A DNA stretch of 64,000 bases from Bryobacteraceae bacterium (GTDB lineage Bacteria; Acidobacteriota; Terriglobia; Bryobacterales; Bryobacteraceae), in assembly GCA_025055455.1 (NCBI GenBank), contig JANWXD010000002.1, forward strand, positions 133,808 through 197,807. Reading direction: 5' to 3'. Below, piece after piece: positions 1 to 64,000 of the stretch (its first letter is position 1; each line of letters opens with the position of its first letter). A program made the position numbers and the translations under genes. Under the pieces are notes generated by a model. The model was not told where the DNA came from, did not search any database, and was given only the letters and a program-made list of their open reading frames with translations.

Positions 1-55
1 TTGCCACGTCCACCCCGTCCAGGGACGTGCCGCTCATGACGCCCGCGACGGTCAC
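1..55 (-). CDS. anmK: anhydro-N-acetylmuramic acid kinase, N-terminal fragment cut by the window edge
   Basis: Only the first 18 codons lie in the window. Reading the minus strand from the GTG at 53-55 gives a peptide containing MSGTSLDGVDVA, the signature with which AnmK proteins begin (the glycine-rich phosphate-binding start of the sugar-kinase fold). AnmK phosphorylates and opens 1,6-anhydro-MurNAc during cytoplasmic recycling of peptidoglycan. The GTG overlaps the TGA of the preceding gene (GTGA), which implies translational coupling. An ATG six codons further in (35-37) is an alternative start. The identification rests on this short motif alone but the motif is very characteristic. Confidence 0.8.
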   Translation of the reverse strand, partial: MTVAGVMSGTSLDGVDVA

Positions 56-333
56 GCTGCTCCGCCGTCCAGTTGGTTTGTCTCCACGGGCGGCCCTTCC
101 GTCTCGTACAGTCGTCGCAACTCCTCGACCGTCGGGGTCTGCTCGATGACTTCCTTCATTTCATCGGCGAACTTTTTCATCATCTCGAGGAGCTCGAATT
201 CGCGCCCCAGCGAGGCGTACAACTCCACTCCGGTCAGAATGACCGCTAGCGTCTCGTCGCCCCGCCGACGGGCTTCGTCACGAAGCCGTCGCAGCGCTTC
301 CAGCGAATCTTCGCTCGTCCGTCCGAAGGTCAT
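52..333 (-). CDS. small hypothetical protein between J-domain gene and anmK
   Basis: A 93-residue protein I do not recognise. It is mostly charged and predicted helical: an Arg/Glu-rich N-terminal half, a short hydrophobic stretch around residues 28-41 (LAVILTGVELYASL), then an acidic helix, and no signal peptide or cysteines. It starts 24 nt after the J-domain gene and its stop overlaps the anmK start, so the three genes look like one minus-strand transcript. It may be a regulatory or adaptor protein for its neighbours, but nothing in the sequence fixes a function. Confidence 0.6.
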   Translation of the reverse strand: MTFGRTSEDSLEALRRLRDEARRRGDETLAVILTGVELYASLGREFELLEMMKKFADEMKEVIEQTPTVEELRRLYETEGPPVETNQLDGGAA

Positions 334-357
334 CGTGCGGCCCCGCTCCGATGCGGG

Positions 358-735
358 CTAACCGAGCCGCCACAAAACGAAGGAAAAGCCTTGACGCCCG
401 GAGCGGCCGCCGAAGACGATCTCACCGCCATGGCCGGATCCGCTGGGGCTGCTCGGGCCGGGCGGCCGATAGACCCATAGGGCCTGGGGGAATCGGCCTG
501 GCCGGGCCTCCTTACGCACGGTCACGCGCTGGCCGAAGAGCGTCTCGTCGTAGCGCCGACGCCGCTGCGGATCGATCAGCGTACGGTAGGCCTCGGTCAG
601 CTCCGAGAACCGTTCGCTCGAGACTTGGCCCCCCACATCCGGATGCAACTGCCGCGCCAAGCGGCGGAAGGCTTGGCGGATCTCCGGTTGGCCGGCGTCG
701 TACGGGACGCCGAGGATATCGTAGTAGGTGGGCAT
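358..735 (-). CDS. J-domain (DnaJ-like) small co-chaperone
   Basis: A 125-residue protein. Residues 1-65 form a clear J-domain (TYYDILGVPYDAGQPEIRQA start, then the HPD tripeptide in RQLHPDVGG, then an EAYRTL..DPQRRRRYD helix). The remaining 60 residues are Gly/Pro/Arg-rich and lack the zinc-finger region of true DnaJ, so this is a type III J-protein rather than a second DnaJ; the full-length DnaJ is at 26428-27579. J-domains stimulate the ATPase of an Hsp70 partner. It is first in a minus-strand unit with a small unknown gene and anmK. Which client it serves cannot be told. Confidence 0.85.
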   Translation of the reverse strand: MPTYYDILGVPYDAGQPEIRQAFRRLARQLHPDVGGQVSSERFSELTEAYRTLIDPQRRRRYDETLFGQRVTVRKEARPGRFPQALWVYRPPGPSSPSGSGHGGEIVFGGRSGRQGFSFVLWRLG

Positions 736-770
736 TGGCTCGGTCGAGCGCCGCGGAAATCTGCTGCTTC

Positions 771-791
771 GCTACCATTATAAGAGGTAGC
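771..791. promoter_or_regulatory. inverted repeat with AT-rich centre in a divergent promoter region
   Basis: GCTACC (771-776) and GGTAGC (786-791) are perfect inverted arms around ATTATAAGA, which contains -10-like hexamers on both strands. The element lies between the divergent J-domain gene (starts 735) and the heptose adenylyltransferase gene (starts 826). It could be an operator overlapping one or both promoters. No -35 box is convincing, so the promoter part is inference. Confidence 0.4.
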
Positions 792-825
792 GCGTAAGCC
801 ACGGAGTGCAAGAGGCTTTCCGGCA

Positions 826-1299
826 GTGGGAGTCTTTTACCATCGCGCCGAACTGGCCGCCGCCCGCTGGCGGTGGAAACAAGAGGGCCGTCGCGTGGTG
901 TTCACCAACGGCTGTTATGACATCCTCCACCCCGGACACATCCGACTCCTCGAAACAGCTCGGTCGCTCGGGGACGTTCTCGTTCTGGCCTTGAATACCG
1001 ACTCGAGCGTCCGGCGCCTGAAAGGCCCCACCCGGCCCTTGATCCCTGAAGCCGACCGGGTGGCGCTGGCCTGCGCGCTCCAGTGCGTGGATGCGGTGAC
1101 CACTTTCGACGAAGACACACCTCGCGAACTCATCGCCGCCATCTTGCCGGACGTGCTGGTGAAGGGGGCCGACTGGGCCCACTGGATCGCCGGCCGCGAG
1201 GAAGTCGAGGCCGCCGGTGGAGAGGTGCTGGCCTTGCCGTTGGAGCCCGGCTACTCCACCACCGGCATCGTCGAAGAAATCCTGCAGCGGACCCCTTGA
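826..1299 (+). CDS. rfaE2: D-glycero-beta-D-manno-heptose 1-phosphate adenylyltransferase
   Basis: A 157-residue nucleotidyltransferase with the cytidylyltransferase fold. [16 protein letters not shown] (about residues 27-42) carries the HxGH motif; [16 protein letters not shown] and LVKGADW complete the heptose-nucleotide family pattern. It makes ADP-heptose precursor for the LPS inner core. It is the stand-alone adenylyltransferase half, without the ribokinase-like RfaE1/HldE N-terminal domain, so the kinase must be encoded elsewhere. It starts at GTG 826. The stop overlaps the mfd start by 4 nt. The presence of LPS core synthesis agrees with the lpt genes at 42535-45529. Confidence 0.92.
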
Positions 1300-4200
1300 C
1301 GCACCCCGCCGCACGCGAACTGTTGCACAGCCTCGGCCGCCACCCGGCTTTCCAGGAGGTACTGCGCGAGCTGGCCGCGGGGCGCAACGGCCCGCACCGC
1401 CTTTCCGGCCTGGTGCCCACCGCCAAGGCGCTCTACGCCGTTCTTCTCTGGGAGGCCGCCGAACGCCCCGTGGTGCTGGTGACCCCCACTCCCCAGGAAG
1501 CCGAAACACTGACCGAGCTCGTCGCGTCTTTTTTCGAACTGGTCGCCCGCTCGCGGGGCCTTTCGGGCCCCCAACTGCTGCCGGCCTTCGACGTGCTTCC
1601 GTTCCAGCGCCTGTCGCCGCATTCCGAGATCAGCGAACAGCGGGCCGTGGCCCTGTGGCGCTTGGCCGCCGGTCGCGCCCCGCTGACGGTCACGCCGCTG
1701 GCCGCCGCGCTTTGGCGCCTGGAACCTCCGGAATTCTACCGGAGCCTCGCGCTGCACGTGCGCACCGGCGATGAGTTGTCCTTGGAAGACTTCGTGGCGC
1801 ACTTGGAAGCCACGGGCTATGAAAAGCGGGATCCGGTCGAGATGGTGGGCGATTACTCCGTGCGCGGCGGCATCGTGGACGTATTCTCACCGGAAGCCAC
1901 CCGCCCGGTGCGTGTGGAATTCTTCGGCGACCAAATCGAGTCCCTGCGCCGTTTCGATGTCGAGACCCAACGGTCCGTCCTGCGAATCGAAGACTGTCTG
2001 ATTTTGCCTTTGTCGGAAACGCCCAAGTCGCGGGAGCTGTTTGCCGCCCTGGAGGAGCAAGGGGTCGTCGGCCGCATGCCACATCCGCCCGGTCCGTTTC
2101 CCGGCTGGGAATTCTGCGTGCCCCTGGTGCGCTCCCGGCGGGATACCCTTTTTTCGCTCGCCCCGGGCGCTCTTGTCGTCTGGGACGAGCCGGAGCAGCT
2201 AGCGCGCGCGGCGGAACAGTTCTGGTTGCGCTTGACGGAGGCACCGGGCGCGGAGTGTCCGCCCGAGCGAATCTACTGGCAGTGGGAAGAGCTGGTTTCG
2301 TCCGCTGCTGGCTCGCCGCAGGTCGCATTTTGCGAACTCGATCTGGGCGAGACCGTGCGCCGCATCGCCACGCGCCCGTCGGTGGCCTTTCACGGCAATA
2401 TGCGCGTGGCCGTAGCCGAGACGCGCAACTTCTTGGAGCGCGGCGGCCGCGTGGTGTTCTTTGCCGCTTCCAGCGGCGAGCTGGAACGCCTCGCGGATAT
2501 CTTTCGGGAGTACGAACTTCCTTGCCAGTTGGGCGTCGAGCCCGCCGACGGCACGCCGCCCTATCTAGCCGAGCGGGCCTATCTCGCTGGAGCGGTCACG
2601 AACCTTTTTCTGCTCAAAGGCCGCATACGCCGCGGCGCGGTCTTCGCCGACTCCAACGTCGCCTTCTTCGGCTTCGAAGATCTCTTCGATGTCTCCCAGA
2701 TCGTGGCGCAGCCTCCGCGCCGCGCTCTCACCCGCTTTTCGACGGAGCTGGCGGACCTCAAACCGGGCGACTACGTGGTGCACGCCGAGCACGGGGTCGG
2801 GCGCTTCCTCGGTTTGCGAGAGCTGGTCCAGGACGGGCAAAAGGGCGACTTCATGCTGCTCGAGTACGCCGACGCCGCACGCCTTTACGTCCCGTTGACA
2901 CGCCTGGATCTGGTCCACAAGTACCGGGGCGTCGGGGAGGCGGCGCCGCCGTTGGACAAGCTCGGGGGCGTCACGTGGGCGCGCACGCGGCGCCGCATCA
3001 AGGCCCGCATGCGGGATATGGCCGAAGAGCTCCTCAAGCTTTATGCCGCCCGCAAGCTCGCGCCCGGCTTCGCCTTCTCCCCGGACAGCAACTGGCAGCG
3101 CGAGTTCGAGGACGCCTTCGAGTTCGAGGAGACCGAGGACCAACTTGCGGCCATCCGGGACATCAAGCGCGACATGGAGCGCCCCGAGCCCATGGACCGA
3201 CTCCTGTGCGGCGACGTGGGCTTCGGCAAAACCGAGGTCGCCATGCGCGCGGCCTTCAAGGCCCTCGGCGACGGCAAGCAAGTAGCGGTTTTGGCCCCGA
3301 CCACGGTGCTCTGCTTCCAGCACTACGAAACCTTCAAGAGTCGCTTTGCGCCGTTCCCAGTCCGCGTGGAGATGCTCAGCCGGTTCCTCTCCCCCAAGCA
3401 GCGGCGAAGCGTGCTCGAGGATCTCGCCGCCGGCAAGGTGGACATCATCATCGGAACCCACCGCCTGCTTTCCAAAGACGTGGAATTTCGCGACCTCGGC
3501 CTGCTGATCATTGACGAGGAACAGCGCTTCGGCGTGCGGCACAAAGAACGGCTCAAGCAGCTGCGCAAGGACGTGGACGTTCTGACCATGACGGCCACGC
3601 CCATTCCGCGGACGCTCCACATGGCGCTGCTCGGGTTGCGCGACATGTCCGTCATCGAAACGCCGCCTAAAGACCGTCTGGCCGTTCACACGGTGGTGGC
3701 CCATTTCGACCCGGCTCTGATCCGCTCGGCCGTCGAACAGGAGCTGGCCCGGGGCGGGCAGGTTTACTTCGTCCACAACCGCATCGAGACCCTTTGGTCG
3801 CGGGCCGCTCTGCTCCAGGAGCTGGTGCCCCACTGCCGCATCGCCGTGGCCCATGGCCGAATGCGAGAGGCCGAGCTCGAGAAGGTGATGCTGGGATTCA
3901 TGCGGCACCAATACGACCTGTTAGCCTGCACCACCATCGTCGAAAACGGCTTGGACATACCCTTGGCCAACACCATCATCATCGACCACGCCGAGCGCTA
4001 TGGGCTGGCCGAACTCTACCAGCTTCGGGGGCGCGTCGGCCGCTCCAACCGGCGCGCCTACGCCTACCTGTTGGTTCCCCCGGAGGCCGAACTGACCGAA
4101 ACCGCCCGCAAGCGGCTGGCCGCCCTCAAGGAATTCAGCGAGCTGGGCGCGGGCTTCAAGATCGCAGCACTGGATCTGGAACTGCGTGGCGCCGGCAACC

Positions 4201-4787
4201 TGCTCGGCGGCGAGCAGCACGGCCATATCAACGCCGTGGGCTACGAGACCTACGTGCGGCTCCTGGAAGAGACGATGCGGGAACTCAAAGGCGAGCCGGC
4301 CCCGCTCGAAGTCCACACCACGCTCAACCTCGGCCTTGACCTGCGCATCCCGCCGGACTACATCGCCGATGAACAACAGCGCCTGCGCGCCTATAAGCGA
4401 ATTGCCGAGGTTTCCGACCCGGAGGCCGCTGCGCGGATTCTGGCCGACTTGCGTGACCGCTACGGTCCGCCGCCGGACGCCGTGGCGCAACTCGTGCAGT
4501 TTGCCCTGTTGAAGTCCGTGGCCGAACGGCTCGGCATCGTGTCCATCGAACGCCGATCGGGCGCCTTGCACCTGAAGTTTCACCCCGAGTCTCCCGTCGA
4601 TCCGGCCGGATTGATGGAACTGGTTCGCCGCACCCCAGGCGCCCAGTTCACCCCGGCAGGCGTCCTGCGCCTGCCGCTCGACGGGGACCTCCGCCCGGAA
4701 GCCGTCCTCGAATCGTTGCACCAGCGTCTTGCCGACCTGGGCCGGCGGTCGGGCGCGCCTGCCCCCGCCCCGGAGCTTGTTCGATAA
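1296..4787 (+). CDS. mfd: transcription-repair coupling factor
   Basis: An 1163-residue Mfd, normal length for the family. It displaces RNA polymerase stalled at DNA lesions and recruits UvrA/B. The N-terminal ~300 residues are the UvrB-homology module. The RNAP-interaction domain starts near residue 489 ([16 protein letters not shown]). The translocase has Walker [10 protein letters not shown] (~638), the DEEQ box in [11 protein letters not shown] (~739), [11 protein letters not shown], and [16 protein letters not shown] (~910); the C-terminal TRCF domain follows. I chose the TTG at 1296 because upstream in-frame codons only translate the shadow of rfaE2 and because TTGA overlaps the rfaE2 stop. 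uvrC lies at 59629-61440. Confidence 0.95.
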
Positions 4788-4795
4788 TAAGGGAC

Positions 4796-5932
4796 ATGAA
4801 ACGGCTGAGTTACGCCTTGCTGGTTGCCCCCGCGCTCGCCTCCGACGTCCGGGTCGTCGAGATGATCGTGGCCAAAGTCAACAACGAGATCATCACCGCT
4901 AGCGATTTGAAGCGCAGCCGCGACCAGCTGGAAGCCGAACTGCGCCGTCGCGGGCTCAGCGGCGCCAAGCTCGAGGCCGAACTGAAAGAACGCGAGAAAG
5001 ACATTTTGCGCGACCGGATCGACGAGCTGCTCCTGATACAGAGGGGGCGGGAATTGAATATCAATGTGGATCCGGAAGTCAGCAAGTATCTGGCGGACAT
5101 CCAGTTGCAGTACAAGATTGCGGACCAGGATAAGTTCCATGATTGGATCCGCGAACAAACCGGGATGTCTTTCGAGGATTTCAAGGCGGAAATCAAGAAC
5201 AATTTCCTCACGCGGCGCGTCATCGGCCAGGAAGTGGGTTCCAAGATCAACATTCCGCGCGCCGAAGTGGAAAAATACTACAACGAAAACAAGCAGGAGT
5301 TTATCCGCGAGGAGCGCGTCTTTCTTCGGGAGATTCTCGTCTCCACGGAGGGAAAGCCCGAAAGCGAACTGCCGGCGCTCGAAAAAAAGGCGAAGGACTT
5401 AGTGGAACGGGCCCGCAAAGGCGAGCGGTTCGGCGAGCTGGCGCGGGACCACTCCGACGCCGTCACGGCGCAGAACCTGGGCGAGCTGGGGTGGTTCCGG
5501 CGCGCCGATCTCAACCCCCAGATTGTGGAACACGTATTCGGAAAAGAGCGGGGCCACGTGACCGACCCCATCCGCATTCCCAACGGCTTTCTTATCCTCC
5601 GCGTCGAAGAAGCTCACAAGGCGGGGCTCGCCAGTCTGGAAGAGGTGCAGAACGAAATCATGGAGAAGCTCTACATGCCGCGCTTTCAGCCCGCCTTGCG
5701 CAACTATCTGACGAAGCTGCGCATGGACGCGTTTTTGGAGATCCGCGACGGCTATGCGGATACGGGGGCCGCCCCGGGCAAAGACACCTCTTGGAAGGAC
5801 CCGGCCCAGCTCAAACCGGAGACCGTCACCAAAGAGGAAGTCGCCGCGCAAAGCCGCCGGCGCCGCCTGCTATGGATCGTCCCAATTCCCGGCACCAAAA
5901 CGTCTGAGGCTACGACCAGCTCCTCGAAGTGA
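4796..5932 (+). CDS. periplasmic SurA/PrsA-like peptidyl-prolyl cis-trans isomerase
   Basis: A 378-residue exported protein. There is a short signal peptide (MKRLSYALLVAPALA), then a SurA-type N-terminal chaperone domain (about 20-170; VNNEIITASDLKRSRDQLEAEL is at its start), one parvulin PpiC domain (about 180-275; LREILVST..GELGWFRRADL..GFLILRVEE), and a helical plus basic C-terminal tail. It would fold outer-membrane proteins such as the large receptors in this window. It has one PPIase domain where E. coli SurA has two. A GATAAT hexamer (4783-4788) is only 7 nt before the ATG, so it may have its own short-leader transcript as well as read-through from mfd. Confidence 0.85.
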   Translation: MKRLSYALLVAPALASDVRVVEMIVAKVNNEIITASDLKRSRDQLEAELRRRGLSGAKLEAELKEREKDILRDRIDELLLIQRGRELNINVDPEVSKYLADIQLQYKIADQDKFHDWIREQTGMSFEDFKAEIKNNFLTRRVIGQEVGSKINIPRAEVEKYYNENKQEFIREERVFLREILVSTEGKPESELPALEKKAKDLVERARKGERFGELARDHSDAVTAQNLGELGWFRRADLNPQIVEHVFGKERGHVTDPIRIPNGFLILRVEEAHKAGLASLEEVQNEIMEKLYMPRFQPALRNYLTKLRMDAFLEIRDGYADTGAAPGKDTSWKDPAQLKPETVTKEEVAAQSRRRRLLWIVPIPGTKTSEATTSSSK

Positions 5933-5947
5933 GCTGCGCCAACCTGG

Positions 5948-7030
5948 ATGAAATCTCCCTACGTCAACGAGCTCCAGCCGAACCAAATCGTCACGGCCAC
6001 CTTTCTGGTGCACCACAAGGAGATTCGCCAAAAGAAGTCCGGCGAGCTGTACCTGTCGCTGCTGCTGCGGGATCGCACCGGCGATCTGGACGCCAAGATG
6101 TGGGACAACGTGGCCGAGGTGATGCACACTTTCGAGCAGGATGATTTCGTCCGGGTCAAGGGTTTGTACACCATCTACCAAAACCGCCCCCAGCTGACGA
6201 TCCACAAGGTCGAGCGCCTGGACGAGGCGGAAGTGGACCCGGCGGACTTTTTTCCGGTCTCGTCGCGCGATCCGGAGGAGATGTTCGCCGAGCTGCGTCA
6301 GATTGTCACCGGCGTACGCCACCCGCACCTCAAGGCTTTGCTGGAAGCCTTCTTGAACGATCCGGAGATCGCGGCTCGACTGAAGCGGGCGCCCGCGGCC
6401 AAGTCCGTGCATCACGCCTACCTGGGCGGTTTGCTGGAGCACGTCCTTTCCTTATGCCGCCTCTGCCAGTTTGCCGCGGGCCATTACCCGCACGTCGACC
6501 CGGACCTGCTGGTGACCGGCGCGATTCTCCACGATATCGGCAAACTCTATGAGCTGCGCTACGACCGCAACTTCGCCTACACCACCGAGGGGCAGCTGCT
6601 GGGCCACATCGCCATCGGCTTGCGGTTGATCGCCGCCAAACTGCGGGACATTCCCAACTTTCCAGAGCGTCTCCGAACACTGGTCGAGCACATGGTGCTG
6701 AGCCATCACGGCCAGCTCGAGTACGGCTCGCCCAAGGTTCCCCTCTTTCCCGAGGCGCTCCTGTTGCACCATCTCGACGACCTGGATTCCAAGATGGATT
6801 GCATGCGCGCCCGGGTCGACCAGGATCCTCATGTCGAGGGGGAGTGGACCGGCTACAGCCAGCCCCTGGACCGCATCGTGCTCAAGAAGGGACGTTATTT
6901 GGAGGGCCCCTCCGAGAGCCGCCGCCGGCTCCATGCGGTTCCCACTCCGCGCACGAGCCAGCAGCTTCGTGCCAAGGCGCCCACGCTTTTCGGCGAGAAG
7001 CTGCTCCAAGCGCTGGAGGACGACTCCTGA
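5948..7030 (+). CDS. YhaM-like 3'-5' exoribonuclease (OB-fold + HD domain)
   Basis: A 360-residue protein with an OB-fold nucleic-acid-binding domain at the N-terminus (about 10-95; ends FVRVKGLYTIYQNRPQLTI) and an HD metal-dependent phosphohydrolase domain (about 155-300: VHHAYLGGLLEHVLSLC, ILHDIGKLYEL, GHIAIG, MVLSHHGQLEYGSPK, HHLDDLDSKM). This is the architecture of Bacillus YhaM / CBF1, which degrades RNA and ssDNA 3' to 5'. The C-terminal ~50 residues are extra and Arg/Pro-rich. It begins 15 nt after the PPIase gene and ends 2 nt before the BlaI-type gene, so all three are probably co-transcribed. Confidence 0.85.
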   Translation: MKSPYVNELQPNQIVTATFLVHHKEIRQKKSGELYLSLLLRDRTGDLDAKMWDNVAEVMHTFEQDDFVRVKGLYTIYQNRPQLTIHKVERLDEAEVDPADFFPVSSRDPEEMFAELRQIVTGVRHPHLKALLEAFLNDPEIAARLKRAPAAKSVHHAYLGGLLEHVLSLCRLCQFAAGHYPHVDPDLLVTGAILHDIGKLYELRYDRNFAYTTEGQLLGHIAIGLRLIAAKLRDIPNFPERLRTLVEHMVLSHHGQLEYGSPKVPLFPEALLLHHLDDLDSKMDCMRARVDQDPHVEGEWTGYSQPLDRIVLKKGRYLEGPSESRRRLHAVPTPRTSQQLRAKAPTLFGEKLLQALEDDS

Positions 7031-7032
7031 CG

Positions 7033-7422
7033 ATGCGTCGGTCGGCCCCGCCCCGGGCGGTTCCGCCCCCTCTGGAACTGGAATGTCTAAAAGCCTTGTG
7101 GAGGCTCGGCGAGGGCACGGTCAAAGAGGTACAAGCCGCCTTGAACCCCACACGCACGCTGGCCTACACGACCGTCATGACGTTACTGGACCGGCTGGCG
7201 CGCAAGGGCGCCGTCGCTCGCCGCAAGGCAGGCCGCGCGTTTATTTACTCGGCCAATCTGGACGCGGACGTCGTTCGCCGGGCCGCGGTGCAGGAACTTG
7301 TCGATTGTTTGTTCGGTGGCTCGCAAGAGCAACTGGTGGCCTTCCTGACTCGCGCCCCAGTCGCACAGCCCGCAACCCTTACTCCGGCGGCCGACGGCGA
7401 CTTGGATCCATCGCTTCTCTGA
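7033..7422 (+). CDS. BlaI/MecI-family winged-helix transcriptional regulator
   Basis: A 129-residue protein. Residues 12-90 match the penicillinase-repressor winged helix (LELECLKALWRLGEGTVKEV, LAYTTVMTLLDRLARKGAVA, GRAFIYSA), followed by the dimerisation helix (VQELVDCLFGGSQEQLVAFL). These repressors usually sit beside a BlaR1-like M56 sensor protease that cleaves them. No such gene is adjacent here, so the signal that releases it is unknown. The start ATG at 7033 was chosen because it begins directly after the upstream stop and gives the normal family N-terminus. Confidence 0.88.
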   Translation: MRRSAPPRAVPPPLELECLKALWRLGEGTVKEVQAALNPTRTLAYTTVMTLLDRLARKGAVARRKAGRAFIYSANLDADVVRRAAVQELVDCLFGGSQEQLVAFLTRAPVAQPATLTPAADGDLDPSLL

Positions 7423-7540
7423 GGGTTTCGGCGGCGGGTTTCCGTAAGCGCTTCCAAGATAGCCAGCTTCGGCTGCTCGTTTACATCCGACAGTGGCGGA
7501 AAACACGGCGCCGGCGCAGAAATGTCGCCAGAGTTTCTTA

Positions 7541-7569
7541 TTGACCGGGTGGATCTTTGCTCTTACAAT
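7541..7569 (+). promoter_or_regulatory. sigma-70-type promoter for Oar-like receptor 1
   Basis: TTGACC (7541-7546), a 17-nt spacer and TACAAT (7564-7569) form a near-consensus promoter 68 nt before the receptor start at 7638. The GAGGAG at 7622-7627 is a good ribosome binding site for that start. Confidence 0.7.
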
Positions 7570-7637
7570 CAAGGTGGAACTTGGACTTGGCTTCGACGAT
7601 CGCCAAGGTCGGCTTTTCGACGAGGAGTCCCTCTGCA

Positions 7638-10600
7638 ATGAGAAACCGGAAAAACGTTGTGTGTGCCGCCATCCTGGTTTTCGGCTGGCTACTGTGGTCC
7701 CCGGCGACGTTTGCCCAGGAGGTCAGCGCCGGCATCACTGGCAGAATTACGGATCCAAGCGGTGCTGCCGTTGTGGGCGCCAGCGTCACCGCGAAAGACG
7801 TCCACCGCGGAACCCTCTGGCCAACCAAGACCAACGAAGAAGGCATCTACGCCTTACCGCGCATCCCGGTGGGCACCTATGAACTGAAGGTAGAGGCCAC
7901 CGGCTTCAAGACCGCCACGCGCCCCAACGTCGTCCTGGAGCTGAATCAGAGGGCGCGCGTCGACATCACCCTGGAGATCGGCACGGTGACCGAGACGGTG
8001 GAGGTCACTGGCGAGGCGCCGCTGCTCAACACCGACACGACCATCGTGGGCGCCACCATTACGCCCACAACGCTGACCAAGACGCCGCTGATTTCCCGCA
8101 ATTTCATCTCGCTCACGTTACTGGCGCCTGGGGTCACGACGACGAATCCCGCGGCGTTCAACAACGGCGTGCGCACCTCCGGCGGGGGCCGTCCCTACGT
8201 CAACGGCAACCGCAAGGAGGCGAACAACTTCCTCCTCGACGGCATCGACAACAATCACACCTCGGACAACCTCACGTCCTACCAGCCCAACCTGGACGCC
8301 ATCCAGGAAGTCCGCATGATCACCAACAACGCCTCGGCCGAATTCGGCAACTTCCAGGGCGGCATCATCAACGTGATCATCAAGTCCGGCACGAACGAAT
8401 TCCACGGCTCGGTCTTCGAGTTCTTCCGCAACGACAAGCTCAACGCCAACAACTGGGCGCGCAACTGGCAGAACACGCCGCGGGTGCCGATCCGCTGGAA
8501 CGAGTTCGGCGGCACGCTCGGCGGGCCCATCAAGCGGGACAAGCTGTTCTTCTTCGGCGACTACCAGGGGATCCGCCGCGCCACGCCGACCTCGGTCTCT
8601 ACCATCTCCGTGATTCCAACGCCGTTCCGTAACGGCGATTTCTCCCGCCTGCTGACGGAACGCGGCATCCAACTCTACGACCCGCTCACCACCGACTCGA
8701 GCGGCATCCGGCAGCCGTTCCCGAACAATCAGATCCCGGTGTCCCGACGAAACATCGTGGCCACGAACCTGTTCAACTCGCCGGATCTGTACCCGCTTCC
8801 GATCAACAACGAATTGCGCTTCAATCAGCTCAATGGCTCGCGCAGCCAGCTGGTCACGGATCAATTCGACATCAAGGTGGACGCCAAGTTGAGTTCCAAC
8901 GATGATTTGTCGGTACGCTACTCGTGGGGGCGCCAGGATCAGCCAGGCCGAAACACGTTCCCCTTGTTCTTCGACACCTTCAACGTGGCCCCGTTCCAGA
9001 ACGGCGTCATCAACTGGACCCGCACGATCAGCCCCACTAAAGTCAACGAGCTGCGCATTGGCGCCAACCGCATCGTGTTGCATAACGGCGGGCTGGACAA
9101 AGGCTTAGGCAATGTCGCTGAGAAACTCGGCATCCGGCAGGGCAACGAGCGCGGTCCGGGCCTCATGGCGCTGGTTTTCAGCGGCGGCCTGGCCAGCACC
9201 ATCGGCAGCGCCAACATCGGCACGCAGCAGATGTTCCCGAACAACACCTATCATTTCGCCGACAATTTCACGCTGATTCGCGGGCGCCACATGATGAAGA
9301 CCGGCGGGCAGTTGCTGCGCCAGCAGATGAACCCCTTCTTCGCCGGCAACTGGGGTCGCACCGGACAGATCCGCTTCAACGGGCAGTACACGGCGGGGCC
9401 GAACGCCCTCAGCCCGGTGTCCCGCGGTTTCGCGGAGGCGGACTTCTTTCTCGGTTTCGTGGAGTGGGCCGGACGGGGCGTCAACACGGGTAACTGGGGC
9501 CACCGAAAGATCATCCTGGGCCTGTACTTCCAGGATGACTGGCGCGTCACCGACTCGTTGACGCTGAACCTCGGCCTGCGCTGGGAGTACCACAGCCCTT
9601 TGGTCGAGGTGAAGGATCGCCAAGCTAATTTCGAACCCTTCTCCGGAAGGCTCTTGCTCGCGGGCAAAGACGGCAACAGCCGCGCCTTGTACGAGCCCTT
9701 CACGAAGGACTTCCAGCCGCGCGTCGGTTTTGCCTGGACGCCCGCGTTTTTGGGCAAGAAGACGGTGTTCCGCGGCGCCTACACCATCTCCTCGTTCATG
9801 GAGGGCACGGGGACCAACCTGCGCCTGCCCATGAATCCGCCGTTCAACTATGAGTTCGAAGCGATCTTTACGGGGCAAACGGCCATCGGGTCGACGACCG
9901 ACCAAGGCTTGACGGTGTTGCGGGCTCCGCAGGATCCGTTTGCGAACGTGACGATTCGGCTGTGGGATCCCTTCGTGCGCCCAGCTCACGTGCAGCAGTG
10001 GAGCTTCATCATCGAGCGCCAGTTGCCTGCCCAGACCTTGTTCAGCGTGGGCTATGTAGGCCAGCGGGGCGCGCACCTGGTCGTGCCCATGCCCTACTTT
10101 CAGCGCCGGTTAGTGGCCCGTGGCGTCACCGAACCGAGCCCCTACCTGTCGGGCAACCCGCTGCTCCGCAACATCGCCCAGATCTCCGGCACCGAATCCA
10201 ACGGCAATCAGCGCTACGACTCACTTCAATTGCAAGTACGCAAGCGCTACTCGGCTGGGCTGGAGTACCAGCTCTCCTACACCTGGTCCAAGGGCATGAG
10301 CGACTCGATTGGATTCTACGGGGAAGGCGGACAGGCAGCCTCGCAGTCGGCCTACTGGCAGTATCTCTATGATCGCAAGGCCGAGTGGGGACCGAACTAC
10401 TTCGATGCCACGCACATGCTCACCTACGCGTACTTCTACCAGCTGCCGTTCGGTCGCAACCGCAAGTGGGGTTCCGGCTGGAGCGCGCCCGTGAACGCCG
10501 TGTTCGGCGGCTGGGAGATGGGCGGCATCTTGACGCTGCGGAGCGGCTTCCCACTCACCATCATCGCCACAGACCGTTCCGGGACGCGGTCGCGCGGCCC

Positions 10601-10943
10601 GCGGGCCGACCGCCTGGGTGACGGCAAAGGGCCGCGCCAGGTGGGCCCCGGCACGACCTGGCTCGATCGCTCGGCGTTCCGCGAGCCGGCCGCCGGAACG
10701 CTCGGCAACTCCGGCGTGGGCGTGGTCCGCGGACCGGGCCTCAAGCAACTCGACTTCTCCGTCCACAAGCTGTTCCCGATCAAGGAGCGGATGAACCTCG
10801 AGTTCCGGGCCGAATTCTACAATTTGACCAACACGCCGCAGTTCAACGCGCCGAACCGCAACGCCTCGAGCGCCACGTTCGGCGAAATCACCAGCGCCCA
10901 GGGTGAGCGGAACGTCCAGTTCGCCTTGAAGCTGAGTTTCTAA
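7638..10943 (+). CDS. Oar-like TonB-dependent outer-membrane receptor with carboxypeptidase-regulatory-like N-terminal domain
   Basis: An 1101-residue outer-membrane protein. It has a signal peptide (residues 1-28, ending ATFAQE), a carboxypeptidase-regulatory-like beta-sandwich (about 30-115: GRITDPSGAAVVGASVTAKD, YALPRIPVGTYELKVEATGF), a TonB plug region (about 120-230, SRNFISLTLLAPGVTT, NNFLLDGIDNNHTSDN), then a long beta-barrel ending in an aromatic residue (FALKLSF). Such proteins are very abundant in Acidobacteria and Myxococcus (Oar) and are thought to import or export large substrates; the cargo is unknown. It is monocistronic with its own promoter (7541-7569), and an ATG 27 codons upstream was rejected in favour of 7638 because of the signal peptide and SD. 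Confidence 0.88.
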   Translation: MRNRKNVVCAAILVFGWLLWSPATFAQEVSAGITGRITDPSGAAVVGASVTAKDVHRGTLWPTKTNEEGIYALPRIPVGTYELKVEATGFKTATRPNVVLELNQRARVDITLEIGTVTETVEVTGEAPLLNTDTTIVGATITPTTLTKTPLISRNFISLTLLAPGVTTTNPAAFNNGVRTSGGGRPYVNGNRKEANNFLLDGIDNNHTSDNLTSYQPNLDAIQEVRMITNNASAEFGNFQGGIINVIIKSGTNEFHGSVFEFFRNDKLNANNWARNWQNTPRVPIRWNEFGGTLGGPIKRDKLFFFGDYQGIRRATPTSVSTISVIPTPFRNGDFSRLLTERGIQLYDPLTTDSSGIRQPFPNNQIPVSRRNIVATNLFNSPDLYPLPINNELRFNQLNGSRSQLVTDQFDIKVDAKLSSNDDLSVRYSWGRQDQPGRNTFPLFFDTFNVAPFQNGVINWTRTISPTKVNELRIGANRIVLHNGGLDKGLGNVAEKLGIRQGNERGPGLMALVFSGGLASTIGSANIGTQQMFPNNTYHFADNFTLIRGRHMMKTGGQLLRQQMNPFFAGNWGRTGQIRFNGQYTAGPNALSPVSRGFAEADFFLGFVEWAGRGVNTGNWGHRKIILGLYFQDDWRVTDSLTLNLGLRWEYHSPLVEVKDRQANFEPFSGRLLLAGKDGNSRALYEPFTKDFQPRVGFAWTPAFLGKKTVFRGAYTISSFMEGTGTNLRLPMNPPFNYEFEAIFTGQTAIGSTTDQGLTVLRAPQDPFANVTIRLWDPFVRPAHVQQWSFIIERQLPAQTLFSVGYVGQRGAHLVVPMPYFQRRLVARGVTEPSPYLSGNPLLRNIAQISGTESNGNQRYDSLQLQVRKRYSAGLEYQLSYTWSKGMSDSIGFYGEGGQAASQSAYWQYLYDRKAEWGPNYFDATHMLTYAYFYQLPFGRNRKWGSGWSAPVNAVFGGWEMGGILTLRSGFPLTIIATDRSGTRSRGPRADRLGDGKGPRQVGPGTTWLDRSAFREPAAGTLGNSGVGVVRGPGLKQLDFSVHKLFPIKERMNLEFRAEFYNLTNTPQFNAPNRNASSATFGEITSAQGERNVQFALKLSF

Positions 10944-10960
10944 CGAGCGGTCTTTTGATG

Positions 10961-10992
10961 GGCGAGGCGGGCGACCCGCAGCCCGCCTCGCC
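10961..10992. terminator. 12-bp hairpin between convergent genes, no T-run
   Basis: GGCGAGGCGGGC (10961-10972) pairs perfectly with GCCCGCCTCGCC (10981-10992) around an 8-nt loop. It sits between the stops of receptor 1 (10943) and trmO (11008, minus). Neither strand has a T-tract after the stem, so it is an atypical bidirectional terminator candidate or an mRNA 3'-end stabiliser. Confidence 0.5.
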
Positions 10993-11007
10993 GGACTCCA
11001 TCCCAGC

Positions 11008-11757
11008 TCAGAGATTTGTTCGGGGCAGGGCGTAGCGGTAAGACCGCCCTCCGTGCTCGAAGCGCACGGAGTCGGTTTGAACCAGACGGAGGGTCCGGCG
11101 CCCAGGGGTGGCGCGCGTCATGCCCATCAGCGCGTCCACCAGGCAGGGGCGGTCCAGCGGCGCCGTGAGCTGCCAGGCCTCGGGCTCGCCGAGCGCCAGC
11201 ACCTCGGCGCGGAAGCGTTCCACCACGCTGACGGCCAGTTCGAGATCCGGGCACGCTTCACCGTGGAACCGCAGGGCCTGGCGCCGTAGGGACTCTCGCA
11301 TGGCCTCCCGCGAGGACGGCTTGCCGATGGGTGCGTTGACCGCCGAAAAGATCATGTCGTGGGTGACGAAGTAAGGCTTCAGATCCACCACCGGGGTGCC
11401 GTCTAGGAAATCGAGGGCATCCACTTCGATCACCCCATGGCCGATGCGCACGATCTTGGCCGCCGTGAGCCCGATGGGATTCGGGCGCGCTGGGGAGCGC
11501 ACCGCGAAGACGCCGTGAAGCGCGTCGGGCGCTTGCTCGGCCACGCCGCGCGGGGTCACTTGCAGCACGTCGCGCTCGGTGCCCTCCAGCCACGCCATCA
11601 CCCAGATGTGGGAATGCTTCTCCAGGTGCAGCAAACCGTCGCGGTATTCGGCCACGAGTTCGATCGAAGCCGGCACGCCGAAGGCTGGCATGTCCTCACG
11701 CTCCCGCACCGGGCACCGGACGGTCCCGATCTTCTTCAGCTGGAATGGCTCTGGCAT
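11008..11757 (-). CDS. trmO: TrmO-type tRNA (m6t6A37) methyltransferase with C-terminal FmdE-like domain
   Basis: A 249-residue protein. Residues 6-135 are the TsaA/UPF0066 (TrmO) SAM-dependent domain: IGTVRCP, EYRDGLLHLEKHSHIWVM, and the signature FAVRSPARPNPIGLTAAKIV. TrmO N6-methylates t6A37 in tRNA. The last ~105 residues do not look like the E. coli TrmO C-terminal domain. They carry RFHGEACPDLELAV and PCLVDALMGMTRATPGRRTL, which match the FHGHxCPGLALG and CxVDAxQxxTGCTxG patterns of the FmdE family (formylmethanofuran dehydrogenase subunit E-like, often metal-binding). The fusion assignment comes from motif recognition. It is divergent from the esterase gene with overlapping -10 regions. 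Confidence 0.8.
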   Translation of the reverse strand: MPEPFQLKKIGTVRCPVREREDMPAFGVPASIELVAEYRDGLLHLEKHSHIWVMAWLEGTERDVLQVTPRGVAEQAPDALHGVFAVRSPARPNPIGLTAAKIVRIGHGVIEVDALDFLDGTPVVDLKPYFVTHDMIFSAVNAPIGKPSSREAMRESLRRQALRFHGEACPDLELAVSVVERFRAEVLALGEPEAWQLTAPLDRPCLVDALMGMTRATPGRRTLRLVQTDSVRFEHGGRSYRYALPRTNL

Positions 11758-11777
11758 CCTCGCCCCCTGCTCGAGTC

Positions 11778-11783
11778 TATAAT
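11778..11783 (+). promoter_or_regulatory. -10 hexamer TATAAT immediately before the esterase gene
   Basis: A perfect TATAAT ends 9 nt before the ATG at 11793, so transcription would begin within a few bases of the start codon. TCTATA (11776-11781) read on the minus strand gives a possible overlapping -10 (TATAGA) for trmO. No good -35 is visible for either. Confidence 0.45.
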
Positions 11784-11792
11784 GGCGGCTCT

Positions 11793-12938
11793 ATGGCACG
11801 CCGCATCTCCCGTCGTGAGTTGGGACTGGCCGCGTTGGGCAGCACAGCCCTGGCCCAATCCTCGTACACCGGCGCCCTCGATGGCTTCGAAACGAAGGTG
11901 GATCTGGCGGCGTTCGATCCCGTCATGTTTTCTCAGCGGCGGTACCAGCGCGCCCCGCTGCGGCTGACATTTCGCGCCTCGACGCGCCGCCAGGCCGAGG
12001 CGTGGCAGAGGCGGCTCCGCGACAAGCTCGTGGAACTGCTGGGCGGTTTTCCACGAGAGCGCGCGCCCCTGGCCCCGCAAACCCTCGAGGTCCGGGAATT
12101 CGCAGCCTACCGGCGGGAGAAGTTCGTCTTCACCAGCCGTCCCGGGCTGATGGTGCTTGGCTACTTGCTCACGCCCAAGCATATCCCACCCCCGTACGCA
12201 CCCGTGATTTGCATTCCCGGACACGGCCGCGGCGTGGACGACATCGTGGGGATCGATGACAAAGGCCGGGACCGCACCGACAAGTCCGGATATCAGCGTG
12301 ATTTCGCCATTCAGGTGGCCGAGCACGGCCTGGCGGCGGTGGCGATCGAGCCGCTGGCCTTTGGTTGCCGCCGCGATCCGCGCAACAAACGGCGCGGGCT
12401 CGGCCACAGCGCCTGCCAGCCCGCGGCGGGTGCGGCGCTGCTCTTCGGGGAAACCATGATCGGCTGGCGCGTTTGGGACGTCATGCGGACGCTGGATTGG
12501 ATCGAGACGAGGTCGGAACTGGATCCCCGCCGCGCGGGCTGCATGGGAATCTCGGGTGGCGGGACGGCGACGCTGTTCGCCGCCGCTCTGGAGCCGCGCA
12601 TTCAGGCGGCCTTCGTCAGCGGCTATCTCAACACGTTCCGCGACAGCATTCTGAGCCTCGCGCACTGCCTGGACAACTACGTGCCTGGCATCTTGAACTG
12701 GGCGGAAATGTACGACGTGGCGGGACTGATCGCGCCGCGGGCTTTATTCGTAGAGTCCGGCGAGCGCGACGAGATTTTTCCCGTCGAGGCCAGCCGTGCC
12801 AGTTTTGCGCGAGTCCGCGAGATCTATCGCATCTTCGGCGCTGACGAGCGGATCGAGCAGGAAATTTTCCCGGGAGGGCACGAATTTCACGGCAAGCGGG
12901 GGCTGCCGTTTCTGGCGCGACATCTCGGTGCGGCCTAG
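11793..12938 (+). CDS. exported alpha/beta-hydrolase (acetyl-xylan-esterase / dienelactone-hydrolase type)
   Basis: A 381-residue protein. The N-terminus RRISRRELGLAALGSTALAQ resembles a twin-arginine signal (RR, then SRREL, hydrophobic stretch, ALAQ cleavage-like site). The hydrolase fold shows an oxyanion-type loop VICIPGHGRG (~130), nucleophile elbow MGISGGGTATLFAA (~250), a likely acid Asp in SGERDEIFPVE (~325), and a His in GGHEFHG near the C-terminus. Family relatives (Abhydrolase_7) are often annotated as acetyl xylan esterases or uncharacterised hydrolases, so the substrate is open. It is probably periplasmic or secreted. It is monocistronic and convergent with the PspC gene. Confidence 0.8.
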   Translation: MARRISRRELGLAALGSTALAQSSYTGALDGFETKVDLAAFDPVMFSQRRYQRAPLRLTFRASTRRQAEAWQRRLRDKLVELLGGFPRERAPLAPQTLEVREFAAYRREKFVFTSRPGLMVLGYLLTPKHIPPPYAPVICIPGHGRGVDDIVGIDDKGRDRTDKSGYQRDFAIQVAEHGLAAVAIEPLAFGCRRDPRNKRRGLGHSACQPAAGAALLFGETMIGWRVWDVMRTLDWIETRSELDPRRAGCMGISGGGTATLFAAALEPRIQAAFVSGYLNTFRDSILSLAHCLDNYVPGILNWAEMYDVAGLIAPRALFVESGERDEIFPVEASRASFARVREIYRIFGADERIEQEIFPGGHEFHGKRGLPFLARHLGAA

Positions 12939-12950
12939 CCCGGCCGGGCT
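12937..12950. repeat. 14-bp perfect palindrome joining two convergent stop codons
   Basis: AGCCCGGCCGGGCT reads the same on both strands. It spans from the last bases of the esterase stop to the last base of the PspC gene (12950). It could fold as a small hairpin in both transcripts and act as a weak terminator, but there is no T-run. Confidence 0.4.
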
Positions 12951-13294
12951 TACGCCGAGACGCCCGGTGCGGCGGGGGGACCGGCTGGGGCGGGCAGGGT
13001 CTGTTCTGCGGGCAGCTCCTTGGGCATGACCATCCAGGCGACCAAGTACGCGATGAAGCCCACGCCCGTGGTGAGGGCTGCCGCCAGCCAGATGACGCGG
13101 ATCAGGACGACGTCCACGTCGAAGTACCGCGCAAACCCGGCGCACACGCCCGCGATCTTCTTCTCCGAGAGGACCCGCACGAGCCGCGGCCGGCTGCCAT
13201 CGCGCCTCCGCGCCTCCGGACGCGCGGGGACGCTGCACCGCGCGCAGTACAAGTCCTCGTCGCGCAGCTGGAATCCGCACTGGGTGCAGTACAT
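12950..13294 (-). CDS. PspC-domain membrane protein with N-terminal zinc ribbon
   Basis: A 114-residue protein. Residues 1-20 form a zinc ribbon (MYCTQCGFQL..LYCARC, two CxxC pairs). Residues ~38-98 are a PspC domain (LVRVLSEKKIAGVCAGFARY, VDVVLIRVIWLAAALTTGVG, AYLVAWMVMPKE) with two closely spaced membrane segments. PspC proteins belong to the phage-shock envelope stress response; the rest of a psp operon is not present here. The C-terminus is Pro/Ala-rich. The gene stands alone on the minus strand downstream of the hybrid kinase gene (56 nt), so read-through is possible. Confidence 0.88.
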   Translation of the reverse strand: MYCTQCGFQLRDEDLYCARCSVPARPEARRRDGSRPRLVRVLSEKKIAGVCAGFARYFDVDVVLIRVIWLAAALTTGVGFIAYLVAWMVMPKELPAEQTLPAPAGPPAAPGVSA

Positions 13295-13350
13295 GCCTTT
13301 CTCCGTGCACAGCTACGAGCGAACGATGGCGAAAGTTCCGCGGAAAGCGG

Positions 13351-16257
13351 CTACGGCTGTGCTGCCGGCAGTGGGCTTGCTTCGGCGGCAGACCCGCTCG
13401 GCGAGGCCGGCTCTGTCCACCGAGCCAAGACTTCGGCTAGCGAAAGGGGCGAGATGGGCTTCGACAAGTAATCGTCCATTCCTGCCTGGAGACACCGTTC
13501 GCGATCCTCCGGCAAAGCGTGCGCGGTCACGGCGACGATGGGGGTGCGGGGGCGGCCATCGGCTTGCTCCCGCTGGCGGATGCGCGCCGTGGCCTCGAAG
13601 CCGTCCATTTCCGGCATCTGACAGTCCATTAGGATCAGGTCATAACGACCGCGGCTGGCCGCCTCCACTGCCTCGAGGCCGTTGGCGACCGCTTCGGTGG
13701 TGCAGCCCAGTTTGGCGAGCATTTGCAGCAGCACCATCTGGTTGACGGCGTTGTCTTCGACGACCAGAATGTGTGCGCCTCGGCCTGCCCGGTTTCGCGG
13801 CGCCGGTCGGGGCAATGTTTCGGGAGCCGCTTTCGCTGGCAAGACGGCTTGCGCGGGCGCCCGAGGATTCTTGACCGAGGCCAGGCACTCGAAGAGTTGC
13901 TTCCGTTTGACCGGTTTCACGAGGCAACGCACCGCGTGGTTCGCCATGCCACGATCGCAGAGATCTCTCCAGGCGACGAGCAGAATGAGGGCGACGTTGC
14001 CGAGCTGCGCGTCCGCTTCTATGGCTTGGCTCAAGGCGGTTCCCTCGCTGTCGAGCAGCCGGCGCGAGACGAGAACGGCATCGTAGGGCTCTCCCTCGGC
14101 TGCGGCTCGCCGCATGGCCTCGAGCGTTTCCCGCGTCCCCGACGCCCGGCGAAAACTCACACCCCAAGAAGCCAGATACCGCTCGAGGATCGCCCGCGTC
14201 GTTTCGTGGTCTTCCACCAGGAGTACGCGCAGGCCCTCGAGGGTTTCCGCGGGCGGGGCGACCGCATCCTCCGGCGGAGCCGGTTTTGCGAAGCGCGCCG
14301 TGAACCAAAACGCAGAGCCTCGGCCGGGCTCACCCCGCGCCCCGATGCGACCGCCCATGAGCTCGACGAGCTGTTTGGACAGGGCCAAGCCCAACCCGAC
14401 GCCCCCGTACTTTCGGGCGGCGCTGCCATCGGCCTGCGTGAACGGCTGAAACAGCCACCGCTCCGCTCCCGGGGGCAACCCGATCCCGGTGTCCCGCACG
14501 GAAAACCGCAAGGTCGCCTCATCCGGACGGTCCTCCTCGCAGGTGACCTGGATGACGACTTCGCCGCGTTCGGTGAACTTCACCGCATTGCCGACCAGGT
14601 TGACCAGGACTTGGCGCAAGCGTTCGGGATCTCCTTGCAACTTCGTGGGCACGCTCGGAGCCACATACGTGCACAATTCCAAGTTCTTGGCCTGCGCTTG
14701 CGGCGCCACCAGCTCAGCGGCCGCGTCGATCACCGTCTCGAGATCGAAGGGGACGGCCTCCAAAGTAAGCTTGCCCGCTTCCGCTTTAGAAAAATCCAGG
14801 ATCTGGTTCACGACGGCGAGCAATGCCTCGCCGCTGCTCCGGAGCACCTCGACGAAGCGGCGTTGCTCGGGCGTCAGCGGTGTGTCCAGCAGCAAGCTCG
14901 TCATGCCCAAAACGCCGTTGAGTGGCGTGCGGATTTCGTGGCTCATGTTGGCCAGAAACTGGCTCTTGGCGCGGGCGGCGGCCTCGGCGGCTTCCTTGGC
15001 TTCGAGCAGCGCCTGTTCGGCCTGTTTGCGCGCCGTGATGTCCAGCATGACCGAGCGGATGCCGACGATGGTCCCGGTGGCGTCGCGGATCAAACTTTCG
15101 TGGATCTCGACTGTGACGCGGGAGCCGTCGGCGCGAACATACTCTCGCTGGATGGGGACCAACGGCAGCTGCCCGGAAAGTTTCTTCCGCACCGCCTCCT
15201 GGCTGAGGGATCGCTGCTCCGGCGTGACGAACTCCCAGATCGGCCGGCCCAGCATGGCGGAGGGCTCCAGGCCCAGCAGAGCGCATTCGGCGCGATTGAC
15301 ATGCCGCACACGGCCTTCGTGATCGATTTCGTGATACGCGACGGGGGCGTCTTCGAACAGGGCACGAAATCGTTTCTCCCCCTCCCGCGCTGCCTCCAGC
15401 ATGGCGCCGAGACGCTCGGCCATGGCGTTGAACGACTCGGCCACCACCGCCAGCTCGTCGCGCGTCACGATCGGGACGCGGTGGGAAAAGTTCCCATGCT
15501 GGATGTGTCGGATGCCCTCTTCGATGAGGCGCACGGGCCGGATCAAATAGCGACAGGCTCCCCACAAACCCACCAGCAGCAGCAACGTGCTTGCGGAGGC
15601 GGCCAGGGCGAGTTTCCACAGGGCGCGCTGGCGCAACTCTTGGGCCCTGGCCATATAGGCGGCCACGAGCCGACTCGTGCTCAGGTTGAGAGCCGGCACG
15701 AGTCGCTCGACTTCTCGGATGCGTTGCCAGGCGCTTTCGTCGTAAGCGGGCACGTGCAGCGCCTCCTGCAAGGGACCCCGCAGCTGCTGCCAAGCCCGGC
15801 GGACCTCCGCGACCTCATCGCGGAGCTCGACCGGGGCCGCTGACAGCTCGACCCCGATCGATCGGCCCCCGCGTTCGAGGACGTCCAAGGCTTCGTCGAA
15901 CTCTTTGATGCACGCGGCCAAACCGTGCCGGTCCCCGCGCTGGCCCAGGGCCAACCGGTGAACGTAACGGTAGATCTCCTCGCCCAGAAGCCGCTGGCGC
16001 GCTGCCACGCTCAGGAACGGCACGTCGGAGGCGGTCTGGCGGAGAAACTCGGCGAACGCCGCTAAGCCGAGCCACGCTCCGCTGGCCAGCCCAATCAGCG
16101 GGAGGGCGATCTTGAAAGCGAGGATCGGCCGTGCCGCCTTCGGCGCGCCAAGATGTTCAGCGAATGCAGTCGGACCGACGCCGTGGAATCTTTCGGACGC
16201 CTCCGCCTCGAGCCCCATCGTTGGGGCAACATGCACGTCGCCCCTGCGGTGTTCCAC
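13351..16257 (-). CDS. membrane hybrid sensor histidine kinase (sensor-HAMP-PAS-HisKA-HATPase-REC-REC)
   Basis: A 968-residue kinase. It has TM1 about 44-68, a periplasmic helical sensor of ~140 residues, TM2 about 212-235, HAMP (RPVRLIEEGIRHIQHGNFSH), PAS (RFRALFEDAPVAYHEI..), HisKA with phospho-acceptor His440 in NMSHEIRTPLNG, and HATPase (LVGNAVKFTERG, VRDTGIGLPPG, GGVGLGLALSKQLVELMGG). Two receivers follow. The second has the normal phospho-acceptor Asp878 in LILMDCQMPEMDG. The first reads YDAVLVSRR: Ser731 replaces Asp and the T/S switch is Val, so it is probably a pseudo-receiver. No output regulator is adjacent; phosphotransfer to an orphan Hpt or CheY-like partner is likely. It starts at GTG 16257; ATG 16218 is an alternative. 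Confidence 0.9.
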   Translation of the reverse strand: MEHRRGDVHVAPTMGLEAEASERFHGVGPTAFAEHLGAPKAARPILAFKIALPLIGLASGAWLGLAAFAEFLRQTASDVPFLSVAARQRLLGEEIYRYVHRLALGQRGDRHGLAACIKEFDEALDVLERGGRSIGVELSAAPVELRDEVAEVRRAWQQLRGPLQEALHVPAYDESAWQRIREVERLVPALNLSTSRLVAAYMARAQELRQRALWKLALAASASTLLLLVGLWGACRYLIRPVRLIEEGIRHIQHGNFSHRVPIVTRDELAVVAESFNAMAERLGAMLEAAREGEKRFRALFEDAPVAYHEIDHEGRVRHVNRAECALLGLEPSAMLGRPIWEFVTPEQRSLSQEAVRKKLSGQLPLVPIQREYVRADGSRVTVEIHESLIRDATGTIVGIRSVMLDITARKQAEQALLEAKEAAEAAARAKSQFLANMSHEIRTPLNGVLGMTSLLLDTPLTPEQRRFVEVLRSSGEALLAVVNQILDFSKAEAGKLTLEAVPFDLETVIDAAAELVAPQAQAKNLELCTYVAPSVPTKLQGDPERLRQVLVNLVGNAVKFTERGEVVIQVTCEEDRPDEATLRFSVRDTGIGLPPGAERWLFQPFTQADGSAARKYGGVGLGLALSKQLVELMGGRIGARGEPGRGSAFWFTARFAKPAPPEDAVAPPAETLEGLRVLLVEDHETTRAILERYLASWGVSFRRASGTRETLEAMRRAAAEGEPYDAVLVSRRLLDSEGTALSQAIEADAQLGNVALILLVAWRDLCDRGMANHAVRCLVKPVKRKQLFECLASVKNPRAPAQAVLPAKAAPETLPRPAPRNRAGRGAHILVVEDNAVNQMVLLQMLAKLGCTTEAVANGLEAVEAASRGRYDLILMDCQMPEMDGFEATARIRQREQADGRPRTPIVAVTAHALPEDRERCLQAGMDDYLSKPISPLSLAEVLARWTEPASPSGSAAEASPLPAAQP

Positions 16258-16383
16258 TCCAGACTATCAATCGGTTTGCGTGTCCAAAAGGATCAGTGGG
16301 ACGAAAAGCCAAGGCCGAGAGTGCTCCCCCTGGCCCGGACTGCGATCTGGACCGGGCGCTGTCGTCGGGTCACTCGGGCCCCG

Positions 16384-17193
16384 CTACTCGGCCAGCTCCG
16401 GCGGCGGCGGCAGGGTCACCGAGCCGGTGGCAGCCCACTCCGTTCCCCGCGTGAAGGTGGTCACGAACGTGGGCGTTCGGACCGCAGGCACATCGTGCCC
16501 CAAAGCCGTGACGAAGACCCGCCCCTTGCCGTAGTTCACGGTCCACAGCATCGGATGGTGCATCCCTGGGCCGGGCGTGGGCTGGCGGGCCTTGCCTTGA
16601 TAGAGGGAATGGTCGTCCCAGGCCGTGGCCAGCACGTGGTAGCTGCCTTCGGGCTGCCACTTCAAGTTGGCGTAGAGCTCGTCTTTGGTTTGGGGCAAGG
16701 ATTTTTTCAGGCCTCGGGTGATGGGATGGGCCGTGTCTTTGATCTCGACGACAAAATCATGTGGCGGGGAGTGATGGCCCTGATTGGGCCTCCAGTTGCC
16801 CCCGCAGAGCTTTTCGTATTCGCTCCAGCCGTCGAAAGCCGCCAGCGAAAAGTGATACACGACCAAACCCTTGCCGGAGCGGACGAAGTCCAGCAAAGCG
16901 TTTTGGGCGCGCTCGCCCCACCACAGCTCCGGCCGGCGGCGGTCGTAGTAGTTGAGAATCACCACGTCGTAGGGCGCCAGGGTTTCGGGACCCGCTCCGC
17001 GGAATTCCTCGGTGACACGCACCTCGAAGCGCCCCGTCTCCTCGAGGATTCTGCGAAGTTCGGGCGTCACGGCCCGCCAGTCGTGGACATTCTGTCCGGT
17101 GATGATCAGTGCTTGCAGTTTGCCGGGCGCCTGCTGGCCCGCAGCCAGCGCACCGAGCATGAGCCCCAGCCATGGCAGCTTGGCGAGTTTCAT
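16384..17193 (-). CDS. exported ThuA-like domain protein
   Basis: A 269-residue protein with a signal peptide (MKLAKLPWLGLMLGALAAGQ) and a ThuA (class I glutamine-amidotransferase-like) fold: ALIITGQNVHDWRAVTPELR, YDVVILNYYDRRRPELWWGE, GKGLVVYHFSLAAFDGW, ELYANLKWQ, GKGRVFVTALGHD. ThuA proteins occur with trehalose/sugar utilisation genes and many secreted versions exist in Acidobacteria and Planctomycetes; the biochemical role is not settled. ATG 17193 was chosen over an in-frame start 11 codons upstream because AGGAGG lies 8 nt before it. It is divergent from the his operon; TATAAT (17225-17230, minus strand) is its probable -10. Confidence 0.82.
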   Translation of the reverse strand: MKLAKLPWLGLMLGALAAGQQAPGKLQALIITGQNVHDWRAVTPELRRILEETGRFEVRVTEEFRGAGPETLAPYDVVILNYYDRRRPELWWGERAQNALLDFVRSGKGLVVYHFSLAAFDGWSEYEKLCGGNWRPNQGHHSPPHDFVVEIKDTAHPITRGLKKSLPQTKDELYANLKWQPEGSYHVLATAWDDHSLYQGKARQPTPGPGMHHPMLWTVNYGKGRVFVTALGHDVPAVRTPTFVTTFTRGTEWAATGSVTLPPPPELAE

Positions 17194-17251
17194 TCGAGCA
17201 TCCTCCTTGACGCGGCGGACTTGCATTATAACCCGGTTGCCCCATCGGGTT

Positions 17252-17260
17252 TGGTATACT
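17252..17260 (+). promoter_or_regulatory. extended -10 promoter of the his operon
   Basis: TGGTATACT is an extended -10 (TGnTATACT, hexamer 17255-17260). No consensus -35 lies 16-18 nt upstream, which extended -10 promoters tolerate. Transcription starting 6-8 nt downstream would place the leader ATG (17273) about 5-7 nt from the 5' end. Confidence 0.55.
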
Positions 17261-17272
17261 GTCGACTTCGCG

Positions 17273-17335
17273 ATGATGCTGCCCGCCGCAGTCCACCTTG
17301 GCCATCACCGGCGGATGCCGGAGGCGGCGGGCTGA
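17273..17335 (+). CDS. hisL: his operon leader peptide, His-rich
   Basis: A 20-codon open frame encodes MMLPAAVHLGHHRRMPEAAG then TGA. His codons occupy 17294-17296, 17303-17305 and 17306-17308: three His within five codons in a protein of 20. The frame lies between the his promoter and the first gene hisI, and its stop codon falls at the end of segment 2 of the attenuator described next. There is no Shine-Dalgarno sequence; with the promoter so close, translation may be leaderless. Function as a regulatory peptide is inferred from this arrangement. Confidence 0.75.
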   Translation: MMLPAAVHLGHHRRMPEAAG

Positions 17336-17393
17336 CTGCTGATCCATCCATTCCAAGTAATCGGGGAGAGGGCCCGCCGCCAATCCGGCGGGC
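17281..17393 (+). promoter_or_regulatory. transcription attenuator of the his operon (four alternating arms)
   Basis: Four 8-nt segments alternate: 1 GCCCGCCG (17281-17288), 2 CGGCGGGC (17325-17332), 3 GCCCGCCG (17372-17379), 4 CGGCGGGC (17386-17393). Arms 1:2, 2:3 and 3:4 can each pair perfectly. The His codons (17294-17308) lie just after segment 1. A ribosome stalled there for lack of His-tRNA would cover segment 1 and free 2 to pair with 3 (read-through). A ribosome reaching the stop at 17333-17335 would cover segment 2 and let 3:4 form the terminator. This is the logic of classical his/trp attenuation. The parts are seen in the sequence; the mechanism is inferred. Confidence 0.8.
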
Positions 17394-17397
17394 TTTT
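17372..17397 (+). terminator. rho-independent terminator within the his attenuator (3:4 hairpin)
   Basis: An 8-bp all-GC stem (17372-17379 with 17386-17393) has a 6-nt loop CCAATC and is followed by TTTTCTGTT. It lies 15 nt before the hisI start, so it would stop transcription before any structural gene when histidine is plentiful. Confidence 0.8.
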
Positions 17398-17412
17398 CTG
17401 TTGGTATTGCAG

Positions 17413-17796
17413 ATGAACGTGGATTTCGGAAAGCTGAGCGGGCTGGCCCCCGCAGTGGTGCAGGACTACGCTACGGGCCGGGTGCTGATGGTCGGCTTCA
17501 TGAACGAGGAGGCCTTCCGCCGGACCGTGGAAACCGGATACGCGACCTTCTACAGCCGGTCTCGGGGAATGTTGTGGACCAAAGGGGAAACCTCCGGCCA
17601 TCGGCTGCTGGTCAAGGAGATCGCCACGGACTGCGATCAGGACGCTTTGCTGCTACGAGTGGAACCGCTGGGTCCGGGGGTCTGCCACAACGGCTACCGG
17701 AGCTGTTTTTACCGGCGCCTCGAGGATGGGCGCTGGGTGGAGTTCGAGCCGCCCGTCTACGACCCGGAGGCTGTATACGGGAAGAAGCGACCATGA
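17413..17796 (+). CDS. hisI: phosphoribosyl-AMP cyclohydrolase
   Basis: A 127-residue stand-alone HisI catalysing step 3 of histidine synthesis (opening of PR-AMP). The signature residues are [29 protein letters not shown], the Mg-binding [11 protein letters not shown], and [13 protein letters not shown] with the zinc cysteines. There is no fused HisE domain and no hisE gene follows. ATG 17413 is the first structural start after the attenuator. No clear SD precedes it. Its stop overlaps hisG (ATGA). Confidence 0.95.
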
Positions 17797-18662
17797 CGCT
17801 GAAGCTCGGCATTCCCAAGGGAAGCCTCGAACAGGCCACGATCGACCTGTTTCGCCGGGCCGGCTTCCACATCACGACTGGAAGCCGTTCGTACTTTCCC
17901 GCCATCGACGATCCCGAGATCGAATGCATGCTCATCCGAGCCCAAGAGATGGCGCGCTACGTCGAAGACGGCGTGCTGGACGCCGGGCTCACCGGCCGAG
18001 ACTGGGTGGAGGAAACCGAGGCGCAGGTGGTCACGGTGGCGGACCTGATCTACGCCAAACAGAGCTTCGGCAAGGTGCGCTGGGTGCTTGCCGTGCCCGA
18101 GGGCTCGCCGTTTCAAAGCGTCACGGACCTGGAAGGCAAGATCATCGCCACCGAGCTCGTGCAGACCACGCGGCGCTATCTGGCCGCCCATAACGTCAAA
18201 GCCAAAGTCGAATTCAGTTGGGGCGCCACCGAGGTCAAACCCCCCGTGCTGGCCGACGCCATCGTGGAGGTGACGGAAACCGGTGCGTCGTTGCGCGCCA
18301 ACAAACTGCGCATCATCGACACGGTGCTCGAATCCAACACCCAGCTCATCGCCAACCGCGACGCCTGGCAAGATCCTTGGAAACGCCGCAAGCTGGAAGA
18401 CATCCGGATGCTGCTCGAAGGGGCCATGAACGCCCTGGGCAAAGTGGGCTTGATGCTCAACGTGCACAAAGATGATCTTCCCAAAGTGCTGGCGGTGCTG
18501 CCGGCGCTCAAAAAACCCACAGTTTCGCACTTGAGCGACGAGGACTGGCTGGCGGTCAATACGGTGCTCGACGAATCCACGGTGCGTCGCATCATTCCGC
18601 GCTTGAAAGAAGCCGGAGCCCAAGGCATCGTCGAGTATCCCTTGAACAAGATCGTGATGTAG
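17793..18662 (+). CDS. hisG: ATP phosphoribosyltransferase, long form
   Basis: A 289-residue HisG, first enzyme of the pathway. The N-terminal type-II periplasmic-binding-like catalytic domain ([60 protein letters not shown]) is followed by the ~75-residue C-terminal ACT-like domain (about 210-289) that binds histidine in long-form enzymes. Because it carries that domain, it should be feedback-inhibited directly and not need HisZ. It is translationally coupled to hisI by a 4-nt overlap. Confidence 0.95.
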
Positions 18663-18668
18663 CGGGCG

Positions 18669-19922
18669 ATGATCCGGATCTTGACATCGAAGGAGGCCGA
18701 AGGGCTGCTAGCCCGCCGGGGTGCTCGCCTGGCGGAGGCCGAGCGGGTCGTGGCGCCCATTTTGGAAGACGTCCGGCGGCGGGGCGATGCCGCCCTCATC
18801 GAATACGCCCGGCGGCTGGACGGGCTCGGGGACCGGCCGCTGGCGGTGTCGCGCCGCGAAATGGTGCAGGCCTGCGAGGAGGTGGGCGCGGCCTTCTTCT
18901 CGGCCTTGGATTCCGCCTATCGCAACATCCGCCGCTTCGCCGAGCGGCAGGTGCCGCAGGAGTTCTGGATCAAATTTCCGGACGGACACCGCGCGGGGCA
19001 GATCGTGCGGCCGCTCGACTCGGTGGCCGCCTACGTCCCTGGCGGCCGCTACCCGCTGCCTTCGACCCTGCTGATGACGGTGGTGCCGGCTCAGGCGGCC
19101 GGCGTGCGGCTGGTCACGGCCGCCTCCCCCAAGCCCGCCCGCGAGGTGCTGGCGACAGCGCATTTTCTGCGCCTGGAACGGATGTTCCGCGTGGGCGGGG
19201 CCCAAGCGATCGCGGCCTTCGCCTTCGGCACGGAGACCATCCCCCGGGCGGACCGGATCGTAGGGCCAGGTAACCTCTACGTGGCGGCCGCCAAGAAACT
19301 GTTGGCCGGCGAGGTGGCGATCGATTTCATCGCCGGGCCCACGGAAATCGTCATCGTGGCGGCGGACGGAGATCCTCGCCTGCTGGCGGCAGACCTATTG
19401 GCGCAGGCCGAACACGACGAGGAGGCGGCCGCGATTCTGCTCACGACGTCCCGGCGGCTGGCTCGCGCCGTGGCCCAAGAAATCGAACGCCAGCTGGCCA
19501 CGCTGCCCACGGCGCCCACGGCGCGCGCCGCCATCGAGCACCACGGCGCCATCGTGCTGGTGCGCAGTCTGGAGCAGGCCCTAGAGTTCGCTAACCGCTA
19601 CGCGCCAGAGCATCTCAGCCTTCCGGACCGGTCCCTGCTGGCAGGCGTGCGTCATGCCGGCAGCGTCTTCTTGGGCGCCTGCAGCCCGGAAGCAGCCGGC
19701 GATTACGCCTCCGGCCCGAACCATGTGCTTCCCACCTCGGGCTACGCCCGCATCCGCGGAGGTTTGTCGGCCGCCGATTTCGTCAAGGTCATCACGGTGC
19801 AGGAGCTGACCGCCGCCTCGCTGAAGCGCCTCGCGCCGGCGATCACGACCCTGGCGCGCGCGGAGGGACTCGAAGCTCATGCGCGTTCCGTGGAGGTGCG
19901 CTTGGATGAGCGAGCGCGTTGA
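18669..19922 (+). CDS. hisD: histidinol dehydrogenase
   Basis: A 417-residue HisD, which performs the last two NAD-dependent oxidations of the pathway. Recognisable blocks are YVPGGRYPLPSTLLM, GVRLVTAASPKP, VGGAQAIAAFAFGTETIPR, VGPGNLYVAAAKKLL, IDFIAGPTEIVIVAADGDP (zinc and substrate residues), LLAQAEHDEEAAA, YAPEHLSL and SGPNHVLPTSGYAR. It starts 6 nt after hisG; the start of hisC overlaps its last 17 nt. Confidence 0.95.
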   Translation: MIRILTSKEAEGLLARRGARLAEAERVVAPILEDVRRRGDAALIEYARRLDGLGDRPLAVSRREMVQACEEVGAAFFSALDSAYRNIRRFAERQVPQEFWIKFPDGHRAGQIVRPLDSVAAYVPGGRYPLPSTLLMTVVPAQAAGVRLVTAASPKPAREVLATAHFLRLERMFRVGGAQAIAAFAFGTETIPRADRIVGPGNLYVAAAKKLLAGEVAIDFIAGPTEIVIVAADGDPRLLAADLLAQAEHDEEAAAILLTTSRRLARAVAQEIERQLATLPTAPTARAAIEHHGAIVLVRSLEQALEFANRYAPEHLSLPDRSLLAGVRHAGSVFLGACSPEAAGDYASGPNHVLPTSGYARIRGGLSAADFVKVITVQELTAASLKRLAPAITTLARAEGLEAHARSVEVRLDERAR

Positions 19923-20985
19923 GGTGAAGCCGGCGGTGCTGGAACCGCGCGAGGCCATCCGCCGCATGGCGCCGTACACGCCCCCGACGGCGGGACGGGC
20001 CGGAAAACTGCGGCTGGATTTCAACGAGAACACGCTGGGCTGCTCGCCCCGCGTTGTGGAGTTCCTGCGGGCGCGGCTGAACGGCGAAATCCTAGCGGTC
20101 TACCCCGAATACGAGGAGGCCATTGGCGATCTGGCGGCTCATTTCGGTGTCGCTCCGGCGGAGCTTTTGCTCACCAACGGAACCGACGAAGCCATTCAGT
20201 TGGTCCTCCACACCTACGTCGACGCCGGCCAGGAGGTGCTGCTGTGCAAGCCCTCCTACGCCATGTACCGCTTCTACGCCGATGTGGCTGGGGCCGCAGT
20301 CCGGGAGATTCCCTACCGGCGTCAGGACCTGAGCTTTCCTTTGGACGAGCTTCTGGCAGCCCTCAGTGACCGCACGCGCGCCGTGTTGATCGCCAATCCG
20401 AACAACCCCACCGGCACCGGCGTGAGCCTGGAGGGTATCCGCCGCATCCTCGAGCGGGCCCCTCGAGCCGCCGTCCTCATCGACGAAGCGTACTACGAGT
20501 TCAACGGCGTCACCGCGCTCGATTTGCGGGCGGAAGCGCCCAATCTGTTCGTCAGCCGGACGTTTTCCAAGGTCTACGGCCTGGCGGGATTGCGGCTGGG
20601 CTGCGTGTTTTCCCAGGCGCCCAACATCGCGGCGTTGCACAAAGGCCAATCCCCTTACAGCGTCAACATCCTGGCCGCGTTGGCGGCGCGCGAGGCGGTC
20701 AAGGACCGGCAATACATCGAGGCATATGTACAGGAAGCCCTGGCCGCGCGGGCCTTGCTCTATGAGGGCCTGGAGCGCTTGGGCATCCGCTATTTCCCCA
20801 GCCAGGCGAACTTCGTGCTTTTCGATGCTGGCGCGCGCGCCGTCGAGATCCGGGATCGGCTGCGGCAGCGCGGCGTGCTGGTGCGCGACCGCAGCTACGA
20901 ACTGCCCGGCTGCCTCCGCGTCACCGTCGGCACGCGGGAGCAGATCCGCCGCTTCCTGGAAGCCCTGGAGGAGGTCTGGCGGTGA
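19906..20985 (+). CDS. hisC: histidinol-phosphate aminotransferase
   Basis: A 359-residue class II PLP aminotransferase. [49 protein letters not shown] and the PLP-lysine block [15 protein letters not shown] are present. ATG 19906 was chosen because GGAGG lies 9 nt upstream and it overlaps the end of hisD, as other genes of this operon do. The product is histidinol phosphate, the substrate for the phosphatase that the next gene may encode. Confidence 0.95.
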
Positions 20986-21662
20986 GCCGCGAAGTCTTGG
21001 TCTTCGACATGGACGGCGTGCTCGTCGACGTCACCGCCTCCTACGTCGAGACGATCCGCGCCACCGTGCGGCGCTTCACCGGCCGAGAGGTCTCCCACGA
21101 AGCGATTCAGGATCTGAAAAATGCGGGCGGGTGGAACAACGACTGGGATCTGACGCACAAACTCATCCGCGAGGCGGGCGTGGAGGTCGACTATGCCACG
21201 GTGGTCTCAGCCTTCCAGTCGCTGTTTCTCGGCTCCGACGGCGACGGCTGGATTCTCCGAGAGCGTTGGATCGCCCGGCCCGGCCTGCTCGAGGCCTTCG
21301 CAGCCCGCTACCGGCTGGCGATATTCACCGGCCGGCCGAACCGGGAAGCCCGGCTCACGCTCGACCGCTTCGCCGGCGCGGTGCGGTTCGACCCGCTCAT
21401 CGGCAGCGACGACGTCCGCCAGGGCAAGCCAGCGCCGGAAGGCCTGCTGCGGATCGCGGAACTGACCGAGGCCTCCGCCCTATGGTACGTGGGCGACACG
21501 GTGGACGATGCCCGCGCCGCCCGCGCGGCCCGGGTGCCCTTCATCGGCGTGGCCGCTCCGGGCAATCCGAGACGCGCCGAGCTCGAGTCCTTGTTGCGCG
21601 CCGAAGGGGCGATCGCGGTCGTCGAGGACATCAACGAGCTTCCGGAATGGCTGCCGGTATGA
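20982..21662 (+). CDS. HAD-family hydrolase, candidate histidinol-phosphate phosphatase
   Basis: A 226-residue HAD subfamily IA enzyme with motif [12 protein letters not shown], motif [11 protein letters not shown] (Thr), motif III Lys in [11 protein letters not shown], and motif [14 protein letters not shown]. It is GTGA-coupled to hisC and ATGA-coupled to hisB, placing it exactly at the HisC-HisD gap in the pathway. The HisB here is monofunctional (dehydratase only) and no PHP-type or inositol-monophosphatase-type histidinol phosphatase is present in the window. It is therefore the best candidate for the histidinol-phosphatase step. HAD proteins of this type are known near or fused to his genes in other organisms; activity here is inference. 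Confidence 0.8.
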
Positions 21663-22246
21663 GAACCGCTCGGATCGAGCGCCACACGACGGAGACCCAG
21701 ATCCGCGGGCGACTGAAGTTGGACGGACGCGGTCGCTACCGGATCGCCACCGGGATCCGGTTTCTGGATCACATGCTGGAGCTATTCGCTCGCCACGGCG
21801 CCTTCGATCTGGAGATAGAGGCGCGCGGCGATCTGGACGTGGACCAGCACCATACGGTCGAGGACACGGGCATCGTGCTCGGCCAGCTGTTTTCCCGCGC
21901 CCTCGGCGACCGCCGGGGCATCCACCGCGCCGGCTATTTCCTGATGCCGATGGACGAAACCTTGGCCGTGGCGGCGGTGGATCTGTCGGGCCGGCCCTGT
22001 CTGGTTTACGAAGACCGGTTGCGCGTGCGGAAGGTGGGGGACCTCGAGGCGGAGCTGCTCGAGGATTTCTTCCTGGGATTCGCCACCCACGCCGGGGCCA
22101 ACGTCCATTTGAAAATCCTCTACGGCCGTTCCAGCCATCATCAGGTCGAAGCGCTGTTCAAGTGCTTTGCGCGGGCCCTGCGTTTTGCCTGCTCGAAGGA
22201 CCGGAGCCTGCGGGGCCAGCTGCCCTCCACCAAGGGTTTGCTATGA
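21659..22246 (+). CDS. hisB: imidazoleglycerol-phosphate dehydratase
   Basis: A 195-residue monofunctional HisB. The manganese-binding His repeats are intact ([43 protein letters not shown]). It has the plant/most-bacteria length, without the N-terminal phosphatase of enterobacterial HisB. It is coupled to both neighbours by 4-nt overlaps. Confidence 0.95.
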
Positions 22247-22836
22247 TCGCGATCCTCGACTACGGGGCGGGCAACCTGCGCTCGGTCGAAAATGCGCTGG
22301 GGGCGATCGGGGCCGACTACGGATTGGCCCGTAGCCCGGCCGAGCTCGAGCGCGCCTCGAAAATCATCTTGCCGGGGGTGGGCCACTTCGGCCAGATGAT
22401 GCGGGCGCTCGAGGAGTTGGGCGTGCGCGCGACGTTGCTCGAACGGATCCGCGGGGGGGTACCGTTTCTGGGCATCTGCCTCGGTTTGCAGGCGCTGTTT
22501 TCGGCGAGCGAGGAGGCGCCCGAGGTGGCGGGCTTGGGTTTGTTGCCGGGCCTGGTGCGACGGTTTCCCTCTGAATTGCGCGTGCCGCATATGGGCTGGA
22601 ACCGGCTGGAGGTGCGCGACGGCGCGCGTCTGTGGGCCGGCGTCGGCGAGAAGCCTTACGTTTACTTCGCCCATAGCTACTATGCGCCGGTGATTGCCGA
22701 AACCGCCGCCACTTGCACCTACGGAGTGGCCTACACCGCGGCGCTCGAGGCGGGTCACGTCTTCGGCGTGCAGTTTCACCCGGAAAAATCCGGCCCCGTC
22801 GGTTTGCGCATCTTGCGCAACTTCGTCCAGCTGTAG
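22243..22836 (+). CDS. hisH: imidazole glycerol phosphate synthase, glutamine amidotransferase subunit
   Basis: A 197-residue class I glutaminase: [14 protein letters not shown] start, [10 protein letters not shown], nucleophile Cys in [11 protein letters not shown], and the His/Glu of the triad in VQFHPEKSG. It feeds ammonia to HisF, encoded 2 nt downstream. It overlaps hisB by 4 nt. Confidence 0.95.
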
Positions 22837-22838
22837 CC

Positions 22839-23597
22839 GTGCTGGCCAAGCGCATCATTCCGTGTCTGGACGTGACCGCAGGACGCGTGGTCAAAGGAGT
22901 CAACTTCGTGGACTTGCGCGATGCCGGGGATCCCGTCGAGCTGGCGGCCCGATACAACCAGCAGGGCGCCGACGAGCTGGTGTTTCTGGACATCACCGCC
23001 TCGAGCGACGACCGCGCCATCATGGCGGACGTGGTGGCGCGCACGGCACGAGAGGTGTTCATCCCACTCACGGTCGGCGGCGGCATCCGTTCCGTGGCCG
23101 ATGCGCGGCGCATCCTGATGGCGGGGGCCGACAAGGTGAGCGTCAACACCGCGGCCGTGCGTCGGCCGGAGCTAATCCGGGAGTTGAGTCGAGAGTTCGG
23201 CTCGCAGGCCGTCGTGCTCGCGATCGACGCCCGGCGCGTGGGCGAGCGCTGGCACGTCTATACGCGCGGAGGCCGGGTGGACGAGGGGATCGACGCCGTG
23301 GAATGGGCCGTGCAGGGCCAAGAGCTGGGCGCCGGAGAGATCCTGCTCACCTCCATGGATACCGATGGAGTGCGCCAGGGCTTCGATTGCGCCCTCACGC
23401 GAGCGGTCTCGCGCGCCACACGCATCCCCGTCATCGCCTCCGGCGGCGCCGGTCGGCCGGAGCACTTCCTGGAAGTCCTTACGGACGGCGAAGCCGATGC
23501 GGCCCTGGCCGCGTCGATCTTTCACTATGGCGTCTACACCGTGGGCGACCTCAAGGAATTCCTGGACCGGCATGGCATTCCGGTGAGGAAAACGTGA
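22839..23597 (+). CDS. hisF: imidazole glycerol phosphate synthase, cyclase subunit
   Basis: A 252-residue TIM barrel. The catalytic Asp are in [18 protein letters not shown] and [37 protein letters not shown] and [12 protein letters not shown] are phosphate-binding loops. GTG start at 22839, directly after the hisH stop. With HisH it makes imidazole glycerol phosphate and AICAR. Confidence 0.95.
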
Positions 23598-24325
23598 TTC
23601 TGCCGTGCATTGACCTGATGGGGGGCAAAGTCGTGCAGCTTGTCCAAGGGCGCAAGAAAGCCCTGGAGGCCGGCAGCCCCGCCGAGATGTTAGAGCGATT
23701 CGCAGCCTTCCCGGAGATCCAGGTCGTCGACCTGGATGCCGCCATGGGACGTGGCTCCAACGAGGAAGCCGTGGCCTTCTTGGCGGCGCGAGCGGCGGTG
23801 CGGGTTGGCGGCGGCATCCGCACGGTGGAGCGGGCGCGAACGCTGGTGGCGCAAGGCGCGCGCAAGGTGATCATCGGGACGGCGGCCTTTGGCTCGGACG
23901 GGATCAATCGTCCATTTCTCGAAGCGTTGGCTGCGGCCGTCACCCGCGAGCGTGTCATCGTCGCCTTAGATTCCTACCAGGGCCGCATCGTGGTGCGTGG
24001 TTGGCAAGAGGCGACCGCGCTCGAGGCCGAAGCGATCATCAGCGAGCTGGAGCCCTATTGTGGCGGCTTCCTGTGCACGTACGTTGACAAGGAGGGGATG
24101 CTGGAAGGCACGAATCTAGATTGGTTCCGACGGCTGCGCGCCGCCACTCGGCACGAGCTCACGGCTGCAGGGGGGATCACCACGCTCGAGGAGATTCGTG
24201 AGCTGGATCGGCTCGGCATTCACGCCGCACTGGGCATGGCGATTTACACCGGCCGGCTCGATCTGGAAGAGTTGGCTCGTTGGCAGGGGGCTTCGCGCGA
24301 TCGGGCGTGGGGCTATAGGCTGTAG
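23594..24325 (+). CDS. hisA: ProFAR isomerase (HisA), divergent
   Basis: A 243-residue TIM barrel with catalytic Asp in [15 protein letters not shown] and [11 protein letters not shown], plus phosphate loops RVGGGIRTV and TAAGGITT. It isomerises ProFAR to PRFAR. The usual bacterial T(D/E)IxxDG loop reads [11 protein letters not shown], with Glu (codon 24092-24094) where Asp is normal. Together with [10 protein letters not shown] this looks a little like the eukaryotic HIS6 type. It is GTGA-coupled to hisF and is the last gene of the operon. No terminator is evident before the dnaK promoter. Confidence 0.9.
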
Positions 24326-24347
24326 GCTGGACTCGCCGGAGGGCTTC

Positions 24348-24376
24348 TTGACAATAGGTTGCTAAGGTTTGATAAT
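24348..24376 (+). promoter_or_regulatory. dnaK promoter (TTGACA-17-GATAAT)
   Basis: TTGACA (24348-24353), a 17-nt spacer and GATAAT (24371-24376) make one of the best consensus promoters in the window. It lies 82 nt before the dnaK start. It is of the vegetative type, so heat control would need an operator rather than an alternative sigma factor. Confidence 0.75.
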
Positions 24377-24378
24377 AG

Positions 24379-24396
24379 TAGTGTGCTAAGACACTA
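24379..24396 (+). promoter_or_regulatory. inverted repeat over the dnaK transcription start, candidate heat-shock operator
   Basis: TAGTGT (24379-24384) and ACACTA (24391-24396) are perfect arms around GCTAAG, starting 2 nt after the -10 box. The 10-mer AGTGTGCTAA (24380-24389) recurs exactly in the groES promoter (45649-45658). HspR, encoded at 27581-28012 in the same operon, is the likely binding protein, but the element is not the consensus HAIR motif. Confidence 0.5.
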
Positions 24397-24458
24397 CCCA
24401 GGGGAACGCGAACTGAGCTTCATAGCAAGGGGCTGAAGGGAGGAATCTTAAAGGTACT

Positions 24459-26372
<1,914 letters not shown>

Positions 26373-26427
26373 GCCACCGCGGGCGGCCCGTCCGGCACGG
26401 GAGCGGGCGGCCTGAGGCGCTCTCGGT

Positions 26428-27579
26428 ATGCCCACTGCCACGCAAGATTACTACCGCGTCCTGGGCGTCAGCCGTGACGCCAAGCCGGAGGAGATTCGCA
26501 AAGCGTATCGCCGGCTGGCGCGCAAGTATCACCCGGACTTGAACCCCGGCGACAAGTCGGCCGAGGAAAAATTCAAGCAGATCCAGGAAGCCTACGACGT
26601 CCTCTCCGACCCCCAGAAGCGCCAAATGTACGATCAGTACGGCTTCTACTCGGCGTCGGGCTTTCCGGGCGGGGAAGCGCGGCAGGAAGGACCGCGGGTG
26701 GACTTCGGCGGCTTCGATTTCTCCGACTTCTTCAACCAGGCCACCGGCGGGCGCTCCGCAGGTACCTCGGCGTTCCGCGATATCTTGAACCAGTTTTTCG
26801 GCCGCGGAGTCCGTCCGGAGGCGGCGCCGAAGCCCGAAAAAGGCAGTGACCTCGAATATGCCGTAAATATCGACTTCTGGCAGGCGATTCGGGGAACACA
26901 GGTGCGGCTCAACGTGACGCGGCAGGACGCCTGCGCCTCCTGCGGCGGAACTGGGCGCATGGGCACGCAGTCCATCGTATGTCCGGAGTGCGGCGGATCC
27001 GGCAACGTGACCCAGGTGGCTGGAGTGATGCGCTTTAGCCTCCCCTGCCCGCGCTGCGGAGGTCAGGGTACGCTGCGCAATGCCTGCCCGGCCTGCCATG
27101 GCGACGGGCGGATCGCCCGAACCGAAACCGTGGAGGTGCGCATCCCGGCCGGCGTCAAGACGGGGGACCGGTTGCGCGTCGCCGGCAAAGGCAACGCCGG
27201 CACCTACGGAGCGCCGCCCGGCGATCTCTACATCACCGTACGTGTCGAGCCACACCCGTTCTTTCACCGGGAGGGCGATGACATCCACATCCAGGTGCCG
27301 GTGACGGTGACCGAAGCGGCCTTGGGGGCCAAGATCGAAGTCCCCACCATTGACGGCCGCGCCTTGCTCAAGGTGCCCATGGGGACCCAGAGCGGACAGA
27401 AGTTCCGCATGCGGGAAAAAGGGGTCTACAATTCCCGCAAAGGCACGCGCGGGGACCAAATTGTGGAGATCATCGTGCAGCCTCCGAAAGTCCGCGACGA
27501 GCGCACTAAGGAGATTCTGCGGGAACTGGCCGTGCTCAATCCGGAAGACCCCCGGGCGGAAATCTGGTCGAAGGTGTAG
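26428..27579 (+). CDS. dnaJ: chaperone protein DnaJ (Hsp40)
   Basis: A 383-residue type I DnaJ. J-domain residues 5-70 with HPD in [12 protein letters not shown], a short Gly/Phe region (~72-115), four CxxCxGxG zinc motifs ([32 protein letters not shown]; about 170-230), then the two beta-barrel substrate domains. It stimulates the DnaK ATPase and binds unfolded proteins. It lies 55 nt after dnaK and one base before hspR, in one operon. Confidence 0.97.
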
Positions 27580-27580
27580 C

Positions 27581-28012
27581 ATGGCGCGCAAACGGGGCAG
27601 AGCAGCCTACATGATTTCGGCGGTGGCCGAAAAATACGGCCTGCATCCGCAGACCTTGCGCCTTTACGAGCGCGAGGGACTGCTCAAGCCGTCCCGCAGC
27701 GAGGGCAACACGCGCCTGTACACCGAGGAGGATCTGGAACGGCTGGAGGTGATCCTGAAACTGACGCGCGATTTCGGCGTGAATCTGGCGGGCGTGGAGA
27801 TCATTCTCAACATGCGGGAAAAAATGGCCGCCATGCAGAAGCAGATCGAGGAGCTCGTGGCGGCCCTGAATGAGGAACTGGCCCGGCGATTCTCCCCCAC
27901 GGAGCCGCAGGAAGAACGCTCGCTGATTCCCGTGGTCCGCGCCGCGCCGGTGCCTTCGCCCCTTCCCACGCGCCGTCGGGCCCGGGCGGCCAATCCGGCT
28001 CCCTCCGGCTGA
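27581..28012 (+). CDS. hspR: HspR-like MerR-family heat-shock repressor
   Basis: A 143-residue protein. The MerR helix-turn-helix (YMISAVAEKYGLHPQTLRLY, EREGLLKPSRSEGNTRLYT) occupies about residues 10-60, a coiled-coil helix with MREKMAAMQKQIEELVAALN follows, and the C-terminus is Pro/Arg-rich. Position directly after dnaJ in a dnaK operon is typical of HspR, which in Streptomyces and Mycobacterium represses dnaK with DnaK as co-repressor. No HrcA gene is present in the window. Binding sites may be the elements at 24379-24396 and 45636-45658. Confidence 0.88.
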   Translation: MARKRGRAAYMISAVAEKYGLHPQTLRLYEREGLLKPSRSEGNTRLYTEEDLERLEVILKLTRDFGVNLAGVEIILNMREKMAAMQKQIEELVAALNEELARRFSPTEPQEERSLIPVVRAAPVPSPLPTRRRARAANPAPSG

Positions 28013-28175
28013 GCGCTTCGACTTGCGCTGACCGCTTTCTTAACGAACAATCAGTCGAGGTCCACGCCGGTCCTCGCCCACTTCGTGGCTCGGCTCAAAC
28101 GAGGTGCGCCGATCGAGTTCCGGTACCGCTTCCACCTGTCGGGGATGGCACGCGCCCAGCCGCAGGCAAAAGGTT

Positions 28176-29507
28176 TCAAAAGACGGTGCGCTCGAGGAGG
28201 GGAGCGATCCCGTCCGCCTTCGGCACAACCCGCTGCTGGAGCCATATGTTGAGATCCGGGGTGTTGTGGTTGTAGGGCTTGCCCAGGATGTCGAGCAAGC
28301 CGTCGCCATTGAGGTCGGCGACTTTGGATTCGTGATGGTCAAAGCCGCGGGCGATGACGGTGGTGCGAAAGTTACCCTGGCCGTCACCGAACAACACCCA
28401 GCTTTTCGCGTCCGGGTTCCCTCCGTCCAACCGCATTTCGGCGCAAAATACGTCTTCAAATCCGTCCCCGTTGATGTCGGCCACGACGAGGCTGTGGCCG
28501 TTTTCGACCCGCTCGAGGAGGGGCCGAGGCTTCCAGGTGCCCTTCACCCATTCGTATAAGATGAGCGGTCCCATGCCGTCGCCCGCCACAAGCAAAATCT
28601 CAGGCCGGCCACCGTGGATAAGCTCTCCCACTGCGGTCCGCGAGAAGTGATATCCCGCATCCACCGTGTTCGGAATGAAGCGGTCGCCGCCTGCGTGTTT
28701 GAACCAGAGGCCGGCGCCCACCAAGTCAAGCTTGCCGTCGCCGTCGATGTCGGCCACGGCGAGGCCCTCGTGCTCGTTGACTCGCTTCCATGGCGGTGCG
28801 GTCGCGCGCTGCTGTTGCTCGCTATCCGTGCTGTAGGAGTAAATCGTGACCATCGGCCATTCGCGACTGGCCTTCGGATCGGGGGGCACGCGAGCCAACA
28901 CCAATCGGTCGTCGCCTTGGTTCCAGAACACAAGTTCTTCGCGGCCGTCACCGTCGAAGTCGCCGAAGATCATGTCGTGGTGCTTGCCGGCGCCGGAAGC
29001 CTTGACGAGGTGCCTCCGCCAGGGGACGGCCGGGTCATGCCGGGGATGGGGATTCTCCCACCACCAGACCTCATTGCTGCGAACGTCGCCGCCCGCGATG
29101 AAATCCAAGTCACCGTCGCCGTCCACGTCGCCGAAGGTAGCTCCGGCCTCGATTCGAAGCGCATCCGCTTCGAGAACGTAGCGCTGCCAGCCGTTGTTCA
29201 GGCGCCGATACCAGACCACGGCGGGCGCCGCCGTGCGCTCGGCGATAAGGAAATCCACCCTCTCGTCTCGATCCACGTCGAAGATCACGGACGCGGTCTG
29301 CTGGCTGCCCAGTCCCGGGTGGGGGAGGTCTCCTCGTTTGGCCGAAAGATGGATCCAACCGGCTGCGGTTTCTTGCGCCGGTACGGCCCCGCAGACCAGC
29401 ATCCCTGCAAGCCACAAAACGGAGGTCCCGCGCCACGAGGTAATGCTTTTCGGCGAGGCTCGCACCGCTCTAGGCAAACTTCCAGGGCAACGGTCCCTCG
29501 TGCACAT
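28176..29507 (-). CDS. exported FG-GAP/VCBS-repeat beta-propeller protein
   Basis: A 443-residue protein with a hydrophobic export segment (SVLWLAGMLVCGAVPAQ) and at least six calcium-binding-like repeats: FDVDRDERVDFL, GDVDGDGDLDFI, GDFDGDGREELV, ADIDGDGKLDLV, ADINGDGFEDVF and ADLNGDGLLDIL. These are the blades of an integrin-alpha-like seven-bladed propeller, usually extracellular or periplasmic binding modules. No catalytic domain is fused to it. ATG 29507 was chosen because GGGGAG lies 8 nt upstream; a TTG at 29558 and a GTG at 29465 are alternatives. The partner or ligand is unknown. Confidence 0.8.
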   Translation of the reverse strand: MCTRDRCPGSLPRAVRASPKSITSWRGTSVLWLAGMLVCGAVPAQETAAGWIHLSAKRGDLPHPGLGSQQTASVIFDVDRDERVDFLIAERTAAPAVVWYRRLNNGWQRYVLEADALRIEAGATFGDVDGDGDLDFIAGGDVRSNEVWWWENPHPRHDPAVPWRRHLVKASGAGKHHDMIFGDFDGDGREELVFWNQGDDRLVLARVPPDPKASREWPMVTIYSYSTDSEQQQRATAPPWKRVNEHEGLAVADIDGDGKLDLVGAGLWFKHAGGDRFIPNTVDAGYHFSRTAVGELIHGGRPEILLVAGDGMGPLILYEWVKGTWKPRPLLERVENGHSLVVADINGDGFEDVFCAEMRLDGGNPDAKSWVLFGDGQGNFRTTVIARGFDHHESKVADLNGDGLLDILGKPYNHNTPDLNIWLQQRVVPKADGIAPLLERTVF

Positions 29508-29650
29508 GAGCACTGCTCCCCTTTTCCCCATCTTGTCCGCCGGCCGGGCGAGCTTCAAACCGGATGACCCATCCGCGCTCGGGAGGTGTCCTCAGGTACG
29601 GCTGGTTAACAGGTGCTCGAATTCGCCTCCCACCTGTGCAGCCCCGACGG

Positions 29651-30274
29651 CTACCGGAGCGTTTGCAAGTACTCCCCCGTGCTGGCGTCCACCAGGATCG
29701 AGAAATTGCTGGTGGCCACCGAATCGCCCCATAACACGCGCCACGCTGGGTTGGGGAAGCGGCGGGTGCGCTCCAGGATGAAATTCACGCGCAGGTCCGG
29801 GTGCTTCTTGGCGTAGTCGGCCCCTTTTTTCAGCGCCGTTTCGTACACCTCGTTGCTGTCGGTCTTCACCGCCGCGATGGGATAGGGCTCAGCGCCGCCG
29901 CGGGGGCCGGAGTACGACTCTTCAAGACCCGCGAAGACGCCCTCGTGCAGGTTTCCCGGCGCTTCGATCACGGAATAGGTGTAGGTTCGGGCCCGGCCGA
30001 GGCTGGGGGAGACAAAGGTAGCCTCCCAGGCGGCGGCTCTTCCGGCTCGGTAGGGCACGCCTTCCAAGTGAAGGCTGCGCAGCCGCAAGGCTTGAATATC
30101 CGGCGCCCAGGCCCGAGCTGCTGAGTACATCTGGTGGAAGGCCCATCGCCCGGTCACCGGCTCGGGTGGTTTGGCCGGGGCCTTGGCTTTTTCGGTCGGT
30201 CTGGGTGCTTCCGCACAGCCGCACAGCACCGCCGTTACAAGAGCGGTTGCCCACATACGCTTTTTCTGCTTCAT
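29651..30274 (-). CDS. putative lipoprotein of unknown function
   Basis: A 207-residue protein. MKQKKRMWATALVTAVLCGC looks like a lipoprotein signal with the lipidated Cys at residue 20, followed by a Pro/Lys/Ala linker (PTEKAKAPAKPPEP). The remainder is a soluble domain with VPYRAGRAAAWEATFVSPS, ARTYTYSVIEA and NPAWRVLWGDSVATSNFSIL near the end, compatible with a small beta-rich fold, perhaps PepSY-like (DASTGEYLQTL closes it), though I cannot assign it. It is divergent from the TPR gene at 30406. Confidence 0.65.
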   Translation of the reverse strand: MKQKKRMWATALVTAVLCGCAEAPRPTEKAKAPAKPPEPVTGRWAFHQMYSAARAWAPDIQALRLRSLHLEGVPYRAGRAAAWEATFVSPSLGRARTYTYSVIEAPGNLHEGVFAGLEESYSGPRGGAEPYPIAAVKTDSNEVYETALKKGADYAKKHPDLRVNFILERTRRFPNPAWRVLWGDSVATSNFSILVDASTGEYLQTLR

Positions 30275-30405
30275 GACAGTCCCGCTGTTTCGCCCTATTC
30301 TAGCGCGGACCCCCGGCCGGGCGCCCATATTTTTTACGAAACACGTAACCTCAGGATGCGGATCTGTGCCATAATAAACGCAACGCTAGCGTGAGGGCGA
30401 CTCCC

Positions 30406-31698
30406 ATGACGGCAGCAGGCAAGTGCGCGGCATTGGCCGTGGCGGCGGTTTTCGCTGCAGCGGTTTGGGCGCAGGAGGGCGGAGGCGGAGGGCAGGCGCC
30501 GCCGGGCGGCGGAGGCGCGCCGCCGGGCGGTACCGTGTCCCCTGGTCCGTCGCCTACGATCCCTACGCCTTCGATACCTAGTCGCGAGCGCCAGCAGATC
30601 CCGCAGCTCGGCGAGCAGCAGCCGTTCCCAGAAATGCGGCGCCCGGTTTTTCTTTCCGGTAAAGTCCTCCTGGAAGACGGCACTCCGCCCCCAGAGCCGG
30701 TGGTGATTGAACGCGTCTGCAACGGCGTCGTGCGGCCCGAGGGGTATACGGACTCCAAGGGGCGCTTCAGCATCGAGCTCGGGCGCAACGCGCTCATGAT
30801 GGCGGACGCCAGCGTGGGATCGGCCGCGGATCCCGGCTTCGGCGGTACCGGCGGCTTTGGGACGCAACGCGGGAGCATGACCAACCTGGGCGGTCCGATG
30901 GGCGGACTGTCGGAGCGCGATTTGATCGGTTGCGAGTTACGGGCTTCGCTTCCCGGCTATCAGTCCCAGGTGGTGATGCTGAGCGGCCGGCGGCTGTTCG
31001 ACAACCCCGACGTGGGCACGATCGTTCTCCGACGGCTGGGCAATGTGGAAGGCACCACGATTAGCATGACGAGCCTGTCGGCTCCCAAGGAAGCGCGCAA
31101 AGCGTACGAGAAAGGCCGGGAGGCGGCAGGGAAGAAAAAGTGGGCCGATGCGCAGAAACAGCTCGAGAAAGCGGTGCAGTTGCACCCGGAGTACGCGGCG
31201 GCGTGGTTCGAGCTGGGCCGGACGTTGGAGTCCCAGAACCATGTGGCCCAGGCCCGGGAGGCTTACAGCAAGGCGCTCGCGGCGGATCCCAAGTTCATCA
31301 ATCCCTACCTGCAACTGGCGGGCATCGCGGCTCGGGAACGCAACTGGGAGGAGGTGGCGGCGGTGACGGATCGCATCCTCCAGCTCAATCCGTTCGACTT
31401 CCCGGGAGCGTATTTCTACAATGCGGTGGCGAATTTCAACCTGCGCAAGCTCGATGCCGCCGAAAAAAGTGCCAAGGAAGCGCTGAAGCTGGACACGCAG
31501 AACCGCTTCCCCAAGGTCAACCATCTGCTCGGGCTGATTCTGGCGCAGAAACACCAGTTTGCGAGCGCGGTGACGCACCTGCGCAACTACCTGGCGCTCG
31601 CACCAAACGCGCCGGATGCGGAAACCGTGAAACAGCAGTTGGCTGAGGTGGAGCGGTTTGCGGCGCAGACGGCTTCGCCCCCGAACCCCGAACCGTAA
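30406..31698 (+). CDS. exported protein with Gly/Pro linker, carboxypeptidase-regulatory-like and TPR domains
   Basis: A 430-residue protein. It has a signal peptide (ending AAAVWAQE), a very Gly/Pro-rich linker (about 27-65), a beta-sandwich of the carboxypeptidase-regulatory type (VFLSGKVLLEDGTPPPEPVV, GYTDSKGRFSIELG), then five or so tetratricopeptide repeats (about 225-415, such as KKWADAQKQLEKAVQLHPEY and HVAQAREAYSKALAADP). TPRs scaffold protein complexes, here probably in the periplasm. A CATAAT (30370-30375) is a possible -10. ATG 30406 follows GAGGG at 10 nt. Its end overlaps the next gene by 41 nt. Confidence 0.75.
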   Translation: MTAAGKCAALAVAAVFAAAVWAQEGGGGGQAPPGGGGAPPGGTVSPGPSPTIPTPSIPSRERQQIPQLGEQQPFPEMRRPVFLSGKVLLEDGTPPPEPVVIERVCNGVVRPEGYTDSKGRFSIELGRNALMMADASVGSAADPGFGGTGGFGTQRGSMTNLGGPMGGLSERDLIGCELRASLPGYQSQVVMLSGRRLFDNPDVGTIVLRRLGNVEGTTISMTSLSAPKEARKAYEKGREAAGKKKWADAQKQLEKAVQLHPEYAAAWFELGRTLESQNHVAQAREAYSKALAADPKFINPYLQLAGIAARERNWEEVAAVTDRILQLNPFDFPGAYFYNAVANFNLRKLDAAEKSAKEALKLDTQNRFPKVNHLLGLILAQKHQFASAVTHLRNYLALAPNAPDAETVKQQLAEVERFAAQTASPPNPEP

Positions 31699-33319
31699 CC
31701 GGGCCTTTCGGCAACGCTCCGGCGGCAATCGGCCGCGAGCAGCATTCGTTTCGTTCCTGGCGGTGTTTTGCGCCATCACCGGGGAGGCGCAAACGATCGT
31801 CGGCCAAACCATCCCGCCTGGCCGGTGCGCCGCCGAGGGCCGCGTGGTGAACGCAGTCACCGGGGAGCCCGTGAGGCGAGCGACGGTGACGCTGCGATCC
31901 TTGGAGCCGGGCGGGCGAGACCAGTCGGCGGTATCCGACACCAATGGCCATTTTTGTTTCAGCGAAGTTCCGCCGGGCCGGTACTTGGTTGCGGCGGAGC
32001 GTCCGGGCTTCCTGCGGCGCTTCGGCGCGCCGCTGGAGCTGGAAGTGGGCCCCGGCGCCCGTGTAAGTCGTCTCGAGGTCAAGATCCTGCCGCAATCCGT
32101 TATCAGCGGCGCCGTAGTGGACGAGGACGGCGAGCCTGTGGTCGGCGCCACAGTGGCGGCTTGGCGCCTGGCGGGCAAAAGTCCGGCGGGCGTGCTCCAG
32201 CCGGCTGGCATCGAGCGCACGGATGAGGCTGGAGAGTTCCGGATCCGCGGCCTGGAACCTGGGCACTACCTGCTTGCGGTGAGCGCACGCCCCGGTTCGG
32301 CGCCGGCGGGGGAGGGCTTTGCGCTTACGTTCTACCCGGAAGCCACGGACTTGGCGGGAGCTGCGGTCCTAAACCTCGATCCGGGGCAGCAGCTCCCCGG
32401 CCTCGTCGTGCGCCTGAAGCGAGTGCCCGTGTTCGAAGTTTCGGGCCGTGTGGTGGGAATCTCAGGCGAGGGGATTCGCGGCCTGAGGGCGGTGCTGCGG
32501 CCGGCGGGGTCACGGCTGAGTCCGACGTTCCTGGCCGGGTTGGACACGTTCGTGAGCAGCGACGGCTCGTTTCAGATCCGGGGCGTGCCGGCAGGTCATT
32601 ACGAGCTCCTCGTGATCGGCGGCCAGGCCAGGCGGGTATTGCACGCCCGCGGACAGGTCATGGTGGCGTCCGGTCCCGTCACGGATCTGGTGATTCCAGC
32701 GAGCTCGCCGCCGCGGGTGGAGGGCACCGCGCGGACGGAGGGTGGAAGGCCCGCCGGCGAGGCCCGAATTCTCCTGCTGCCGGAACAGGAGCCCGGCTTG
32801 CTCCCCGAGCGGGTGCGAGTGAGTCCGGAGGGGAGGTTTGCGCTCGACGGCGTTTGGCCGGCGCGTTACCGCGTGGAGTCGGCAGACTTGCGATTCTTTG
32901 TGGAGTCCGTGCGCCTGGCCGGGCGCGAGAGCCCCGACGGGTTCCTGGATCTTTCGGGGGCGCAGGGACCGGTTTCGGTCGAGGTCGTGCTTTCCGACAA
33001 GACCGCCTGGGTCGAGGGCACGGTGGAAACGGGCGAGGGCCGGGCGCTCCGGGCATGGGTTACCGTGATTCCCGAACCGCCGGGCCCTTGGCTACAGCAA
33101 CGGATGCGCGTGAGCGCGGTGGATGCACACGGTCGTTTTGCGGTGACCGGTTTGGCACCGGGCAACTACAGAGCCTGTGCATGGGCGAGCCGGGAACCCA
33201 CGGCAAGTTTGGATGAGCCGGGGCTCGAGACTCTCCAGTGCCGGTGCGTCGGCTTCGCGCTGCATGAGGGTGGGCACGCGCGGATCGCAGTCCCGCTGAT
33301 CCAAGATTCCGCCCGCTAG
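31658..33319 (+). CDS. exported protein built of carboxypeptidase-regulatory-like / Ig-like repeats
   Basis: A 553-residue protein. A basic N-terminus and a hydrophobic core (AAFVSFLAVFCAITGEAQ) suggest export. At least four beta-sandwich repeats follow with the pattern GxVV(N/D)..GEPV..ATV then G.F.I.GL.PG.Y (for example AEGRVVNAVTGEPVRRATV and SGAVVDEDGEPVVGATV). There is no receptor barrel or peptidase domain. The TTG at 31658 is preceded by GAGGTGGAG, and the 41-nt overlap with the upstream TPR gene suggests coupled translation, so the two may form a complex. Function unknown. Confidence 0.7.
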   Translation: MRRRRLRPRTPNRNRAFRQRSGGNRPRAAFVSFLAVFCAITGEAQTIVGQTIPPGRCAAEGRVVNAVTGEPVRRATVTLRSLEPGGRDQSAVSDTNGHFCFSEVPPGRYLVAAERPGFLRRFGAPLELEVGPGARVSRLEVKILPQSVISGAVVDEDGEPVVGATVAAWRLAGKSPAGVLQPAGIERTDEAGEFRIRGLEPGHYLLAVSARPGSAPAGEGFALTFYPEATDLAGAAVLNLDPGQQLPGLVVRLKRVPVFEVSGRVVGISGEGIRGLRAVLRPAGSRLSPTFLAGLDTFVSSDGSFQIRGVPAGHYELLVIGGQARRVLHARGQVMVASGPVTDLVIPASSPPRVEGTARTEGGRPAGEARILLLPEQEPGLLPERVRVSPEGRFALDGVWPARYRVESADLRFFVESVRLAGRESPDGFLDLSGAQGPVSVEVVLSDKTAWVEGTVETGEGRALRAWVTVIPEPPGPWLQQRMRVSAVDAHGRFAVTGLAPGNYRACAWASREPTASLDEPGLETLQCRCVGFALHEGGHARIAVPLIQDSAR

Positions 33320-33322
33320 AGC

Positions 33323-33337
33323 AGCCTCACAGAGGCT
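33323..33337. terminator. short hairpin between convergent stop codons
   Basis: AGCCTC (33323-33328) and GAGGCT (33332-33337) pair around ACA. The stem lies between the stops of the genes ending at 33319 (plus) and 33337 (minus). It lacks a T-run on either strand. Confidence 0.35.
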
Positions 33338-34665
33338 CAACCGGTCTCGTCCCACCTAGAAATGAGGGCCGGCTTGAGGGCCTCGTAGGTCAGACACAGG
33401 CGCTCGAGACGTTCTTCGACTTCTTGGGCGCCGGCTGGCTGCATCTCCGTCACGAAGGATGCCACCCAACCGAGATACAAGGGTGTGAGCGCACGCAGCA
33501 GATGCTCCCGCGCCACCGTGCGGCGGTGGAACGCCACGGCGAAATCGTAAACGATACCGGCCCAAAGGTCGTCGGCGAACTCCAACCGTCCTTCCGGACG
33601 GCACGCCAAAGCCTGCAAGTGGGCCAAGCTTTCGGCGCCGATGACGGGCTCCCAGATTTCCCGCAGCGTTCGGCATCCCAAGCGAAACGATTCCAGCATG
33701 CGCCGCACATTGACGGTGACCGGCTCCGTGGCCACCTCGAAACGGAAGCCGAAAGTTGGCACGGGCTCGGAGCCCGAGACGCTCTTCCAGGTGGCGGCGT
33801 TGCGCTCCATTTCCGTAAACAGGGCGCTCAGCACTTGCGCCAGCATGGCGCTCAGATCCGAGGCCGGATCTTTCGGGTCGTGGATCTTGGCCCCCAGGAA
33901 GGCCTGGCAGACACGGAAGCCGTGCGCCACGGCCTGCGTCGTGACCCAGATGTCAATGCCGAAGCGCGCCACGTCGGTTTCCCAGACGTCCTGGCGGAGG
34001 TAGTGCGCCACCAAGCGGGGGGAAAAGCCGAAGTCGCCGCCGATCGGCTGGCGGATCCGTTTGCCGTACAGAGCCCGCGTCAGCGGATAGACGATGCTGT
34101 TGGTGATAGTGCCGTCGTACTTGTGCCGCATGTAGAGAGGTGCGACGAGGTCGAAGTCGCGCTCGAGCACTGGGCCGGCCAGCAGTTCGATCCATTGGGG
34201 TGTGATGCTGCGCAAGTCCGCATCCACCACCGCCACCGCCTTGGCGCCCAGACACTGCGCGAGTAGAAAAATGGTCCGGAAAGCGCTGCCTTTGCCCGGG
34301 GTGCCGGGATACGGCAAGGAGAGCTTGTGAACCGGGTAGACACGGTAGGGCGCCTGCACCAGCGCTGTCTCTTCGAGCGTGGCCTCGAGGACGGCTTGCG
34401 GCGTGCCGTCTTGCGAGCCGCCGTCGGAGTTGATGATGACTCCGCGCGCTCCAGGGAAGTACTTGGTCAGGCCGGCTTGGGCCGCCCGCACCACGTGGCC
34501 GATGGTCCGGGCGTTGTTGTAGCTCGGAATGCCGACGACGATGTCAGCGGCGCCGAGCTGGCGCAGCTGCTGCTCGGTGTGCGGGGGGAGCGGCGGCCAT
34601 GGCAGGACGCTCTCGGCGACTCGCCCGGCGGCGCGACTGGGCCGGAGCTCCATCGTACTGCCCAT
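33337..34665 (-). CDS. glycosyltransferase, family 2 / glucosyl-phosphoglycerate-synthase-like
   Basis: A 442-residue GT-A enzyme without membrane segments. VVGIPSYNNARTIGHVV (~42-58) begins the nucleotide-sugar fold, INSDGGSQDGT follows, and the metal-binding DxD is in AVVDADLRSITPQW (~148). DLVAPLYMRHKYDGTITNSI and PIGGDFGFSPRL resemble the acceptor regions of glucosyl- or mannosyl-(phospho)glycerate synthases (GT81/GT78-like), which make compatible solutes or primers for methylglucose polysaccharides. The acceptor is not proven. It is divergent, by 70 nt, from a GH57 enzyme, which supports a role in glucan or osmolyte metabolism. Confidence 0.75.
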   Translation of the reverse strand: MGSTMELRPSRAAGRVAESVLPWPPLPPHTEQQLRQLGAADIVVGIPSYNNARTIGHVVRAAQAGLTKYFPGARGVIINSDGGSQDGTPQAVLEATLEETALVQAPYRVYPVHKLSLPYPGTPGKGSAFRTIFLLAQCLGAKAVAVVDADLRSITPQWIELLAGPVLERDFDLVAPLYMRHKYDGTITNSIVYPLTRALYGKRIRQPIGGDFGFSPRLVAHYLRQDVWETDVARFGIDIWVTTQAVAHGFRVCQAFLGAKIHDPKDPASDLSAMLAQVLSALFTEMERNAATWKSVSGSEPVPTFGFRFEVATEPVTVNVRRMLESFRLGCRTLREIWEPVIGAESLAHLQALACRPEGRLEFADDLWAGIVYDFAVAFHRRTVAREHLLRALTPLYLGWVASFVTEMQPAGAQEVEERLERLCLTYEALKPALISRWDETG

Positions 34666-34735
34666 GATCGCACAGGCTTCCTCATGCTCCGGCGGCGGGT
34701 AGGTTGCGCCGCCGTGGCGCGGTGCGCGACACTCG

Positions 34736-37174
34736 GTGGATTCAGTGGAACGCTACGTCGCGATTCACGGACACTTCTACCAGCCGCCGCGGGAAAACCC
34801 GTGGCTGGAAGCGATTGAACTCCAGGACTCGGCCTATCCTTATCACGACTGGAACGAGCGCATCACAGCTGAGTGCTATGGTCCCAACGCGGCTTCCCGC
34901 ATCCTTGACGGCGAGCGGCGCATCGTCCAGATCGTCAATAACTACTCCAAAATCAGTTTCGACTTCGGCCCCACCCTGCTGACCTGGATGGAGCGTCACG
35001 CGCCCGAAATTTACCAGGCTGTCGTCGAGGCCGACCGGGAAAGCCGGCGGCGTTATTCCGGCCATGGCTCTGCGCTGGCTCAGGCGTACAATCACATGAT
35101 TCTGCCCCTGGCCAACCGCCGCGACAAGCTGACACAGGTGTTGTGGGGAATCCGCGATTTCGAGCACCGCTTCGGCCGGTTTCCGGAAGGCATGTGGCTG
35201 CCGGAGACGGCAGTGGACGTGGAGACCTTGGACATTTTGGCGCAGTGCGGCATTCAGTTCACCATCCTGTCGCCCCATCAGGCGGGCAAGGTGCGTCCTC
35301 TTGGGAGCCGCACATGGCGCGACGTGAGTGGGGGCCGGATCGACCCCTCCATGGCCTATCGGATCCAGTTGCCGACCCAGCGGCACCTGGACGTCTTTTT
35401 CTACGACGGGCCCATCTCCCGCGCCGTGGCCTTCGAAAACCTGCTGCTCAAGGGGGAGCATCTCGCCGAGCGTCTGCTGAGCGCCTTTTCGTCGGCGCGG
35501 CAATGGCCGCAGATCGTGCACATCGCCACCGACGGCGAGACCTACGGACACCACCGTCACCACGGCGACATGGCCCTTGCTTACGCCTTGCACTACATCG
35601 AGAGCAACCGCCTGGCGCGCCTCACCAACTATGGCGAGTTTTTGGAACGGCATCCGCCCACGCATCAGGTCCAGATCGTGGAGAACACGTCCTGGAGCTG
35701 CCCCCACGGCGTGGAACGCTGGCGCAGCGACTGCGGGTGCAACTCGGGGAGGCATCCCGGCTGGAGCCAGCAATGGCGCCGCCCGCTGCGCGAGGCGTTC
35801 GACTGGCTGCGCGACCAGCTCGCTCCCTGTTTCGAGCGTCATGCCGGGCGGTTGTTCCGGGATCCGTGGGCCGCCCGCGACGACTATATCAGCGTGATCC
35901 TGGATCGCTCCCGCGACAATGTGGACCGCTTTCTGCGGCGCCACGCCGGGCGCGAGTTGAGTCCCGGAGAGCGGGTCCAGGCGCTGAAGTTACTCGAACT
36001 GCAACGCCACGCCATGCTGATGTACACGAGTTGCGGGTGGTTTTTCGACGAGCTGTCCGGCCTGGAGACCGTTCAGGTGATCCAGTATGCGGGCCGGGTG
36101 GTGCAATTGGCCCAGGAGCTGTTCGGAGACGCCCTCGAGGAGCAATTTCTCGAACGGCTCGAGCAGGCGCGGAGCAACCTCGCCGAGTATGGCAACGGGC
36201 GGCGCATTTACGAGAGGATGGTCCGCCCGGCGATGGTGGACTTGCAAAAAGTCGGCGCCCATTACGCGGTGAGCTCGCTGTTCGAAGCGTACAACCACCG
36301 CACGCAAACCTACTGCTATACAGTGGAGCGCGAAGACTATCGGCTCCTGACGCAAGGCAAGGCGCGGCTGGCGCTCGGACGGGCCCGGGTAGCCTCCGAC
36401 ATCACGGAAGAATCGCTGCGCATCAGCTTCGGGGTGCTGCACCTGGGCGACCACAATGTGAGCGGCGGCGTGCGGGAATTTCCGGGCGACCAAGCGCACG
36501 CCCGACTGGTGGGCGATCTGGCCGAAGTGTTCCAGCGCGGCGACTTGCCGGAAGTCATCCGGGCATTAGACCGGGAGTTTGGCGGCGGAACCTACTCGCT
36601 GCGGTTTCTGTTCCGCGACGAGCAACGGAAGATTCTGCGGCGCATCATCGAGTCGGCGCTCGAGGAGGCCGAAGCTCTCTACCGCGGCTTTTATCACGAC
36701 CACGCGGCGTTGATGCGGTTCATGACGGCGCTGGGCGTGCCCCTCCCGAATCGGTTCGAGCTTGCGGCGGACATCACCGTCAACACCGACCTGCGGCGCG
36801 CTTTCGAAGCGGACGATCCGGACCTGGACCGCATCCGGAGCCTGCTCGAAGAGGCCAAGGCTGCCGGCATCCGCCTCGATGAGGCCAGTCTCGAATTCGC
36901 CCTGCGCAAGACTTTGGAGCGGCTCTCCGGCGCATTCCGCCAACGACCGGCGGATGCGGCGTTGTTGGCGCGACTGTCCGCACTGGCGAGCCTGACGGAT
37001 TCGCTGCCCTTCAAAGTGAACCTCTGGCAAGTGCAGAACGACTATTACGCCGTCCTGCAGAGTGTTTATGCCGCGGCCCGAGAAAAAGCTCAGCAGGGCG
37101 ACGCGGAGGCGCAGCACTGGGTGGAACGCTTCTGCGAACTCGGCGAACGGCTCCGCGTGCGGGTGGCGCCGTAA
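34736..37174 (+). CDS. glycoside hydrolase family 57 enzyme of the DUF3536 type
   Basis: An 812-residue cytoplasmic protein. The (beta/alpha)7 GH57 barrel begins VAIHGHFYQPPRENPWLEAI, has the likely nucleophile Glu in GMWLPETAVDVETL (~160) and the acid/base Asp in HIATDGETYGHHRHHGD (~268). The DUF3536 region follows (CSCPHGVERW-like segment reading SCPHGVERWRSDCGCNSG, then a long helical C-terminus). GH57 enzymes include alpha-amylases, amylopullulanases and glucan branching enzymes; this subgroup has no settled substrate. GTG 34736 is taken as the start. Divergent from the glycosyltransferase. Confidence 0.88.
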   Translation: MDSVERYVAIHGHFYQPPRENPWLEAIELQDSAYPYHDWNERITAECYGPNAASRILDGERRIVQIVNNYSKISFDFGPTLLTWMERHAPEIYQAVVEADRESRRRYSGHGSALAQAYNHMILPLANRRDKLTQVLWGIRDFEHRFGRFPEGMWLPETAVDVETLDILAQCGIQFTILSPHQAGKVRPLGSRTWRDVSGGRIDPSMAYRIQLPTQRHLDVFFYDGPISRAVAFENLLLKGEHLAERLLSAFSSARQWPQIVHIATDGETYGHHRHHGDMALAYALHYIESNRLARLTNYGEFLERHPPTHQVQIVENTSWSCPHGVERWRSDCGCNSGRHPGWSQQWRRPLREAFDWLRDQLAPCFERHAGRLFRDPWAARDDYISVILDRSRDNVDRFLRRHAGRELSPGERVQALKLLELQRHAMLMYTSCGWFFDELSGLETVQVIQYAGRVVQLAQELFGDALEEQFLERLEQARSNLAEYGNGRRIYERMVRPAMVDLQKVGAHYAVSSLFEAYNHRTQTYCYTVEREDYRLLTQGKARLALGRARVASDITEESLRISFGVLHLGDHNVSGGVREFPGDQAHARLVGDLAEVFQRGDLPEVIRALDREFGGGTYSLRFLFRDEQRKILRRIIESALEEAEALYRGFYHDHAALMRFMTALGVPLPNRFELAADITVNTDLRRAFEADDPDLDRIRSLLEEAKAAGIRLDEASLEFALRKTLERLSGAFRQRPADAALLARLSALASLTDSLPFKVNLWQVQNDYYAVLQSVYAAAREKAQQGDAEAQHWVERFCELGERLRVRVAP

Positions 37175-37181
37175 CGCTACA

Positions 37182-37204
37182 GAGCGGCGCCCCGAAGGCC
37201 GCTC
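37182..37204. terminator. 7-bp hairpin between convergent genes
   Basis: GAGCGGC (37182-37188) pairs with GCCGCTC (37198-37204) with a 9-nt loop. It lies between the GH57 stop (37174) and overlaps the pgi stop (37203, minus). No T-run follows. Confidence 0.4.
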
Positions 37205-38861
37205 AACGCCGCGGATCCGCGGCAAGCAGTTCGATCAGGCGGCGCAATCCCGCCGCAGCGTCCGGGCCCACATTGACGCGCACCAGCGGCCGGCCGCGCC
37301 GGCGCAGCGCCGCGGCGTCTCCGTCCGCCTGAGCGCGGAGGAGCTGGCCGAAGGTGTAATTGCTTCCCGGCACCTCCAGGTCCTCGGCTGGCTCGTCCAC
37401 CAACTGCAAGAACAAGCCCGTGTCCGGTCCTCCTTTGTGTAACTGCCCTGTCGAATGAAGAAAGCGCGGTCCGTAGCCCGCCGTGGTCGCCACGCGGAGG
37501 CGATCGCGCAGGAGGCCTCGGATTCGGTTCAACGTCTGTGTTGTTTCCCGCGAGGGCGCCAGGTAGGCTTGCAGCGCTAGGTACCGGGGCGGGCTGGCCG
37601 GCTCGAGCAGCTCCCGCAAGGCCGGTCGCAGGCGTTGGATGTCGTCCGCCGCCAGGACCTCCGGCGAGTCCGCGACGCCGCCTTTTTGCATCGCCCGGCG
37701 TGCCAGCTCTTTCGCAAGCTGCACGTCAGGTTGGTTGAACGGATGGACGCCCAGCACGGCGCACGCGGCGGCGGTGGCGAATTCCCAGCGGAAGAACTCT
37801 CCGCCCAGTTGCTCCAGCCCGGCGAGCCGGAGGCGAAGGACGGGCTGCCCCGCGCGCGCCAGCGCCTCGACGAGCGACGGCTCCGCCTCCCGTTCGAGGC
37901 CGAGCCAGACAAAGACACGATCGGGCCCGTAGGCCTCCGGAAACCCTTCCGGCTCGGCGGCCACCGGCACGATCCCCCGGCCATCCTTGCCGCTGCTTTC
38001 GGCGACGAGCTGCTCGATCCAGTCCGGAATAGATTCCAGCGAGGGTGAGGTGAAAAACGTGAGCTTGTCCCGTCCGGCCCGCGCGAGCTCGCCGAGGGCC
38101 GCCCCGAGCACGAGGCCCGGGTTCTGCGCAGCAGGGACATCCGGACGACACGCTTCCGCCATGGCGCGGGACGACGCGATGAGCTTGCTCAAGTCCAGGC
38201 CGATCAGCGCCGCGGGCGCCAGGCCGAAATCCGAGAGCGCCGAGTAGCGGCCGCCCACGTCCGACGGCGCCAACAAAACGCGGCGGAAGCCGTGCTCGGC
38301 GGCCATCTGCTCCAGGGGCGTGCCGGGATCGGTGATGGCGGCAAAGCGCCGGCCTTCCTGGCAAGCTCGATGCCAGAAATAGCGAAACAGCGCCAGCGGC
38401 TCCACCGTGGTGCCGGACTTGCTGGCGACGAGGAAGAGCGTCCGCGGCAAGTCCAGCCGGCGCTCGACGGCCCGCACGGCCTCCGGGTGCGTGCTGTCGA
38501 GCACGATCAGCTCCGGGCTTCCGGCCGTATGGCCGAATGTCCGCTGGAACACCTCGGGAGCGAGACTCGATCCGCCCATGCCCAGCAGGACCACCTGGTG
38601 GAAGCCCTCGGCTCGAATCTCGGCCGCAAACGTGCTCCACTCGGGTGCCAGGCGGCGGGCCGTCTCGGGCAATTGGAGCCATCCGAGCCGGTCCGCAATT
38701 TCGGTCGCCTGTGGGTCCAGTCCCCACAGAGTGGGATCCTTGCCCCACAGCCGCGCAGCGAAACCGGCGGCTTCCCACGCGCCCAGCCGGCGCTCCAACC
38801 GCGGCAGGTGTTCGCCTAAGTGCAAGGTGAGGCCGGCCGAGTGACTCGGCACGCCACTCAT
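37203..38861 (-). CDS. pgi: glucose-6-phosphate isomerase
   Basis: A 552-residue isomerase with two SIS subdomains: [20 protein letters not shown] (~90), [16 protein letters not shown] (~148), [34 protein letters not shown] and [20 protein letters not shown] (~370, base His). It interconverts glucose-6-P and fructose-6-P. The sequence blocks resemble the isomerase half of transaldolase/PGI fusion proteins more than E. coli Pgi, but no transaldolase domain precedes it. It follows rpiB with a 4-nt overlap, so the two sugar-phosphate isomerases are co-expressed. Confidence 0.9.
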
Positions 38862-39319
38862 GGTCCTCCCCTGCGGCCGCGCTCCTCGAGAGCGCGGACT
38901 TTGTCCAGTCGCCGGCGGTGGCGTTCTTCTCCGGAGAATTGGGCCGTCAGAAACGTTCGCACGACCTCTTCCATGAGCGCCGGACCGATCACCCGGGCCC
39001 CAAGAACGAGCACATTCATGTCGTCATGCTCCACACCTTGGCGCGCCGAATAGGTGTCGTGGCAGAGGCCGGCGCGGATGCCCGGGACTTTGTTGGCGGC
39101 CACGGTGGCGCCCACGCCGCTGCCGCAGAGCAGCACGCCGCGGTCGGCGCGACCCTCGAGAATGGCCCGGGCCACGGCTTCGGCGAAGTCGGGGTAATCG
39201 GACGGTTCGGTGCTGTTGGCCCCGAGGTCGAGCACTTGGTGGCCGAGCGAGCGGAGGTAGACGGCGACCCGCTGCTTGAGCTCGTAGCCGGCGTGATCGG
39301 CGCCCAACGCTACCGTCAT
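38858..39319 (-). CDS. rpiB: ribose-5-phosphate isomerase B
   Basis: A 153-residue LacA/RpiB enzyme of the pentose phosphate pathway: [16 protein letters not shown] start, [13 protein letters not shown], catalytic Cys in [44 protein letters not shown] 39319 is chosen because ALGADHAG normally follows the initiator almost directly; an in-frame TTG lies five codons upstream. Overlaps pgi by ATGA. Confidence 0.93.
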
Positions 39320-39435
39320 GCCGCAACCCCGCAAGGCCCACTCCGATGCAGGAACCCAGCCGACCTCATCGTTCGAGATGGTTGACGTGAATCTGACACA
39401 CTCTCATACCGCGGGGCTGGGGCGCAAGCGCGGCC

Positions 39436-40323
39436 TCATGCTTTGGCCACATCGCGGTGGTTCACTTTGACGCGATAACCGGCCCGCTCGAGCCGCCTGT
39501 GAATTTCCGAGGCGATCATCACCGAGCGGTGGCGCCCTCCCGTGCAGCCGAAGGCGATGGTCAGATAGCTCTTTCCTTCCCGGATATAGTGGGGCAGCAA
39601 GTAGACCAGCAGTTGGGTGATGCGGTCCAGGAACTCCTTGGTTTGAGGGAAGGAACGGATGTAACGAGCCACGCTCGGGTGGGCGCCGGTAAGTTTCTTG
39701 TAACGTGGGATGTAGTTGGGATTGGGCAAGAAACGCACGTCGAAGACCAGGTCGCTGTCCGGCGGCAAACCGTATCGGTAGCCGAAGCTGGTGACGTAGA
39801 TAAGGATCCGCGACTCCTCCCGTTCGCTCCGAAAGCGCTCTGCTACCAGCTCCCGCAACTCGTGCACCGTGAACTTGGAAGTGTTGAGGATGTGGTCGGC
39901 AAGCGAGCGAATGCGCGCCAGTCGGCGGCGCTCGCGTCGGATACTCGTCAGAATGGAATCGCTTGTGCCGAGGGGGTGGGGACGGCGCGTTTCGCTGAAC
40001 CGGCGCACGAGCGTTTCGTCATCGGCTTCCAGAAACACCAGCGTGGTGGGCAGCTGTTCGCGGATCTTGGAGTAGATTTCGGGAAATCGCTGGAACCCTT
40101 CCCGCTCCCGGATGTCCACCACCAAGGCCGCGCGCTGGATATCCGACGAGCCGTGGAGCAGCTCGGTGAACTTCGGGATCAGTTCGACGGGAAGGTTGTC
40201 CACGGCATAGTAACCGAGGTCTTCTAGACATTTGAGGACGGTCCCCTTGCCGGAACCGCTCAAACCGGTGATGATGACCAGCTCCGGAGAACTTGCTGGC
40301 CGGGCCCGTTGCCTGGAACCCAT
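39436..40323 (-). CDS. rapZ: RapZ/YvcJ-family nucleotide-binding RNase adapter
   Basis: A 295-residue protein with P-loop ITGLSGSGKGTVLKCLEDLG (residues 18-37), VDNLPVELIPKF, and the C-terminal domain VTSFGYRYGLPPDSDLVFDV, FLPNPNYIP, LTIAFGCTGGRHRSV. In E. coli RapZ presents small RNAs to RNase E to control glmS; in Bacillus YvcJ acts in UDP-GlcNAc-linked processes. It is 15 nt after hpf in the classic rpoN-hpf-(ptsN)-rapZ order, but ptsN and npr are absent here. Confidence 0.93.
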   Translation of the reverse strand: MGSRQRARPASSPELVIITGLSGSGKGTVLKCLEDLGYYAVDNLPVELIPKFTELLHGSSDIQRAALVVDIREREGFQRFPEIYSKIREQLPTTLVFLEADDETLVRRFSETRRPHPLGTSDSILTSIRRERRRLARIRSLADHILNTSKFTVHELRELVAERFRSEREESRILIYVTSFGYRYGLPPDSDLVFDVRFLPNPNYIPRYKKLTGAHPSVARYIRSFPQTKEFLDRITQLLVYLLPHYIREGKSYLTIAFGCTGGRHRSVMIASEIHRRLERAGYRVKVNHRDVAKA

Positions 40324-40338
40324 CGCCCGACTGGGCCG

Positions 40339-40893
40339 TCAGGCCTCGATGAGGTCAAAGTGGCCGTCCCGGCGCCGCACCAGCACGGAGATCCTGTCGG
40401 TCTCTGCGTCCCGGTAGACGAAATAATCGCGATCGTCGGCCATCTCGAGCAGCGCTTCCTCGAGCGTCATCGGCTTGCGGTCCGCCGCATCGGTCACCCG
40501 AAAGACACGCCGGCCGGAAGCCTCGAAAGCCTCGGCTTCCGCCGGTTGTGGGATTCCTTCCGCTGTCTCCAGAGGCCACGTGTTCTTGGGAACGCGCTTG
40601 GTGTCCCGCCGCCGGGTGCGGAGTTTCAGGGCCTGCTTTTCCAGCTTCTCGGCCGCCGCGAGGATGGCGGTGAACTGGTCCGTGCTGGTCGCCACGCCGA
40701 CCAGAGGATGGCTGCTGAAGTTCACGGTGATTTCTGCCTGCTGGAGATGACGCTGCCCGGTAAGGATGACATGAGCTTCGCGCTCCCCGCCGCGCCGGTC
40801 CAGCAGACGCGCCAGCTTGGAGAACTTCGCGGCGAGCTTCTTCTCCTGTGCGGGCGTAAAGTTCTCCGTCCGGCCCGTGTAGACGACTTTCAT
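40339..40893 (-). CDS. hpf: ribosome hibernation promoting factor, long form
   Basis: A 184-residue protein. Residues 1-100 are the HPF/RaiA ribosome-binding domain (MKVVYTGRTENFTPAQEKKL, HVILTGQRHLQQAEITVNF). Residues 125-184 are the dimerising tail of long-form HPF (KPMTLEEALLEMADDRDYFV, RISVLVRRRDGHFDLIEA), which allows 100S ribosome formation by one protein. Between them is a charged linker. It lies 19 nt after rpoN. Confidence 0.95.
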   Translation of the reverse strand: MKVVYTGRTENFTPAQEKKLAAKFSKLARLLDRRGGEREAHVILTGQRHLQQAEITVNFSSHPLVGVATSTDQFTAILAAAEKLEKQALKLRTRRRDTKRVPKNTWPLETAEGIPQPAEAEAFEASGRRVFRVTDAADRKPMTLEEALLEMADDRDYFVYRDAETDRISVLVRRRDGHFDLIEA

Positions 40894-40912
40894 CGCTGCC
40901 TCCGTGTGATGA

Positions 40913-42481
40913 TCAATGGCGGATTCGCCGGTGATGCGTGGATGGGATCTTCATGTCCTCCCGATACTTGGCCACCGTGCGCCGGGTCACATGAATCCCC
41001 TCGGCCTGGAGCCGCGCCGTAATCTGCTCGTCCGTCAGGGGATGGGCGGGGTCTTCCTCCTCGATCATCTTTTTGACCTTGCGCTTGAGTAACAGCAGCG
41101 GGGTCTCCGCCCCGGAAGGCCCTTGCACCGCCTCCGAGAAGAAGTAGCGCAACTCGAAGACGCCTTGCGGGGTGTGTGCGTACTTGTTGGCGACGGCCCG
41201 GCTCACCGTGGACGGATGCACGCCGATCTCCTCGGCGATCTCCTTGATCATCATGGGCTTGAGGTGATCCAGGCCATGATCGAGAAAGTCTTTCTGCCGG
41301 CGCACGATCGCTTCGCAAACTTTGAGGATCGTCTGCTTGCGCTGCTCGATATTCTTGATCAACTGGATGGCTGAGGCGTAGCGGTCGCGAACGTAGTTGC
41401 GCACTGCTTTGTCCGGCTCCTGGTTGCGGTCGAGCATTCGCCGGTACTCGCGGTTGAGCCGCAGCTGCGGTAGATCGTCGTCGTTGAGTTGAATCCGGTA
41501 CTCGTCGCCTTCTTTGAAAATGTACACGTCCGGTTCGACCTGCCGCGCCCCGGCTCCTGAGTACCGCAGACCCGGACAGGGATCCAAGTGGCGGATCACC
41601 TCACAGGCGATTCGGATGTGCTCCATGGGCCGTCCCAGAGCCTTGGCGAGTTCCTGGTACTGGCGCCGCTCCAACAGCTTCAAATGCTCTGCGACAATTC
41701 GCCACGCCACGCCGTCCTGCCCGTTGCGGCTTGCCAATTGCAATAGCAGACATTCGCGCAGGTCCCGGGCGCCGACCCCGGCCGGCTCGAGCGACTGGAC
41801 GACTTTCAGAGCCGCTTCCAAATCCGCCAGTGTGTACGAGCCGTCGCTGGCGAGCTCGTCGAGTTCCGCCATCAAGTACCCGTTTTCTTCCAGGTTGCCG
41901 ATGATCAACTCCGCGGCGCCCCGCACTGCATCCGGGAGCACCAGCACGCTCAATTGCGACCGCAAGTGGTCGGCAAGCGTCACGGGCGCTGGCAGGAAGG
42001 TTTCAAACGAGGGTTTTTCGATCTGCTCCGTGGCGGGACTTCGAAATCCCGGATCCAGATATTCGTCAAAGAACGAGCCGAAGTCGATTTCTTCGAAGGG
42101 GTCGGTGACGGGTTTCGTCTCCGCAACGGGTGCACCCAGGGCTAGCGCTTCGGCCGCTTCCCCCTCCGACTCCAATTCTGCGAAACCTTCCGCCAGTTCG
42201 CCCGCTTCGGCGACCACGTCTAGGATGGGCTGGTCGGCGGGAGGAGGCTCACCAGGATCCCGTTCGGCTTCCAGCAGGGCTTGAATTTCCTCGGGACTGA
42301 GCTCCTCGGCCCCGTCGTCGGTCGCCTCCTCCAGAATCGGATTCTGCGCGATCTCTTGGGCGATCATTTCCTTCAGCTCCAATCGGTTGAGCTGAAGGAC
42401 GGTAACCATTTGGACCAGAGCCGGCCGCAGGATTTGTTTCTGTTGGACCCTGAGTTGCAGCCTGGGCGAAAGCGAATTCAT
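40913..42481 (-). CDS. rpoN: RNA polymerase sigma-54 factor
   Basis: A 522-residue sigma-54. The Gln/Leu-rich activator region is at the N-terminus (LSPRLQLRVQQKQILRPALV, LELKEMIAQEIAQNPILEE), an acidic linker follows (~45-140), then the core-binding domain (LRECLLLQLASRNG, HLDPCPGLRYSG, DVYIFKEGDEYRIQLNDDDL), helix-turn-helix HPSTVSRAVANKYAHTPQGV, and the RpoN box RRTVAKYREDMKIP near the end. ATG 42481 is chosen because family members begin at this point; an upstream in-frame start would add 19 unrelated residues. No enhancer-binding activator is encoded in the window. Confidence 0.95.
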   Translation of the reverse strand: MNSLSPRLQLRVQQKQILRPALVQMVTVLQLNRLELKEMIAQEIAQNPILEEATDDGAEELSPEEIQALLEAERDPGEPPPADQPILDVVAEAGELAEGFAELESEGEAAEALALGAPVAETKPVTDPFEEIDFGSFFDEYLDPGFRSPATEQIEKPSFETFLPAPVTLADHLRSQLSVLVLPDAVRGAAELIIGNLEENGYLMAELDELASDGSYTLADLEAALKVVQSLEPAGVGARDLRECLLLQLASRNGQDGVAWRIVAEHLKLLERRQYQELAKALGRPMEHIRIACEVIRHLDPCPGLRYSGAGARQVEPDVYIFKEGDEYRIQLNDDDLPQLRLNREYRRMLDRNQEPDKAVRNYVRDRYASAIQLIKNIEQRKQTILKVCEAIVRRQKDFLDHGLDHLKPMMIKEIAEEIGVHPSTVSRAVANKYAHTPQGVFELRYFFSEAVQGPSGAETPLLLLKRKVKKMIEEEDPAHPLTDEQITARLQAEGIHVTRRTVAKYREDMKIPSTHHRRIRH

Positions 42482-42534
42482 CTGCCCCCATTGTAACAGC
42501 CTCTGGGAGTCGGCTCCGCCGGTGCCTCTGCGAC

Positions 42535-43281
42535 TCAATCGCCCGCCCGCGTCTCGACGCCGAGGGTAAAGGTCTCGCCCAAATAGATCCGCTTGACCTC
42601 GGGGTCGCGTCCCAGGGCCTCTGGACTTCCCGCCCGGAAGATCTTGCCGTTGTTGATAATGTAGGCTCGGTCGGTCACCGCGAGGGTCTCGCGGACGTTG
42701 TGGTCAGTGACCAGAATGCCGATGCCGCTGCGGCGTAAATCGAAGATGATGCGTTGCAGTTCCAACACTTGGATCGGGTCGATGCCGGAAAACGGCTCGT
42801 CGAGCAGCAAGAACCGGGGTTCGAGCACCAGCGATCGGGCGATTTCCACGCGCCGCCGCTCACCCCCGGAAAGCGCGTATCCCTTGTTTTGGCGAACCTT
42901 TTCCAGGCCCAGCATTTCGATCAGGCTCGAGATCCGTTCGCGGCGCTCGTGGGCGCTCAGCGGCAGTGTCTCCAGAATCGCCATGAGGTTTTCTTCCACG
43001 GTGAGCTTACGGAACACCGAGGGCTCTTGGGGAAGGTAACTGATGCCTCGGCGCGCCCGCTGATACATGGGCAGCCGGGTGATGTCGTCTTCGTCGAGCA
43101 TCACGCGGCCCGAATCCGGACTGACCAAGCCCACGATGATGTGGAAAGTCGTGGTCTTGCCCGCGCCGTTGGGACCCAGCAGCCCAACGACCTCGCCTTG
43201 CTCCACCAGCAGGGAAACATCTTCGACTACCTTGCGGCCGCCGTAGCTTTTGGAAATTTCGCAGGTCCGGAGCTTGTGCAT
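42535..43281 (-). CDS. lptB: LPS export ABC transporter ATP-binding protein
   Basis: A 248-residue ABC ATPase: Walker [16 protein letters not shown]-loop [19 protein letters not shown], signature [15 protein letters not shown], Walker [17 protein letters not shown]-loop [10 protein letters not shown]. The LptB-specific Q-loop and position after lptC/lptA identify it. It powers LPS extraction from the inner membrane with LptFG, not in this window. ATG 43281 lies 7 nt after the lptCA stop. Confidence 0.95.
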
Positions 43282-43288
43282 CAAAAGA

Positions 43289-45529
43289 TCAGTTGGTTCG
43301 AACGCGGCTGACCGCGGGACGCTGTTCCGCTCCTTCCACGAGCAGCCTATCATCGTCGGGGAACCAGGTCAATTGGCGGCCCCGAACGGCGCCTCGGAGA
43401 CTGTCCGTGAAGACCGGGTCACCGCCCCAGAGCACGATTTTCTGTGCCGGCGCCTCGTAGGCGGCGTGTTCGGCGGAGGCGCGGCGCAGGCGATGGGTTT
43501 CGGCGCGCACGATTTCGACGGCGCCCTCGGCGTCGGCGCGATCGAGGCGCGAACCGCCCGCCGCCTCTGCGAAATGCGCCAACAGCCGGTCGGCGGTCAC
43601 GAGGGTTCCGGCGCGAAGCAGCCGGATTCCCCCGGTGAATTCGGCGACGCCCGTGGCCTCGGCATAGCGCAGTCCCCGAGCTTGGACCACGATCAGCGAG
43701 GGCCGTTTCGGCCCGTCGGGCCCCGACGGCGCCTCGGCAAATTGCGCCACGACGTCACCGCGGGCCTCTAAGGTGCGATTGCGGCGGTCAATCTCGATCC
43801 GTTCGCCGCGAATCCGGTTGACTCCTTGCCAGATCGTAGCATGGCCTTCGTAGCGCACCACCCGGTGGCGCTCGGTGGCCACCATGCGGTCGGCGCGCGC
43901 CTGGAACGTTTGGTCGTGCGCCAGCAGCCCGGCGGCTCTTTCGCCTTTTTTCGAGTCCGGCAGGCGAGCCGCGGTGACCTGCCCCTCGGCCACTACATCC
44001 CCAATCCGCTGGTCCAACGTGATGCGCTGTGCCGAAACCAAGCCGAGGGCGTCCCAGAAACGCGCGCCGCCCTCCAACACAATCTGTTCTTGTCGCGCAT
44101 CCATCGTGGCCCGCTCCGCGGAAGCGCGCCGCTCGCCTTCCTCGTAGCGAAACTCGCCCTCTTGCAGGATCGAGTCCAGGGTTTGCGTCCGGGGGTCGAA
44201 GTCGGCGCGCAGGCGCCGGCTCCAGGTCCGTGCCGACGAAGGGGTAGGAGTGCGTCCGGCCAGCTGCGGCGGCTCGCTGTGCGTGGAGGCGGCCTCCGCC
44301 TCCAGCGCCTGGAGGTGATTGTCCCGCCCGTAGAGCATTCGGATCCGGTGGCCCGTCAAGGTTCGGCGCCTCTCGGCAGGCGATGCCGGCCACAGCGTCA
44401 GCTTTCCCGGCGCTTCTGTTTCGATCCGCTCGATTTCGCGCCCGCCCGGCCGCATCGCCAGGCGGATGCTCTCGCTTTCGAGCATCCGCTTATCGGGAGC
44501 CGGTTCCCCGCGGGCCGGGGCATGCAACTCGACGATGGCCCGGCCTCGCGCCACGACGGAGTCGAGCTCCTCGTAAGCTCCCACCGCGCGGAAGGTCAGC
44601 TCCAGACGGTCGGCGGCTACCGCGGTCTGCGAGCGGCCGTCTCGGGACAACAAGCGGGCCCGTCGCTCGGCCTCGACGCGCTCGATGCGGCCCCGTTTCC
44701 AATGCGTGAAAACCTGCCCGGCGGCATACTCCAGCACACGCCCCTCGCGCAGGTCGCGGCCCCGGGCCTCTCGGGCTTCCACGCGGCGCAAGGTTCCCTC
44801 TTCCAGCCACACAATGGCCGGGCCGCCCTCGATTCGCATCGGGCCGCGTTCGAGCTGGGACCACGGCAAAAGGAGGATCGCTGCGTCCCGTTCCTTGTAC
44901 AGCATCTCGCCGGCCCGCACCGTCAGCACCGGCTCACCGGGGGCACTTTGCCAGGAGACCTCTGCCTCGGCCCGCAGGTGAAGTTCGCGCACGGATGGGT
45001 CGTAGGAAGCCCCCACGCAACGGCCTTCGCCGCCGTCGAAGCGGAAGGCGGCAGCCCGTTCGGTGGTCACTTTGCCCGTCTTGCTGTCCAAGGTGACGCC
45101 GGTGCTCCGGATGTGGAAGTGGCGCTCGGGGGCCGCCCCATCCGCTGGCAGGCCGAGCTGGACGTCCACCTCCCCGTCCGAGTAGAGGACCCCGCTTGCC
45201 ACGTCGAATTCGGCATGCCAGCAGGTAATGCGGCTCATTTGCGAGCAGTCCGGTTCGTACAGCCGCAGCTCGACGTCTTCCAGCTCGAAGCGGGACGGCT
45301 CCTGAACCTGGCGGAAACTGCGCGCCCGCACCGATGTTTTCGGGCACGGCCGGCCTTCGCTGTAGGACCACTCCCAGTTGCTCGCTGCGGCGCTCAAACC
45401 GGGTGGCAGAGGACGCGGCGCCGCCGGCGCGGCCTGCCGTTGTGCGGTGCGACGCTCTTGATACAGGTAGCCCACCACGGCTGCCAGGCACAGCAACAGC
45501 AGGGGCAGCAATCGCGTGGCGCGGCGCAT
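43289..45529 (-). CDS. LptC-LptA-like fused LPS transport protein
   Basis: A 746-residue protein with one N-terminal membrane anchor ([17 protein letters not shown]). An LptC-like beta-jellyroll region (about 60-230: [31 protein letters not shown]) is followed by several OstA/LptA-type repeats ([80 protein letters not shown]). In E. coli LptC and LptA are separate proteins of about 190 residues each. Here one anchored polypeptide could form the start and much of the periplasmic bridge for LPS. Neighbouring lptB and rpoN support the assignment. Confidence 0.85.
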
Positions 45530-45631
45530 GCTGCTTTCACTGTAACAGACCGCCCGCGAGAGGCGAGCCGTTTCGAGGCGGTCGTGTCAAGAAGAATTAC
45601 TCTTTTTTTATCAATGTATTGCGGGCGATAC

Positions 45632-45661
45632 TTGTCACTCCTCAAGGGAGTGTGCTAATAA
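45632..45661 (+). promoter_or_regulatory. groES promoter (TTGTCA-18-TAATAA)
   Basis: TTGTCA (45632-45637) with an 18-nt spacer to TAATAA (45656-45661); CTAATA with a 17-nt spacer is the alternative -10. It is again vegetative in type and is 74 nt from the groES start. Confidence 0.6.
45636..45658 (+). promoter_or_regulatory. inverted repeat plus shared 10-mer inside the groES promoter, candidate heat-shock operator
   Basis: CACTCC (45636-45641) and GGAGTG (45647-45652) are perfect arms inside the spacer, and AGTGTGCTAA (45649-45658) is identical to the dnaK element at 24380-24389. The whole resembles a CIRCE operator with 7 of 9 bases in the left half (TTGTCACTC against TTAGCACTC), but with a 7-nt gap and a 2-base insertion in the right half (GAGTGTGCTAA). 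Confidence 0.5.
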
Positions 45662-45670
45662 TACGAAGTG

Positions 45671-45688
45671 GGCTCGCGCCCGCGAGCC
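45671..45688 (+). promoter_or_regulatory. hairpin in the groES 5' leader
   Basis: GGCTCGCG and CGCGAGCC are perfectly complementary around CC. The segment GTGGG (45668-45672) could instead pair with CCCAC (45701-45705), so the leader can adopt two folds. It may stabilise the mRNA or affect translation with temperature; this is inference. Confidence 0.4.
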
Positions 45689-45735
45689 TTCGTCGTGCAA
45701 CCCACACTGATCACCTGCTAGGGAGGTTATGCGGA

Positions 45736-46047
45736 ATGAACATCCGTCCGTTGTATGACCGCATCGTGGTCAAGCGCATCGAGGAAAAGGAGACGGTCAA
45801 GGGCGGCATCATCATCCCCGACACGGCCAAAGAGAAACCTCAGGAGGGCGAAGTCGTGGCCGTGGGCAAGGGCAAGCGGCTGGAGGACGGAAAACTGGTG
45901 CCGCTCGACGTGAAAGTCGGCGACCGGATCCTTTTCGGCAAGTACTCGGGAAACGAAATCAAGATCGACGATCAAGAGTACCTGATCATGCGCGAGGATG
46001 AGGTCCTCGGCGTGATCGAAGACAGCGCGCAGAAAGCGACAGCGTAA
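45736..46047 (+). CDS. groES: co-chaperonin GroES
   Basis: A 103-residue Gro[42 protein letters not shown] (mobile loop), [25 protein letters not shown]. It caps the GroEL ring. ATG 45736 is 10 nt after GGGAGG. Longer in-frame reading upstream is non-coding leader. Confidence 0.98.
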
Positions 46048-47691
<1,644 letters not shown>

Positions 47692-47702
47692 CGGAGTTCG
47701 AC

Positions 47703-47739
47703 AGCGGGTCCGGGAACTCCCGGGCCCGCTAATTTTTTT
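47703..47739 (+). terminator. rho-independent terminator of groES-groEL
   Basis: AGCGGGTCCGGG pairs with CCCGGGCCCGCT (47703-47730, one G-U pair, small loop around AACT) and is followed by AATTTTTTT. It is the clearest intrinsic terminator in the window. Confidence 0.9.
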
Positions 47740-47801
47740 CCGGTCGCGCGCCCGATCCTTGGGGCGCCTCCTCAAGAGGTGCGCTACAATGACGGCGCGG
47801 C

Positions 47802-49466
47802 ATGGAGCGGATCGGCCGGTACCGGATCGTGGCCGAACTGGGGCGGGGGGCCGTGGGGGTGGTCTACCGGGCCCTCGATCCGGCCATCGGCCGCACAATA
47901 GCCCTGAAGACGATCCGGGTGGCCGAGTTTGCCGATCCGGTCGAGCAGGCTCGGCTGCGGGAGCGGCTGTTGCGCGAAGCCCGCGCCGCCGGCGCTTTGT
48001 CCCATCCTCACATCGTGACCGTCTACGACGTGGGTGAGGAAGAGGGCCTGGCCTGGATCGCCATGGAGTTCGTCGCCGGTCCGACCCTCGAACAACTGCT
48101 GTGCGGCCCGCGACCCCTCGAACCGGAGACTGGGCTTCGCATCTGGCGGCAGACAGCTTCGGCGCTCGACTACGCCCACGGCAAGGGCATCGTGCATCGG
48201 GATGTGAAGCCCGCCAACATCATGCTGCACGACGATGGGACGGTGAAGATCACCGATTTTGGCATCGCCCGGGATGTGGCCTCCCAACAGGTGACCCAAG
48301 TGGGAGCAGTGCTGGGAACCCCGTGTTACATGTCGCCGGAGCAGGTCGAAGGCCGTCCGGTGGACGGGCGCTCCGATCAGTTCTCGCTCGCGGTCATCGC
48401 CTATGAGATGCTCACGGGCCAGAAGCCGTTTGCCGCCGAGGCGCTGCCCGCGCTGCTCTACAAGATCGCGCACGAGGAGCCGCCGGCGGCGCACCGCATC
48501 AACCCCAGCCTGGCTTGGCAGGTGGACGTGGTTTTGCGAAAGGCGCTGGCGAAGGATCCGGGGGAGCGCTACGAGAGCTGTTCGGCCTTCGTCCGCGCCC
48601 TGGAAGGCGCCTGCCGCGCGTCGCGGCGGTGGATGTTGCTGCCGCGGGGCGCCGGGGCGAGCCTGCCCACGGCCGAAGTCAAGCCGGCCGCTCCCCCGCG
48701 AGTTCCGGCGGACACGGCTCTTGCGCCAGGGCGCTCGAGAGGGCGGCAGTTGGCGGCCGTGACGCTGCTAGGGATCCTCGTCGCCGTGGGGGGAGTTGTG
48801 CTGTGGAAGAACCCTCGGGTCACTTCGCCCGCGCCGTCTGAAATCGCCATGCCGACGGCGGCAACCTCGCCGGAGGAGACCCTCAGCCGACCCAGTCCCG
48901 CTGGGCCGAGGCGCCAAGCACTGGCCCCGTCACCTCCCACGGCGGAAACAAGTCCCCCTGCCTCCGGGCCGAAAGCTGTTGCAGCGTCCGCGCCCAAGGC
49001 CGTCGCCGGGGAGCCGGCCGGGCAGATTCCGGCTCAGGTCGGCGTCTCGGACACCGCGGTGGTGCTCGTGCGCACCAGCCCTCCGGGCGCCACGGTCGTG
49101 TTCGACAGGGATCCTTCGAAGTCCTGCAAGAGCCCGTGCTCGTTGACGCTCCCTCACGGGCGGCACACCGCTTCGGCCTCTCTTGCCGGCTACCGTCCTG
49201 CGCTGCGCATCTTCGAAGTTCCCGCCGAAGTGGACCTCTTTCTATACCTGGCGCCGGTAACAGGGCAGATACAAATTGTTTCCGACCCGCCGGGCGCGAC
49301 GATTCTCCTCAACGGCAGCCTGCGCCGCGAAACCACACCCGCGACGCTAGAACTGCCGGCCGGCAAGTATACGGTGACGGTCTCCAAGGACGGTCGCAAG
49401 GCGGAGCAGGAGGTCGAGATCAAAGACGGCGCGTTTGTGCGGATCCACTTCGCGCTGGGTCAGTAA
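47802..49466 (+). CDS. membrane serine/threonine protein kinase with PEGA domains
   Basis: A 554-residue protein. Kinase domain 1-270: P-loop LGRGAVGVVYRALD, Lys in IALKTI, HRDVKPANIMLHDDG, DFG in ITDFGIARDV, activation loop GTPCYMSPEQVEGR, SDQFSLAVIAYEMLTGQ. A single membrane segment is near 316-332 (LAAVTLLGILVAVGGVVLW), then a Pro/Ala-rich stalk and two PEGA repeats (VRTSPPGATVVFDRD, VSDPPGATILLNGS), which are outside the membrane. It probably senses the envelope. A -10-like TACAAT (47785-47790) is 11 nt before the ATG. It is convergent with recX. Confidence 0.92.
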   Translation: MERIGRYRIVAELGRGAVGVVYRALDPAIGRTIALKTIRVAEFADPVEQARLRERLLREARAAGALSHPHIVTVYDVGEEEGLAWIAMEFVAGPTLEQLLCGPRPLEPETGLRIWRQTASALDYAHGKGIVHRDVKPANIMLHDDGTVKITDFGIARDVASQQVTQVGAVLGTPCYMSPEQVEGRPVDGRSDQFSLAVIAYEMLTGQKPFAAEALPALLYKIAHEEPPAAHRINPSLAWQVDVVLRKALAKDPGERYESCSAFVRALEGACRASRRWMLLPRGAGASLPTAEVKPAAPPRVPADTALAPGRSRGRQLAAVTLLGILVAVGGVVLWKNPRVTSPAPSEIAMPTAATSPEETLSRPSPAGPRRQALAPSPPTAETSPPASGPKAVAASAPKAVAGEPAGQIPAQVGVSDTAVVLVRTSPPGATVVFDRDPSKSCKSPCSLTLPHGRHTASASLAGYRPALRIFEVPAEVDLFLYLAPVTGQIQIVSDPPGATILLNGSLRRETTPATLELPAGKYTVTVSKDGRKAEQEVEIKDGAFVRIHFALGQ

Positions 49467-49472
49467 GCGCGC

Positions 49473-50030
49473 CTAGGCTTCGCTGGCGAGCTCATCCGGC
49501 TCCGCCGCCAAGGACTCCAGCGTTTCTACGTGGTGGGATTGGCGAAGGTATCGGCGCAAGACGGCGAGGATGCAGGCCGCGGTGAACCCGGCCCCCCGCA
49601 GCCGGCGATAGGTTGCCGCGAGGTTCTTCGGATCGGCGAGCCATTCCGCCAGGACGACCTTGCGATATTTCCGCGTCAGGAACTTCTCGATCAACTCGGA
49701 TTCGTCCGCGTCGCGGTAAGCCTCCCGGACCGCACGTTCGGCCACCTCGGGCGCCACGCGGCGCTGGCGCAAATCGCGCAGCACGCGCAACCGTCCGAAG
49801 CCCTGATGGTCGCGCCGCGCCACGGCGAAGGTCTCGGCGAAGCGGCGATCGTTGAGGTATCCGTACTCCTTCAGGCGCGCCACCACTGCGGCGACGTCTT
49901 CGGCACGCTCCGCCCTTGGGCGAAGCTTCTCCCGCAGTTCTGCCACCGAGTGGGCTCTCGCGCTGAGGGTGCGAAGGGCGTAGTCCCACAACGCTTCGGC
50001 GCCGAGCCGTGGCGATTTCCCGCGGGGCAT
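49473..50030 (-). CDS. recX: RecX regulatory protein
   Basis: A 185-residue RecX: DYALRTLSARAHSVAELREK, VVARLKEYGYLNDRRFAETF, GFGRLRVLRDLRQRRVAPEV, and a C-terminal third three-helix unit with YRRLRGAGFTAACILAVLRR. RecX modulates RecA filaments. recA is not adjacent. The region before its start contains a 10-bp palindrome (50044-50053). Confidence 0.92.
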   Translation of the reverse strand: MPRGKSPRLGAEALWDYALRTLSARAHSVAELREKLRPRAERAEDVAAVVARLKEYGYLNDRRFAETFAVARRDHQGFGRLRVLRDLRQRRVAPEVAERAVREAYRDADESELIEKFLTRKYRKVVLAEWLADPKNLAATYRRLRGAGFTAACILAVLRRYLRQSHHVETLESLAAEPDELASEA

Positions 50031-50043
50031 GCTCCTGGCGAAT

Positions 50044-50053
50044 ATGCTAGCAT
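50044..50053. promoter_or_regulatory. 10-bp palindrome between recX and ytxH
   Basis: ATGCTAGCAT is a perfect palindrome 14 nt before the recX start on one side and 55 nt before the YtxH start on the other. It overlaps -10-like TATGCT. It could be an operator for either gene. It is short, so chance is possible. Confidence 0.3.
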
Positions 50054-50108
50054 CGGGAGGGAAGATGAGAGTGGTGGGCAGCGCGAAACTTCCAGTCGGG
50101 AGGATCCA

Positions 50109-50414
50109 ATGAGCGAAGAAAAAGGGCTTTCTTACTTCTTTCTCGGGCTGGGAATTGGTGTGGCGATCGGAGTGCTATTTGCTCCCAAATCTGGGGAAGA
50201 GACACGGGATTACTTGCGGTCCAAAGCCGGCGAGGGCCGGGACTACCTGAAACGGCGCGGCGAGGAACTTTACGAGTCCGCCGGGGACCTGGTCGAGAAG
50301 GGCAAGGCGGCCATCACGAGCCAGAAAGAGCGCTTGGCCGCCGCCGTGGAGGCCGGCAAACAAGCCTACCGCGAGGCCGTGGCGGGAGAGACCGGGTCTC
50401 GGGCGGAAGCCTGA
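50109..50414 (+). CDS. YtxH-like membrane-anchored protein
   Basis: A 101-residue protein with one membrane segment (LSYFFLGLGIGVAIGVLFA) directly followed by the YtxH signature PKSGEETRDYLR, then a helical tail rich in Lys/Glu/Ala. YtxH-family proteins are stress-associated in Bacillus; the biochemical role is unknown. GGGAGG 7 nt upstream supports ATG 50109. It is followed after 38 nt by a DUF948 gene, the same pairing as Bacillus ytxH/ytxG. Confidence 0.85.
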   Translation: MSEEKGLSYFFLGLGIGVAIGVLFAPKSGEETRDYLRSKAGEGRDYLKRRGEELYESAGDLVEKGKAAITSQKERLAAAVEAGKQAYREAVAGETGSRAEA

Positions 50415-50452
50415 CAGCGTTCGTTCGGCCAACCCACGAAGGTTTCCCACCG

Positions 50453-50959
50453 ATGAGCCAGGAAGTGTTGCTGTACGTGATAGGCGGCGCCGTAGCGGTG
50501 TCGGCGATCGCGATGATCCTTCAAGCTGTGATGCTGGCCGGGATCTTCCGAGCCTCCAAGGCTACCCGCGAGCAAGTGGCCTACCTGACCAGCCATGCTG
50601 AGTCTTTCTTCGGGTCGGCGCAGAAGAGTCTGGAACAGACGCGCAAACAGATTGCCGATGTGGCGGCGAAGGCGGGGGACGTGCTGGAGCTGACGCGGAC
50701 GCAACTGGCGCGAATTGACGAGATTCTCAGCGACGCCGCCTCACGTGCCCGAGTGCAGATGGACCGGATCGAGCTAGTGCTGGACGACACGGTGAGCCGA
50801 CTCCACAGCACGGCCAATCAGCTTCAGGACGGTATTCTGCGACCGCTCAAGGAAATCAACGGCCTCGCGGTGGGGATCCGCGCCGGCCTAGGGGTGCTGT
50901 TCGGCGGCAAGCGGCTGACGGTCGAGCAAGCCACACAAGACGAAGAGATGTTCATCTAG
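50453..50959 (+). CDS. DUF948-like membrane protein
   Basis: A 168-residue protein. One N-terminal membrane helix (LLYVIGGAVAVSAIAMILQA) is followed by a long, heptad-like helical region (EQVAYLTSHAESFFGSAQKS through the middle) typical of DUF948/YtxG proteins, which look like single-pass coiled-coil anchors. The role is unknown; its partner is probably the YtxH-like protein upstream. Confidence 0.75.
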   Translation: MSQEVLLYVIGGAVAVSAIAMILQAVMLAGIFRASKATREQVAYLTSHAESFFGSAQKSLEQTRKQIADVAAKAGDVLELTRTQLARIDEILSDAASRARVQMDRIELVLDDTVSRLHSTANQLQDGILRPLKEINGLAVGIRAGLGVLFGGKRLTVEQATQDEEMFI

Positions 50960-50976
50960 GGCGTCCTCCGGCCGTC

Positions 50977-51738
50977 ATGATCGACATCCACGCCCACATC
51001 TTGCCCGGCATGGATGACGGGCCCCAGACGCTGGAAGAAAGCCTCGCCATGCTGGAGGTGGCCGTTGCCTACGGCACCACGGACATCGTCGCTACCCCGC
51101 ACGCCAACTTGCAGTACGCCTTCGATCCGGAGCTTGCGGACGGAAAGATCGCCGAGCTGCGGAGGGCCGCTCAGGGCAAGATCCGCATTCACCGAGGCTG
51201 CGACTTCCACCTGAGTTACGACAACATCCAGGATGCGCTGGCGCGGCCGGCCAAGTACACGGTCAACGGCAAGAAGTATCTGTTGGTGGAGTTTTCCGAG
51301 CTGCTGATCGCCAAGACGACCAACGACATCTTTGCACGGATGCAAGCCGCCGGCATCACGCCCGTCATCACCCATCCGGAGCGCAACATCCAGCTGCACC
51401 GACGTCTGGAGCAGATCGAGCAGTGGGTGGCGGCTGGCTGTTTGGTGCAAGTCACGGCGCAGTCTTTGCTCGGCAAGTTCGGCAAGCCGGCACGGGAGTT
51501 TGCCGAGGAGCTGCTGCGGAGGCGGTTGGTCCACGTGGTGGCCAGCGACGCGCATGATGCCAAGCGCCGTCCCCCGAGGCTGGATCAGGCCTTCGAGCTG
51601 GTGGCGCACAAATTCGGGCCGCGGCGAGCGGAGCGCTTGTTCCTGCTCAACCCCGGTGCCGTGATCGCAGGAGTCTGCCTGGAGCCGGACGACACCGAAG
51701 AGTTCCGCCCGCGGAAGTGGTATCAGTTTTGGGGGTAG
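50977..51738 (+). CDS. CpsB/YwqE-type PHP-fold tyrosine-protein phosphatase
   Basis: A 253-residue protein with the trinuclear-metal PHP motifs: MIDIHAHILPGMDDGPQTLE, ATPHANLQYAF, CDFHLSY, VEFSELL, VITHPERN, ASDAHDAKRR. CpsB/YwqE enzymes dephosphorylate bacterial tyrosine kinases that control exopolysaccharide chain length. No BY-kinase or polysaccharide export gene lies beside it in the window. It starts 17 nt after the DUF948 gene and may share its transcript. Confidence 0.87.
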   Translation: MIDIHAHILPGMDDGPQTLEESLAMLEVAVAYGTTDIVATPHANLQYAFDPELADGKIAELRRAAQGKIRIHRGCDFHLSYDNIQDALARPAKYTVNGKKYLLVEFSELLIAKTTNDIFARMQAAGITPVITHPERNIQLHRRLEQIEQWVAAGCLVQVTAQSLLGKFGKPAREFAEELLRRRLVHVVASDAHDAKRRPPRLDQAFELVAHKFGPRRAERLFLLNPGAVIAGVCLEPDDTEEFRPRKWYQFWG

Positions 51739-51907
51739 AGGCCTGCTGCGCCCGCGAGCTTGCCGGCGGGATGCAGAGCCCGCACACCGGCCCACGGCGC
51801 CAAAATTCGGGTTAGGCTAGAGGGAAAAACAGGAGGTGCGCTACAGTTTTCTGGGATCCTGCTCCAAGCGGGGCTGGCGCGCACTCAGGCCACTTGGGAG
51901 GGCAAGG

Positions 51908-53383
51908 ATGCGAGCTGTGGCTGGGATGCTGCTGGCTGTGGCGTTGGCCAGCGGGCAGGTGCACAAGTCTCCCATGGCCGGGCAATGGTTTCCGGCCGAC
52001 AAAGAGGCGCTCGACAAGCTGGTGGATGAGTGTTTCGCGGCGGCGCAAAGGCGCACCGGTGGAGCGCCGCCGCGCAAGAAGTTGCGGGCGCTGGTCGTGC
52101 CCCACGCCGCGTTGCCCTACTCCGGGATCGTGGCTGCCTCGGCCTATCGGCAGCTGGGCCGCGCAAAGAACCTCATCGTGCTCGGCTTCAGTCACCGGCG
52201 CCTGGTGCGCGGCTTGGTGGCGCCGGACGTCGAAGCCTATGAGATTGCCGGCGGCCGGATTGCGGTGAATCGAACCGCGGTCGGGGAACTCGGGGTGCGG
52301 GTGCTCGCCGAAGACCAGCTTTGCGACCACTCCCTCGAAAACCAGCTTCCTTTCGTGCGCCGCGTGGCGGACAAGGCGGGTTTCGTTCCGCTGTACGTGG
52401 GCGAGCTGAGTGCCGGGGAGCTGGCGTCGGCGGCCCAGCTGCTGGCGCAGCGCATGGAAGCGGGCGACGTCGTCATCGCATCCTGCGACTTTACGCACTA
52501 CGGGCAGGCGTACGGCTATACCCCGTGGCCGAATGACAAAGAGCTGCCCAAGCAGCTGTTCCGCCGCGCCATGCTGACGTTCGAACTGGTGGGATCGCTC
52601 GATGTGGCCGCCTTCGACCGTTTCCTGGAGACGACGGGGGAGAACCTCTGCGGCCGGGGGCCGGTGCGCCTGCTCATGGCGGCCCTGTCGCGGCTCAAGG
52701 AAGACACGTACCTGGTGCCGGTGGACTACATGACGTCGGGCGATCTGACGCGGGACTATTCGCTGAGCGTCACCTACGGGGCGCTGGCCTTCTATCCGGA
52801 GTCCGCCTTCGCCGTGGGGGAAACGGATCAGAAGCGGCTGCTGGCGAGCGCGCGGCAGACGCTCGACCGATTCTTGGCGGGGAAAAAAGAGCGAGTGGCG
52901 CCGCCGGAGAAGACCCCGGAGCTCGAGCAGCGCACGGGCGTGTTCGTGACCATCAAGAAAAACGGACAACTGCGGGGCTGTGTGGGCACGTTGTTCGGCT
53001 CGATGCCGCTGTACGAAGCGGTGGCGGACCGCACGCTGGCGGCGGCAAGCGAGGATCCGCGCTTCCGACCCGTGAGCGCCGCCGAGGGTCCGCTCTCGCT
53101 CGAGATTTCGCTGCTGACGCCGCTCAGGCGACTCACGCATTGGCGGCAGTTCCGGCTGGGTCAAGGAGCGGTGATCGTGCACAATGGGCGCTCGGGGATC
53201 CTATTGCCCCAGATCGCAGCGGAGAACGGCTGGGATGCGGAACAGTTCCTAGAGAACCTGTCGCGCAAAGCGGGCTTGCCGCCCAAGGCGTACCAGGACC
53301 CAGCCGCCACGCTGTACGTATATAGGGCGCAGGTGTTTTCCGAAACCGAGCCCACGCCAGCCTCGGGAGACGGGCGGCCGTAG
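51908..53383 (+). CDS. exported Memo-AMMECR1 fusion (AmmeMemoRadiSam B+A)
   Basis: A 491-residue protein. A signal peptide (MRAVAGMLLAVALASGQ) precedes a Memo dioxygenase-like domain (about 20-270): VVPHAALPYSG, LGFSHRRLVRG, DHSLENQLPFV, ASCDFTHYG and LCGRGPVRLLMAAL, the expected His/Cys metal-site blocks. An AMMECR1 domain follows (about 310-485: GVFVTIKKNGQLRGCVGTL, FRPVSAAEGPLSLEIS, LLPQIAAENGWD). The two domains usually co-occur with a radical-SAM protein; none is here. ATG 51908 was chosen because GGAGGG precedes it and it starts the signal peptide. The biochemical role of the system is unknown. Confidence 0.87.
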   Translation: MRAVAGMLLAVALASGQVHKSPMAGQWFPADKEALDKLVDECFAAAQRRTGGAPPRKKLRALVVPHAALPYSGIVAASAYRQLGRAKNLIVLGFSHRRLVRGLVAPDVEAYEIAGGRIAVNRTAVGELGVRVLAEDQLCDHSLENQLPFVRRVADKAGFVPLYVGELSAGELASAAQLLAQRMEAGDVVIASCDFTHYGQAYGYTPWPNDKELPKQLFRRAMLTFELVGSLDVAAFDRFLETTGENLCGRGPVRLLMAALSRLKEDTYLVPVDYMTSGDLTRDYSLSVTYGALAFYPESAFAVGETDQKRLLASARQTLDRFLAGKKERVAPPEKTPELEQRTGVFVTIKKNGQLRGCVGTLFGSMPLYEAVADRTLAAASEDPRFRPVSAAEGPLSLEISLLTPLRRLTHWRQFRLGQGAVIVHNGRSGILLPQIAAENGWDAEQFLENLSRKAGLPPKAYQDPAATLYVYRAQVFSETEPTPASGDGRP

Positions 53384-53393
53384 CGCGAATCTG

Positions 53394-54437
53394 TCAGAGC
53401 TTCGGGAACGGGAAGATCAGGAAATTCTTTCCGCTGCTGTTCATGGCAATGAGGAGGCCCGTCGGGAAACGATCTCCGAAGCGGCGGGAACTCACCTCGA
53501 TGCCGTCGGTCGAATCGGCGCCGCCGCGGAGGACCGCCACGAGCTGGGAGTGGTCGTGGGGCCGGCCCGGGGCGCCCTCGCGCCGGTAGATGCGGTACTC
53601 GCTGTGGCCGGGCACCTGGTCAGTGCAGACGATGAAGCCTTTGCCGCCGCGCTGAGTGTAGATGGCGATACCCTCGCGGTCTCCGCGGAAGCCCTCGCGG
53701 CCGAAGTGAGCCAGCGGGCGTGCCGCATCCGGGTGGTCCGGGTCGGCGTGCCATTTGTGAATGCCGTCACCCTCGTCGGCGTAATAGACGTAGCCAAGCT
53801 CGTCGTCGACGGCGATGGCTTCGATTTCTCCCCGACCGCTGAAGCGCCCGAACTCGCGAACCTTGATCAAGCGGAGGCCTCCCGCGCCGTCGTGCTCCAG
53901 GCGGTATTGCCACAGGTAGCCTTCGCGGGGACCGGTCTTGCGGCCAACGATGGCGAAGACGGCGCCGTCGCGGGGGCGTTTGTAGAGGGCGATTCCCATG
54001 GGCGCCGCAGCCTCGCCGGTCTGTCCCTCGAAGACGGGAAGCCCGCCCGGGGCGAGCTCCGTCAAGCCGCTGCCGTCGGGTGCGATCCGATAGACACGCA
54101 GCCGGCGGCGGTAGCGCTCCGTGGCCACGGCGATATCGGCCTGCTGCGCTCCGAGGCGAAGTCCGTATTCGACGTCGACGTTGTTGGGGCGGTCCAAGCC
54201 AGCGATTTTCTGACGGATCTTGCCGTCGAGTCCGTAAACGAATAGGGCTCCGGCCGGCGCTGCGGTCTTGTCCGTTGCGATGATGAGACTGCGGGAGGCA
54301 TCCTGCGGGTGGATCCAGAGGGCGGGGTCGTCCGGGTCTTCCCCCACCGGTTCCGTCGCCACGGTAGGTTCGAGGTTCAAAGTGGCGTGCGTTGCAAGGC
54401 TGACCGCCGTGAGCAACAAGAACCCGATGGTGCGCAT
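53394..54437 (-). CDS. exported beta-propeller phytase-like phosphatase
   Basis: A 347-residue protein with a signal peptide (MRTIGFLLLTAVSLATHA) and a six-bladed phytase propeller: VGEDPDDPALWIHPQDASRS, RPNNVDVEYGLRLG, PMGIALYKRP, GEIEAIAVDDELGYVYYADE, GDREGIAIYT. Acidic residues in these blocks are calcium and phosphate ligands in the family. It releases phosphate from phytate. ATG 54437 is preceded by AAGGAGAG and follows the alkaline phosphatase stop by one base, so the two are translated together. Confidence 0.88.
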   Translation of the reverse strand: MRTIGFLLLTAVSLATHATLNLEPTVATEPVGEDPDDPALWIHPQDASRSLIIATDKTAAPAGALFVYGLDGKIRQKIAGLDRPNNVDVEYGLRLGAQQADIAVATERYRRRLRVYRIAPDGSGLTELAPGGLPVFEGQTGEAAAPMGIALYKRPRDGAVFAIVGRKTGPREGYLWQYRLEHDGAGGLRLIKVREFGRFSGRGEIEAIAVDDELGYVYYADEGDGIHKWHADPDHPDAARPLAHFGREGFRGDREGIAIYTQRGGKGFIVCTDQVPGHSEYRIYRREGAPGRPHDHSQLVAVLRGGADSTDGIEVSSRRFGDRFPTGLLIAMNSSGKNFLIFPFPKL

Positions 54438-54438
54438 G

Positions 54439-55563
54439 TTATCTCTCCTTGGGAGACGTTTCCTTCCAGCCGAAGGCCGCCAGCATGATGCGGAACAGAT
54501 CCGTGTTGGAGAGCACGCCGCGAATGCGGCCGGCGCCCGGGCCTTGCGCCGCGACCAGCACTTCCTCTCCCGTATGCTCATCCTCGCGCCGGAGGTTTTG
54601 CCACGTGATGCTCTCCTGGCCGCTGGTGCGCTGGTCCCGCTCGGCGTCACGGATCAGCGGCTCGCCCCGGCGACCGCCGTTCACGCGCAGGTCGTAGGAG
54701 TGATCGGCGGTGAACAGGATCAGCGTCTCCTCGAGCCTCACACGTTTGGAAATGCGCTCGATGATGCGGTCGAACTCCACCGTACGCTCCAAGCCGCGCA
54801 CGATATCATCGGTGTGGAGGTCGGACTCGACCATCAAGAAATATCCTTTGGGGTTCCGGCTCAAAATGTCGATGGCTCGCAAGGCGGCGGCTCCCAGGTC
54901 GAATTCACCGGAATCCAACAGGACGATCAATCTTCGGGCGGCCGGCGGAGCCCGCTCCAGTGAATCGGTCACCGCGTAACCCTTTTGCATCAAGGCGCGT
55001 TCCGGGTCGGGTACGAAGGCGCGCATTTCCTGAAAAATACGCGAGCGGCCCGCGCCGATCACTACGTCCACGCCATCGCCGAACGGAGGCTTCAGGAGCC
55101 GGGCGAAGATTTCGCCTTCCTTGCGGCGGTCATTCACGTGGGCGTAGCAAGCGGCGGGCGTGGCGGAGGCGGCCGAGCTATTGGTCACGACGCCGGTCGA
55201 GAGGCCACGCTCCTCGGCGTACTCGAGGATGGTCTTCAAAGGACGGCCGTCCTTCTTGCCGCGCACGGCCGTCTCGTCCTGAGAGATCACACCGTTGTGC
55301 GTTTTCCGCCCGGTGACGATGGCGGTCATACCCGCGGCTGAGTCTGTCACCCAACTCGAGGCGGTGGAGGTCTCCATCAGGGCGATGTACGGCATGCGAT
55401 GGATGAAGAGGCGGCGGGGTTCGTTGTAGGCGTAGAGGCTGGCGGCGTGAAGCGTAGGAATGCCTGCCGCGTCGCCGAGGAACAGGATGACGTTGCGGGC
55501 GGTGCCATCTTCCGCCAGGGCGGAGCCCCACGCCATCAGCACCAGCAGACAAACTCGTTTCAT
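54439..55563 (-). CDS. exported alkaline phosphatase
   Basis: A 374-residue protein with a signal peptide (MKRVCLLVLMAWGSALA) and the alkaline-phosphatase fold: VILFLGDAAGIPTLHAA (metal Asp), nucleophile Ser in WVTDSAAGMTAIVTGRK, ILFTADHSYDLR, EHTGEEVLV. The usual ExxxxD..xH zinc-1 block reads VESDLHTDD, so the distal ligand arrangement differs from E. coli PhoA. It hydrolyses phosphate monoesters in the periplasm. It is between the receptor and the phytase genes in one minus-strand unit, 71 nt downstream of the receptor. Confidence 0.9.
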   Translation of the reverse strand: MKRVCLLVLMAWGSALAEDGTARNVILFLGDAAGIPTLHAASLYAYNEPRRLFIHRMPYIALMETSTASSWVTDSAAGMTAIVTGRKTHNGVISQDETAVRGKKDGRPLKTILEYAEERGLSTGVVTNSSAASATPAACYAHVNDRRKEGEIFARLLKPPFGDGVDVVIGAGRSRIFQEMRAFVPDPERALMQKGYAVTDSLERAPPAARRLIVLLDSGEFDLGAAALRAIDILSRNPKGYFLMVESDLHTDDIVRGLERTVEFDRIIERISKRVRLEETLILFTADHSYDLRVNGGRRGEPLIRDAERDQRTSGQESITWQNLRREDEHTGEEVLVAAQGPGAGRIRGVLSNTDLFRIMLAAFGWKETSPKER

Positions 55564-55634
55564 GACCGTCTTGCTCGCAGCACGTAACGTGCCAGTCTGC
55601 GACCCGTCCCGGCAGAAGGCCGGGGCGATGCGGC

Positions 55635-58600
55635 TTAAAACAGCAGCCGCATCGCCAGTTGGAGTTGCCGCGCCGTGCCGGTGCCGATGGTTCGGTTGAG
55701 CCCCGACTGGATGAGTCCGAAACTCGCCGGCGAGCTAATGTTGAGGCCGGGATTTCCGGCTTGGACACGGTTCGTCAGGTTGAAGGACTCGACACGGAAG
55801 ACCAAACTGGTTCCCTCCCTGAGTTGGTTCTCTTTCTGAAGCGCCACGTCAATTTGGAACAAGCCCGGCCCGGTGGCGATGCTGCGTCCGGCGTTGCCCC
55901 AAGTACCTGGTCTCGGCACAGCGAAGGCGGCAGGATTGAGCCAGAGTGCGAAGGAGCGGCCGCCGGGCGGGGTGAGGGGAACGCCCGGCACGATATCGGG
56001 CCGCTGGTTCGACGTGTTGCCATCGGGCACGTCCCGAGAGCTGCGGCTGACGGAAACCGTCAGCATGCGTCCGGTGCGCGCCGTCCAGATGCCGCTCAGC
56101 TGCCAGCCGCCCACGAGCCAGCCCGCAAAGCCACGCATGTTGGCGTAGCGCTGGCCGGGACCGAACGGAAGCTGCCACACCCAGTTGTTGGTGATCGTGT
56201 GGCGGATGTCCTGGGCGCTGTTGCCGCGATCACAATGGCGGCAAGCGACGTTTTGCGGGGCCGCACCTTCTCCGCCCCCTAAGTTGCCGTCGTTGATGGT
56301 GTGCGACCACATATACTCGGTTTGCCACATGAAACCGCGGGTGAAATGCCTCAACAACGACACCTGCAACCCGTGAAAGCTACTGGTGCCGTCGTTGCGC
56401 TTTTCGTCAATGCGGCCAAACGCGGGAAGGGGGCGCTGCCCGGTGACCGGATCAATGACATTGATGAAGGTGCGAGAGAACAGCTTGCGACCCCCGTTGC
56501 CCACGTAACCCACCTGCATGACGAAACTGGCGGGAAGCTGCTGCTGGATGGAGAGACCCCACTGGAGACTGTAAATGTCGCGGCGGTCGCGCTGGAGTGA
56601 GCGCGGCGTGATGCCTTGCGATCGGGCCTGCCCGAGGAACGGTTCCACGGGGAAGGATAAAGTCGGCGCCTCGCGGGCCGTCAATGAGAACCGGTCGGTA
56701 TCGTTATCGAGCGCCGCGTTCACGTCATCGTTCTGCCCGGTTCCGTGGTACACGCCGAATCCCGTCCGAATTACCGTCTTGCCCTTGAAGGCGGCCGGAG
56801 ACCACGCAAGACCGACCCGCGGGTCGAAGTTGTTGCGGTCCGGGAAATACCACGGGGTGCCCGGAGGGCAGAAGCCTCGGCAAGCATACAGATCGAAGAC
56901 TTTCTCCCGGCGGCGAACCTCGTAGGGCACGGTGTAGTACTCGTACCGCAGGCCGAGGTTGGCCGTCAGGTTCGGGCGCAGTTTGACGTCATCCTGGATA
57001 TAGGCCAAGTACCAGGTGCGCCGCGCCCCATGGACTGGAATGCCCGCGGTGATACTCATGCTGTCGGCCGCGTTGCGCACGAAAGCGTCCCGGCTGGCGT
57101 AGCTCAGCGAGACCGCATTCATGGCAGGATCCGCCACGTTGACGTGAATCCGGCGGGCCTCGAACCCGGTCTTCAGCGTGTGCCGGCCGCGCGTGACCGC
57201 CAAATTGTTCAACACCGAATACGACGTGTTCCCTTCGATCAACAGATTGGACTGGCCCAGCGTCATGAAGCCGGGAACGCTGACGCTCTGGGCCAAGGGA
57301 CCATAGTCGAAGCGCCGGATCGGGGAGCGGTTGTAGCCGGCCTTCCATTCATGGATCACCGTGGGAGTGAAAATCCGCTGGTAGTTGAGGACGAAGTTGG
57401 AGGGACGGAAATAGCTGACTTCCCGGTCCACGGCCAGCACGCTTTGCGGCGCTTCGATCAGACCGTCGTCAATGTTGAACCGGCCAAAGATCAAGTTGTT
57501 GTCGTTGAAGCGATGGTCCACCCGGAGGGTGCCGCTGTTTTCGCCCCACTTCTGGCTGCGGGAGACCTCGACCCGATCGATATCCGCGTTGCTGGTGCGG
57601 ACCGTTCCCACCGGGTAGGCCTCCACCACCGGTCGCAAAACGGGGGAAGCTGCCAGCACGCGGGCCCGGAATGCGGCGCTCGGCACATCGTTGCGCAAAA
57701 TCTGGCTGATCCGCTGGCGCAAGCCCTCGAAGCTCGTAAAGAAAAACGTGCGGTTGCGGACGACGGGACCTCCGGCGCTGCCGCCGAACTGATTCAGGCG
57801 GAACGGCTCCTTGCCCAGATCGAACGGGTTACGGGCATCGAACTTGTCGTTGCGCACGAACTCGAACAGGCTGCCGTGAAACTCATTGGTTCCGGACTTC
57901 GAAACCAGGTTGATCTGGGCGCCCGCGCCGGCGCCGGACTCGGCAGAGTATAGCGTCGAGTTCACCCGGAACTCCGCGATGGCCTCCGTGCTAATGATGA
58001 GACGCAAGGCGGCTTCCTGGCGCGGATCCTTGACGCCGGTGGCGTCCAGGCCGTCGTAAGTCCAGTTGTTGTCATCGCGGGCCCGGCCGACAAAACGAAT
58101 GGTTTGCTGACTGCCGTCGCCGGTGTTGATGGCCCCCGGAGCCAGCATCATCAGGCTCGCCCAGTGGCGACCGTTCAACGGGATTTCACGTACTTGGCGG
58201 GCGCCGATGACGGCGCCGACGGTCGGCGCGGCGGTCTCCAGCGGAGTGGCTGCGCTTTCCACATTCACTTGGGTCTCGATCGCGCTGACCTCGAGCTGCA
58301 CGTCCAGGGTGCGAATGTCGCCCACACCTAGGCGCAGGTCCCGGAACGTAACCGTTCGGAACCCCGACAAGGCGACGGTAACGCTGTAGTTGCCAATGGG
58401 CAGGCCAGCCGCCACGTAGGCTCCTGCCTCGTTGGTCTTGATTTGGCGCCGCCAACCCGTGTCCTGGGAGACAATCTCAACCGAGGCGCCAGGGACCACG
58501 GCGCCCGTGGAGTCGGTTACCGTGCCTTGTAGAGTGGCCCGATCCACCTGGGCGTACACTGCTCCCGACAGGAGCAGGAGACCCAGGAGCGCCGGGAGCC

Positions 58601-58655
58601 ACGGCCGGTCCGTGCCTGCGGATGCAGAAGCGAAACCATCGCTTCCCATGATCAT
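55635..58655 (-). CDS. Oar-like TonB-dependent outer-membrane receptor 2
   Basis: A 1006-residue receptor: signal peptide (LPALLGLLLLSGAVYAQ), carboxypeptidase-regulatory domain (about 38-125: GTVTDSTGAVVPGASVEIVS, AGLPIGNYSVTVALSGF), plug (about 140-240: IPLNGRHWASLMMLAPG, TYDGLDATGVKD), then a beta-barrel ending MRLLF. It differs from receptor 1 in length and most of the barrel. Directly upstream of alkaline phosphatase and phytase genes, it could take up phytate or another organophosphate; this is inferred from position only. ATG 58655 follows AGGGG; ATG 58649 is also possible. Confidence 0.87.
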   Translation of the reverse strand: MIMGSDGFASASAGTDRPWLPALLGLLLLSGAVYAQVDRATLQGTVTDSTGAVVPGASVEIVSQDTGWRRQIKTNEAGAYVAAGLPIGNYSVTVALSGFRTVTFRDLRLGVGDIRTLDVQLEVSAIETQVNVESAATPLETAAPTVGAVIGARQVREIPLNGRHWASLMMLAPGAINTGDGSQQTIRFVGRARDDNNWTYDGLDATGVKDPRQEAALRLIISTEAIAEFRVNSTLYSAESGAGAGAQINLVSKSGTNEFHGSLFEFVRNDKFDARNPFDLGKEPFRLNQFGGSAGGPVVRNRTFFFTSFEGLRQRISQILRNDVPSAAFRARVLAASPVLRPVVEAYPVGTVRTSNADIDRVEVSRSQKWGENSGTLRVDHRFNDNNLIFGRFNIDDGLIEAPQSVLAVDREVSYFRPSNFVLNYQRIFTPTVIHEWKAGYNRSPIRRFDYGPLAQSVSVPGFMTLGQSNLLIEGNTSYSVLNNLAVTRGRHTLKTGFEARRIHVNVADPAMNAVSLSYASRDAFVRNAADSMSITAGIPVHGARRTWYLAYIQDDVKLRPNLTANLGLRYEYYTVPYEVRRREKVFDLYACRGFCPPGTPWYFPDRNNFDPRVGLAWSPAAFKGKTVIRTGFGVYHGTGQNDDVNAALDNDTDRFSLTAREAPTLSFPVEPFLGQARSQGITPRSLQRDRRDIYSLQWGLSIQQQLPASFVMQVGYVGNGGRKLFSRTFINVIDPVTGQRPLPAFGRIDEKRNDGTSSFHGLQVSLLRHFTRGFMWQTEYMWSHTINDGNLGGGEGAAPQNVACRHCDRGNSAQDIRHTITNNWVWQLPFGPGQRYANMRGFAGWLVGGWQLSGIWTARTGRMLTVSVSRSSRDVPDGNTSNQRPDIVPGVPLTPPGGRSFALWLNPAAFAVPRPGTWGNAGRSIATGPGLFQIDVALQKENQLREGTSLVFRVESFNLTNRVQAGNPGLNISSPASFGLIQSGLNRTIGTGTARQLQLAMRLLF

Positions 58656-59628
58656 AAAACCCCTAAATCTGATCTAGCTTTCCGTCGAAGTGTAGCCGAG
58701 GACCGGTTTCAACGAAAGTGCGGAACCGTGAACAACTAGTTAATCCGCGCCTCGGCTATGCTGTCACGCCACGGGCGGGGTAGCGATCGTTGCCGGGGTC
58801 CCCTCCCGCGGTAGGTGAGGGACTGGCTTCCCGAGTCAGGAGCCGCGCGAGCCGCTGCACGGTCCTCATCGTTGCAATCCGTGGCACAGTTTCACCGGAG
58901 TCGGTGAAGCGACGGGTGCATTTCTGCTGGCCCGGCTCTTCTCCAAACGACCGCGTCCCCCTCATGCTCAAACGCAGCAGCGCCTTGGCGTGGGAGGACC
59001 TCGAGCACCACAACGGGGTTTTTCTGGGTTCCCCCAAGTTCAACCGGCCACTAATGGATCTGGCGGCCTCCGGAAAATTTGGTGAGCCGCAACCGCGATG
59101 GGGGCCCCGGCGAGTCGAAAGGATATCGGGAGGAATGGGCGAACGAAGCTGAGCTCGCCGAGGATTACGCATCGATACACCGGCTTACCGGCCTCCATGG
59201 GAGAGGCGAGATTCTCATCCTCGGCTCCAGCTCCACGCAGGGTACGTGGGCAGCCGCGCAATACGTTACCGAGCCGGGCCCCGTCAGAGAGCTGACGACG
59301 CGCTCGCCAGTTCGGGGCTTGCGGGCGCTTCCCCCGGCGTATCGAGTCCTGATCCGGGCGAAATTCAAGCAAGACGTTCCCGTCGAAGTCGCGTCCATGG
59401 CTCACCGCTCTCGGCCGCCCCGAGCGCCAGCCGCTCGCTCGATAGAAGGCCCGGGCGGCCCCGCCGGGGCCTGGGAGTCCGCCTGCATGGACTCCTGCAC
59501 GGAGTCTGGCACGTGATGTCCCCGACCTGCGTGCCCCGGAGCACACGGCGGCACCACCGTGGCCGGACGCCACGACGACGGAGTGAGCCGTGAGCGAGCC
59601 GGTTTTGGTACAGCAGGCCACTGGCGTG
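58656..59628. other. 973-bp stretch without a recognisable gene
   Basis: Open frames on both strands give low-complexity Arg/Pro/Gly translations with no family resemblance. The 100 bp next to receptor 2 probably holds its promoter; a 9-bp inverted repeat (58693-58701 with 58750-58758, TAGCCGAGG/CCTCGGCTA) flanks it. At 59473-59506 three short complementary copies of GGAGTC(C) could form alternative hairpins. I see no tRNA, transposase remnant or CRISPR repeat. It may be decayed coding sequence or hold a small RNA. Confidence 0.5.
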
Positions 59629-61440
59629 TCACGGACGAGTAGGCGCCGTCGCCTCAAAATGCTCCCGCAGCCTGCGCGCCATCGCGGTTCCCACCGCCGC
59701 CTTGAGCTCCTCTTCCGAGGCTTGGCGCAGGCGCTCCAGGCTGCCGAAGCTTCGCAGCAGCTTGGCCGCCGTCTTCGGCCCGATGCCCGGAATCTGGTGC
59801 AGCTCGGAGGTCAAGCGCCGTGCTTCGCGTCGTGAACGGTGGAACGAGACCGCGAAGCGGTGCGCTTCGTCGCGGATCTGCTGGATCAAGTGCAGCACTG
59901 GGGAGAACCGGTCGAGCACGACCGGCTCGTCTTCCTGCCCGAGCACGTAGATCCATTCCTCCCGCTTGGCGATGGCCGCCACGGGCTGATTGATGATTCC
60001 CACGGCCTCGAGCGCCTCGGCGGCAGCGTGAAGCTGGCCGATGCCGCCGTCCACCAGCACCAGGTCCGGCATCCGGCCGCCCTCGCTTTTCACGCGCAGG
60101 TAGCGCCGCGTGACCACTTCGCGCATCGCGGCGAAATCGTCGCTGCCTTGCACGCTGCGAATGACGAACTTGCGGTAGTCGGACTTCTTCATGCGGCCGT
60201 CTTCCCAGACCACCATGCTGGCCACCGTGTCCGTGCCTTGGATGTGGGAGATATCGAAGCACTCGATGCGGCGCGGCGGTTGCTCCAACTCGAGAATTTC
60301 CTGCAAGGCCCCGCGAATGGCCTGGGCGGAGGGTTTGAGCACCCGGAACCGCTGCTCGAAGCTTTGACGCGCATTGGTGGCCGCCAGATCCAGCAAGGCT
60401 TTCTTCGGCCCCCGCTGCGGCGTCAGGATCTCGACCTTGCGCCCGCGCCGTTCGGTGAGAACCTCTTCGAGCAGCTCGGCGTCGTCGAACGAGACCGGCA
60501 GATGGATACGGGCCGGAATGTGTTGCTGGTCCCAGTAGAATTGCTTGACCAGGGCGGAAAAGAACTCCTGGAGATCGAATTCCTGCTGGTCTTCCCAGAA
60601 GTACTCGCGGCGGTCCACCACTCGGCCGTTGCGCAGGTGGAAGACGTTGACCGCCACCAGTGGCGGCTCGGCGTAGTAGCCGAAGATGTCGGCGTCGTCA
60701 CCTGCTGCCGCGGCCATCTTCTGCCGCTGCTGGAGTTCTTCGACGGTGGCGAGCAGGTCGCGGAGCGCCGCCGCCTCCTCGAAACGCAGGGCTTGGGAGG
60801 CCTCCTCGATGGAAGCCCGCAGTTGGGTCGCCAGGTCCTTGAGGCGGCCTTCCAGAAAGAGCCGCACGTTGTGCACAGCGCGTGCGTAAGCCTCCTCGGT
60901 CGTCAAGCCCGGAACGCACGGACCGAGACAACGGTGGATGTGGTATTCCAGGCATGGCTGCGCGTGCGGCCGCGTCAGATCCACTTTGCAGGAGGGCACC
61001 TGGAAGCGCCGGTGAATGAAATTCACCACACGGTGCGCCAGATTGCCCGGAAAGTAAGGGCCGTAGTAAGTCGAGCCGTCTTTCTTCAGCCGTCGTGTCA
61101 CGTAAACGCGCGGGTACTTTTCGGCGGTGAGTTGGATGTATGGGTAGGTCTTATCGTCCCGCAGTAGGACGTTGAAGCGCGGCTTCCACTGCTTGATGAG
61201 GTTGTTTTCGAGGGCCATGGCTTCCTTCTCGTTGTCGACGAGAATGAAGTCGATGTCCCGCGCTTCGGCAATCAGCGTCCCTGTTTTGGCGTCCGCCAGC
61301 CGTTCGTCGGAGAAATAGCTCCGCACCCGGGCGCGCAGGTTTTTGGCTTTGCCCACGTACAGCACTTCTCCGGCGGCGTCTTTGTAGAGGTAGACGCCGG
61401 GGGCCGCGGGCAACTGGGCGGCTTTGTCGCGAAGATCCAT
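59629..61440 (-). CDS. uvrC: UvrABC system protein C
   Basis: A 603-residue UvrC of usual length. GIY-YIG nuclease residues 12-90 (PGVYLYKDAAGEVLYVGKAK), UVR helix pair (~200-235, LRASIEEASQALRFEEAAAL), RNase H-like C-terminal nuclease (CFDISHIQGTDTVASMVVWE, VRSVQGSDDFAAMREV-like block, LVLVDGGIGQLHAA), then tandem helix-hairpin-helix (LHQIPGIGPKTAAKLLRSFG). It makes both incisions in nucleotide excision repair. It is divergent from a small TPR gene. mfd is at 1296-4787. Confidence 0.97.
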   Translation of the reverse strand: MDLRDKAAQLPAAPGVYLYKDAAGEVLYVGKAKNLRARVRSYFSDERLADAKTGTLIAEARDIDFILVDNEKEAMALENNLIKQWKPRFNVLLRDDKTYPYIQLTAEKYPRVYVTRRLKKDGSTYYGPYFPGNLAHRVVNFIHRRFQVPSCKVDLTRPHAQPCLEYHIHRCLGPCVPGLTTEEAYARAVHNVRLFLEGRLKDLATQLRASIEEASQALRFEEAAALRDLLATVEELQQRQKMAAAAGDDADIFGYYAEPPLVAVNVFHLRNGRVVDRREYFWEDQQEFDLQEFFSALVKQFYWDQQHIPARIHLPVSFDDAELLEEVLTERRGRKVEILTPQRGPKKALLDLAATNARQSFEQRFRVLKPSAQAIRGALQEILELEQPPRRIECFDISHIQGTDTVASMVVWEDGRMKKSDYRKFVIRSVQGSDDFAAMREVVTRRYLRVKSEGGRMPDLVLVDGGIGQLHAAAEALEAVGIINQPVAAIAKREEWIYVLGQEDEPVVLDRFSPVLHLIQQIRDEAHRFAVSFHRSRREARRLTSELHQIPGIGPKTAAKLLRSFGSLERLRQASEEELKAAVGTAMARRLREHFEATAPTRP

Positions 61441-61498
61441 CGGCGGGGACTACAGTTCCATTGTGCCACCGGCGGCCCGCCGCCGGTATACTTGTAGC

Positions 61499-61888
61499 GT
61501 GCGTCGGATGGCGATCCTCGGATTCTGGGCGGCCTGCTACTTCTGGGCCCAGGAGCCGCCAAAACCGGCGGAACCTCCCGAAGAAGACGAGAGTCTGGCC
61601 CCGAAGGAGTACGCCTTCAACCCGCTCCAAGCAGAACAAGAGCTCAAGGTCGGCAATTTCTATTTCAAAAAAGGCAATTACCGGGCGGCGGCGGCGCGCT
61701 TCGAGGAGGCCACGCGATGGAACCCTGGCTATGCGGAAGCGTATCTGCGCCTAGGAGAGGCGCGGGAAAGAATGAAGGATGCAGCGGGAGCCCGCAAAGC
61801 CTTCGAGAAATACTTGGAACTGGAACCGCACGGCAAGCGCGCCGCGGAGATCCGCAAGAAGCTGGGCTTTCAAGAAGGCAAGTCGTAA
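61499..61888 (+). CDS. small exported TPR protein
   Basis: A 129-residue protein. Starting at GTG 61499 gives MRRMAILGFWAACYFWAQ, a good export signal; ATG 61508 is the alternative. An acidic/Pro segment is followed by two tetratricopeptide repeats (about 45-115: QELKVGNFYFKKGNYRAAAA, AEAYLRLGEARERMKDAAGA). TATACT (61487-61492) ends 6 nt before the GTG, so a transcript could begin right at the start codon. It is 16 nt from the downstream amidohydrolase gene, so the two are probably one operon. The partner protein is unknown. Confidence 0.7.
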   Translation: MRRMAILGFWAACYFWAQEPPKPAEPPEEDESLAPKEYAFNPLQAEQELKVGNFYFKKGNYRAAAARFEEATRWNPGYAEAYLRLGEARERMKDAAGARKAFEKYLELEPHGKRAAEIRKKLGFQEGKS

Positions 61889-61904
61889 CCCGCCGGAGGC
61901 ATCG

Positions 61905-63233
61905 ATGAACCGCGTCGCGTTGGTGACGGTGCTCGCTTGGGTAGCGAGTGCACAGGTCGTGGTGTTCGAAAACGTCAACGTGATCCCCATGGACCGCGAG
62001 CGCATATTGGCGGCGCGGACCGTCCTCGTCCGGGACGGCAGGATCGCGGAAATCGGGCCGGCCAACCGCGTGCGCGCGCCCGAAGGCGCCGTGCGAGTGG
62101 ACGGACGCGGAAAGTATCTGATGCCGGGTTTCGCCGAAATGCACGGCCACCTGCCCGGCCCGGACGTGCCCCGCGAGGTCGTCGAAGACGTCATGTTCCT
62201 GTATGTGGCCAACGGCGTCACCACCGTGCGCGGGATGCTGGGAAATCCCATCCACCTGCAACTGCGCCGCGAAGTGGCCGAGGGCAAGCTGCTCGGCCCC
62301 AGACTCTATGTTGCGGGGCCGGCCTTCGCCGGAGCGAAGCTGACGCCGGAGGAGGCGCGGCAGCGGGTGCGGGAACAGAAAGAGGCCGGTTACGACCTTC
62401 TCAAGGTGCTCGAAGGACTGCGTCCGGAAACCTACGAAGCGATGGCCGCGGAAGCCAAAGCCGTGGGGATCCCCTTTGCGGGCCACGTGCCGGATGAGGT
62501 GGGCTTGCTGCGGTGCCTCGAGGTCGGCCAGAAAAGTATCGATCATTTGGACGGCTATCTGGAGGCGCTCGAAGCCGACGACTCCCCGCTGCGCAACGCC
62601 GATCCGAAAATTCGCCGACGCGATCTAGGTTTGTACTTGGACGAACGGAAGATTCCGGCCTTGGCGGAAGCGACGCGCAAAGCCGGCGCCTGGGTCGTGC
62701 CCACGATGGCGCTCTGGGAGACCTTCAACTCCACCGAAAGCCCCGAGGCCATGGCGCAGCGCGCGGAGCTCCAATTCGTTCCCCGGCAGTGGGTGGAGGG
62801 TTGGGTGAAGCAGAAGACCACGCTGCTGGCCAACTTGAACCCCGAGGCGGGGCGGCGGGTCATCGAGGTCCGCAAGAAGGTCCTCAAGGCGCTGCGCGAC
62901 GCCGGAGTGCGGATCGCCTTTGGGACCGATTCGCCGCAAGTGTTCAGCGTTCCGGGGTTCTCCACGCATCGCGAGATCCCGATCCTGCGCGAGGCGGGCC
63001 TGACGCCGTATGAGATTCTGGTCTCCGGCACGCGCCACGTGGCGGAGTATTTCGGCACGCTGGCCGAGACGGGGACTGTGGAGAGAGGCAAGCGAGCGGA
63101 CCTGATTCTGCTGGAGGCGAATCCCCTGGCGGATCCGGCCAACCTGGCGCGCCGCGCTGGCGTGATGGTGGCGGGCCGCTGGATCCCGGAGACCGAGATC
63201 CAGAAGCGCCTGGCGGCGATGGCGTCGCGCTAG
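61905..63233 (+). CDS. exported metal-dependent amidohydrolase (imidazolonepropionase/prolidase-like)
   Basis: A 442-residue protein with a signal peptide (MNRVALVTVLAWVASAQ) and an amidohydrolase barrel: the HxH pair in PGFAEMHGHLPGPD, a Lys in DLLKVLEGL, His in FAGHVPDEVG and SIDHLDGYLEAL, and Asp in IAFGTDSPQ. Its flanking beta domain is TVLVRDGRIAEIGPAN and GTVERGKRADLILLEANP. Secreted members are often peptidases or imidazolonepropionase-like hydrolases; the substrate is unknown. GGAGG precedes the ATG. Its TAG stop shares bases with the stop of the convergent kinase (CTAG). Confidence 0.87.
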   Translation: MNRVALVTVLAWVASAQVVVFENVNVIPMDRERILAARTVLVRDGRIAEIGPANRVRAPEGAVRVDGRGKYLMPGFAEMHGHLPGPDVPREVVEDVMFLYVANGVTTVRGMLGNPIHLQLRREVAEGKLLGPRLYVAGPAFAGAKLTPEEARQRVREQKEAGYDLLKVLEGLRPETYEAMAAEAKAVGIPFAGHVPDEVGLLRCLEVGQKSIDHLDGYLEALEADDSPLRNADPKIRRRDLGLYLDERKIPALAEATRKAGAWVVPTMALWETFNSTESPEAMAQRAELQFVPRQWVEGWVKQKTTLLANLNPEAGRRVIEVRKKVLKALRDAGVRIAFGTDSPQVFSVPGFSTHREIPILREAGLTPYEILVSGTRHVAEYFGTLAETGTVERGKRADLILLEANPLADPANLARRAGVMVAGRWIPETEIQKRLAAMASR

Positions 63234-64000
63234 TTTGTGGCGCCGTTCGGAACATGTGGCGCCGCCGGAGAAGCGTCCCGCGGCTCCAACGGTAGCCGCA
63301 CATAAAACCGCGCGCCGCGGCCGGGCTCCGATTCGGCCCACATCTCGCCCCCGTGGTCCAGAACCGTTTGCCGCGCCAGCGCTAGGCCCAAACCGAGTCC
63401 CCCCTTCTTGCCGAAGCTGGCAAAAGGTTGGAAGAGCTGATCCCGCACCTCGGGAGCGATGCCGGGGCCTGTGTCTTGCACGCACACGGTGACGGCGCCG
63501 TTGGCCGCCTCCGCCGTGACCCGCACGCAACCTCCAGACGGCATGGCCTCGACGGCGTTGTGCATCAGGTTGAAAAACACCCGCTCCATCCGCGCCCTGG
63601 CCAGCGGCAACTCCAGGGTGTTGGGGACCTGGATTTGCAACTGGATGCCGTGCGCCTGCATGGCCGCCGCCAGGTTTTCGGCGGCGCCTTCGATGACCTC
63701 CACCAAGCGGCACAATTCACGTTCGACGGGCCGGCCTCGCGCGACGTTCATGAGGTCTTGCAACAGTTCTTGAATCCGTCGTGACGCTTTGTACAGACTG
63801 GCGGCGAGCCGCTTGACCTGCGAGGGCGGAAGCTCCGTATCCATCAAGATCTCCGCTGCGCCGTAAATCGCCGCCAGCGGGTTGCGCAGGTCATGCACGA
63901 TGGAACTCGCCAGACGCCCGATGGTGGAAATGCGCTCCTGGCGGATGAGCTCGCGGCGCGCCTCCTGGAGCGACTGGCACATGCTGTTGAATGTGCTGGC
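63230..64000 (-). CDS. sensor histidine kinase, C-terminal part; gene continues past the right edge
   Basis: HisKA (RISTIGRLASSIVHDLRNPL, phospho-His in VHDLRNPL) and HATPase_c (NLMHNAVEAMPSGG, VQDTGPGIAPEV, GGLGLGLALARQTVLDHGG) are complete in the window. An ATG at 63980-63982 is an internal Met, not the start: the frame stays open to the edge and reads STFNSMCQSLQEA, the end of a HAMP domain. The sensor and membrane segments therefore lie outside. The short SSIVHDLRNPL form is typical of NtrB/AtoS-like kinases. If its partner is a sigma-54 activator it would use the rpoN product; this is inference. Confidence 0.88.
   Translation of the reverse strand, partial: ASTFNSMCQSLQEARRELIRQERISTIGRLASSIVHDLRNPLAAIYGAAEILMDTELPPSQVKRLAASLYKASRRIQELLQDLMNVARGRPVERELCRLVEVIEGAAENLAAAMQAHGIQLQIQVPNTLELPLARARMERVFFNLMHNAVEAMPSGGCVRVTAEAANGAVTVCVQDTGPGIAPEVRDQLFQPFASFGKKGGLGLGLALARQTVLDHGGEMWAESEPGRGARFYVRLPLEPRDASPAAPHVPNGATN

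Follow-up and report, generated by a model that had tools for sequence, protein, structure and literature searches.

The region between positions 17252 and 17397 of the window (the whole stretch of 64,000 nucleotides that was analysed) is very likely a histidine-responsive, ribosome-mediated transcription attenuator placed before a his operon. A promoter, a short open reading frame (ORF) with His codons, four complementary arms, a terminator and the operon itself are all present, and the arrangement is conserved among relatives. This reading is the best supported of those considered, and the element is more widespread than the original prediction assumed. As judged from the sequences, the switch very probably lets these bacteria express their his genes only under histidine shortage, and does so across much of the phylum.

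Start site, translation, stalling and read-through would combine as follows. RNA polymerase would start a few nucleotides upstream of, or at, the leader ATG, and a ribosome would initiate on the (nearly) leaderless 5' end and trail the polymerase. With ample His-tRNA this ribosome would reach the stop codon (17333-17335) and cover arm 2, upon which arms 3 and 4 would form the terminator and transcription would end near 17397. When His-tRNA is scarce, a stall at 17294-17308 would cover arm 1; arm 2 would then pair with arm 3, no terminator would form and the genes from hisI to hisA would be transcribed. Without translation, helices 1:2 and 3:4 would both form and transcription would end as well.

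Leader region and operon in the window

All features lie on the forward strand unless stated otherwise. The leader is preceded by an extended -10 promoter element (TGGTATACT, 17252-17260) without a good -35 box. A generic sigma-70 promoter scan reported no site at the leader; it demands a -35 box, and the promoter here is of the extended -10 type. The leader peptide ORF (MMLPAAVHLGHHRRMPEAAG, 20 codons, 17273-17335) begins with an ATG at 17273, 12 nt past the -10, has a second in-frame ATG at 17276 and lacks a Shine-Dalgarno (SD) sequence. Its control His codons are codons 8, 11 and 12 (17294-17296, 17303-17305 and 17306-17308), at the place where relatives are His-dense. Repeat search and leader alignment define arm 1 (GCCCGCCGC, 17281-17289), arm 2 (GGCGGCGGGC, 17323-17332), which comprises the last leader codons and abuts the stop, arm 3 (GCCCGCCGCC, 17372-17381) and, with folding as additional evidence, arm 4 (CGGCGGGC, 17386-17393), which makes up the terminator stem with arm 3. 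A T-tract (TTTT, 17394-17397) completes the predicted intrinsic terminator. The ORF with its His codons thus lies between promoter and hisI, and the terminator between ORF and hisI. The extended -10, the 20-codon frame, the three His in five positions and the TTTT had been predicted earlier and agree base for base.

Perfect repeats connect arms 1 and 2 (9 nt, 17281-17289/17324-17332), arms 2 and 3 (10 nt, 17323-17332/17372-17381) and arms 3 and 4 (8 nt, 17372-17379/17386-17393); a repeat of 8 nt also links arms 1 and 4 (17281-17288/17386-17393). The claim that all arms are a single 8-mer or its complement holds for these repeats, but not for the aligned relatives, where the arms differ (arm 2 consensus CGACGGGC). 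When the 260 nt before hisI were shuffled 5000 times with dinucleotide composition kept, 7 shuffles scored at least as high as the window for promoter plus His, and 37 held an ORF with at least three His in eight residues. The full 64 kb was also scanned on both strands for short ORFs of that His density with a terminator no more than 90 nt behind them; the leader site was the sole match. The terminator (17366-17400) folds at -21.5 kcal/mol with a z-score of -3.36. Scores are only -1.41 for the 1:2 segment alone, -1.53 for the 2:3 segment alone and -1.05 for the whole leader, so that folding energy would by itself prove none of these; as sole proof of the leader it was rejected.

The operon runs hisI-G-D-C-HAD-B-H-F-A. 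Its first gene, hisI, spans 17413-17796 (NF000768, 149.9 bits, above cut-off). The open frame with hisG (TIGR00070, TIGR03455) covers 17574-18662, and the true start is placed near 17790 because the profile match begins at residue 76 of the frame. It is followed by hisD (18669-19922, TIGR00069) and by a hisC frame with an approximate start (19879-20985, TIGR01141). Between hisC and hisB lies a HAD-type hydrolase (20982-21662; PF00702; TIGR01548 at 127.5 bits, below the cut-off of 140.2), which may supply the operon's histidinol-phosphate phosphatase. The remaining genes are contained in longer open frames: hisB in 20726-22246 (residues 312-506 matched; NF002111, 250.2 bits, above cut-off), hisH in 21508-22836 (residues 247-441; TIGR01855), hisF in 22713-23597 (residues 44-292; TIGR00735) and hisA in 22694-24325 (residues 302-526; TIGR00007, 173.7 bits, below the cut-off of 228.95). 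No match to HisE (TIGR03188) was obtained at E <= 0.001 across the genome of the window (98.75% complete), against 13 of 14 control genomes in which HisE is present, and for this reason we refrain from calling the operon complete. Something other than HisE may take over the phosphoribosyl-ATP pyrophosphatase step, or hisE may sit in an assembly gap. On the reverse strand, upstream of the leader, a divergent gene of the ThuA family has its start at 17226. Downstream of the operon dnaK and dnaJ are found (24459-27579; PF00012, PF00226).

Distribution among Acidobacteriota

Relatives were collected by scanning genome contigs for HisI, and the best 80 of 194 confirmed loci were used; within these, the nearest matches to the window are Bryobacterales and other Acidobacteriota records. 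A strict rule, demanding at least four His in eight residues plus a terminator, gives a match within 140 nt before hisI in 77 of these best 80 loci, and one match elsewhere in the 332,518 bases (both strands) of their DNA. The exceptions are L016, L043 and L057, of which L043 is taken for a decayed or misread leader. When the window is added to the best 80, at least three His in eight residues are seen in 80/81 leaders, and at least four in 77/81 real upstream regions against 0/1620 shuffled ones. The His count is 4 to 9 in 79 of the 81 (examples of relatives are MRNLSVARHHHHHRAQFARRADC, MQVCAVALHHHHHHSKPHRAAG and MFVARHHHLHHGHIGHDLPRRAHS); one leader has a single His and the window has three. 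The copy in the window is therefore an outlier inside a clear leader family, with fewer His than nearly all relatives. When the leader together with the start of hisI served as a DNA query, 99 of 200 genomes of the family gave a match. Fifteen of these matches were used as loci, one being that of the window; each of the 14 others has 4 to 7 His in a leader-like frame, which in L289 is only a 13-codon GTG frame.

The phylum sample comprised 396 genomes, and HisI was found in 247 of them. For the wider comparison we assembled 170 hisI upstream regions: the window, the 80 loci and 89 regions from the phylum sample (29 plus 60 fetched), which are not a random draw since they were hand-picked among listed places. 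A His-dense short ORF occurs in 134 of the 170, families other than that of the window included, and 132 of these 134 also have the terminator; in L097 and L101 the ORF is present and the hairpin with T-rich tail is absent. In 32 (L043 included) of the 36 regions without a His leader, an open frame of 97 codons or more reaches hisI or ends within 106 nt of it. These frames fit the idea that hisI is not the first gene of the operon there, and in G+C-rich DNA some of them may arise by chance. The other four are L084, at a contig edge, L138, L141 and L150. In 20 cases, 19 from genomes among the 36 plus genome G205, a longer stretch before hisI (6.5 to 12.6 kb) was inspected. No His leader was seen in 19 of these stretches; the remaining one (L269) has a leader with at least four His in eight residues before hisG, which is followed by hisD. 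The element thus seems tied to the head of the his operon rather than to hisI itself.

Below, leaders of L001-L086 and the window are called Bryobacterales-type, a label given by HisI similarity, and f2, f16, f25 and the like are anonymous family labels of the phylum sample. L082 and L083 duplicate L056 and L063; they are left out of the sets of 82 leaders and kept in those of 84. Nine leaders lacked a common anchor.

Start of the leader transcript

The distance from the last base of a -10 box (TA...T) to the leader start is 7-12 nt in 81/84 Bryobacterales-type leaders and 43/50 others, compared to 62/1680 and 39/1000 at random positions. In 67 of 81 loci the box lies 8-9 nt before the start. 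An extended TG accompanies it in 74/84 Bryobacterales-type leaders, and a TTGACA-like -35 is found in 36/50 leaders of other families. SD-like words before the leader start are nearly absent (2/80 and 0/50), in line with the earlier suggestion that the leader may be translated without an SD; the ORF of the window lacks one as well. From the spacing and the near absence of SD words, the transcript probably begins within a few nucleotides of the start codon. The leader mRNA would then probably be (nearly) leaderless; in the window the spacing is 12 nt.

Whether leaderless genes are a general habit of this genome was considered and set aside, as the excess is weak: TATACT-N7-10-ATG occurs 19 times (8 in a read-backwards control) and the N17-20 variant 13 times (control 8). 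For Acidobacteria, one survey predicts an average of 13.3% leaderless genes across three genomes (PMC3160421).

Arm pairing and ribosome position

We aligned the 82 Bryobacterales-type leaders with MAFFT without using structure, and slid the pairs by 1-3 columns as controls. (Counting pairs on arms chosen for best pairing was rejected as circular.) Helix 3:4 is paired in 97.4% of cells, 2:3 in 79.4% and 1:2 in 72.4%, against at best 50.3%, 45.1% and 52.4% in the respective slid controls. Double-sided changes number 19 cells for 1:2 (3-27 when slid), 10 for 2:3 (6-14) and 3 for 3:4 (0-3). As these are not clearly above the controls, we consider the pairing conserved and do not claim strong covariation. 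The expectation that an alignment would reveal conserved His codons and co-varying arms is hence borne out for the codons and for lasting complementarity, but not clearly for double changes.

Compensatory double changes do occur: the pair 17286-17327 is T-A in 18 leaders and C-G in 8, and arm 3 has C in nearly all. Since arm 1 follows arm 2 here and arm 3 stays C, helix 1:2 appears to be kept for its own sake. At 17327/17377, 46 of the 82 leaders have an A.C mismatch in helix 2:3 that is absent from the window, which suggests that 2:3 is tuned weaker. Against shuffles (p<=0.05), 2:3 stands out in 46/82 Bryobacterales-type leaders, 15/20 leaders of family f2 and 10/28 of other families; for 1:2 the counts are 21/82, 4/20 and 2/28, giving this helix little support outside the Bryobacterales type. 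The arms of f2 also differ, for instance GTCAGCGG/CCGCTGAC. As a side observation, a purine box resembling GGAAAGGA (consensus AAGGA) often precedes arm 3 in Bryobacterales-type leaders (L001-L080).

The footprint of a ribosome reaches from about 15 nt before to 17 nt past the first base of the P-site codon. By this arithmetic, a ribosome whose A site holds a His codon of the window masks all or part of arm 1 and leaves arm 2 free, whereas one at the stop codon masks arm 2. In nearly all leaders a stall at the His run leaves arm 2 free and arm 1 covered, but the choice of search regions already fixes these two figures to a large extent. Once at the stop codon, the ribosome covers at least half of arm 2 in 81/82 Bryobacterales-type leaders, 6/20 of f2 and 16/28 others. 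In the window and the Bryobacterales-type leaders, then, the antiterminator is predicted to exclude the terminator, with arm 2 masked at the stop. In f2 (L087-L089, L106, L110, L119, L120, L124-L128, L130, L134, L136 and L164-L168) arm 2 lies close behind the His run, and in 14 of the 20 leaders less than half of it is covered by the terminating ribosome. The logic of E. coli-type his attenuation, as originally proposed, fits the parts, geometry and conservation seen in the window and its clade, but it carries over less well to other families, where 1:2 is weak and arm 2 of f2 is mostly uncovered; f2 would fit only if something further is assumed, for instance that a ribosome in the linker hinders 2:3.

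In folds of the free RNA of the window with the ribosome at His8, the one with 2:3 is preferred over that with 3:4 (-45.4 against -41.7 kcal/mol), at His11 likewise (-38.4 against -37.6 kcal/mol), and at the stop 3:4 folds. At His12, by contrast, 3:4 is better by 2.2 kcal/mol. For the naked leader two best folds tie at -59.9 kcal/mol, one having 1:2 with 3:4 and the other 1:4 around 2:3. If arm 1 takes no part, equilibrium folding favours 3:4 in most of 132 leaders (median difference 3.9 kcal/mol) and 2:3 in 27. The folding check called for earlier thus agrees with the proposal at His8, His11 and the stop, but not at His12 or in most leaders. Given that equilibrium mostly favours the terminator, antitermination would depend on the order in which the arms are synthesized.

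Alternative explanations

The evidence on helix 1:2 bears on a two-state switch without arm 1, in which only the position of the ribosome on arm 2 or on the 2-3 linker matters and 1:2 is incidental. Such a switch would be in line with the few leaders in which 1:2 is significant (21/82, 4/20 in f2, 2/28 in others) and with the f2 leaders whose arm 2 is mostly outside the footprint of the terminating ribosome (14/20). We regard it as rather unlikely: in Bryobacterales-type leaders 1:2 is paired well above its slid controls (72.4% against at most 52.4%), and at 17286-17327 changes in arm 2 are accompanied by changes in arm 1 in spite of the nearly constant C of arm 3.

It is very improbable that control acts instead on translation of hisI, or by reinitiation after the leader, with a hairpin that does not terminate transcription in vivo. 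In 132/134 leaders the stem has a T-rich tail as defined by the search itself, and the distance from hairpin to hisI spans 4 to 187 nt overall. It is true that 57/84 Bryobacterales-type leaders have 13-25 nt between the hairpin end and hisI and that an SD before hisI is rare (7/80; 13/50 in other families); in those other families, however, only 5 of 48 leaders show the 13-25 nt distance. From leader stop to hisI there are 61-123 nt in Bryobacterales-type leaders and 64-257 nt in others, which is probably too far for simple reinitiation. Least credit is given to the idea that the ORF makes a functional His-rich small protein, for instance a metal-binding one, with the terminator merely marking the end of its gene; this we consider extremely improbable. 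Peptides with His runs do bind metals, and the position of the ORF is conserved, yet outside the His run the ORFs differ greatly in length and sequence, and in Bryobacterales-type leaders the position of arm 2 with respect to the stop codon is preserved. Moreover, the element stands before hisI, or before hisG where that gene comes first, and just one other such unit occurs in 332 kb. We retain attenuation by a translated His leader as the preferred reading.

Comparison with known attenuators

The closest known system is hisL of enterobacteria (Rfam His_leader), which shares with the window a short ORF with His codons, alternative hairpins, an intrinsic terminator and a his operon downstream. 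The hisL ORF is preceded by an SD and has seven His control codons; the leader in the window starts almost at its promoter without an SD and has only three. Its operon also begins with hisI, that of hisL with hisG. At gathering score no Rfam family, His_leader included, was found in the whole window or in 20 related loci. No T-box was detected at gathering score in the window, nor in a permissive scan of 16900-17800. Permissive Rfam matches, all below gathering, were treated as chance: chrB-b (opposite strand, E 0.017), Thr_leader (15.9 bits, over the terminator) and four others. By analogy, the His leader would work like hisL attenuation but without an Rfam match, and may be seen as a new, lineage-wide case of a known attenuation type.

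PMC9413887 describes leader-peptide His attenuators from both Proteobacteria and Firmicutes; those of Firmicutes comprise 17 species, among them the Bacillus cereus group, five Eubacteriales and six Erysipelotrichales species. Like the window, they have a predicted His-leader peptide, an antiterminator and a terminator before his operons. As far as descriptions can be compared, they differ in phylum and in extent (17 species, against 77 of the best 80 of 194 hisI loci here). A comparative study by Lopatovskaya and others (2010; doi 10.1134/S0026893310010164), as summarized in PMC4833913, lists His attenuators for gamma-proteobacterial hisG and Firmicute hisZ. Other amino-acid attenuators are described for Actinobacteria in PMC1262725. 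A 2010 survey (PMC2965389) reports that attenuators predicted in phyla such as Acidobacteria are almost all without associated functions. The titles, abstract openings and passages covered by the literature search, with subscription papers mostly beyond its reach, yielded no report of a his leader peptide in Acidobacteria.

Precedents for a leaderless start do exist. The leader-peptide transcript of trpL in Sinorhizobium meliloti starts at its ATG (PMC7298713), and leaderless-mRNA initiation is discussed for ilvBNC of Corynebacterium glutamicum (PMC11857589). As described, both differ from the His leader in amino acid and phylum. The probable leaderless-type start is thus notable, not unprecedented.

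Implications and candidate ilv leaders

More than 130 leaders are now at hand for comparing the spacing of ribosome, stop codon and hairpins, and they form a natural set for attenuation with translation starting at the 5' end without an SD. Bryobacterales bacterium F-183 (L079) and strain KBS 96 (L080) are not marked as metagenome-assembled genomes; they are probably cultured, and would make testable hosts. It is possible, and put forward here only tentatively, that leaderless-transcript leader-peptide attenuation is an old and general form of amino-acid control in Acidobacteriota (his, probably ilv). It would come in two geometries, with the terminating ribosome either covering arm 2 (Bryobacterales-type) or blocking the antiterminator from the 2-3 linker (f2, another family of the class).

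Other amino-acid operons were inspected in the fetched loci. By eye no convincing Trp-rich leader was found at trpE, where a few frames contain Trp, and no convincing Leu-rich leader at leuA. The ilvB leader is probably a second leader-peptide attenuator. Short Ile/Val/Leu-rich ORFs stand before ilvB, such as one with ...VSVIVLIIILVGVTVV in the genome of the window (L221, G000:C22, reverse strand), and 9 of the 18 listed ilvB loci reach 7 Ile/Val/Leu residues out of 10 (L221, L222, L225, L226, L227 and L229-L232). A GGCC-type hairpin with a T-tract follows the ORF in L221 and L222, and by eye also in L225 and L226.
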